DNA of 34,804 nucleotides. It comes from an uncultured Flavobacteriaceae bacterium (GTDB lineage: Bacteria; Bacteroidota; Bacteroidia; Flavobacteriales; Flavobacteriaceae). The translations under genes and the position numbers were made by a program. A model generated the notes under the pieces. It did not search any database. It saw only the letters and a list, made by a program, of their open reading frames with translations, and had not been told where the DNA came from. This document shows positions 1-34,804 of this stretch, one piece after another (the first letter of the stretch is position 1; the number at the start of each line of letters is the position of its first letter). The stretch lies in the NCBI GenBank assembly GCA_905479415.1, contig CAJQMK010000046.1:1-34804 (forward strand), given 5' to 3'.

Positions 1-1
1 T

Positions 2-655
2 ACTGAAGACAATGGGGAAAACTGGAAATCTATACATTCAAATTTGCCAATTTCATCTGTAAATGTAATCAAAGAAGATCCTTATTATGAAGATTTACTT
101 TATCTAGGAACTGATAATGGCGTCTATATGAGTTTTGATAAAGGATTGAGTTGGAATTCTTTTAATAAAGGTTTACAAAAAGTAGCTACTCATGATCTGG
201 TTATACAAAAAAGAGCAAAAGATTTATTAATTGGTACACACGGAAGATCAATTTATAAAATGGATTTGTCTATTATTTATTCTTTTCTTGAAAAAAGAAA
301 TTTAAACCAAAATCATTACATAATTCCAAAAGATATTAGTTTTTCGTCAAGATGGGGAAAAAGAACATACAATTGGTCGGAGTTTAATTTACCTAACCAT
401 TACTTTAATTTATATTCTACTAAAGATCAAGCCCCGACTATGAAACTTTTAGACAGTGATAAAAGTTTAATTTATAAAATGAAATTAATTTTAGAAGAGG
501 GCTTTCAAAAAGTAGATTTACCTATAGCATATCCAAATAAAAAAATGGCCAACAAAAATAAAGTTGAAAAATCAGCTAATGGTAAATTTTATTTGAAAAA
601 GGGGCAATATGAAATAGTAATAGGCGATGTTTCAGAAAAGTTTGATATAAAATAA
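2..655 (+). CDS. BNR/sortilin-type repeat protein, C-terminal fragment (5' end outside window)
   Basis: The reading frame is open from base 2 to a TAA at 653-655, giving 217 residues that begin mid-protein. A TTG at base 44 could be mistaken for a start, but coding continues upstream of it without a stop. The visible part has BNR-type Asp-box features (D-N-G-x-x-W near the edge, then DNGVYMSFDKGLSW) and the segment GTHGRSIYKMDLS, which is typical near the end of the beta-propeller of the large proteins annotated 'glycosyl hydrolase' or VPS10/sortilin-like in Bacteroidota. The last ~130 residues are a less conserved C-terminal domain. Those relatives are large, usually secreted proteins of roughly 900-1000 residues with poorly known substrates. 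Glycosidase activity should not be assumed. No terminator is evident after the stop. The family call is fairly good and the function unknown. Confidence 0.75.
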   Translation, partial: TEDNGENWKSIHSNLPISSVNVIKEDPYYEDLLYLGTDNGVYMSFDKGLSWNSFNKGLQKVATHDLVIQKRAKDLLIGTHGRSIYKMDLSIIYSFLEKRNLNQNHYIIPKDISFSSRWGKRTYNWSEFNLPNHYFNLYSTKDQAPTMKLLDSDKSLIYKMKLILEEGFQKVDLPIAYPNKKMANKNKVEKSANGKFYLKKGQYEIVIGDVSEKFDIK

Positions 656-669
656 ATGTTAAGTTTTTA

Positions 670-700
670 TTGCCTTGTATCGGCTCATAGGTTAATTTTG
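670..700 (+). promoter_or_regulatory. Predicted promoter of the sdhCAB operon
   Basis: TTG at 670-672 and TAATTTTG at 693-700 are 20 bases apart, matching the Bacteroidota primary sigma consensus TTG/TAnnTTTG. The start of transcription would fall near base 705, leaving a leader of about 20 bases before the sdhC ATG at 726. There is no Shine-Dalgarno sequence. This is a sequence match only. Confidence 0.6.
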
Positions 701-725
701 CTTTGTAATTATATATAATTCAGTA

Positions 726-1385
726 ATGAGTAACGTAATTCAAGCTTCAATAATTAAAAAAATAGCAATGGCTGTTTCAGGGCTTTTTTTAATTATTTTT
801 CTATTTCAACACTTTGTAATCAATATTACCTCAGTTTTTAGTGAATCAATATTTAATCAATTTTCACACTTTATGGGATCAAACTTTGTTGTACAATTTA
901 TTGCACAACCAATTTTAATTTTTGGAGTAATTTTTCATTTTGTTATGGGTTTTGTTCTAGATTTTCAAAATAGATCCTCAAGAAAAATAAAGTATGTAAA
1001 GTATAAGGGTTCAAGTAATGCAAGTTGGATGTCTAGAAATATGATTATTTCAGGAGCTGTAGTCTTATCATTTTTAATTTTACATTTTTATGATTTTTGG
1101 ATTCCAGAAATGAATTATAAGTATGTAGAGTTTTTACCTGATGATCCAAATAGATATTATGATGAACTGTCTCACAAATTTGAAGATTTGGTGAAAGTTG
1201 TATTATACGTTATTTCTTTTGGATTCCTATCTCTTCACCTTTTACATGGTTTTTCTTCTGCTTTTCAGTCAATGGGCATCAATAATAAATACAATTATTT
1301 AGTAAAAACTTTTACTATTGTGTATGCAATAGGTATTCCATTAGGATTTAGTTTTATTGCAATTTTTCATTATTTAAATCATTAG
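726..1385 (+). CDS. sdhC: Succinate dehydrogenase cytochrome b subunit (type B, di-haem)
   Basis: A 219-residue membrane anchor of succinate:menaquinone oxidoreductase (complex II). It carries electrons from the iron-sulfur subunit to quinone through two b haems. Five hydrophobic helices are visible at roughly 10-35, 55-79, 105-126, 155-178 and 190-215. Candidate haem-ligand histidines lie in four of them: H29, H71, H120 and H171 or H174. This single-subunit, five-helix form is the type-B enzyme also found in Wolinella fumarate reductase and Bacillus Sdh, unlike the SdhC+SdhD pair of E. coli. The gene is the first of the sdhCAB operon, 3 bases before sdhA, and follows a good promoter match. 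The direction in vivo (succinate oxidation or fumarate reduction) cannot be read from sequence. Succinate oxidation is the likelier role in a marine flavobacterium. Confidence 0.95.
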   Translation: MSNVIQASIIKKIAMAVSGLFLIIFLFQHFVINITSVFSESIFNQFSHFMGSNFVVQFIAQPILIFGVIFHFVMGFVLDFQNRSSRKIKYVKYKGSSNASWMSRNMIISGAVVLSFLILHFYDFWIPEMNYKYVEFLPDDPNRYYDELSHKFEDLVKVVLYVISFGFLSLHLLHGFSSAFQSMGINNKYNYLVKTFTIVYAIGIPLGFSFIAIFHYLNH

Positions 1386-1388
1386 GAT

Positions 1389-3392
1389 ATGTCCAAAGTA
1401 AATGCTAAAATTCCTGAAGGTCCAATTTCAAAAAAATGGACAAATCATAAGAACAATATACGTTTAGTAAGTCCTGCTAATAAAAGATTAATTGATGTAA
1501 TTGTCGTTGGAACTGGCTTAGCTGGTGGTTCTGCTGCTGCTACTTTAGCTGAATTGGGCTACAATGTTAAAGCGTTTTGTTTTCAAGATTCGCCTCGAAG
1601 AGCTCATTCAATTGCAGCTCAAGGAGGAATTAATGCTGCAAAAAATTATCAAGGTGACGGAGATTCAATTCACAGGCTTTTTTATGATACTGTCAAGGGA
1701 GGAGATTATAGATCAAGAGAAGCAAATGTATATAGATTAGCTGAAGTATCAGCAAATATTATAGACCAGTGTGTAGCTCAAGGTGTTCCTTTTGCTAGAG
1801 ACTATGGAGGACTTCTAGATAATAGATCGTTTGGAGGAGTTTTGGTTTCCAGAACATTCTATGCTAAAGGACAAACAGGTCAACAATTATTACTTGGAGC
1901 TTATTCTGCTATGAATAGACAAATTGCAAGAGGTAAAATCCAAATGTTTAATAGACATGAAATGATGGATTTAGTTAAAGTAGATGGAAAAGCCAGAGGA
2001 ATTATTACTAGAAACCTAATTAACGGAGAAATAGAAAGACACTCAGCTCATGCTGTAGTTATAGCGTCAGGAGGTTATGGAAACTTATTTTATTTATCTA
2101 CAAATGCAATGGGAAGTAACGTTTCTGCTTCATGGAAAATACATAAAAAAGGTGCGTATTTTGCCAATCCATGTTTTACTCAAATTCACCCTACTTGTAT
2201 TCCTGTTTCTGGAGATCATCAATCAAAATTAACTTTGATGTCAGAGTCTCTTAGAAATGATGGTAGAATATGGGTTCCAAAATCAAAAAGTGATTCAGTT
2301 GCTATAAGAGAAGGAAGGTTAAAACCAGTAGATTTAACTGAGGATAAAAGAGACTATTATTTGGAGAGAAGATACCCTGCTTTTGGAAATTTGGTTCCAC
2401 GAGATGTAGCTTCTAGAGCTGCAAAAGAAAGATGTGATTCAGGTTTTGGAATAAATAAAACTGGTGAAGCTGTATTTTTAGACTTTGCTTCTGCTATTAT
2501 AAGATACGGTAAAGAAAAAGCTCATTTAAAAGGATTAGATGAAGATGATTTAAGTTTAGTTAAAGATTTAGGAAAAGAGGTGATTAAATCAAAATACGGA
2601 AACTTATTTCAGATGTATGAAAAGATCGTTGATCAAAATCCATATGAAACTCCAATGATGATTTATCCTGCAGTTCATTACACAATGGGAGGTGTTTGGG
2701 TTGATTACAATTTAATGACTACAATCCCAGGATGTTTTGCAATTGGGGAAGCTAATTTTTCTGATCATGGTGCTAATCGATTAGGAGCATCTGCACTTAT
2801 GCAAGGATTAGCAGATGGGTATTTTGTTCTTCCTTACACTATAGGGGATTATTTAGCTGATGATATTAGGACTGGTTCAATTTCCACTGATAGTAAAGAA
2901 TTTGAAGAAGCCGAAAAAGCCGTTAAAAATAAAATAGAATTATTAATCAATAATAATGGCAATAAAAGTGTAGACTATTTTCATAAAAAACTGGGTAAAA
3001 TTATTTGGAATAAGTGTGGAATGTCTAGAAATGAGAAAGAACTAAAAGAAGCCATCGAAGAACTTCAATTGCTTAGAAAAGATTTTTATAAAAACGTTTC
3101 TGTACCTGGCTCTAAAGATTCTTTTAACGAACCTTTAGCCAAAGCAGTTAGGGTTTCAGACTTTCTTGAATTAGGAGAATTGTTTGCTAAAGACGCTTTA
3201 GAAAGATCGGAATCATGTGGGGGTCATTTTAGGGAAGAATCTCAAACTAAAGAAGGGGAAGCTTTAAGAGATGATAAAAACTTTACTTTTGTCTCAGCTT
3301 GGGAAAATAAAGGGGAGCCCTCGGAAGCTGTTTTACATAAAGAGAATTTGATTTATGAAAATATAGAACTAAAAACTAGATCTTATAAATAG
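1389..3392 (+). CDS. sdhA: Succinate dehydrogenase flavoprotein subunit
   Basis: A 667-residue FAD-containing catalytic subunit that interconverts succinate and fumarate on the cytoplasmic side. The dinucleotide-binding glycines are at 41-46 (GTGLAG). The [11 protein letters not shown] segment places the covalent FAD-linking histidine at H73. H267 in the HPTC segment, the PRDVASR arginine segment, HYTMGG and [11 protein letters not shown] correspond to the substrate- and FAD-binding motifs of the family. Length is normal for type-B SdhA, which is longer than the 588-residue E. coli protein. Spacing of 3 bases to sdhC and 1 base to sdhB supports a single transcript. No anomaly seen. Confidence 0.97.
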
Positions 3393-3393
3393 G

Positions 3394-4140
3394 ATGAAAC
3401 TTAAATTAAAAATTTGGCGTCAAAAAAATTCGAACGATAAAGGTAAAATTGTTTCTTACGATATAGAAAACATTTCACCAGATATGTCATTTTTAGAAAT
3501 GATGGATGTTCTCAATGAACAATTGACTTCTGATGGTGTTGATCCTGTAGCATTTGATCATGATTGTAGAGAAGGAATATGCGGTTCTTGCTCTATGTTT
3601 ATTAATGGAGAAGCACATGGACCAGACAGACTTGTAACAACATGTCAGTTACATATGAGAAAATTTAAAGATGGAGACACAATCCATATTGAACCATTTA
3701 GAGCAAATTCTTTTCCAGTTATTAAAGATTTAGTTGTTGATCGTTCGTCATTTGATAGGATTCAACATGCAGGAGGCTATATTTCTATAAATACTTCAGG
3801 AAATACTCAAGATGCTAATGCTATTCCAATAGAAAAAAACAGTGCTGATAAAGCATTTGATGCCGCTACTTGTATTGGATGTGGAGCTTGTGTAGCTACT
3901 TGTAAAAATTCAAGCGCAATGTTATTTGTTTCGGCTAAAGTGTCTCAGTTTTCTCTTCTTCCACAAGGAAAAGTAGAGGCTAATGATAGAGTTTTAAACA
4001 TGGTAAAACAAATGGATGAAGAAGGGTTTGGCAACTGTACAAATACTGGGGCGTGCGAAGTAGAATGCCCTAAAGGAATTTCACTGGAAAATATAGCAAG
4101 AATGAATAGAGATTTCTTGAAAGCCAAAATTTCTTCTTAA
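3394..4140 (+). CDS. sdhB: Succinate dehydrogenase iron-sulfur subunit
   Basis: A 248-residue electron-transfer subunit with all three cluster motifs intact. Cysteines 58, 63, 66 and 84 would hold the [2Fe-2S] cluster. C160, C163, C166 and C225 would hold the [4Fe-4S] cluster. C170, C215 and C221 would hold the [3Fe-4S] cluster. It links the SdhA flavin to the SdhC haems and quinone site. The ATG begins 1 base after the sdhA stop, so the genes are probably translationally coupled. It is the last gene of the operon and converges with the paraoxonase-like gene only 10 bases downstream. Confidence 0.97.
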
Positions 4141-4160
4141 ATCTAAAGATTTATTTTTTT
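4138..4160 (+). terminator. Weak intrinsic terminator candidate after sdhB
   Basis: TAAATC (4138-4143) and GATTTA (4148-4153) form a perfect 6-bp stem with a TAAA loop, followed directly by seven T residues (4154-4160) in the plus direction. The stem is AT-rich, contains the sdhB stop codon and runs into the stop codon of the opposing gene. It would terminate the sdh transcript but has no T-run for the minus strand. Confidence 0.4.
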
Positions 4161-5182
4161 AATACAAGAAAATGATCATCCATTACATTTCCCATTAGAA
4201 TCAGATTTCCAAAAGGTGCTGCAACTGTAGATCCAGACATAGCTTGACCTTTTTCTAAATATATGTTTTCTTTAATGTAATTATTCTTTTCAATGTATTT
4301 TATAGATATAATTTCTGAGGGTGCAAACGCTTTATTACCTTTTGAATATGAATCAAAATGCAGAAGATTTGGATGAGCTCCTATCCAAAGTGTATTGTCT
4401 AGATCAAATTCAATATTATCAACACCTGTTCCACAGTAAATATCTTCAATAAAGGACAAAGAATTATCATTATTCTTTTTAAATACTTTTATATAAAATT
4501 TTCTTGGGGAAGCCACAAAAAGTAAATCTTTTTTTGAATTATAATTAATACCATTAGCAAATGAGATTCCGTTAGCAACTTCTTTGAACTTCAATCCGTC
4601 AAAAAAAATAACATTTGAAATAGCAAGCCCTAAATAATCTTCAGCTAAACGTAATATTCCAGATTTATATTTATGATCGTTAGTAAAATAAAAACTATTT
4701 TCATTAATTAAAACAACATCGTTTGGACTTAAAATCATCGGATTATCAAGCGTTTTAAAATGAGTAAGTTTAGTTCCAATTAATTTAAAAATTTCTATGT
4801 ATTCTTTTTCAATGGTGTGGTTCACAACAGCAATTGTAGTAATGCTGTCTGTTTTGAAAATTGAAATTCCATGAGGAGCAAATGGTTTATTAAAATCTTT
4901 AGTTAGAAGAATAGGTTTTGATTCAATTTTCTTTAAATCAATATAATATAGGCCTCCTTCTTCTTGTTGATTTGCGGGAAAAGCTTTTCTTTTTGTTGAA
5001 GATACTATAGCAAAACTATCAATATGATTTATTGTAATGTCTTCTGCTCCAACAATATTTATTTTAGTTAAAACCTCTCCTTCAAACTTATTTTCAATTA
5101 TTCTAAAATAACCTGTACTCCAAAAAATATTAAATATATATAGTCCAAGTACCATTAAAATTAAGATGGAAATCTTTTTCAT
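4151..5182 (-). CDS. Paraoxonase (PON)-like arylesterase/lactonase family protein
   Basis: A 343-residue protein with an N-terminal hydrophobic helix (residues 3-20) that is either a signal anchor or an uncleaved signal peptide, then a six-bladed propeller-like domain. The PON calcium ligands can be matched one by one: E47 and D48 in GAED, N154 in SPNDV, N210 in FANG, and D245 and N246 in GVDNIEF. The histidine dyad is also matched, with H104 in PHGIS and H122 in VVNH. In human PON1 these correspond to E53, D54, N168, N224, D269, N270, H115 and H134. A calcium-dependent lactonase or arylesterase outside the cytoplasm is therefore plausible, but the substrate is unknown. The ATG overlaps the stop of the upstream Ig-like lipoprotein gene by 4 bases (ATGA), so the two are probably co-translated. 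Confidence 0.8.
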   Translation of the reverse strand: MKKISILILMVLGLYIFNIFWSTGYFRIIENKFEGEVLTKINIVGAEDITINHIDSFAIVSSTKRKAFPANQQEEGGLYYIDLKKIESKPILLTKDFNKPFAPHGISIFKTDSITTIAVVNHTIEKEYIEIFKLIGTKLTHFKTLDNPMILSPNDVVLINENSFYFTNDHKYKSGILRLAEDYLGLAISNVIFFDGLKFKEVANGISFANGINYNSKKDLLFVASPRKFYIKVFKKNNDNSLSFIEDIYCGTGVDNIEFDLDNTLWIGAHPNLLHFDSYSKGNKAFAPSEIISIKYIEKNNYIKENIYLEKGQAMSGSTVAAPFGNLILMGNVMDDHFLVLKK

Positions 5183-6774
5183 TCTACAACAATTTTTTCT
5201 TCAATGATCCAATTTGCTCTAATTACAAATTCTTCTTTGAAGTGAAACACCTCTTCAGGCTGAATTCTGTTTAGAAAATTTCCAGTATCCCAAATTTTAT
5301 TTTTGTTTTCATCAAAAATAACTTTTACAAAATAATCAGCGGGTTTTAGATATTCAAAAACACAAGGATCATTAAAAGAGTTTAATATTTTTTTTCTAAT
5401 TAATTCATCTTTATTGTTAGTTAAATGAATTATAATTGGATATTCTTTAACATTACTAATTCCAAGCTTTAATGTTCCGTATTCTGTTCTGCTTTTAGTC
5501 TTAAATTTATAACTTATGGTGTCGTTTGTAGTTTTTAAAAAATCAGTTAACGCATCTGGATACAGATTAACGATATAGTTGTCATTTGGTAATAATTCAA
5601 AATCAAAATTTACATCAAACTTGTTTTTGTCTATTTCAACACTAAAAGGAATTAAAAGAGAATCTTTATTTAAAACATTAATTTGGTCTTTATTTATATT
5701 AGTTATAGGAATATTACTATATATTTTAAATTTTTCATTAAGCTCTAAAACTGATTTTGTTGACGGATTAATGACTAGAGAGTCTTTTTCCATTTTTTTA
5801 TACTTCAACGTAAATTTTTCTTCATAACGTGGAGATTTGACAACAAATTTCAAAGAATCGTATTCTTTAATATTAAACCAATAATTTAAAGTATCAGAAT
5901 CTTTATTCTTGGTTATAACAAAATCTGTTTTTTTTTGATCAATTAATTCTAATTCAACATCCTTATATTTTCCTTTAAATCCAAATCCTATTCTGTTTTC
6001 TGTTTCTAAAAAAGGTTTAAAGCTTTTAAAAGGAATTTCTTCTTTAAATAAGTTTATTTTAATACTATCCTTTAAAGGTAAATCAATGAACTCATCAACA
6101 AATCCAATTTTCTCAAATTCAGGATCAAATTTATAATTACTGTTTTCATCTTTTAATGCTAACAGTAAATATTTCCCTTTTTTTAAATTGGTCATTTTAA
6201 AACTAGTTGAGTCAAGGGAACTTCCTACGTAATTAGGCAAACCATTATATATTATTGAGTCACTATAATTTTCATTTATTGGATATAAAAAGGTTGAAAT
6301 AAAATCATCAGATTTTCTTTCAAGAGAATTAGTAATGTTGCCAGAAAGATATAGCGAATCAATATATTCACCGGTCGAAAAGGCGTAACTAAAAAAAGGA
6401 AGTTTATTTTCTTCATTATTATCTACGACACTTTGACCAAAGTTAAAAACATACGTACTGTTTTCATCAAGTTTTTCCTTGATATCAATTTGAATATATT
6501 TTGATGCCCCAGATTGAGGACTAATTGAATAAAAACTTTTATCCAAAGGAGGAGAAACAACAAGTTGTTTTCTAAAGTCTTTGAGTTTGATGTATTCATT
6601 AAAATAAAGTCTTATTCTATCCTCTTTAAAATAAACTGAATTTTCTGCCGGCTCAGCATTTAAAAGAACTGGGGGATCTTCATCTTCAGGCCCTCCTTGT
6701 GGAATTCCTCTTTTAGCACAATTAATTAACGATGAACAAATTAGAGCCAGAAAAATTAATTTTATTTTTTTCAT
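5179..6774 (-). CDS. Ig-like (Big_5/SbsA-type) domain lipoprotein
   Basis: A 531-residue lipoprotein if started at the ATG at 6774. A GTG one codon upstream (6777) also lies in frame but is less likely. The signal is a lysine-rich start, a hydrophobic stretch and a lipobox ending at C19 (SLINC). Residues ~30-115 (GGPEDEDPP, then AEPAENSVYF and FNEYIKLKD) are the Ig-like Big_5 module that begins many Bacteroidota lipoproteins of this layout. The rest appears to be further beta-sandwich segments, including one near 195-215 that resembles a carboxypeptidase-regulatory or prealbumin-like fold (KKGKYLLLALKDENSNYKFDPE). No catalytic motif is seen. It is probably anchored in the outer membrane or periplasm. 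Its gene is the first of a two-gene unit with the paraoxonase-like gene. Function is not established. Confidence 0.75.
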   Translation of the reverse strand: MKKIKLIFLALICSSLINCAKRGIPQGGPEDEDPPVLLNAEPAENSVYFKEDRIRLYFNEYIKLKDFRKQLVVSPPLDKSFYSISPQSGASKYIQIDIKEKLDENSTYVFNFGQSVVDNNEENKLPFFSYAFSTGEYIDSLYLSGNITNSLERKSDDFISTFLYPINENYSDSIIYNGLPNYVGSSLDSTSFKMTNLKKGKYLLLALKDENSNYKFDPEFEKIGFVDEFIDLPLKDSIKINLFKEEIPFKSFKPFLETENRIGFGFKGKYKDVELELIDQKKTDFVITKNKDSDTLNYWFNIKEYDSLKFVVKSPRYEEKFTLKYKKMEKDSLVINPSTKSVLELNEKFKIYSNIPITNINKDQINVLNKDSLLIPFSVEIDKNKFDVNFDFELLPNDNYIVNLYPDALTDFLKTTNDTISYKFKTKSRTEYGTLKLGISNVKEYPIIIHLTNNKDELIRKKILNSFNDPCVFEYLKPADYFVKVIFDENKNKIWDTGNFLNRIQPEEVFHFKEEFVIRANWIIEEKIVVE

Positions 6775-6813
6775 CACTTGTAATACATAGGCAAAATAAC
6801 AATTATTTTCTCT

Positions 6814-6842
6814 AATTCTATTTTAATTGAATAAATAGAATT
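6814..6842. repeat. Perfect 10-bp inverted repeat in the divergent lipoprotein/glyS gap
   Basis: AATTCTATTT (6814-6823) and AAATAGAATT (6833-6842) are exact reverse complements separated by 9 bases. The dyad lies in the 98-base gap between the minus-strand lipoprotein gene and glyS, about 18 bases upstream of the glyS -7 match. It could be an operator for a dimeric regulator. No T-run follows on either strand, so a terminator is unlikely. In AT-rich DNA some dyads arise by chance, but 10 of 10 paired bases in a divergent gap deserves notice. Confidence 0.5.
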
Positions 6843-6860
6843 TATATAAAATTTAACTCT

Positions 6861-6868
6861 TATTTTTG
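6861..6868 (+). promoter_or_regulatory. Predicted -7 element of glyS
   Basis: TATTTTTG fits TAnnTTTG exactly. It ends only 4 bases before the glyS ATG at 6873, so transcription would start at or within a few bases of the start codon. A properly spaced -33 TTG is not present (the nearest is at 6827-6829, 31 bases away), so this is a half-match. Confidence 0.35.
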
Positions 6869-6872
6869 TGTT

Positions 6873-8408
6873 ATGAGTAAAGAAGATAAATTTAAAAAAG
6901 TAATCTCTCACGCTAAAGAATATGGATTTGTTTTTCAGTCTAGCGAAATATATGACGGTCTAAGCGCCGTATATGACTATGGACAAAACGGGACAGATCT
7001 TAAAAATAATATTAAGGATTATTGGTTAAAGGCTATGGTTCAATTAAACGATAACATTGTAAATATTGATTCAGCTATTTTGATGCATCCTAAAATATGG
7101 AAAGCATCCGGACATGTAGATGCCTTTAATGATCCGTTAATTGACAACAAGGATTCAAAAAAAAGATATCGAGCTGACGTTTTAATTGAAGATTATATTT
7201 CTAAAATTGATAATAAAATTCAAAAAGAAATTTCAAAAGCAAAAAAAAAATTTGGTGAAAATTTTGATAAAGAACAGTTTGTTTCCACAAATTCAAGAAT
7301 TTTAAATTATAACAATAAAATCAGTGATATAAATAAAGTTTTTAGTGAAGCTTTAGAAAAAGATGACCTTAAAGCTTTGAAAAAATTAATAGAAGATTTA
7401 GAAATTGCTTGCCCCGTTTCAGGATCAAAAAACTGGACAGATGTAAAACAATTCAACTTAATGTTTGGCACTAAATTAGGAGCATCTGCTGAAAGCGCTA
7501 TGGATCTTTACTTACGACCTGAAACTGCTCAAGGTATTTTTGTTAATTTTCTAAATGTTCAAAAAACTAGCAGATTAAAAATCCCCTTTGGAATAGCTCA
7601 AATAGGTAAAGCATTTAGAAATGAAATTGTGGCTAGACAATTTATATTCAGAATGAGAGAGTTTGAACAAATGGAAATGCAGTTTTTTATTAAACCAGGG
7701 ACTCAACAAGAATGGTATGCTAAATGGAAAGAAAACAGATTAGCATGGCATCTTTCACTGGGATTAGGAGAAGATAATTACAGATTTCATGATCATGATA
7801 AACTCGCTCATTATGCCGATGCAGCTTGTGATATTGAGTTTAATTTTCCATTTGGTTTTAAAGAACTGGAGGGAATTCATTCTAGAACTGATTTTGACCT
7901 TACTAGTCATGAAAAATTTTCCTCAAAAAAAATAAAATATTTTGATACTCTTTCCAACGAAAGCTTTACGCCTTATGTTCTTGAAACATCAATAGGTTTA
8001 GATAGAATGTTTTTAGCTATTTTTTCAAAATCTCTAATTGAAGAAAAACTTGAAGACGGCTCCTCAAGGACTGTTTTAAAATTTCCTAAAATTCTAGCTC
8101 CTAAAAAAGTTGCGGTTCTCCCTTTATTAAAGAAAGATGGTCTTCCGGAATTATCAAAACAAATATTAGAAGAATTTAAGTGGGACTATAATTGCGTTTA
8201 TGATGAGAAAGATGCCATAGGAAGAAGATATAGAAGGCAAGATGCTTTAGGAACCCCTTATTGTTTGACTGTGGACCATCAATCTCTTGAAGATAGAACA
8301 ATAACTATTAGAGATAGAGATACAATGAAGCAACAGAGATTAACAGTCCAAGAGGTAAAAAATAAAATAAAAACAGAATTAGACTTGAAATCATGGTTAA
8401 CATTTTAA
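6873..8408 (+). CDS. glyS: Glycyl-tRNA synthetase, homodimeric class II
   Basis: A 511-residue enzyme that charges tRNA-Gly. It is the single-chain alpha2 type of Bacteroidota and eukaryotes, not the GlyQ/GlyS heterotetramer. Visible signatures are RPETAQGIF at 215-223, motif 2 from FRNEI to REFEQMEMQ (248-270) and motif 3 ETSIGLDRMF (371-380). The C-terminal anticodon-binding domain (from ~410) contains RRYRRQDALGTPY. An insert rich in lysine and glutamate around residues 108-180 separates the two halves of the catalytic domain, as is normal here. It is the first of a tight three-gene plus-strand unit, with the next ATG 1 base after its stop. The gene symbol may also appear as glyQS in databases. 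Confidence 0.96.
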   Translation: MSKEDKFKKVISHAKEYGFVFQSSEIYDGLSAVYDYGQNGTDLKNNIKDYWLKAMVQLNDNIVNIDSAILMHPKIWKASGHVDAFNDPLIDNKDSKKRYRADVLIEDYISKIDNKIQKEISKAKKKFGENFDKEQFVSTNSRILNYNNKISDINKVFSEALEKDDLKALKKLIEDLEIACPVSGSKNWTDVKQFNLMFGTKLGASAESAMDLYLRPETAQGIFVNFLNVQKTSRLKIPFGIAQIGKAFRNEIVARQFIFRMREFEQMEMQFFIKPGTQQEWYAKWKENRLAWHLSLGLGEDNYRFHDHDKLAHYADAACDIEFNFPFGFKELEGIHSRTDFDLTSHEKFSSKKIKYFDTLSNESFTPYVLETSIGLDRMFLAIFSKSLIEEKLEDGSSRTVLKFPKILAPKKVAVLPLLKKDGLPELSKQILEEFKWDYNCVYDEKDAIGRRYRRQDALGTPYCLTVDHQSLEDRTITIRDRDTMKQQRLTVQEVKNKIKTELDLKSWLTF

Positions 8409-8409
8409 A

Positions 8410-9174
8410 ATGAAAATTATTTCTTATAATGTTAATGGAATTAGAGCTGCTATTAAAAAAGGATTTATAGAATGGCTTAAAAACTCAAATACAGATGTAA
8501 TTTGTCTTCAAGAAATTAAAGCTAATACTGATCAATTAGATTTAAGTCTTTTTAAAGAAATAGGATACAATTATAATTACTGGTTTTCTGCACAAAAAAA
8601 AGGATATAGTGGAGTAGCGATTTTGTCAAAACACAAGCCTGCACATATTGAATACGGAACAGGAATTGAACACATGGATTTTGAAGGCAGAAATCTAAGA
8701 ATTGATTTTGAAAAATTTTCTGTAATGAGTCTTTATCTTCCCTCTGGAACTAATATAGCAAGACTTGAATATAAATTACAATATATGAAAGAATTCATGG
8801 CTTATATTGTAAAATTAAAAGAAGACATTCCAAACTTAGTAATATGTGGAGATTATAATATTTGTCATGAAGCAATTGACATACATGACCCTATTAGAAA
8901 TTCTAAAGTATCAGGTTTTCTTCCTTGGGAAAGAGAATGGTTGTCAGATTTTTTAGATTTAGGTTTTACAGACTCATTTAGAAAACTTAATAAAGACCCT
9001 GATAAGTATAGCTGGTGGAGTTATAGAGCCAACTCTAGACTAAATAATAAAGGATGGAGAATTGATTATAATTTGGTTTCAAATGCAATAAGTGCCAAAA
9101 TTAAATCCTCGACAATTTTAGACAAAATTGTTCATTCTGATCATTGTCCAATAGTTGTTGAATTAAATTTATAA
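8410..9174 (+). CDS. xth: Exodeoxyribonuclease III (AP endonuclease family)
   Basis: A 254-residue member of the exonuclease III/Ape1 family. It cuts DNA at abasic sites and removes 3' blocking groups in base excision repair. The catalytic residues are in place: N7 in YNVNGIRA, E35 in LQEIKA, Y109 in LYLPSGT, D148 and N150 in CGDYNI, D219 in WRIDY, and D244 and H245 in HSDHCPI. Length is close to that of E. coli XthA (268). The ATG begins 1 base after the glyS stop, so expression probably depends on glyS translation and transcription. Confidence 0.94.
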   Translation: MKIISYNVNGIRAAIKKGFIEWLKNSNTDVICLQEIKANTDQLDLSLFKEIGYNYNYWFSAQKKGYSGVAILSKHKPAHIEYGTGIEHMDFEGRNLRIDFEKFSVMSLYLPSGTNIARLEYKLQYMKEFMAYIVKLKEDIPNLVICGDYNICHEAIDIHDPIRNSKVSGFLPWEREWLSDFLDLGFTDSFRKLNKDPDKYSWWSYRANSRLNNKGWRIDYNLVSNAISAKIKSSTILDKIVHSDHCPIVVELNL

Positions 9175-9178
9175 ATAA

Positions 9179-10213
9179 ATGAAATATACTTTTTTACCCT
9201 CTACAAACATTAAGGTTAGTAAAATATGTCTTGGCACTATGACATTTGGAAATCAAAACTCAGAAAAAGAGGGGTTTGATCAAATGGATTTAGCAACTGA
9301 TATGGGGATTAATTTTATTGATACCGCTGAGTTATACCCAGTCCCTGCAACTGCAGAACGATATGCAGATACCGAAAAAATAATTGGTAAATGGGTGAGT
9401 GAAAGAAACAATAGAGATCAAATTGTATTGGCAACTAAAATCGCAGGTCCCGGCGATTATACTAAACATATAAGAACGACTGGATTTTCAAAATCTGCTT
9501 TGTTTTCAGCTGTTGATGAAAGCTTAAAACGTCTTAAAACAGATTACATAGATTTATATCAACTTCATTGGCCGGAAAGAATTACTAATACATTTGGGAA
9601 AAGAGATTTTGACTCGTCAGTAAATGATAAATGGGAAGAAAATTTTGAAAATGTACTTTTTAATTTAAAAACAATTATTTCAAGTGGAAAAGTAAGGCAA
9701 ATTGGAATATCAAATGAAAATCCATGGGCTTTTATGAAATATTTAGAATTGTCTAAGAAAAAATTGCCTAAAACAATTACTATTCAAAATCCTTATTCGC
9801 TTTTAAATAGACTTTTTGAGATTGGAAATTCAGAAATTTGCATGAGAGAAGATGTTGGCTTACTGGCTTATTCTCCTCTTGGTTTTGGAGTATTAAGCGG
9901 TAAATATTTAAATGGAAATATGCCTAAAGACAGTAGATTAAAATTATTCCCAAATTTAAGTAGATTTTCAGGCGAAAATTCTATGAAAGCTACCAGTATG
10001 TATTATAATATTTCAAAAAAATACAATTTATCATTAACTCAAATGGCCTTATCATTTGTAAATTCTAGACCATTTGTAACAAGTAACATAATAGGAGCGA
10101 CTAAACTAAATCAATTGAAAGAAAATATTGAAAGCATAAATATTGATTTAAGTGAAGATGCTTTAAAAGAAATAAATGAAGTTCATAAACTTATTCCTAA
10201 CCCTGCTCCTTAA
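9179..10213 (+). CDS. Aldo/keto reductase, Tas-like
   Basis: A 344-residue NADP(H)-dependent aldo/keto reductase with the expected catalytic tetrad D48, Y53 (IDTAELYP), K87 (ATKIAG) and H120 (LYQLHWPE). The segment from ELYPVPATAE to the IIGKW region and the ISNENPWAF segment resemble the Tas subgroup of E. coli. The physiological substrate is not predictable from sequence. It starts 4 bases after the xth stop and ends the three-gene unit. Its last 17 bases overlap the 3' end of radA on the opposite strand, with both reading frames intact. Confidence 0.9.
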   Translation: MKYTFLPSTNIKVSKICLGTMTFGNQNSEKEGFDQMDLATDMGINFIDTAELYPVPATAERYADTEKIIGKWVSERNNRDQIVLATKIAGPGDYTKHIRTTGFSKSALFSAVDESLKRLKTDYIDLYQLHWPERITNTFGKRDFDSSVNDKWEENFENVLFNLKTIISSGKVRQIGISNENPWAFMKYLELSKKKLPKTITIQNPYSLLNRLFEIGNSEICMREDVGLLAYSPLGFGVLSGKYLNGNMPKDSRLKLFPNLSRFSGENSMKATSMYYNISKKYNLSLTQMALSFVNSRPFVTSNIIGATKLNQLKENIESINIDLSEDALKEINEVHKLIPNPAP

Positions 10214-11561
10214 ATAGATTTTTGATTAAATCTTCAATTCTTGAATAAGAAATTATTTTTAATTTTTTAGGAACAAAAGATATTTTTGCAGCTTCTGAAA
10301 CTATTAAAATTTTGAATCCAAGTTTTTCTGCCTCGTTTATTCTTTGATCTATTTTTGGCACCGATCTAAGTTCTCCAGAAAGCCCAATTTCAGCGGCAAA
10401 ACAAATTCTTTTTTGCAAAGGGATATTAAAATTACTAGATAGAATAGCTGCTACAACTGCTAAATCCATTGCTGGGTCTTCAATTTTAATACCTCCAGTG
10501 ATATTTAAAAAAACATCTTTTGAACTCAGTTTAAATCCAGCACGTTTTTCTAAAACAGCTAATAACATATTTAATCTTTTCGCGTTAAAACCTGTTGTGC
10601 TTCTTTGTGGGGTTCCATATACCGCAGAACTTACTAAAGCTTGAACTTCTATCATAATTGGTCTAATCCCCTCTATGGTAGAAGCCGTAGCATTTCCACT
10701 TAAAGGTATTTTATTATTAGAAATCAATAATTCACTTGGATTTGTTACCTGACGAAGTCCATTATTCAACATTTCATAAATACCTATTTCAGCTGTTGAT
10801 CCAAATCGATTTTTTTTAGCTCTTAAAATTCTATAAATATTATTTCGATCGCCTTCAAATTGTAAAACTACATCAACCATATGTTCCAAAATTTTGGGAC
10901 CTGCAATTCCACCATCTTTTGTTATGTGTCCAACAAGAAAAACTGGAAGGTTTGTTTTTTTTGAATAATTCAAAAATTGAGAAGCCGATTCTTTAATTTG
11001 AGACACACTTCCAGGACTACTATCTATAATATCAGTTTGTAGAGTTTGAATGGAATCAATAATTACAAGCTCAGGTTTTAGCGTATTAATATGAGAAATT
11101 ATAGTTTCAACATTCGTTTCGTTTAAAATATAACATTGATTAGAATCATTATTAATTCTATTAGCTCTTCTTCTAATTTGTTGTTGACTTTCTTCCCCTG
11201 TTACATATAAAACTTTATTTTTTATTTCTAGAGAAATTTGAAGCAATAATGTTGATTTACCTATCCCGGGTTCACCTCCAATAAGAACAAGTGATCCAGG
11301 AACAATTCCTCCCCCTAAAACTCTATTAAGTTCTCTATCTTGAATTAACAATCTTGGATCTTTTTCAAAATCGATATCATTAACTAGTTGGGCTTTAGAT
11401 TTTAATTGATCACTGCTTAAGCCTAAATCAACCTTAGAAGATTTTTTGATAACTTCTTCAACTAATGTATTCCATTCTTTACATGAACTGCACTGACCAA
11501 GCCATTTAGAATGTTTAGCGCCGCAGTTTTGACAACAATATGAAGTTTTTAATACAGCCAT
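10197..11561 (-). CDS. radA: DNA repair protein RadA (branch-migration helicase)
   Basis: A 454-residue RecA-like ATPase that promotes branch migration during recombinational repair. A four-cysteine zinc finger is at C10, C13, C24 and C27. The Walker A motif GGEPGIGKST spans 95-104. The RadA-specific KNRFG motif is at 250-254. The C-terminal Lon-protease-like domain occupies roughly 285-450. Length matches the family (about 450-460). It is the last gene of the panC-panD-flippase-radA minus-strand unit, 11 bases after the flippase-like gene. The 3' end overlaps the convergent aldo/keto reductase gene by 17 bases. Confidence 0.96.
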   Translation of the reverse strand: MAVLKTSYCCQNCGAKHSKWLGQCSSCKEWNTLVEEVIKKSSKVDLGLSSDQLKSKAQLVNDIDFEKDPRLLIQDRELNRVLGGGIVPGSLVLIGGEPGIGKSTLLLQISLEIKNKVLYVTGEESQQQIRRRANRINNDSNQCYILNETNVETIISHINTLKPELVIIDSIQTLQTDIIDSSPGSVSQIKESASQFLNYSKKTNLPVFLVGHITKDGGIAGPKILEHMVDVVLQFEGDRNNIYRILRAKKNRFGSTAEIGIYEMLNNGLRQVTNPSELLISNNKIPLSGNATASTIEGIRPIMIEVQALVSSAVYGTPQRSTTGFNAKRLNMLLAVLEKRAGFKLSSKDVFLNITGGIKIEDPAMDLAVVAAILSSNFNIPLQKRICFAAEIGLSGELRSVPKIDQRINEAEKLGFKILIVSEAAKISFVPKKLKIISYSRIEDLIKNLFKEQG

Positions 11562-11572
11562 TAATTATTAAA

Positions 11573-12514
11573 TTATTTGTTTAATATAGGTAAAAAAACA
11601 AAAGATAAAGAACCAAAGATTATAATCATTAATGTTTGGGAAGTCCAAACAATCCAGCCTAAAGCTAAAGCACTTTCATAAGAAATTTCATACTGACTTA
11701 TTACAGCAGCAATAGCTAATGGGTATGCGCCAATTCCACCATTAGTTAAAGCCATCGCTATTGCTCCAGCTAAGAATGCTATAAATAAAGGCTCAAACCC
11801 CAGATTATAAGTTTCAGGCAAACTAAATTTCACAACATAAAACATTAAAAAATAGCAGGTCCAAATAAATAATGAGTGAAAAACAAATAGCGGTTTGTTA
11901 TTAATTTTTGAAATAGAAAAAACACCTTTTTTTAATCCACCAATGAAAATTTCAATTTTATTTTTAAAAGTTGTTTTTGAAATTACGTAATAAAAAATAT
12001 ATACTAAAGTTATTAAGGGAATTATGGATATAAGTAGTTCATTGCTAATTGAGAGTTTTGGAATTCCTATTTTGGAAGAAATCATAACTCCAAACAATAG
12101 CAATCCAATTAAAATGATCACATCTATAATTCTCTCAGTGACAATAGTTCCAAAACTTTTTTCAAAAGGTATTTTCTCATAGTAAGATAATGAACTTGCT
12201 CTTAAGAGTTCACCTGATCTTGGTATCCCTAAATTTGATAGAAATGCGACTAAAACCGACATGATTGAATTTAAAATTTTGATTTTATAACCTAAAGGTT
12301 TTAACATTGATTGCCATCTAATAGACCTTGATAAATGACTTAGTATACCAAGACAAATTGACAATAAAACAAATTTGTAATCTGCAGATCTCATAGACGA
12401 ATAAATCTCTATCCTTTCAAAGGAAGTTGTATTTGTATAGGAGTAGTAAATTAATAAAATTCCTAAAGTAGGAGGAAAGATTTTTTTAAACCATTTAAAA
12501 AACAGTAATGACAT
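11573..12514 (-). CDS. Flippase-like integral membrane protein (lysylphosphatidylglycerol synthase TM family)
   Basis: A 313-residue polytopic membrane protein with about eight hydrophobic helices. It belongs to the UPF0104/AglD/YbhN-like family, which shares the membrane half of MprF. The conserved region around LSHLSRSIRWQSMLKPLGY and the later LSNLGIPRSGELLRASSL segment are typical, as is the glycine-rich GAIAMALTNGGIGAYPLA. There is no soluble aminoacyl-transfer domain, so it is not a full MprF. A role in moving or handling a lipid-linked substrate is only inferred. I place the start at the ATG at 12514. An in-frame TTG at 12520 would instead overlap the panD stop. The tight spacing puts it in the panC/panD/radA transcript. 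Confidence 0.8.
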   Translation of the reverse strand: MSLLFFKWFKKIFPPTLGILLIYYSYTNTTSFERIEIYSSMRSADYKFVLLSICLGILSHLSRSIRWQSMLKPLGYKIKILNSIMSVLVAFLSNLGIPRSGELLRASSLSYYEKIPFEKSFGTIVTERIIDVIILIGLLLFGVMISSKIGIPKLSISNELLISIIPLITLVYIFYYVISKTTFKNKIEIFIGGLKKGVFSISKINNKPLFVFHSLFIWTCYFLMFYVVKFSLPETYNLGFEPLFIAFLAGAIAMALTNGGIGAYPLAIAAVISQYEISYESALALGWIVWTSQTLMIIIFGSLSFVFLPILNK

Positions 12515-12516
12515 TA

Positions 12517-12864
12517 TCAAATTAAAATATTATCCTTATTTGGGAATATTAAGGTAGGATTAAATGTCTTAGCTTCTTCTAAATTCATTCTAGCATAACT
12601 GATAATAATTATTTTGTCTCCTTTCTGAACTTTTCTTGCTGCAGGACCATTTAAAGTAATTTCTCCAGTACCTTTTTTGCCATTAATAATATAGGTCTCT
12701 AATCGTTCACCATTATTAATGTTCACTACCTGAACTTTTTCTCCAGCTATCATATTAGCTGCTTCTAAAAGAGATTCATCAATTGTAATACTACCAATAT
12801 AATTTAAATCACAATTAGTAACTGTGACTCTGTGAATTTTAGACTTTAATACTTCAATTTCCAT
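12517..12864 (-). CDS. panD: Aspartate 1-decarboxylase proenzyme
   Basis: A 115-residue pyruvoyl-dependent enzyme that makes beta-alanine from aspartate for pantothenate synthesis. The self-cleavage site G24-S25 (in NYIGSITID) is at the same residue numbers as in E. coli PanD. S25 becomes the pyruvoyl cofactor. The NGPAAR segment needed for processing and substrate binding is present. It follows panC by 13 bases, so the two steps that converge on pantoate + beta-alanine are encoded together. Confidence 0.96.
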
Positions 12865-12877
12865 GCGGCAAATATAA

Positions 12878-13726
12878 CTATTTAACTAAAATATTATCAA
12901 TCAACCTTACTCCATTAACTAAGACACAAATAAAAACTCTAAAAGACTTCTTTACATCATTTTTTTTTGTTTTTTTAAGAGTTTTATTATCTGTAATTTC
13001 TAAATATTCTAATTCAAAATCATTTAAAGAATTAATTTCTTTTTTACAATCGTTATAAATATTTTTAAATGATTTTTTTTCAAAATTTTCTTTACAGTAA
13101 ATTAAAGTTTTATAAATAACAGCAGCTTTTTCTTTATTTTCAGTTGAAAGCAAAGCGTTCCTTGAGCTCAAAGCTAATCCGTTTTGTTCTCTTACAGTTG
13201 GACAGATTACAAGCTCGGTCTGAAAGTTTTTAATTTTTATTAATCTATCTATAATTCTAGTTTGTTGAAAATCTTTTTCTCCAAAAAAAGCTTTTGTTGG
13301 TTTAAATAAATTAAACAATTTAGAGACTATAGTACCTACTCCGCTAAAGTGGTTATTTCTATATTTACCCTCAAGTTCTTTATCTAGGTCTTGAAAATCA
13401 AAATTCTCTATTTTTAATTTATTTTCATACATCTCAGAAATTTCCGGGTTAAAAACAAAAATATTCTTTGAAATTTCGTAAATCATTTTTAGATCTTTTT
13501 TTATGTTTTTTGGGTAATTATTAAGATCTTGTTTGTTATTAAATTGAGTTGGGTTGACAAAAATAGTTACCCAAACCACTTCACAGCTCTGGACTGCTTT
13601 TTTTAATAAAGAGAGATGTCCTTGATGTAATGAGCCCATAGTTGGCACCAGTCCAATAGTTTTTTTTAAGTCTTTTGCTTTATCAATACTTTTTTCAACT
13701 TGAGACTTTAGAGTATATAACTGCAT
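12878..13726 (-). CDS. panC: Pantothenate synthetase (pantoate-beta-alanine ligase)
   Basis: A 282-residue ATP-dependent ligase joining pantoate and beta-alanine. The nucleotidyltransferase HxGH motif is H34-Q-G-H37 in [13 protein letters not shown]. Other family motifs are TIFVNPTQF (54-62), FFGEKDFQQ (147-155) and LSSRN (186-190), the counterpart of KMSKS. It is the first gene of the minus-strand unit panC-panD-flippase-radA. It is divergent from the glycogen-synthase-like gene across a 104-base gap. I found no strong promoter for it there. TAGATTTA on the minus strand is one base off the -7 consensus. Confidence 0.95.
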
Positions 13727-13787
13727 TTAATAAAACTTTAACAGTGTGTATGTGTATAAATATGAGGTAAATCTAACATAATTTTTG

Positions 13788-13795
13788 TAATTTTG
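13788..13795 (+). promoter_or_regulatory. Predicted -7 element and SD-like sequence of the glycogen-synthase-like gene
   Basis: TAATTTTG at 13788-13795 is an exact TAnnTTTG match. No TTG lies at the -33 position. Transcription would start near 13800. The leader ends with AAAGGA at 13821-13826, 4 bases before the ATG at 13831, a rare Shine-Dalgarno-like sequence in this window. Confidence 0.4.
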
Positions 13796-13830
13796 CATTT
13801 CAATTTAATTGAGTCTAAAGAAAGGATTTT

Positions 13831-14640
13831 ATGACTGGAAAAAAAGTACTTTACGTATCCTCCGAAGTTATACCGTATTTACCTAACAACGATATATCAA
13901 CATTAACATACAGTTTACCTAAAGTAGTAAATAAAAATGGTGGCCAAACTAGAATTTTTATTCCAAAGTATGGCTTAATTAATGAAAGAAGGCATCAACT
14001 TCACGAAGTAATTAGGCTTTCTGGAATGAACCTTATTATTGATGATTTAGATATGCCGTTAATAATTAAAGTTGCATCTATTCCAAAGGAAAGAATGCAG
14101 GTGTATTTTATTGATAACGATGAATACTTTAAGAATAGATTACTTGACTCTGACAAAAAGAAAAAGTTGTATGATGATAATGACGAAAGAGCGATTTTCT
14201 TTGCTAAAGGAGTGGTTGAAACTATTAAAAAACTAAATTGGACTCCAGACATAATTCATGTTCACGGATGGATCGCTTCATTAATGCCTTTATACCTGAA
14301 ACAATATTATAAAGACGAGCCTCTTTTTTCAAAATCTAAGGTCGTAACTTCGATATACGATAATGAGATTATAGGTAACTTAAGCTCAGGTATCATTAAT
14401 AAAATAAAGTTTGACGAGGTTGAAAGTGAAACTTTAAATGTTTTAAAGAATCCAACCTATGAAAATTTATATAAGTTATCCATAATGAATTCAGATGGAG
14501 TTGTCTTTGCTTCTGAAAACATTAAAAAATCCTATTTAGATGTTGCTGCCAATTCCAAAATACCTGTACTTAAATGTGGTTTTAAAGACGGATTTGAAAA
14601 AGAGTACATGAACTTTTATAACGACAAGATTTTAAACTAA
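13831..14640 (+). CDS. Short glycogen/starch synthase-like protein (GT5 N-terminal domain only)
   Basis: A 269-residue protein that aligns with the N-terminal Rossmann half of GlgA-type glycogen synthases: the SSEVIPYLP start, FIPKYGLINERR, DNDERAIFF and IIHVHGW (141-147, the counterpart of HAHDW). The C-terminal half, which holds most of the nucleotide-sugar site, is absent. GlgA is normally about 470-480 residues. The KTGG motif near the start, which binds ADP-glucose, reads PNND at 18-21. It is therefore probably not an active synthase. From general knowledge, a short GlgA-like protein next to a DUF4270 gene recurs in Flavobacteriia, so this looks like a conserved family rather than a recent truncation. 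It lies 5 bases upstream of the DUF4270 gene. Its function is unknown and the usual label 'glycogen synthase' may mislead. Confidence 0.8.
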   Translation: MTGKKVLYVSSEVIPYLPNNDISTLTYSLPKVVNKNGGQTRIFIPKYGLINERRHQLHEVIRLSGMNLIIDDLDMPLIIKVASIPKERMQVYFIDNDEYFKNRLLDSDKKKKLYDDNDERAIFFAKGVVETIKKLNWTPDIIHVHGWIASLMPLYLKQYYKDEPLFSKSKVVTSIYDNEIIGNLSSGIINKIKFDEVESETLNVLKNPTYENLYKLSIMNSDGVVFASENIKKSYLDVAANSKIPVLKCGFKDGFEKEYMNFYNDKILN

Positions 14641-14645
14641 TTATT

Positions 14646-16451
14646 TTGAAAAAGTTTTACATCATACTAACACTATTAATAGTTTTTGTTTCTTGTAATA
14701 AAGATTACAAAACTGTAGGTCTTAATCTAATCGACAATAATGCATTTAGCACGAACCTTAAAGAAATCCCAGTTAATGTAAAAATGCGAAGTATTCCGCC
14801 TTATGTTTCCAACACGTTATCAACATTTCAAATAGGAGAATATAATGACAACCTTTACGGATCATCCAAAGTAAGTTTTTTAGGTCAAATTAATTTTGAG
14901 GATCCTAACTTAGTCTTTGGAGATTATAAACAATCCGATGAAGATAATCCAGATGATAATATTTCTCGTATTCCAGAATTAGAAACAATTAAAAATGTTT
15001 TTTTAGACATTCCTTTTTTTACTAATGTTGATGATGATGATAACGATGGTGTTATAAATATCTATGATGTAGACAGTACAGACCCTTACAGTGACTCTGA
15101 TGGTGATGGCGTTTCAGATGCTGACGAATCTAATTTAGGTCAAAACCCTTTAGATGAAGATACAGATGGCGATGGAATTTTAGATGGAGAAGATACTGAA
15201 TCTATAAATCCTTATGCAGGAAGAACTCTTTATGAACTAGATTCTTTGATAGGAAATACTGAAGCTACTTTTAAATTAAAAGTTAGCGAGTTAGATTATT
15301 TCTTAAGGCCTTACGATCCTGATTCAAACTTTGAAAAATTTCAAAAATACTACTCAAATAATACACTTCCTGAAAATTTTTCAGGTTACACATTATTTGA
15401 TGATGAAGTAAAAATAGACTCTAATGAATTAGTGTTTTACAATGAAGATGATCCTGAAACAGAAGAGGATGACGAGTCAGAAGTTGTAAAAGAAAGGTTA
15501 ACACCAAGAATTAGAGTTGAATTAGATCATGATTTTTTTCAATCAAAATTTTTAGATCAAGAAGGTTCCCAAGAAATTTCAAACTTAGATAATTTTAAGC
15601 TCTACTTTAAAGGTATAGTGTTAGAAACTTATGATTTTTCTGATCCACTACTTATGATTTTAAATTTTAACGAATCTGAAATAAGAGTTGTCTATGAATT
15701 TCAAAAATATAATAAGCAAGATACTCCAGATGATACTGCTGATGACACGGTTGATACTGAAGAAGCTCAGTTTTTATTTAAAATGGGAGGTGTTAAATTA
15801 AATTCATTCAAACATGATGCTTACCCTGGTTATGTCTACTCTGCCATCGCAGATACTATAACAAATCCAGAAAGAGTTTATTTAAAAGGAGGTCAGGGTG
15901 TTATGGCTGAAATTGAATTATTCAAAGATGACAATGGAGTTGATATCCTTGAAGAAATTAGATCAAAAGAGTGGTTGGTTAATGAAGCAAATATTTCAAT
16001 GTATATTGACAAAGAGATGCTTTCATCCAATGGCGGAATTGTAGAGCCATCTCGACTGTATCTTTATGATTTAGTTAATAAAGCTCCGGTCATTGATTAT
16101 TTTGTTGATAATTCAGCTGGACAAAAATCTTATCAAAACAAAGTAATTCATGGTGGTTTAATTGAACTAGATGAGGACAAAAATGGATTAATGTATAAAA
16201 TTCGTATTAGCGAACATATTAAAAATATTGTTAGAAAAGATTCTACTAACGTAAAACTAGGTCTAGTAGTATCTTCTGACATTAGTAACACAATTAATAT
16301 AGAAGTTGAAGATTCTGATTTTATGACTTTCACACCTCTTTCTTCTGCTATTAATCCCCTAGGGACTGTTCTTATTGGTCCAAGTCCAAGTGCAGAAAAT
16401 TTTGATAAGAGAATGAGATTAAATTTGTTCTATACTGAAGTTAATAATTAG
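14646..16451 (+). CDS. DUF4270 lipoprotein with a calcium-binding-type (TSP3-like) insert
   Basis: A 601-residue lipoprotein starting at TTG 14646. No in-frame ATG lies near, and the TTG gives MKKFYIILT directly followed by a lipobox ending at C17 (FVSC). The rest matches the DUF4270 family of Bacteroidota in layout (KTVGLNLID, KNVFLDIPFF, YELDSLIG, YLKGGQG). Between residues ~128 and 192 there are three acidic D-x-D-x-D-G repeats (DDDDNDG, DSDGDGVSDADE, DTDGDGILDGED) like thrombospondin type 3 repeats, which bind calcium. A second acidic stretch is at ~270-282. It is likely an outer-membrane or surface lipoprotein, with unknown function. It forms a two-gene unit with the GlgA-like gene. Its last 11 bases overlap the 3' end of the convergent glycosyltransferase gene. 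Confidence 0.85.
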   Translation: MKKFYIILTLLIVFVSCNKDYKTVGLNLIDNNAFSTNLKEIPVNVKMRSIPPYVSNTLSTFQIGEYNDNLYGSSKVSFLGQINFEDPNLVFGDYKQSDEDNPDDNISRIPELETIKNVFLDIPFFTNVDDDDNDGVINIYDVDSTDPYSDSDGDGVSDADESNLGQNPLDEDTDGDGILDGEDTESINPYAGRTLYELDSLIGNTEATFKLKVSELDYFLRPYDPDSNFEKFQKYYSNNTLPENFSGYTLFDDEVKIDSNELVFYNEDDPETEEDDESEVVKERLTPRIRVELDHDFFQSKFLDQEGSQEISNLDNFKLYFKGIVLETYDFSDPLLMILNFNESEIRVVYEFQKYNKQDTPDDTADDTVDTEEAQFLFKMGGVKLNSFKHDAYPGYVYSAIADTITNPERVYLKGGQGVMAEIELFKDDNGVDILEEIRSKEWLVNEANISMYIDKEMLSSNGGIVEPSRLYLYDLVNKAPVIDYFVDNSAGQKSYQNKVIHGGLIELDEDKNGLMYKIRISEHIKNIVRKDSTNVKLGLVVSSDISNTINIEVEDSDFMTFTPLSSAINPLGTVLIGPSPSAENFDKRMRLNLFYTEVNN

Positions 16452-17379
16452 ATGTTTTAGCTCTATCCGAGCTCCATTCTTTACTTAAAAAACTAGTTTT
16501 CCAATACACAAGACAGTTCATAAGAATACTCCTTTTAGTCGATGAAATAATTGATCCAAACAAAAGATTTACAAATCTTGAAACAATAAGTGTCAAATGA
16601 AGGCTTAAAGCATAAAAACTTTTGAAATGATTTTGAATGTATATATGAGAGGATTTTATAACTTCAGTCTTTGTCATTAAAGTAATAGTTTTGTTTTTTC
16701 TTGATGATTCTCCATGATAATGAATACATTTCCAATTATTGAATAATGACACTTTTAAGTTTAAGCGCTTAGCTCTTCGACATAAATCCATATCCTCATA
16801 ATACATCCAATAATTTTCGTTCCATCCATTTAATTTCGCGAAATCAGTTTTTCTTATAAGAACAAATGATCCAGAAATCCAGTCCGGGAAAGAAATTTCT
16901 TCAGTATTCATTTTTTTATATGTCAAACCTCTAAATATTCTATTAAATATTCTTAAAAAACCAGTAATTGTCCATATGTCTAAAAACAATCCGTAGGCAT
17001 TTGTGTTGCTACCATTTTGATTTAACTGCTTAATTCCAATCAATCTATGTTCCTTGTTTGAATTAGAATATTTAATTAAAGAGAAAAGAGAATTTGAATC
17101 TAAAATTGTATCTGGATTTAAAAATAATAACCATTTTGATTCTGCATGTGAAGCACCAATATTACATCCCCTTGCAAATCCTAAATTATTTCTATTTTCA
17201 ATCCAATTAACTTGCTTGTATTTGTTTTGAAAATCTTTAAATTTATTGTCGTTAGAGAAGTTATCAACTACAATTATTTGAGTATTTATATGACATTGGT
17301 TTTGAATACTTTTTAAACACCATGTTAGTTTTTCCCAAGATTTATAATTTACAATTATAATTGTTAGGTCAATTATCAT
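16441..17379 (-). CDS. Family 2 glycosyltransferase
   Basis: A 312-residue GT-A-fold glycosyltransferase of the WbbL/rhamnosyltransferase-like group. Motifs in order are IVNYKSW (9-15), VVDNFSND (37-44), NNLGFARGCNIGA (64-76) and the metal-binding NPDT (88-91). Further on is ENYWMYYEDMDLCRRAKR, the acceptor-side ED region. No membrane helices except a possible weak one near the C-terminus, so it probably acts on the cytoplasmic face in making a cell-surface glycan. Sugar and acceptor are unknown. Its ATG shares one base with the rpoN stop (TAATG), so it is probably co-translated with rpoN. No other polysaccharide genes are adjacent. Confidence 0.87.
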   Translation of the reverse strand: MIIDLTIIIVNYKSWEKLTWCLKSIQNQCHINTQIIVVDNFSNDNKFKDFQNKYKQVNWIENRNNLGFARGCNIGASHAESKWLLFLNPDTILDSNSLFSLIKYSNSNKEHRLIGIKQLNQNGSNTNAYGLFLDIWTITGFLRIFNRIFRGLTYKKMNTEEISFPDWISGSFVLIRKTDFAKLNGWNENYWMYYEDMDLCRRAKRLNLKVSLFNNWKCIHYHGESSRKNKTITLMTKTEVIKSSHIYIQNHFKSFYALSLHLTLIVSRFVNLLFGSIISSTKRSILMNCLVYWKTSFLSKEWSSDRAKTSNY

Positions 17380-18824
17380 TATAGTTTTTTTCTTAATCTT
17401 GCTACAGGTGCTCCAAGCATTTCTCTATATTTTGCAACTGTCCTTCTAGCAATAGGATATCCTTTTTCATTGATTCTTTTAGTAAGCTCATCATCTGTTA
17501 ACGGCTTTGATTTATTTTCATTATTAATGATATTTTGAAGTTCTTTTTTTATTTCAATTGTTGAAACTTCAACTCCTTTGTCATTTGTTATCCCTTCAGA
17601 AAAGAATGATTTTATTAGTTTTATTCCATAAGGAGTGTCTACATACTTACTATTAGCAACTCTTGAAACTGTGGATATGTCCATTCCAATCTTTTCTGCA
17701 ATATCTTTTAATATCATAGGCTTCAAGTTACTTTCATCTCCACTTAAAAAATATTTATTTTGAAATTCCATTATGGTTTTCATTGTGATAAGTAATGTTT
17801 GATTTCTTTGATTAATAGCATCAATAAACCATTTAGCTGAATCAAGTTTTTGTTTAATAAATGTAACGGCTTGTTTATGACTTTTAGAAATATTTTTATT
17901 TTCCTGATAACCAGATAACATATTTTTATATTCGTTTGAAACAAAAAGTTCAGGCGCGTTTCTAGAATTTAAATTTAATGTGAGTTTATTTTCAATAATT
18001 TCAATTTTAAAATCAGGAATTATTGTTGAATTCATTTTTGTTGGTTCAGAAAATGCTGAACCCGGTTTAGGATTAAGCTTTTCAATTTGTTTTATTGCCT
18101 GTCTTAATTCATCTTCTGTGATACTAAGCTTATGAATTATTTTTTTGTAATGTTTTTTGATGAATAAATCAAAATTATTATTTAAAATATTAATAGCATG
18201 TATTGCCGAGCTTGACTCTTTTTTTCTTCTTAATTGAAGAATTAAGCATTCTTGTAAATCTCTTGCTCCAACTCCCGGAGGATCCAATAGATGAATTTTA
18301 TTTAAAATTTTAGTTACGGAATTAATGTCTGTATAAATCCCCATCGTAAAAGCTAAGTCATCAACAATATCAACTATATCAGTTCTTATATAACCAGATT
18401 GATCTACACTCCCAACTAAAAATTCTGCAATTTTAGAGTCATCTTCATTAAGGTTAAAAGGGGTCAATTGTTTTTTTAAAAATTCATTGAAACTTATACC
18501 TGAAACAAATGGTAACGATTTTTCTTCATCATCATCACTATAATTATTAGTTTTTAATTTATAGTCTGGAATATCATCATCACTAAGATAGTCTTCAACG
18601 TTAAGCTCAGAATCTTCATTTTTTGGTTCTTGTTCATAGTCAGATTCAGTTTCATATAAATCCTTTTCATTTTCTTTTCCTGTTTCTAGGGCAGGATTTT
18701 CTTCAATTTCTCTTGATAGTCGATCTTCCAGTTCCTGAAGTGGAAGTTCGATCAACTTCATCAATTGAATTTGTTGAGGCGATAATTTTTGAGAAAGTTT
18801 TAATTGTAAAAACTGCTTGAGCAT
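17379..18824 (-). CDS. rpoN: RNA polymerase sigma-54 factor
   Basis: A 481-residue sigma-54. The glutamine- and leucine-rich activator-interacting region is at residues 1-50 (LKLSQKLSPQQIQLMKLIELP). An acidic region II follows at ~54-105. The core-binding domain begins near 110. The -12-recognising helix-turn-helix region contains STVSRVANSKYV. The RpoN box ARRTVAKYRE is at 459-468 near the end and contacts the -24 element. All parts are present and length is normal. No enhancer-binding protein gene is in the window. It lies after asnS with a 51-base gap and is coupled to the downstream glycosyltransferase. Confidence 0.97.
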   Translation of the reverse strand: MLKQFLQLKLSQKLSPQQIQLMKLIELPLQELEDRLSREIEENPALETGKENEKDLYETESDYEQEPKNEDSELNVEDYLSDDDIPDYKLKTNNYSDDDEEKSLPFVSGISFNEFLKKQLTPFNLNEDDSKIAEFLVGSVDQSGYIRTDIVDIVDDLAFTMGIYTDINSVTKILNKIHLLDPPGVGARDLQECLILQLRRKKESSSAIHAINILNNNFDLFIKKHYKKIIHKLSITEDELRQAIKQIEKLNPKPGSAFSEPTKMNSTIIPDFKIEIIENKLTLNLNSRNAPELFVSNEYKNMLSGYQENKNISKSHKQAVTFIKQKLDSAKWFIDAINQRNQTLLITMKTIMEFQNKYFLSGDESNLKPMILKDIAEKIGMDISTVSRVANSKYVDTPYGIKLIKSFFSEGITNDKGVEVSTIEIKKELQNIINNENKSKPLTDDELTKRINEKGYPIARRTVAKYREMLGAPVARLRKKL

Positions 18825-18875
18825 TTGCTTTAATAAATATTAAAAGTACAAAAAAACTTGATGAAGAATTATATA

Positions 18876-20300
18876 CTAAAATTCGGCATTTTTTGGTGTT
18901 CTTGGAAATGGAATAACATCTCTTATATTTGACATTCCTGTAGCAAATAAAATAAGTCTTTCAAGTCCTAGTCCAAAACCACTGTGTTTAACACTTCCGT
19001 ATTTCCTTAAATCAAGATACCACCACAATTCTTTTTCGTCAATATTTAGTTCTGAAATTCGTTCTTTTAACACATTTAGCCTTTCTTCTCTTTGGGAGCC
19101 TCCAACAATTTCACCTATTCCAGGAAATAAGATATCCATTGCTCGTACAGTCTTTCCGTCTTCATTCATTCTCATATAAAAAGCCTTAATTTTAGCAGGA
19201 TAATCGTGGATAATTACAGGTTTTTTAAAATGTTTTTCAACCAAAAAACGTTCATGTTCACTTTGCAAATCAACTCCCCATTCATTTATTGGATACTTGA
19301 ATTTTTTCTTTTTATTAGGCTTTGAGTTTCTGAGAATATCAAATGCTTCTGTGTAATTTATTCTCACAAAATCATTACTCACAACAAAGTTCAATCTCTC
19401 AATTAAATTAAGTTCATTTCTGTCTTTTAAGGGTTTTGTTTTGTCTTCGTTTATCAATCTTTCATTTAGAAAAAACAAATCTTCTTTACAATCATCCATT
19501 ACATATTTTAAAACATTTTTTATAAAATCTTCTGCCAAGTTCATGTTGTCATCTAAATCACAAAATGCCATTTCTGGTTCAACCATCCAAAATTCAGCTA
19601 AATGTCTAGATGTATTAGAATTTTCTGCTCTAAATGTGGGTCCAAAGGTATAAACATTACCCAGCGCCATCGCCATACTCTCTGCTTCAAGTTGGCCAGA
19701 TACCGTAAGATTTGTTTCTTTTCCAAAGAAATCTTTGGAATAATCAATTTGATTAGCGTTATCCAACCCTGCGTTATTTATGTCTAATGTAGTTACTTTA
19801 AACATTTCTCCTGCCCCTTCGGCATCACTTCCAGTTATGATGGGTGTATTTACATAAACAAATCCACTTTCTTTAAAGTATTTATGTATTGCGTACGATA
19901 TGCTAGATCTGATTCTAAATATTGAACTAAATGTATTGGTTCTTATTCTAAGATGAGCATTTTCTCTTAAAAACTCTAAACTATGTTTTTTAGGCTGTAT
20001 TGGATAATCTTCAGGGTCACATTTACCTAATATTTTAATTTCTGTAACTTTAATTTCAATTTTTTGTCCTTTTCCTAGGCTTTCAACTAAAATTCCAGAA
20101 ATTTCAACAGAGGCTCCTGAGTTAATATTATTTAAAATTTCATTATCAGTGTTTTCAAAATCCACGACACATTGAATACTTTTGAATGTAGATCCATCGT
20201 TTAAAGAAATAAATCTATTGGCTCTAAATGTTTTAACCCATCCCTGAACTTTAATGTTTTTTGAAATGGGAGTGTTTAAAAATAAATCTTTAACTGTCAT
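18876..20300 (-). CDS. asnS: Asparaginyl-tRNA synthetase
   Basis: A 474-residue class IIb enzyme that charges tRNA-Asn. An N-terminal OB-fold anticodon-binding domain (about 1-105, starting with VQGWVKTFRANRF) precedes the catalytic domain. Motif 2 is FRAENSNTSRHLAEF. Motif 3 is GFGLGLERL (441-449), followed by the C-terminal RDVIPFPRTPKNAEF. The ERL and the Asn-type ending distinguish it from AspRS. It follows the RND exporter gene by 62 bases, where a good -7 element gives it a possible promoter of its own. Confidence 0.96.
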   Translation of the reverse strand: MTVKDLFLNTPISKNIKVQGWVKTFRANRFISLNDGSTFKSIQCVVDFENTDNEILNNINSGASVEISGILVESLGKGQKIEIKVTEIKILGKCDPEDYPIQPKKHSLEFLRENAHLRIRTNTFSSIFRIRSSISYAIHKYFKESGFVYVNTPIITGSDAEGAGEMFKVTTLDINNAGLDNANQIDYSKDFFGKETNLTVSGQLEAESMAMALGNVYTFGPTFRAENSNTSRHLAEFWMVEPEMAFCDLDDNMNLAEDFIKNVLKYVMDDCKEDLFFLNERLINEDKTKPLKDRNELNLIERLNFVVSNDFVRINYTEAFDILRNSKPNKKKKFKYPINEWGVDLQSEHERFLVEKHFKKPVIIHDYPAKIKAFYMRMNEDGKTVRAMDILFPGIGEIVGGSQREERLNVLKERISELNIDEKELWWYLDLRKYGSVKHSGFGLGLERLILFATGMSNIRDVIPFPRTPKNAEF

Positions 20301-20328
20301 GTTTGAGTAAATGTTTAAATATCAGATT

Positions 20329-20336
20329 CAAATATA
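20329..20336 (-). promoter_or_regulatory. Predicted -7 element of asnS
   Basis: On the minus strand TATATTTG fits TAnnTTTG exactly, about 28 bases upstream of the asnS ATG at 20300. No TTG is present at the -33 position, so this is a half-match. It suggests asnS-rpoN can be transcribed separately from the ribosomal genes upstream. Confidence 0.35.
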
Positions 20337-20362
20337 AAGTTTTGAATTGGTTTTTTATAAAA

Positions 20363-22735
20363 TTAATCAGAGTCTAATTTTATTTTAGCCTCCTTCATAT
20401 CTGTTTTATTGGATATGTTTTTTTCTAAGGATATTAAGAGCGAAGGTAACAGAACTAAATTAGCTAACATTGCAAAAAGTAATGTAGTAGAAACTAGTCC
20501 ACCCAGTGCAATTGTTCCACCATAACTAGAGGTCATGAAAACCGAAAACCCAAAAAACAGGACAACAGATGTGTAAAACATGCTAATTCCAGTTTCCCTA
20601 AGGGATGAAAATACAGATTTTCTTATTTTCCAATTATTAGCAATCAACTCCTGTCTATATTTTACAAGAAAATGAATAGTATCATCAACAGATATTCCAA
20701 AAGCTATACTAAAAACTAGAATAGTTGAGGGCTTTATCGGGATATTTAAAAACCCCATGACTCCGGCAGTAAATAGAAGAGGAAGAATATTGGGAACTAA
20801 TGAAATAATCACCATTTTATATGATCTAAATAAATAGGTTATCATTAATGAGATAAGAATAATTGCTAAAAAAAGAGAAATAAGTAAGTTCTTTATTAAA
20901 AATTTAGTTCCCTTAAGGTAGCCAAGTGTTTTTCCGGTCAGCGAAACATCGAACCTGTCTTCAGGGAAATATAATTCTATACCTTTAAGTAAACTTGCTT
21001 CAATTCCTTCCATTCTTTCTGTATCAATTTCACCAATCATTGTAGTAATTCGAGCTATTTGACCTGTTTCATTTATATAACTATTATTTTCTCCAAGTTT
21101 AAGTTTTGAATTTTTTAAGTATCCTGAAATGAAAGTGTTCTCTTGAGACGATGGTAATTGAAAATAATTAGGATTACCATTATAAAAAGACTGTTTTATA
21201 TACTTTGAAATATTAACTACCGAAATAGGACTCGATAGCTCAGGAATTTTTAAAATATGTTCATGAAAATCATTCATTCTTTTAAGATTGGCGAGTCGAG
21301 TCATTCCATTTTTTCTTCGACTGTCTATCATTATTTCTAACGGAAGAACTCCCTTAAATTCTTTTTCAAAAAACTTGATGTCTCTAACAAATTCAGACTT
21401 TGCAGGCATGTCTTCAATTAAGTTTCCGGAAATTTCAATTTTGTTCATTCCAACTATACTTATACATAAACAAAGTATTGAAATTATAAAAACAGGAATT
21501 CTTCTTTTTTTAACTGTATTTCCTAAAAAATCAACAAAAGAGTTTAACCAATCATTATTTAAATGTTTTAAATGCTTTTTTTTAGGTAAGGGTAAAAAAC
21601 TATAAATGATTGGGATTAATAAAATAGACAGTATAAAAATGACCATAATATTTATTGATGCAACTACCCCAAATTCTTTTAAAACCTGACTGTCTGTCAA
21701 AATAAATGTTGCAAATCCACAAGCTGTTGTAATATTTGTCATCAATGTTGCATTACCAATTTTTGAAATAACTCTTTGCAGAGATCTAGCTTGATTACCG
21801 TGCTTTTTTACTTCGTGCTGATATTTGTTAATTAAAAAGATACAGTTAGGAACTCCAATTACAATTATAAGAGGCGGTATCAAAGCAGTTAGAACAGTTA
21901 TCTCAAACTGTAACAATCCAAGAACTCCAAGAGCCCACATTACTCCAGTAATTACAACAGACAAAGTAATTAATGTTGCTCTGTATGATCTAAAAAAGAA
22001 AAAGAATATAAAAATTGTAACACAAATAGCTATTATTACAAATTTCCCTATCTCATCCATAATATTTTGAGCATTCATAGTTCTGATGTAGGGCATGCCA
22101 GAGATTCTAACATTTAAATTGCTCTGTTTCTCAAATTCTTTTATTGAAGGAATAAAAATATTATTTACAAAATCTATTCGTTCAATATTATTAATTACTT
22201 CTTTATCTAAATATATAGCTGTTTGTATTGTTCCTGTTTTTTTATTGAACAAGATGTTTTCATAAAACGGAAAATCATTAAACAGTAAAGCTTTAAATTC
22301 AGTTATTTTTTTATTACTTGTGAATGACTCATTTTTCAAGGAATCAATCGTAAATTCTTTCTTTATTTTATCTTTTTTAATTATTGGAAAGTTTCCAACG
22401 TGTAAAACATTGTTAACCTCTTTTTTTAATTTAAAAGAATCACTGAGTTTTATCCAAGCATTAAAATTTGTTGTATCAAATAATAATGAGTCATTTACAG
22501 CTATTATTAATAGATTACCCTCTTCACCAAATACATCCACAAAATCATTATATGCTATATTAAAAGGGTGATCATTAGGCATTAGATTCGCTTCAGAATA
22601 ACTGAAACGAATATTTTTCCATTGGGTTGAAAGGAAAATAGTATTAATTAAAACAAGAACTAATAAAAGAATTCTATTTCTTAAGATTAATCGAGCAAAT
22701 TTTTCCCAACCTATGGAACTTTTTGATTTACTCAT
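20363..22735 (-). CDS. RND-superfamily exporter (MMPL/Patched-like)
   Basis: A 790-residue membrane protein with the duplicated RND layout. There is one helix near 21-37, a periplasmic domain (~40-225) and a five-helix block (~230-380). Then come a further helix near 410, a second periplasmic domain (~430-610) and a second block (~620-770). It resembles the MMPL/HpnN/Patched branch that exports lipids or hydrophobic molecules as a single chain, without an adaptor or outer-membrane partner next to it. The second half has the acidic pair GISVDDTIHF (680-689) expected in the fourth helix for proton coupling. The matching place in the first half reads GVPNC (294-298) and has no acid. Substrate unknown. 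It sits 26 bases after frr and may be co-transcribed with the translation genes. Confidence 0.85.
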   Translation of the reverse strand: MSKSKSSIGWEKFARLILRNRILLLVLVLINTIFLSTQWKNIRFSYSEANLMPNDHPFNIAYNDFVDVFGEEGNLLIIAVNDSLLFDTTNFNAWIKLSDSFKLKKEVNNVLHVGNFPIIKKDKIKKEFTIDSLKNESFTSNKKITEFKALLFNDFPFYENILFNKKTGTIQTAIYLDKEVINNIERIDFVNNIFIPSIKEFEKQSNLNVRISGMPYIRTMNAQNIMDEIGKFVIIAICVTIFIFFFFFRSYRATLITLSVVITGVMWALGVLGLLQFEITVLTALIPPLIIVIGVPNCIFLINKYQHEVKKHGNQARSLQRVISKIGNATLMTNITTACGFATFILTDSQVLKEFGVVASINIMVIFILSILLIPIIYSFLPLPKKKHLKHLNNDWLNSFVDFLGNTVKKRRIPVFIISILCLCISIVGMNKIEISGNLIEDMPAKSEFVRDIKFFEKEFKGVLPLEIMIDSRRKNGMTRLANLKRMNDFHEHILKIPELSSPISVVNISKYIKQSFYNGNPNYFQLPSSQENTFISGYLKNSKLKLGENNSYINETGQIARITTMIGEIDTERMEGIEASLLKGIELYFPEDRFDVSLTGKTLGYLKGTKFLIKNLLISLFLAIILISLMITYLFRSYKMVIISLVPNILPLLFTAGVMGFLNIPIKPSTILVFSIAFGISVDDTIHFLVKYRQELIANNWKIRKSVFSSLRETGISMFYTSVVLFFGFSVFMTSSYGGTIALGGLVSTTLLFAMLANLVLLPSLLISLEKNISNKTDMKEAKIKLDSD

Positions 22736-22761
22736 GGACTATTTTATTCAAAATATGTAGT

Positions 22762-23313
22762 TTAAATAGAAAGAATTTCTTTTTCTTTGGAAGAGAAAAT
22801 TTCATCAATTTTAGAGATGTAATTATCTGTTAAAGTTTGAATTTCTTTTTCTGAAATTGCTTTATGATCAGTAGAGATTTCAATCTTTTTAATTTCATTA
22901 TTAGCATCTTTTCTAGAATTTCTAATACTAATTTTAGCATCTTCAATTTCAGATTTTGCAATTTTTACTAATTCTTTTCTTCTTTCTTCAGTCAAAGGAG
23001 GAATACTTATAATAATTGACTCTCCATTATTCATAGGGTTGAATCCTAAATTAGCAATTTGAATTGCTTTTTCGATATCTTGTAGTTTATCTTTTTCCCA
23101 TGGTTGGACAGAGAGTGTTTGAGCATCTGGAGTGCTAATATTAGCTATTTGAGACAATGGAGTGGTTGATCCATAATAGTCTAACTTAACACTTGAAAGC
23201 ATTGTGGGATTTGCTTTTCCAGCTCTAATATTTAGCAATTCTCTTTCAAGATGCTTTACTGCATTTGTCATTGATTCCTCGCATGCTTCAATAATAAATT
23301 CTAATTCTTCCAA
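22762..23313 (-). CDS. frr: Ribosome recycling factor
   Basis: A 183-residue factor that, with EF-G, splits post-termination ribosomes. The family segments RAGKANPTML (31-40), LDYYG, LSVQPWEK and FNPMNNGE, the PPLTEERRKELVK hinge and the SIRNSRKDAN helix are all present. Length is within a few residues of E. coli RRF (185). The start is a TTG at 23313, which gives MEELEFIIEA as in related flavobacterial RRFs. No in-frame ATG lies in the first helix. It begins 2 bases after the pyrH stop. Confidence 0.96.
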   Translation of the reverse strand: MEELEFIIEACEESMTNAVKHLERELLNIRAGKANPTMLSSVKLDYYGSTTPLSQIANISTPDAQTLSVQPWEKDKLQDIEKAIQIANLGFNPMNNGESIIISIPPLTEERRKELVKIAKSEIEDAKISIRNSRKDANNEIKKIEISTDHKAISEKEIQTLTDNYISKIDEIFSSKEKEILSI

Positions 23314-23315
23314 AA

Positions 23316-24023
23316 TTAATTTTTTATAGATGTACCAATTTTTTCGCCATTGATTATATTCAATAGATTACCTGATTTATTCATATTAAAAACTATGATA
23401 GGTAAGTTGTTTTCTTGACTTAAAGTAAATGCAGTAGAATCCATTATTTTTAAATTCTTTTTTATTACATCATTGAAAGAAATAGTGTCATATTGAATGG
23501 CGTTTTCGTTTTTTTCTGGATCAGAATCATAAACTCCATCAACTCTAGTTCCTTTTAATATAACATCAGCATTAATTTCAATTGCTCTTAAAACCGCAGC
23601 AGAATCAGTCGTAAAAAAAGGATTTCCAGTTCCACCTCCAAAAATCACTACTCGTTTTTTTTCTAAATGTCTTACTGCTTTCCTTTTGATATAAGGTTCA
23701 GCGACTGCTTCAATTTTGATAGCGGTTTGTAATCTTGTTTGTACGTTTTCTTCTTCAAGGGCACTTTGTAATGCCATACCATTGATAACTGTCGCAAGCA
23801 TTCCCATATAGTCACCTTGAACACGGTCAATTCCATTACTAGCAGCTGAGACACCCCTAAATATATTGCCACCTCCAATAACTACAGCAACCTCAAGGCC
23901 AAGCTCAGTTACAGATTTAATTTCTTTTGCATATTGAGCGATTCTTTTAGGATCAATTCCATAACTTCTGTCACCTAATAATGCTTCACCACTAAGTTTT
24001 AGTAATACTCTTTTATAAATCAT
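23316..24023 (-). CDS. pyrH: UMP kinase
   Basis: A 235-residue bacterial UMP kinase of the amino-acid-kinase fold, making UDP from UMP and ATP. The phosphate-binding [11 protein letters not shown] (8-18) and GGGNIFRG (50-57) motifs are present. So are the [13 protein letters not shown] and [13 protein letters not shown] segments. It is coupled to frr by a 2-base gap and follows tsf after 66 bases. TATATTTA upstream on the minus strand is one base off the -7 consensus. The order tsf-pyrH-frr is conserved in many bacteria. Confidence 0.97.
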
Positions 24024-24089
24024 TAATGTAAATATAGTTAATGATTACAATTAAATTAAAAAAAGAATAGTATTGAATGTTTTAAAAAA

Positions 24090-24914
24090 TTAGGATAAAC
24101 TAACTCTTTTAAAATCTGTAACAGTTAAATTACTGTCAACAGATTTAACATAGTTTGCAACACTTTGTTTATTATCTTTAATATAAGCTTGATTTACTAA
24201 GGTGTTATCTTTGAAAAATCTTTTCAATTTACCTTTAGCTATATTATCAAGCATTGCTTCTGGTTTGCCTTCTTGTCTAAGCTGATCTTTTGCTATTTCA
24301 ATTTCTTTTTCAATTGTTTTTTGGTCAACACCATCCTCGTCAAGCGCTATTGGGTTCATTGCAGCTGCTTGCATTGCCACATTTTTCGAAGCCTCTTCGA
24401 TACCTTCAACAGAGCTTGAAAATCCTACTAAAGTGGCAATTTTGTTTCCAGCATGAATATATTTTCCAACATATCCAGCAGAAACTTTTTCAAAGTTACC
24501 AATTACTAATTTTTCTCCAATGACTCCAGTCTGTTGAATTAACTTTTCACTTACACTCATAGAATCAATTTCACAGTTTAAAAAATCATCTAATGTTTCA
24601 TGTGAAATAGCTAATTCAGCAAGTTCATTTGCTAAGGCAACAAAGGATTCGTTTTTAGCGACAAAATCTGTTTCACAGTTAAGGGATACAATAACTCCAG
24701 TAGAATTATCCGAACTAACTTTTGCAATTGCAGCTCCTTCAGAAGATTCTCTATCAGCTCTTTTAGCTGCAACTTTTTGCCCCTTTTTTCTTAAAATTTC
24801 TATAGCAGCTTCAGTATCGCCATTGGCTTCAACTAAGGCATTTTTACAATCCATTATCCCAGCTCCTGAAATTTTTCTAAGATTGTTTACTTCTGATGCA
24901 GTTATTTTTGTCAT
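24090..24914 (-). CDS. tsf: Elongation factor Ts
   Basis: A 274-residue nucleotide-exchange factor for EF-Tu. The N-terminal UBA-like region has ISGAGIMDCKNAL (15-27). The core TDFVAKN motif is at 82-88 and contacts the EF-Tu nucleotide site. The domain also has AAMNPIALDE and the KLKRFFKDNTLVNQ segment. Length is close to the family norm. It begins 2 bases after the rpsB stop, as expected for an rpsB-tsf transcript. Confidence 0.96.
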   Translation of the reverse strand: MTKITASEVNNLRKISGAGIMDCKNALVEANGDTEAAIEILRKKGQKVAAKRADRESSEGAAIAKVSSDNSTGVIVSLNCETDFVAKNESFVALANELAELAISHETLDDFLNCEIDSMSVSEKLIQQTGVIGEKLVIGNFEKVSAGYVGKYIHAGNKIATLVGFSSSVEGIEEASKNVAMQAAAMNPIALDEDGVDQKTIEKEIEIAKDQLRQEGKPEAMLDNIAKGKLKRFFKDNTLVNQAYIKDNKQSVANYVKSVDSNLTVTDFKRVSLS

Positions 24915-24916
24915 AA

Positions 24917-25750
24917 TTATTCTTCTGTTTTTTTAGACACTCTAGTTCTTTTCTTTTTTTCTTTTACTTCAGTTTTTACTTCAGCTTTATCGTTTGATGA
25001 TTCATCAGATTTTTTTGAACCTTCTTCTTTTTCCTTTTTAACTTCAGCAACCTCTTTTTCTTTTTTTCTTTCAGATAATCCTTCTTTAATAGCTGAAGAA
25101 ACATGGCTTAAAACTATATCTATAGATTTAGATGCGTCATCATTTGATGGAATAGCGTAATCAACCTCTCTAGGATCACAATTTGTATCAACCATGGCAA
25201 AAATTGGAATATTTAATTTTTGAGCTTCACGAATAGCAATATGTTCTCTTCGGATATCTACAACAAATAAAGCACCAGGAAGTCTAGTCATGTCTGTTAT
25301 CGAACCAAGATTTTTTTCTAATTTAGCTCTTAGTCTATCTATTTGTAATTTTTCTCTTTTAGATAAAGCTTCAAAAGTACCATCTTGTTTTGTTCTGTCA
25401 ATTGCAGACATTTTTTTAACAGCTTTTCTAATTGTTACAAAATTTGTAAGCATACCTCCAGGCCATCTTTCAGTAATGTAAGGCATATTGACATCAGCAG
25501 CTGTTTTAGATACTAGATCTTTTGCTTGTTTTTTGGTAGCAACAAATAAAATTTTTCTTCCTGAGGAAGCAATTTTAGATAAAGCCGAAGAGGCTTCTTC
25601 AATTTTAGATGCTGTTTTGTAAAGATTAATAATATGTATCCCATTCTTTTCCATATGAATGAAAGGAGCCATATTGGGATTCCATTTTCTTGTTAAGTGT
25701 CCAAAATGAACACCGGCCTCCAGTAGAGGTTTAATTTCAATTTTTGTCAT
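24917..25750 (-). CDS. rpsB: 30S ribosomal protein S2
   Basis: A 277-residue S2. The first ~225 residues carry the family signatures GVHFGHLTRKWNP (13-25), ATKKQAKD, ITERWPGGMLTN and NIPIFAMVDTNCDP. From about 225 a low-complexity tail rich in lysine and glutamate (KKEKE, KEKKKR) makes the protein longer than E. coli S2 (241). Such tails are usual in Bacteroidota. A 141-base leader with two small hairpins separates it from rpsI, so it may be controlled apart from rplM-rpsI. Confidence 0.96.
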   Translation of the reverse strand: MTKIEIKPLLEAGVHFGHLTRKWNPNMAPFIHMEKNGIHIINLYKTASKIEEASSALSKIASSGRKILFVATKKQAKDLVSKTAADVNMPYITERWPGGMLTNFVTIRKAVKKMSAIDRTKQDGTFEALSKREKLQIDRLRAKLEKNLGSITDMTRLPGALFVVDIRREHIAIREAQKLNIPIFAMVDTNCDPREVDYAIPSNDDASKSIDIVLSHVSSAIKEGLSERKKEKEVAEVKKEKEEGSKKSDESSNDKAEVKTEVKEKKKRTRVSKKTEE

Positions 25751-25891
25751 TTTTTTTAGTTTACGTTCCGTAGTATGATTAGCAATAAATTTTAAATTTA
25801 TTTAGATGCTAAACTAACTTTCGCTAAGCGAAATACGACAACAGGTTAATTTCAATATTTATATGAACTGTGTAACAATAATCGAGTCGAA
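25751..25891 (-). promoter_or_regulatory. rpsB leader with two hairpins (candidate S2 autoregulatory region)
   Basis: This is the longest gap in the window (141 bases). On the minus strand it holds a perfect 6-bp hairpin, TTTCGC-TTA-GCGAAA (25819-25833). It also holds a smaller one, TACG-GAA-CGTA (25762-25772), 12 bases before the rpsB ATG. Many ribosomal protein genes are controlled by leader RNA bound by their product, and the spacing fits such a role. No clear -33/-7 promoter pair was found inside the gap. No T-run follows either hairpin, so they are not terminators. Confidence 0.4.
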
Positions 25892-26278
25892 TTAACGCTT
25901 CGAGAATTGGAATTTTTTTCTTGCTTTCTTTTGACCAAATTTCTTTCTTTCAACCATTCTCGGGTCTCTAGTTAAAAGGCCTTCTTTCTTTAGCGCTGGA
26001 CGATTTTCTTCATCAATTTGGCATAAAGCTCTTGATATAGCTAATCTCACAGATTCTGCTTGTCCATTTATTCCACCACCATAAACATTTACTTTAACAT
26101 CATAAGAAGAACTTGTTTCTGTTATTGCAAATGGTTGATTTACCTTGTATTGAAGAATATCAGTTGGGAAATATTCTTTTAAAGATTTTCCGTTAATAGA
26201 ATATGTTCCTTTACCTTTAGAAAGATATACTCTTGCAACTGATTTTTTTCTTCTACCTATTTTATGAATTACTTCCAT
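25892..26278 (-). CDS. rpsI: 30S ribosomal protein S9
   Basis: A 128-residue S9 with the N-terminal IGRRKKSVARVYL (7-19), the central VNVYGGGINGQAES and the C-terminal GQKKARKKFQFSKR. The final SKR tail reaches the ribosomal P-site tRNA. The length is typical. The ATG lies 1 base after the rplM stop, so the universal rplM-rpsI pair is intact. Confidence 0.97.
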   Translation of the reverse strand: MEVIHKIGRRKKSVARVYLSKGKGTYSINGKSLKEYFPTDILQYKVNQPFAITETSSSYDVKVNVYGGGINGQAESVRLAISRALCQIDEENRPALKKEGLLTRDPRMVERKKFGQKKARKKFQFSKR

Positions 26279-26279
26279 A

Positions 26280-26735
26280 TTATTTTAAATCATTTAAATT
26301 TATCAACTTTGGATTTTGCCCTTCGTGCTTATGATTTTCACCAACATATACTTTTAAATTTCTAAAAAGGGCGGCACCTAATTTGTTTTTTGGCAACATT
26401 CCTTTTACAGATTTCTCAACTAATCTTGCAGGATCTTTAGCAAATAGTTCAGTAGCAGTTAATGACCTTTGCCCACCAGGGTATCCAGTGTGTCGAATAT
26501 ATTCTTTGCTTTCCCATTTATTGCCTGAAAGCGTTATTTTTTCTGCGTTAATAACGATAACGTTATCACCACAATCAACATGAGGAGTAAAGCTAGGCTT
26601 GTATTTTCCTCGAATAAGTTTAGCTATTTTAGAGCACATTCTTCCTAGAGCGTGTCCGCTTGCATCAACAATAACCCAGTTTTTATCAACTGTTTCTTTA
26701 TTTGCTGAGATTGTTTTGTATGTTAAAGAATCCAA
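26280..26735 (-). CDS. rplM: 50S ribosomal protein L13
   Basis: A 151-residue L13 with VDASGHALGRMCSKIAKLI (23-41), DCGDNVIVINAEKI, RHTGYPGGQRS and KGMLPKNKLG. The start is a TTG at 26735. It gives MDSLTYKTIS, which agrees with the N-terminus of other flavobacterial L13 proteins. No in-frame ATG is near. It is the first gene of the long translation-centred run and is preceded by the best promoter match in the window. Confidence 0.96.
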   Translation of the reverse strand: MDSLTYKTISANKETVDKNWVIVDASGHALGRMCSKIAKLIRGKYKPSFTPHVDCGDNVIVINAEKITLSGNKWESKEYIRHTGYPGGQRSLTATELFAKDPARLVEKSVKGMLPKNKLGAALFRNLKVYVGENHKHEGQNPKLINLNDLK

Positions 26736-26752
26736 AATATTTAATTTTTTAA

Positions 26753-26773
26753 AAAAGCATTATACATGCCTTT
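26753..26773 (-). ncRNA. Hairpin in the rplM leader (attenuator or L13-binding candidate)
   Basis: Read on the minus strand, AAAGGCAT and ATGCTTTT pair over 8 bp (one G-U) around a 5-base loop GTATA. Two further T residues follow, making a six-T run that overlaps the stem. It lies within the ~40-base leader between the predicted rplM start of transcription and the TTG start codon. It could act as an attenuator or as a binding site for L13. The stem is short and AT-rich. Confidence 0.4.
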
Positions 26774-26783
26774 AATTGGCCTG

Positions 26784-26814
26784 CAAATCTACAATAATAA
26801 ATCAAATCTGCAAA
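26784..26814 (-). promoter_or_regulatory. Predicted promoter of rplM-rpsI
   Basis: On the minus strand TTTG (26814-26811), exactly 19 bases, then TAGATTTG (26791-26784). This fits the Bacteroidota consensus TTTG-N19-TAnnTTTG at every fixed position. Transcription would begin near 26779, about 44 bases before the rplM start codon. It is the strongest promoter match seen in this window. Confidence 0.75.
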
Positions 26815-26833
26815 CCAGTAATTAAACAAATTA

Positions 26834-29572
26834 TTAATGAGCTTCAAACCAGTTTGAACCAGTACCCATATCTACTTTTAAAGGGATTGTAATATCATAT
26901 GCATTTTCCATTTCATTTTGAATTATTTCTTTCATTTCTTTCATTTCAGTATTATAAATTTCAAAGACTAATTCATCATGAACTTGAACAAGCATTTTAG
27001 ATTTAAAATTATTGTTTTCTATTCTTTTTTGGATTTTAATCATTGCAAGTTTTATAATATCTGCAGCACTACCTTGAACAGGAGCATTTACTGCATTTCT
27101 TTCAGAAGCTCCTCTAACTATAGGGTTCCTTGAATTAATATCTTTTAAATATCTTTTTCTTCCTAAAATTGTTTTAACATAACCATTCTCTCTAGCAAAA
27201 TTTATCTGTGATGATATATAATTTTTTAATTTAGGATATGCTTCATAATAGGAATCTATCAATTCTTTTGACTCTTTTCTTGATAAAGAAGTTTGATTAC
27301 TAAGTCCAAACGCTGAAACACCATATATAATTCCAAAATTTACAGTCTTAGCGTTACTTCTTTGCTCAGAAGTCACATCATCAATATCAATGTTAAATAC
27401 TTTTGCTGCTGTTGAGCTGTGAATGTCTTGATCATTTTTAAATGCTAAAATCATGTTTGGATCTTTACTTAAACAAGCTATTACACGTAATTCTATTTGG
27501 GAGTAATCAGCAGAAAGCATAGTATAATTTTCATTATTGCAGATAAATGCTTTTCTAATTTCTCTTCCTCTTGGATTTCTAATTGGAATGTTTTGTAAAT
27601 TAGGATTATTACTACTCAGTCTCCCTGTTGAAGCTACAGCTTGATTAAATTCAGCATGAACTCTTAATGTATTAGAATTAATTTGTTTTGGAAGAGCGTC
27701 TACATAGGTGTTTAATAATTTTTGTAAAGATCTCCATTCAAGAACTTTTTCCACAATCAGATGTTCTGATGAAAGTTTTGACAAAATTTCTTCACTTGTT
27801 GAAAATTGACCAGATTTTGTTTTTTTTGGCTTTTCTACAATTTTCATTTTATTAAAAAGTACTTCTCCAAGTTGTTTTGGTGAAGCAAGATTAAATTCTT
27901 CATTTGAAATCTCAAAAATGATTTTTTCAAGTTCATTTAAATCTCTATGAAATTTAATTGAAAGTTCATTTAAAAAATATGAATTTAGTTTTATTCCGTT
28001 GCCTTCCATAACCAATAATACTTTCAACAAGGGCATTTCTATATCTTCAAAAAGATTTAATAATTCTCCGTTTTTTAAATCTTTTTTCAATTGATTGCTT
28101 AATTGAAAATTTAAATCCGATTTTTCCATACATATTTGAATTTCAGATTCGTTTTCTAAATCTGGAGAATAATTCAAATATGTTTGACAAGATGTTTTAA
28201 AATCGTGATTAAGGTCAGGGTTAACTAAGTAATGTGCTATTTTATTATCAAAATATTTTCCTTTAATTTTTATATCTAAATCACCTAAAAGTTTAAACTG
28301 ATGTTTTAAGTCAAATCCAATAATTTTTAAATCTTCCCTCTCAAATATTTTCTTAATTTCGTTTAACGTTTGAGAATCTTTTTTTTCTAAAGTGATGAAG
28401 TAGCTCTTGTCTTTATTCCAACTAAAACTTAACCCAAAACTATTTTCTTTTTCTTGAAACTTAAATATTTCAAGTGAAATTTTATTTTGGTTTTTTAAGA
28501 TGGATAAGGTTAGTTTTTTTGAAAGTTTACTTTCATTTTTTTGATAAAATTTAGATGAATTTAAAAAAGTGTTTTTTTCTTTATTTAAAGTAGTGTCTGA
28601 TTGACCGGGAACATTAAATAAATCATATTGAATATCTTTCTTTTCGATTTTAAAAGTCTGTTCTTTAGCTAAATCTTCTTGTTTTTCCTCAACAAAAATT
28701 CTCTTAAAATTTTCTTTCATTCTGGTAAACTCCAGTTCCTCAAAAATTTCATAAACATTTTTATGATTAGGATTATCTAGTTTAAAGTCGACAAAATCAT
28801 ATTCAATAGGAACGTCCAGCATTATAGTTGCTAACTTTTTTGAAAGAATACCTTTTTCTTTATTTGCCTCAATTTTTTCTCTTAATTTCCCTTTAATTTC
28901 AGATGTATTTTCAAGCAATTTTTCGATTGAACCGTAAAGGTTTATAAATTTCTTAGCAGTTTTTTCGCCAACACCAGGTAAGCCTGGAATATTATCAACA
29001 GAATCACCCATCATGCCTAGAAAGTCAATTACCTGCTTAGGATCGGTAACTTCAAATTTTTGTTGAACTTCTTTTATTCCCCATATTTCAATACCATTTC
29101 CCATTCTAGCAGGTTTGTACATAAAAATATTTTCAGAAACTAACTGTGCAAAATCTTTATCAGGTGTTACCATAAAGACTTCAAAATTATTTTTTTCCGC
29201 ATCTTTTGCAACTGTACCTATTATATCATCTGCTTCATACCCTCTTTTCATTAAAATTGGTATCCCCATTGCTTTTAAGATATTATGAATGTAAGGGACG
29301 GCAATTTTAATTGCGTCTGGAGTTTCGTGTCTATTAGCTTTGTATTCTTCAAACATTTCAACCCTATCACTAGACCCTCCTAAATCAAATGCAACCGCAA
29401 TATTATCTGGTTTTTCTCTTTTAATTAAATCCAATAGTGAATTCATAAAACCCATAATAGCACTTGTATCCATTCCTTTAGAATTTATTCTGGGGTTTTT
29501 TATAAATGCATAATATCCTCTAAAAATTAATGCATAGGCATCAACTAAGAATAGTTTTTTTCTATTGTTCAT
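26834..29572 (-). CDS. polA: DNA polymerase I with apparently inactive 3'-5' exonuclease domain
   Basis: A 912-residue family A polymerase for Okazaki fragment processing and repair. The 5' nuclease domain (1 to ~290) starts with FLVDAYALIFRGYYAF and keeps GYEADD and the helix-hairpin-helix VDNIPGLPGVGEKTA. The polymerase domain (~530-912) has motif A DYSQIELR (689-696), the O helix R738, K742, F746 and Y750-G751, and motif C VHDE (864-867) with D866. Between them (~345-505) the proofreading domain is recognisable by GLSFSW and IAHYLVNPD, but the metal-binding residues are missing. The DTET-type motif is absent, the LKYD aspartate is Q425 (LKHQ), and the YxxxD region is shortened and altered. 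Polymerase and flap functions should remain. It is transcribed alone and is divergent from the metallophosphoesterase gene across 47 bases. Confidence 0.95.
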   Translation of the reverse strand: MNNRKKLFLVDAYALIFRGYYAFIKNPRINSKGMDTSAIMGFMNSLLDLIKREKPDNIAVAFDLGGSSDRVEMFEEYKANRHETPDAIKIAVPYIHNILKAMGIPILMKRGYEADDIIGTVAKDAEKNNFEVFMVTPDKDFAQLVSENIFMYKPARMGNGIEIWGIKEVQQKFEVTDPKQVIDFLGMMGDSVDNIPGLPGVGEKTAKKFINLYGSIEKLLENTSEIKGKLREKIEANKEKGILSKKLATIMLDVPIEYDFVDFKLDNPNHKNVYEIFEELEFTRMKENFKRIFVEEKQEDLAKEQTFKIEKKDIQYDLFNVPGQSDTTLNKEKNTFLNSSKFYQKNESKLSKKLTLSILKNQNKISLEIFKFQEKENSFGLSFSWNKDKSYFITLEKKDSQTLNEIKKIFEREDLKIIGFDLKHQFKLLGDLDIKIKGKYFDNKIAHYLVNPDLNHDFKTSCQTYLNYSPDLENESEIQICMEKSDLNFQLSNQLKKDLKNGELLNLFEDIEMPLLKVLLVMEGNGIKLNSYFLNELSIKFHRDLNELEKIIFEISNEEFNLASPKQLGEVLFNKMKIVEKPKKTKSGQFSTSEEILSKLSSEHLIVEKVLEWRSLQKLLNTYVDALPKQINSNTLRVHAEFNQAVASTGRLSSNNPNLQNIPIRNPRGREIRKAFICNNENYTMLSADYSQIELRVIACLSKDPNMILAFKNDQDIHSSTAAKVFNIDIDDVTSEQRSNAKTVNFGIIYGVSAFGLSNQTSLSRKESKELIDSYYEAYPKLKNYISSQINFARENGYVKTILGRKRYLKDINSRNPIVRGASERNAVNAPVQGSAADIIKLAMIKIQKRIENNNFKSKMLVQVHDELVFEIYNTEMKEMKEIIQNEMENAYDITIPLKVDMGTGSNWFEAH

Positions 29573-29594
29573 ATATATATATTATATATTTTTG
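29565..29594 (+). promoter_or_regulatory. Predicted promoter of the metallophosphoesterase gene
   Basis: TTG (29565-29567), 19 bases, then TATTTTTG (29587-29594) fit the Bacteroidota consensus. The -33 element lies inside the first codons of polA on the other strand, and the spacer is an alternating AT run. Transcription would start near 29600, leaving about 20 bases before the TTG start at 29620. Confidence 0.6.
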
Positions 29595-29619
29595 ACTTCT
29601 AATTTAAAAAAATATAATC

Positions 29620-30849
29620 TTGAGATGGTTATTTATTATCGTTGTTTTTTTATTAATTGAAATATACGCTTTTCAAGCCTTTAAAACATTAACTAAAAAT
29701 AATTGGATAATAAAAATATATACAATTATAAATGTAATTGTATTTGCAAACTTCTTTTTCAGACTGTTTAATATATATTTTCAAAATTTAGATTATTCCG
29801 ACATTTTTTATAATTATCTGTCTGTTCCATTTGCTCTACTCTTTACTTTATTATGTTTTAAATTGATTATTATTTCTTTTCTTTTCTTTGAAGATTTGAT
29901 TAGACTCATAGAATCAACAATTAAATTCTTTTTTTCTAGTTCATCAGATTCTTTTTTGGTTCAAAGAAGAGAATTTTTGAGTAAACTAGCAATTTTAGTT
30001 GCTTCAATTCCAATTCCATTTGTTATCCATGGTATTTTTAAGGGAAGATATAATTACAGAGTATTTAATTATGAATTAGAATTTGATGATCTGCCAGATG
30101 ATTTTGACGGTTATCAATTAACTCATATTTCAGATATTCACAGTGGAAGTTTAAACAATAGAAATAACGTTGAGTATGCGATAGATTTAATTAATAAACA
30201 AAATTCTGATCTTATTTTATTTACTGGAGATATAGTAAACAACAAGTCTAATGAATTAATAGAATGGAAGACATTATTCTCAAAACTTAAGGCAAAAGAT
30301 GGTAAGTATTCAGTTTTAGGAAACCATGATTATGGCGATTATGTACAGTGGAGCTCCAAAAATGAAAAAAAATTAAATTTTCAAATGCTTCTAGATATTC
30401 AAAAAGAAATGGGGTTTAATTTATTGTTAAATGAGAATACCAAAATCAATAAAAATAATAGTTCAATTTCTTTAGTTGGTGTAGAAAATTGGGGAAAAGG
30501 TCGTTTTAAGAAAAAAGGTGATATCGATATGGCTTGCTTAGGGCTTACAAATTCTGATTTTAAAATTGTCATGAGTCATGATCCATCCCATTGGGATAAA
30601 GTATTAATAGATCACAAAACCCATTTTCATTTAACATTAAGTGGTCACACTCATGGAATGCAGTTTGGCATTGAAATTCCAGGGTGGATTAGTTGGAGTC
30701 CTGTTAAATGGGCCTATAAATATTGGGCAGGTATTTATAATAAAAAAAATCAGTTTATAAATGTTAATAGAGGATTTGGTGTTTTAGGTTTTCCGGGAAG
30801 AATTGGTGTTTACCCTGAAATATCAGTGATTAAGCTCAAAAAATCATAG
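29620..30849 (+). CDS. Membrane-anchored metallophosphoesterase (YkuE/YaeI-like)
   Basis: A 409-residue protein with three or four N-terminal membrane helices (about 3-20, 31-50, 68-90 and 120-139) followed by a calcineurin-type phosphoesterase domain. The metal-binding set is complete: D162 and H164 (SDIHSG), D194 (FTGDIVNN), N225 and H226 (GNHDYG), H300 (MSHDPSHW), and H333 and H335 (SGHTHGMQ). Relatives such as YkuE and YaeI act on lipid-linked or envelope substrates, but the substrate here is unknown. The start is TTG 29620. The nearest ATG (29625) is out of frame and no earlier in-frame start is attractive. A thioredoxin-fold gene follows after 44 bases. Confidence 0.87.
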   Translation: MRWLFIIVVFLLIEIYAFQAFKTLTKNNWIIKIYTIINVIVFANFFFRLFNIYFQNLDYSDIFYNYLSVPFALLFTLLCFKLIIISFLFFEDLIRLIESTIKFFFSSSSDSFLVQRREFLSKLAILVASIPIPFVIHGIFKGRYNYRVFNYELEFDDLPDDFDGYQLTHISDIHSGSLNNRNNVEYAIDLINKQNSDLILFTGDIVNNKSNELIEWKTLFSKLKAKDGKYSVLGNHDYGDYVQWSSKNEKKLNFQMLLDIQKEMGFNLLLNENTKINKNNSSISLVGVENWGKGRFKKKGDIDMACLGLTNSDFKIVMSHDPSHWDKVLIDHKTHFHLTLSGHTHGMQFGIEIPGWISWSPVKWAYKYWAGIYNKKNQFINVNRGFGVLGFPGRIGVYPEISVIKLKKS

Positions 30850-30893
30850 TTTTTTAAAAAAACCTTATTTTAGTATAAATTCAATATTGACAC

Positions 30894-31190
30894 ATGTCAA
30901 AATTTGGTGAACTTATTAATTTAGAAGTACCAATTCTATTAGACTTCTATGGTGATGGGGATGATTCTTCAAAGGCAATGCATCCTGTGCTTAGAGATGT
31001 TGCGGCTGCAATTGGAGATAAAGGAAAAGTAATTAAAATTAATGTAGATCAAAATAATGAGCTATCTGAAGCTCTAAGAGTAAAAGGATTACCGACATTA
31101 ATGATTTATAAATCTGGAGAAATGGTTTGGAGACAAAGCGGAGAACAAGACGCCAACACTTTGATTAATTTAATTAATGATTTTATTTAA
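30894..31190 (+). CDS. Thioredoxin-fold protein lacking the CxxC active site
   Basis: A 98-residue protein with a full thioredoxin fold pattern: the strand ILLDFYG (14-20), the helix after KAMHPVL (27-33), KVIKINVDQN (45-54), the cis-proline segment GLPTLMIYKSG (65-75) and the C-terminal QSGEQDANTLINLI. Where thioredoxin has WCGPCK, this protein reads GDDSSK (22-27), so both cysteines are replaced (D23 and S26) and the tryptophan is G22. There is no cysteine anywhere in the sequence. It cannot be a dithiol reductase. A binding or scaffold role is possible. The reading frame is intact. Its last 21 bases overlap the 3' end of the convergent GT117 gene. Confidence 0.88.
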   Translation: MSKFGELINLEVPILLDFYGDGDDSSKAMHPVLRDVAAAIGDKGKVIKINVDQNNELSEALRVKGLPTLMIYKSGEMVWRQSGEQDANTLINLINDFI

Positions 31191-34100
31191 ACCCTCTCCA
31201 ATTAATTCTAACTCTTTTATTTCTTTTATTACATAATCTTTCTCAATATCATATTCTTGTATTAATCCAACTAGTGATCTTAATTCAAAATAATCGTTAA
31301 GAATAGACTGAGAATATTCCTCTTTTTTATCTTCCTGCATAGACATTATTATTGCAATTCTTTCCTTAAATTGAGATGATATCTTAATGTATAACTCTCT
31401 AGCAAGTTCATTGCTCTCTGAAATAAAAAGCTGACGTAAAAAGGGGCTAAGTAAAGTGTAATATTCATAATCCCCATAAAGTTCAGACACAAACTCAGTT
31501 GAACTTATATATTGTTTTACAGCTTGAGATTTTAGACTATTATTTTTAGACTTTAAAAGAGTTTCTAAAAGAGACCTATATCTTTCCGTATCAGTTATAA
31601 TACTTTCAGCAAAACTGTATATTGAAAATTTAGAATTTTTTGAATTAGATAGTTGAGAATAGTATTTTAAATTTTCATCATATTTAACAGAAAGCTTTTG
31701 GTAAAGATCATCACCTTTATCATATTTATTTATTTTATAATAGGTTGAGATGTAAGGTTCTAAAAGACTATAATATCCAAAATAATCAATAGGCATTTTT
31801 TTAATAGATAAATCTAATATTTCTTCTGCTTTTTGATATTCTTTATCTGCAATAAGTTGTTTTGCAAGTCTATGAAGATTTCCTCTAAATGAAATACTGT
31901 TTTTTCTAGTCTCAGGATCATGGTAAATCTCAGAACTCTCAGAGTTACCCCACTCCCAACTCTTAACAATATTATACATTAACGAAGAATCTATACGTCC
32001 CATTTCGTATGGATTGTTTTTGTTAATTTCTGTTTTTATTGGAATTAGCTTATAGACAAGGCCGTCAAGTTGAAGAAAATCTTTCATCCATAAATATTCA
32101 GCATCATTATAACTTCCTCCTGTAAAATAAATAGGTCTTTTCCAGTCGTTGTTTGCTAAAATATCTAGCATTAATAATTGATTTTTATATAGGCCGCTAG
32201 TTGGAAGATCAATGTCAATATAATCTACAATTAAATCCTCTTTCTCAGCTTTAACAATTCCGCTCTCTAAAACATTTTTTTTATTGATAGGTACTCTAAT
32301 TTTGTTAGTTGGATAGAAAACCATGTTTTGAGTAAACATTGGAATGTTTTCTAAATCAGCACCATATTGAGTTAATAGATTTTTATATTTGGTTCGAGGA
32401 TGATCACTAGAAATCCAATTCATGAAATCTTTAATATCCCACCTAACAGAATCAATTAAAGCTTCATATTTAATATAATCTCTAATACCATATGCATATT
32501 GACTATGTTTAAGTTGAGAGGGAACTGGGCTGCTATTGTAGGTACGTCTTTTCATTTGATCCATATACCAATCTGTAGCTATTAAACTTGTATTAATAGT
32601 CCTAACATCAGTCCTGTAATTTTCTATTTCTTGAGCATACCATAATGCGAAAGTATCATTATCTCCAATTGTAAAAATCATAGCATCCTTATCCTTGTCA
32701 ATAGAATTTAAATAAGCTTTAGCCAAAGATTGTGCTGTATATCTGTCAGACCTGTCATGGTCATCCCAATTTTGATAACCCATTAAAAGAGGAACAGAAA
32801 GCAATAGTATACTTAATAATGGAACTGATATTTTTTCAGAAAGTATTTTTTTTAATGAATTTGATATTGAGTATAAACTAAGACCAATAAAAATAGAAAA
32901 CACATAAAATGACCCAACTAGTGCATAATCTCGTTCTCGCGGTTCAAAGACTCTTTCATTTAAATAAACTTTTAGTGCTAAGCCAGTAAATAGAAATAAT
33001 AGAATCACAATCCAAAATAGATTTTTATCATTTTTGAAAAGAAACAGCAGTCCTATTAATCCTAAAATTAAAGGAAGCATATAATAAGTATTCCTAGCTT
33101 TATTGTTTTTAAGATCTGAAGGTAAATTAGTTTGAGGACCAAGTCTAAATTCATCTATAAAATTTATTCCAGAAATCCAGTTACCGTTTAACAAATCATA
33201 TTCCCATTTTATATCATTTTGTCTTCCACTGAAATTCCACATAAAATATCTGATATACATCGACCCAATTTGATATTTGAATAGATATTTTAAATTATTA
33301 AGTAATGATGGTTTTTCAATATCTAGATATCCGCCATATTCACTTAAAAACTTGTGATACCCTTCGGCATCGATGTCTCCTTTAGCAACACTTTGATTAA
33401 ATTCATTTACAAGTTTTTTAAAATTTGTTTCTGCTAGATATTCTGGTTTAATTTGAAAATCTAAAAACCCAAAATAGTTCATGTAGTTTATCGCATGTTC
33501 TGAGCTCCACATACGAGGAAGTAGTCCAAGATGCTTACTGTTAGAATTGATTTTTCCCGACTCCCAATCATTTACAATTACATATCTTTTTGTCTTATCG
33601 TCTCTTTCATATTTGGGTTTATCATCTTTATATGGATTGGTTTCATCTTGACCTGCGTAAGCATCAGAAAACATTGGTCCGTAAAAAAGTTTTGTTTCGG
33701 GATACTGCTCTAAGTTGTAATATGCAAGTAAAGCTCTTGCATCAGATGGTGAATTTTCATTAATTACAGTATTGGCATTTGATCTAATAGGAATCATAAG
33801 CCAAGCTGAAAATCCTATAAAAATAAACATTACACAAAGCGTTAGAACATTTGTGTTAATCCAATTTTTTTTTCTAGTGTATGTTAATAAAAAAGAGAAT
33901 AGGGTAATTATTAAAATGGATGTAAAAATTGTTCCAGAATTAAAAGGTAGTCTAAGGCTATTTACAAAAAACACTTCCAGATAGCCGAATAAAGCTAGGG
34001 TTGAAGGCAAAAGAAGCTTAAAAATAAAAAGCAGAACAGTTACAGAAAGAATATTTGCAATTAAAAAACTTTTTAAACTAGGATTTGGATATTTTTTGAA

Positions 34101-34721
34101 AAAATAAATCATTCCAATTGCAGGAATAGCCAAAAGGCCCATAAAGTGAACACCAAATGAAAGTCCCACAACAAAAGAAATTAAAATAAGCCATCTATTA
34201 CCTCTTTCGTTTTCCATATCTGCTTCCCACTTAAATCCTAGCCAAAATAGAAGAGCCATTATAAATGTAGCCATGGCGTAGACTTCAGCCTCAACTGCGT
34301 TAAACCAAAAACTATCAGAAAATGAAAAACATAAAGCTCCAATCGTAGAGGAACTTATTATTTTAATTGCATTTTCATTTGTGATGTTTTCTGAAACGCC
34401 AACAATTTTCTTTCCGATTATTACTATCGTTAAATAGAGTAAATAGATAGTAAACGCACTAGCAAAGACAGACATCATATTCACCATAAATGCAATATCC
34501 TCAGGGTTTGAAGCGAACGAGGAAAAAAACGCACCAATCATTTGAAATAATGGAGCTCCTGGAGGATGCCCTACTTGTAATTTAGCTGATGTCGAAATGT
34601 ATTCTGCAGCATCCCAATAGCTAGCTGTTGGCTCAACAGTCAAAAAATAAGTAGTTAATGCAATTAAAAAAACAATTAATCCTGCTACAGTATTTATTTT
34701 TTCGAATTTTCTAATATTCAT
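31170..34721 (-). CDS. DUF2723 / GT117 family membrane glycosyltransferase
   Basis: An 1183-residue protein. The N-terminal ~650 residues contain about a dozen hydrophobic helices in two groups (roughly 12-310 and 555-660) separated by a long periplasmic-type loop. This is a GT-C-like layout. Helix 1 is followed by the acidic motif WDAAE (36-40) and then VGHPPGAPLF, the signature of DUF2723 (PF11028), a family related to eukaryotic TMEM260 O-mannosyltransferase. A soluble C-terminal part (from ~670) has IGDNDTFALWYAQ and DVRTINTSL, and the last ~200 residues look helical and TPR-like. It is probably a lipid-linked-sugar-dependent transferase acting on the periplasmic side. Acceptor and sugar are not known. 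The full gene is present, with the ATG at 34721. The promoter is unclear: TAATATTG upstream is one base off the -7 consensus. Confidence 0.88.
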   Translation of the reverse strand: MNIRKFEKINTVAGLIVFLIALTTYFLTVEPTASYWDAAEYISTSAKLQVGHPPGAPLFQMIGAFFSSFASNPEDIAFMVNMMSVFASAFTIYLLYLTIVIIGKKIVGVSENITNENAIKIISSSTIGALCFSFSDSFWFNAVEAEVYAMATFIMALLFWLGFKWEADMENERGNRWLILISFVVGLSFGVHFMGLLAIPAIGMIYFFKKYPNPSLKSFLIANILSVTVLLFIFKLLLPSTLALFGYLEVFFVNSLRLPFNSGTIFTSILIITLFSFLLTYTRKKNWINTNVLTLCVMFIFIGFSAWLMIPIRSNANTVINENSPSDARALLAYYNLEQYPETKLFYGPMFSDAYAGQDETNPYKDDKPKYERDDKTKRYVIVNDWESGKINSNSKHLGLLPRMWSSEHAINYMNYFGFLDFQIKPEYLAETNFKKLVNEFNQSVAKGDIDAEGYHKFLSEYGGYLDIEKPSLLNNLKYLFKYQIGSMYIRYFMWNFSGRQNDIKWEYDLLNGNWISGINFIDEFRLGPQTNLPSDLKNNKARNTYYMLPLILGLIGLLFLFKNDKNLFWIVILLFLFTGLALKVYLNERVFEPRERDYALVGSFYVFSIFIGLSLYSISNSLKKILSEKISVPLLSILLLSVPLLMGYQNWDDHDRSDRYTAQSLAKAYLNSIDKDKDAMIFTIGDNDTFALWYAQEIENYRTDVRTINTSLIATDWYMDQMKRRTYNSSPVPSQLKHSQYAYGIRDYIKYEALIDSVRWDIKDFMNWISSDHPRTKYKNLLTQYGADLENIPMFTQNMVFYPTNKIRVPINKKNVLESGIVKAEKEDLIVDYIDIDLPTSGLYKNQLLMLDILANNDWKRPIYFTGGSYNDAEYLWMKDFLQLDGLVYKLIPIKTEINKNNPYEMGRIDSSLMYNIVKSWEWGNSESSEIYHDPETRKNSISFRGNLHRLAKQLIADKEYQKAEEILDLSIKKMPIDYFGYYSLLEPYISTYYKINKYDKGDDLYQKLSVKYDENLKYYSQLSNSKNSKFSIYSFAESIITDTERYRSLLETLLKSKNNSLKSQAVKQYISSTEFVSELYGDYEYYTLLSPFLRQLFISESNELARELYIKISSQFKERIAIIMSMQEDKKEEYSQSILNDYFELRSLVGLIQEYDIEKDYVIKEIKELELIGEGLNKIIN

Positions 34722-34804
34722 TATTCAAATAATTGATTGACGAAATTAAACAATATTATCAATAAATATTTTAAATATAATTTATTTGTCTAGCTGAAAC
34801 TTTA
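34722..34804. other. Intergenic region at the window edge
   Basis: These 83 AT-rich bases upstream of the DUF2723 gene hold no open frame or RNA gene that I can recognise. They presumably contain its promoter, but no exact TTG/TAnnTTTG pair is seen on the minus strand. The region continues beyond the window. Confidence 0.4.

Follow-up and report, generated by a model that had tools for sequence, protein, structure and literature searches.

A cysteine-poor thioredoxin-fold protein conserved across the Flavobacteriaceae is a candidate non-redox binding subunit

Introduction

Several described proteins put the thioredoxin fold to uses other than redox catalysis. Escherichia coli CnoX (YbbN), whose motif reads SXXC, is described as a thioredoxin-fold protein that lacks oxidoreductase activity and acts as a holdase (PMC6282202). 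Bacteriophage T7 DNA polymerase uses host thioredoxin at a 1:1 ratio, and redox activity is dispensable for this association (PMC5984650). The thioredoxin used there is an ordinary redox-active one. The SH3BGRL proteins are eukaryotic and presumably form a thioredoxin-fold subfamily different from the one described below. They are described as actin-capping proteins that have a thioredoxin fold, no enzymatic site, and a binding role (PMC12827327). Thioredoxins described from Muribaculaceae carry WCxxC (PMC13404670). A Flavobacterium psychrophilum "thioredoxin family protein," THC0290_2263, is listed under an alternative-sigma (SM4) promoter and may or may not be the protein described here (PMC9723704). 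Among the matches listed from the open-licence literature, no title or abstract opening names a CxxC-less core thioredoxin of Flavobacteriaceae, and among those listed for Flavobacterium Tn-seq there was nothing of use.

We analyzed a 34,804-nucleotide contig from an uncultured Flavobacteriaceae bacterium (CAJQMK010000046.1, assembly GCA_905479415.1), referred to in its whole length as the window, and the CxxC-less 98-residue protein that it encodes, to which we give the name TrxX (gene, trxX). Like CnoX, TrxX is a bacterial thioredoxin-fold protein that has lost the first catalytic cysteine; CnoX is reported to have, in addition, a TPR domain at its C terminus and a second conserved cysteine outside the motif (PMC6282202), and TrxX has neither. 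The non-redox 1:1 binding of the T7 factor is the kind of role that we propose below for TrxX. With TrxA (TIGR01068), TrxX has the fold in common, but TrxA carries a CxxC and is a separate gene; within the window's genus, we read it in 14 of 22 genomes. CxxC-type short thioredoxins of the same order resemble TrxX in approximate length, in F4, D17, K48, the cis-proline, and a WRQSG-like strand, and differ in having a WC(G/Q)PC motif, rhodanese genes upstream, and none of the TrxX-specific residues.

A thioredoxin fold without cysteine

The trxX frame starts with ATG, has no internal stops, and encodes 98 residues, none of which is cysteine (Table 1). An initial annotation had described this same intact frame, with GDDSSK in place of WCGPCK, and the open reading frame and its translation agree. 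Its assignment of the protein to the thioredoxin fold with a cis-proline likewise stands: residues 3 to 95 match PF00085 at 52.5 bits (cut-off, 23.5), P67 occupies the cis-proline position, and structure prediction points the same way. The AF2 model, computed from 38 window and locus sequences, had a mean pLDDT of 78.9 and a pTM of 0.69, with its lowest ten-residue block (mean, 65) at residues 21 to 30, and its predicted order of strands and helices is that of thioredoxin. The 50 PDB matches listed by Foldseek had TMq values of 0.70 to 0.82, and their titles name thioredoxins, mutants, chimeras, designs, or presumed thioredoxin-fusion entries; no solved structure was close in sequence, the best match scoring 54 bits.

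Table 1. Positions of the features discussed in the text, in the window and on the phage contig
Feature	Position	Strand	Basis or remark
trxX, cysteine-free 98-aa thioredoxin-fold protein	30894..31190	+	ORF, profile, AF2, Foldseek
Codons 22-27, GDDSSK where WCGPCK is expected	30957..30974	+	Sequence and alignments
Codon 67, cis-Pro of groove loop KGLPT	31092..31094	+	P in 99% of 108 distinct TrxX
Codons 84-89, EQDANT, TrxX-characteristic loop and start of last helix	31143..31160	+	108-sequence alignment
Membrane metallophosphoesterase (MPE), resembles YaeI and LpxG but is under both NCBIfam cut-offs	29620..30849	+	Profile matches
GT117/TMEM260-like protein O-mannosyltransferase homologue, convergent	31170..34721	-	3' overlap with trxX of 21 bp
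polA, divergent from MPE	26834..29572	-	<4 kb from trxX in many genomes
Phage TrxX, 98 aa, motif WNDTSN	L212:724-1020		Viral-contig scan

Against the TIGR01068 equivalog of redox thioredoxins, the window protein scored 63.9 bits, under the cut-off of 96.8, with a match spanning almost the full model, and it has no CxxC; it falls outside that group on both counts. The tryptophan that precedes the motif is lost as well (G22). Judged from its sequence, the window TrxX is incapable of redox catalysis. A PF00085 search did not find a canonical TrxA in the window's own assembly, which may be a gap, since that assembly is 81% complete.

Distribution of TrxX in the Flavobacteriaceae

From a genome scan, the best 80 of 568 candidates were kept as loci L004 to L083, a set therefore skewed to close relatives; all 80 encode TrxX at 74 to 99% identity, and none has a CxxC. 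In an order-wide search of 296 genomes, the strong matches belonged to the window's family (Flavobacteriaceae, f1), and matches from other families, among those listed, reached about 112 bits. Forty loci (L114 to L153) were then taken from this search by hand for diversity, not at random. At E <= 1e-32, 371 of 395 f1 genomes had a match, as did 338 of the 355 of high quality and 207 of 219 genera, nearly always in single copy. This tally reflects an E-value threshold, with the sequences themselves read for 142 loci; one or more CxxC copies were admitted, such as L134, the second match of G246 (3.2e-33), and for a few genomes at the weak end the count may come from a copy of this kind. Named carriers include Muriicola, Maribacter, Arenibacter, Cellulophaga, and Aequorivita, and trxX is kept in genomes of 1.2 to 1.9 Mb.

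Fifteen of the 24 genomes missed at 1e-32 were searched again. Three encode a divergent CxxC-less TrxX (L183, L184, and L186), four have a CxxC short thioredoxin as best match (L185 and L187 to L189), and eight yield TrxA-like matches only. So small and heterogeneous a group could not support a phylogenetic profile, and lineages of loss were given up as a route to the partner of TrxX. On the counts obtained in the sampled genomes, TrxX is a core protein of the Flavobacteriaceae.

Residue conservation

We defined the TrxX set by a profile score of >112 bits together with the absence of WC..C. The definition affected L134, L138, and L139, which score 112 to 116 bits and fall to the CxxC group, and L122, which at 114.5 bits falls to TrxX. 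Loss of the CxxC does not depend on this definition, since WC..C is absent from all 141 loci scoring >130 bits; L122 brings the set to 142. These loci give 108 distinct sequences, a set to which L183, L184, and L186 do not belong. The first motif cysteine is found in 0 of the 108 and the second in 11, and 95, including the window, have no cysteine within the first 98 residues. The loss that the initial annotation had seen in one protein is thus clade-wide in the sequences read. The first-cysteine position is mostly N, D, or S, and residue 25 is free; the motif variants are diverse (WNEQST in 39, WNDQST in 9, WDDACK in 6, and others). A cysteine at motif position 26 is kept by the WDDACK sequences of Aequorivita/Ulvibacter type and by a small number of others. 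It is conceivable that this residue supports a single-cysteine redox or metal role. The 95 cysteine-free sequences speak against such a role, as does the requirement of oxidoreductase activity for the first cysteine, stated in the CnoX report (PMC6282202), and we consider it barely credible for the group. For the window protein, it is refuted by the sequence, which contains no cysteine.

While the redox loop drifts, the groove edges and the TrxX-specific residues are nearly fixed among the 108 sequences. D17 (95%), K48 (100%), P67 (99%), and W22 (86%) are conserved, and K3, G5, K48, K64, T68, M77, W79, and R80 are invariant. The fixed or nearly fixed residues whose commonest counterpart differs in 20 CxxC-type relatives include K3, G5, D35, A37 to A39, A60, R62, and K64. 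Positions 84 to 89 each hold one residue in 87 to 96% of TrxX; E84, Q85, D86, and T89 (87 to 94%) differ from the commonest residue of the CxxC type, residue 87 is the same (A), and residue 88 is tied in the relatives. On E. coli thioredoxin numbering, we place residues 84 to 89 next to the cis-Pro loop and the 91-97 loop, which border the client groove. At K64, M77, and 84 to 89, the divergent L183 and L184 differ from the other TrxX. The cis-proline itself is replaced in L122 (KGTITY) and L186 (KGNLTY), both of genus g13; its loss is unusual for a thioredoxin fold.

A cysteine-free groove could bind peptides, and TrxX might, by analogy with the thioredoxin domain of CnoX, be a holdase that binds unfolded polypeptides and passes them to GroEL or DnaK. 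However, TrxX has no TPR domain (its thioredoxin match, residues 3 to 95, takes up nearly all of the 98 residues), and the conserved second cysteine of SXXC CnoX is missing from the cysteine-free majority. In addition, the near-invariance of K3, R62, K64, E84, and D86 suggests a specific partner over general clients. We regard a holdase role as unlikely.

Selection on trxX

Locus L182, from another species of the window's genus, encodes an identical TrxX protein although 28 nucleotides of the gene differ from the window; 26 of them are in the third codon position and 2 in the first. The trxX of L004, a named metagenome-assembled genome, has 19 differences; in both loci the changes are mostly at third positions, and both read GDDSSK. 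L168 looks like the same organism as L004. The purifying selection that the initial annotation had proposed to look for was evident in dN/dS values of 0.026 to 0.056 in four distinct pairs with a dS of about 1.1 or less; pairs at larger, less reliable dS gave 0.014 to 0.091, and many were saturated. Within the protein, pN was 0.136 for residues 20 to 28 versus 0.055 for the rest.

We compared identities to the window for TrxX and for two ribosomal proteins at seven loci. TrxX was clearly the more conserved in four (L008, L009, L010, and L013), at 78 to 84% versus 63 to 65% for uL13 and 58 to 67% for the part of uS9 present. TrxX and uL13 were about equal in L117 (71% and 70%), and TrxX was clearly less conserved in L122 and L124 (46% and 55%, versus 72% and 68% for the ribosomal proteins). 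The comparison indicates that trxX evolves very slowly in relatives of the window and more quickly in certain lineages.

With its catalytic motif and W22 gone, trxX could be taken for a decaying gene or the product of a sequencing error. Decay is rejected by the identical protein in L182 despite its 28 nucleotide differences and by the low dN/dS, and trxX is retained in nearly all sampled f1 genomes. An error in codons 22 to 27, which the initial annotation had raised as a concern, is refuted by the independent genomes of L182 and L004, which agree on the motif; the other case against its reading, in which close orthologues keep the CxxC and selection is relaxed in this genome only, was examined and does not hold. 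We regard decay or error as almost certainly wrong. By these comparisons trxX is under strong purifying selection and, with the clade-wide loss of the CxxC, the retained non-redox role suggested at the outset, as a binding partner or subunit, is the best reading.

Gene neighborhood

In the window, the MPE gene ends 44 bp before trxX on the same strand, as first described. Of 98 loci, 76 have an MPE gene upstream in the same orientation and within 300 bp, with a gap commonly of 105 to 110 bp; it is farther away in 10 and was not found in the available flank in 12, and the stretches of L008, L009, L010, L013, L020, and L122 hold trxX with no MPE. The frequent adjacency would fit a TrxX that is a regulatory or structural subunit of the MPE. 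Nevertheless, trxX is kept where the MPE is distant or missing, MPE identity to the window (mostly 46 to 66% outside its genus) is under that of TrxX, and none appears in the gene listing beside the phage copy described below, so that we find this role quite improbable. The suggestion of a shared envelope role is weak: the MPE is a frequent but non-obligatory neighbor, and TrxX begins MSKFGELI, in which no signal peptide is evident by eye.

The convergent GT117 gene is present in 92 of 95 loci, convergent to trxX in 86. Linkage to both neighbors, which the initial annotation had left to be checked, is thus conserved in large part, but that to the MPE is not obligatory. GT117 linkage does not explain the cysteine loss, since a sister family (f6) already has the gene next to its CxxC thioredoxins, and an envelope pairing via GT117 was discarded for the same reason.

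Upstream and on the opposite strand, polA was found in 64 of the 94 loci with at least 3,300 bp of flank; among the 30 others, the flank is only 3,500 bp in 23 and at least 6.6 kb in 7. The polA gene lies 119 to 371 bp from trxX in 6 of 100 loci and can be directly divergent where the MPE is missing (119 to 136 bp in L008, L009, L010, L013, and L020). Two loci, L116 and L133, have trxX without MPE, polA, or GT117, the stretch of L133 ending 494 bp downstream; the start of the gene ahead of trxX in both looks, by eye, like that of an RND-type transporter. No neighbor of trxX is obligatory, and because trxX occurs without its usual neighbors in L116 and L133, the sequences do not single out a partner. 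Within the window's genus, 9 of 14 TrxA loci (L156 and L160 to L167) have canonical TrxA and dnaE on one stretch; some of the other five stretches are short. Two cytoplasmic thioredoxins, TrxA with dnaE and TrxX with polA, can thus each neighbor a DNA polymerase gene.

A phage-borne copy

A CxxC-less TrxX is also carried by one tailed-phage contig, IMGVR_UViG_3300048571_000060 (IMG/VR; 51,538 bp), which is a single contig and possibly a fragment; two further viral-contig scans gave the same contig only. The phage protein is 54% identical to that of the window and 66 to 72% identical, over 85 to 96 residues, to those of genus g2 members of f1, and in a quick tree it nests within the TrxX clade. 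W79 is missing, and all of residues 85 to 89 differ from the TrxX consensus. Two INPHARED records match the phage protein at about 35% identity. The gene lies two bases behind a 143-aa gene and just before one whose 185-aa product begins with a signal-like sequence; the contig also encodes a terminase, a portal protein, a helicase, an exonuclease, a homologue of the DNA polymerase processivity factor (sliding clamp), and QueE. Retention of a CxxC-less copy by a phage is most easily explained if a non-redox role is useful.

By analogy with T7, TrxX might be an accessory factor of a DNA polymerase. The gene stands across the MPE gene from polA, or directly divergent from it, in many loci, and the phage trxX is in the same part of its contig as a helicase/primase gene. 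However, when the window PolA was aligned with those of Mycobacterium (residues 470 to 910) and Taq (503 to 911), the T7-type thumb insertion was absent; polA was not found in the seven TrxX loci with long upstream flanks or in any of the 20 CxxC-type stretches (L134 to L153); and the phage contig gave no match to a family A polymerase, yet has its sliding-clamp homologue. Divergent neighbors, moreover, need not be partners. With the thumb insertion missing from the window PolA, a T7-like factor is reduced to a minor rival, which we hold to be highly improbable.

Origin of TrxX

In a tree of 142 rows, TrxX lies on one side of a branch with support of 100/99, and the CxxC short thioredoxins and TrxA lie on the other; finer forks are limited by few columns and unsettled bootstrap. 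A second, quick tree put the phage copy and all 37 TrxX sequences, divergent members included, together on the same side of a branch (support, 96). The f6 short thioredoxin (12 loci) has WC(G/Q)PC, except in L145 (WCGPF), and stands behind rhodanese genes, at some distance in L140 and L144; a convergent deacetylase gene is found in 6 of these 12 loci, together with GT117 in 5. Of the four CxxC copies in f1, two (L135 and L136) stand behind rhodanese genes. Overall, 16 of 20 CxxC-type loci (L135, L136, L138 to L150, and L153) have a rhodanese match <1 kb upstream on the same strand, L151 has one in the next downstream frame, and three have none. None was found in 20 TrxX loci (L114 to L133; stretches of 7.6 to 14 kb), which keep the deacetylase gene in 17 and GT117 in 17, on the other side. 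Fisher's test of 17/20 versus 0/20 gave a P value of 2.6e-8, a guide value only, as the loci are related.

We infer that, in the ancestor of most of f1, the gene parted from its rhodanese neighbors and lost its cysteines, in either order. The L145 protein (6829-7122), in which the second cysteine is replaced, adjoins TrxX in the large tree (99/83) and groups with CxxC thioredoxins in the quick tree; it may be an intermediate or reflect long-branch company. In L151, the frame directly after the short thioredoxin (7271-7990) has both a TrxX-profile match of 74.6 bits and rhodanese-query matches, and its product is perhaps a fusion.

Proposed role and implications

Taken together, the drift of the redox loop, the conservation of the groove edges, the fixed charges specific to TrxX, strong purifying selection, and viral capture fit a binding subunit, and we think that TrxX is probably a stoichiometric, cytoplasmic, non-redox protein-binding subunit or adaptor. 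In this model, a short thioredoxin akin to the rhodanese-linked ones would have given rise to TrxX a single time; on parting from the rhodanese genes, TrxX would have lost the redox cysteines while retaining both its fold and its client-binding groove. The groove edges (the cis-Pro loop and S82-G83), with K3, R62, K64, and E84 to T89, would then clamp a dedicated partner without a mixed disulfide. That TrxX binds a partner, that it does so at this site, and that binding is its role are each inferred. Fast lineages, loss of the cis-proline in two genomes, absence from some genomes, and the single phage example count against this reading. More speculatively, and in our view doubtful as it stands, a core machine of the cytoplasm could contain TrxX as an essential or nearly essential subunit specific to the family, made by a one-time conversion of a redox enzyme, with phage copies that supply or hijack the machine; given the polA linkage and the phage capture, the machine might be one for DNA replication or repair.

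A thioredoxin incapable of thiol chemistry is among the core genes of an ecologically major bacterial family of water and soil. General profiles still file it as a thioredoxin, even though it is better conserved than two ribosomal proteins in some comparisons. Its origin appears legible from gene order, from a rhodanese-linked CxxC enzyme through separation and cysteine loss, and some members still show the second cysteine only; the change from enzyme to binding subunit would thus be testable in a laboratory Flavobacterium. For flavobacterial genomes in general, trxX genes should not be counted as redox capacity.
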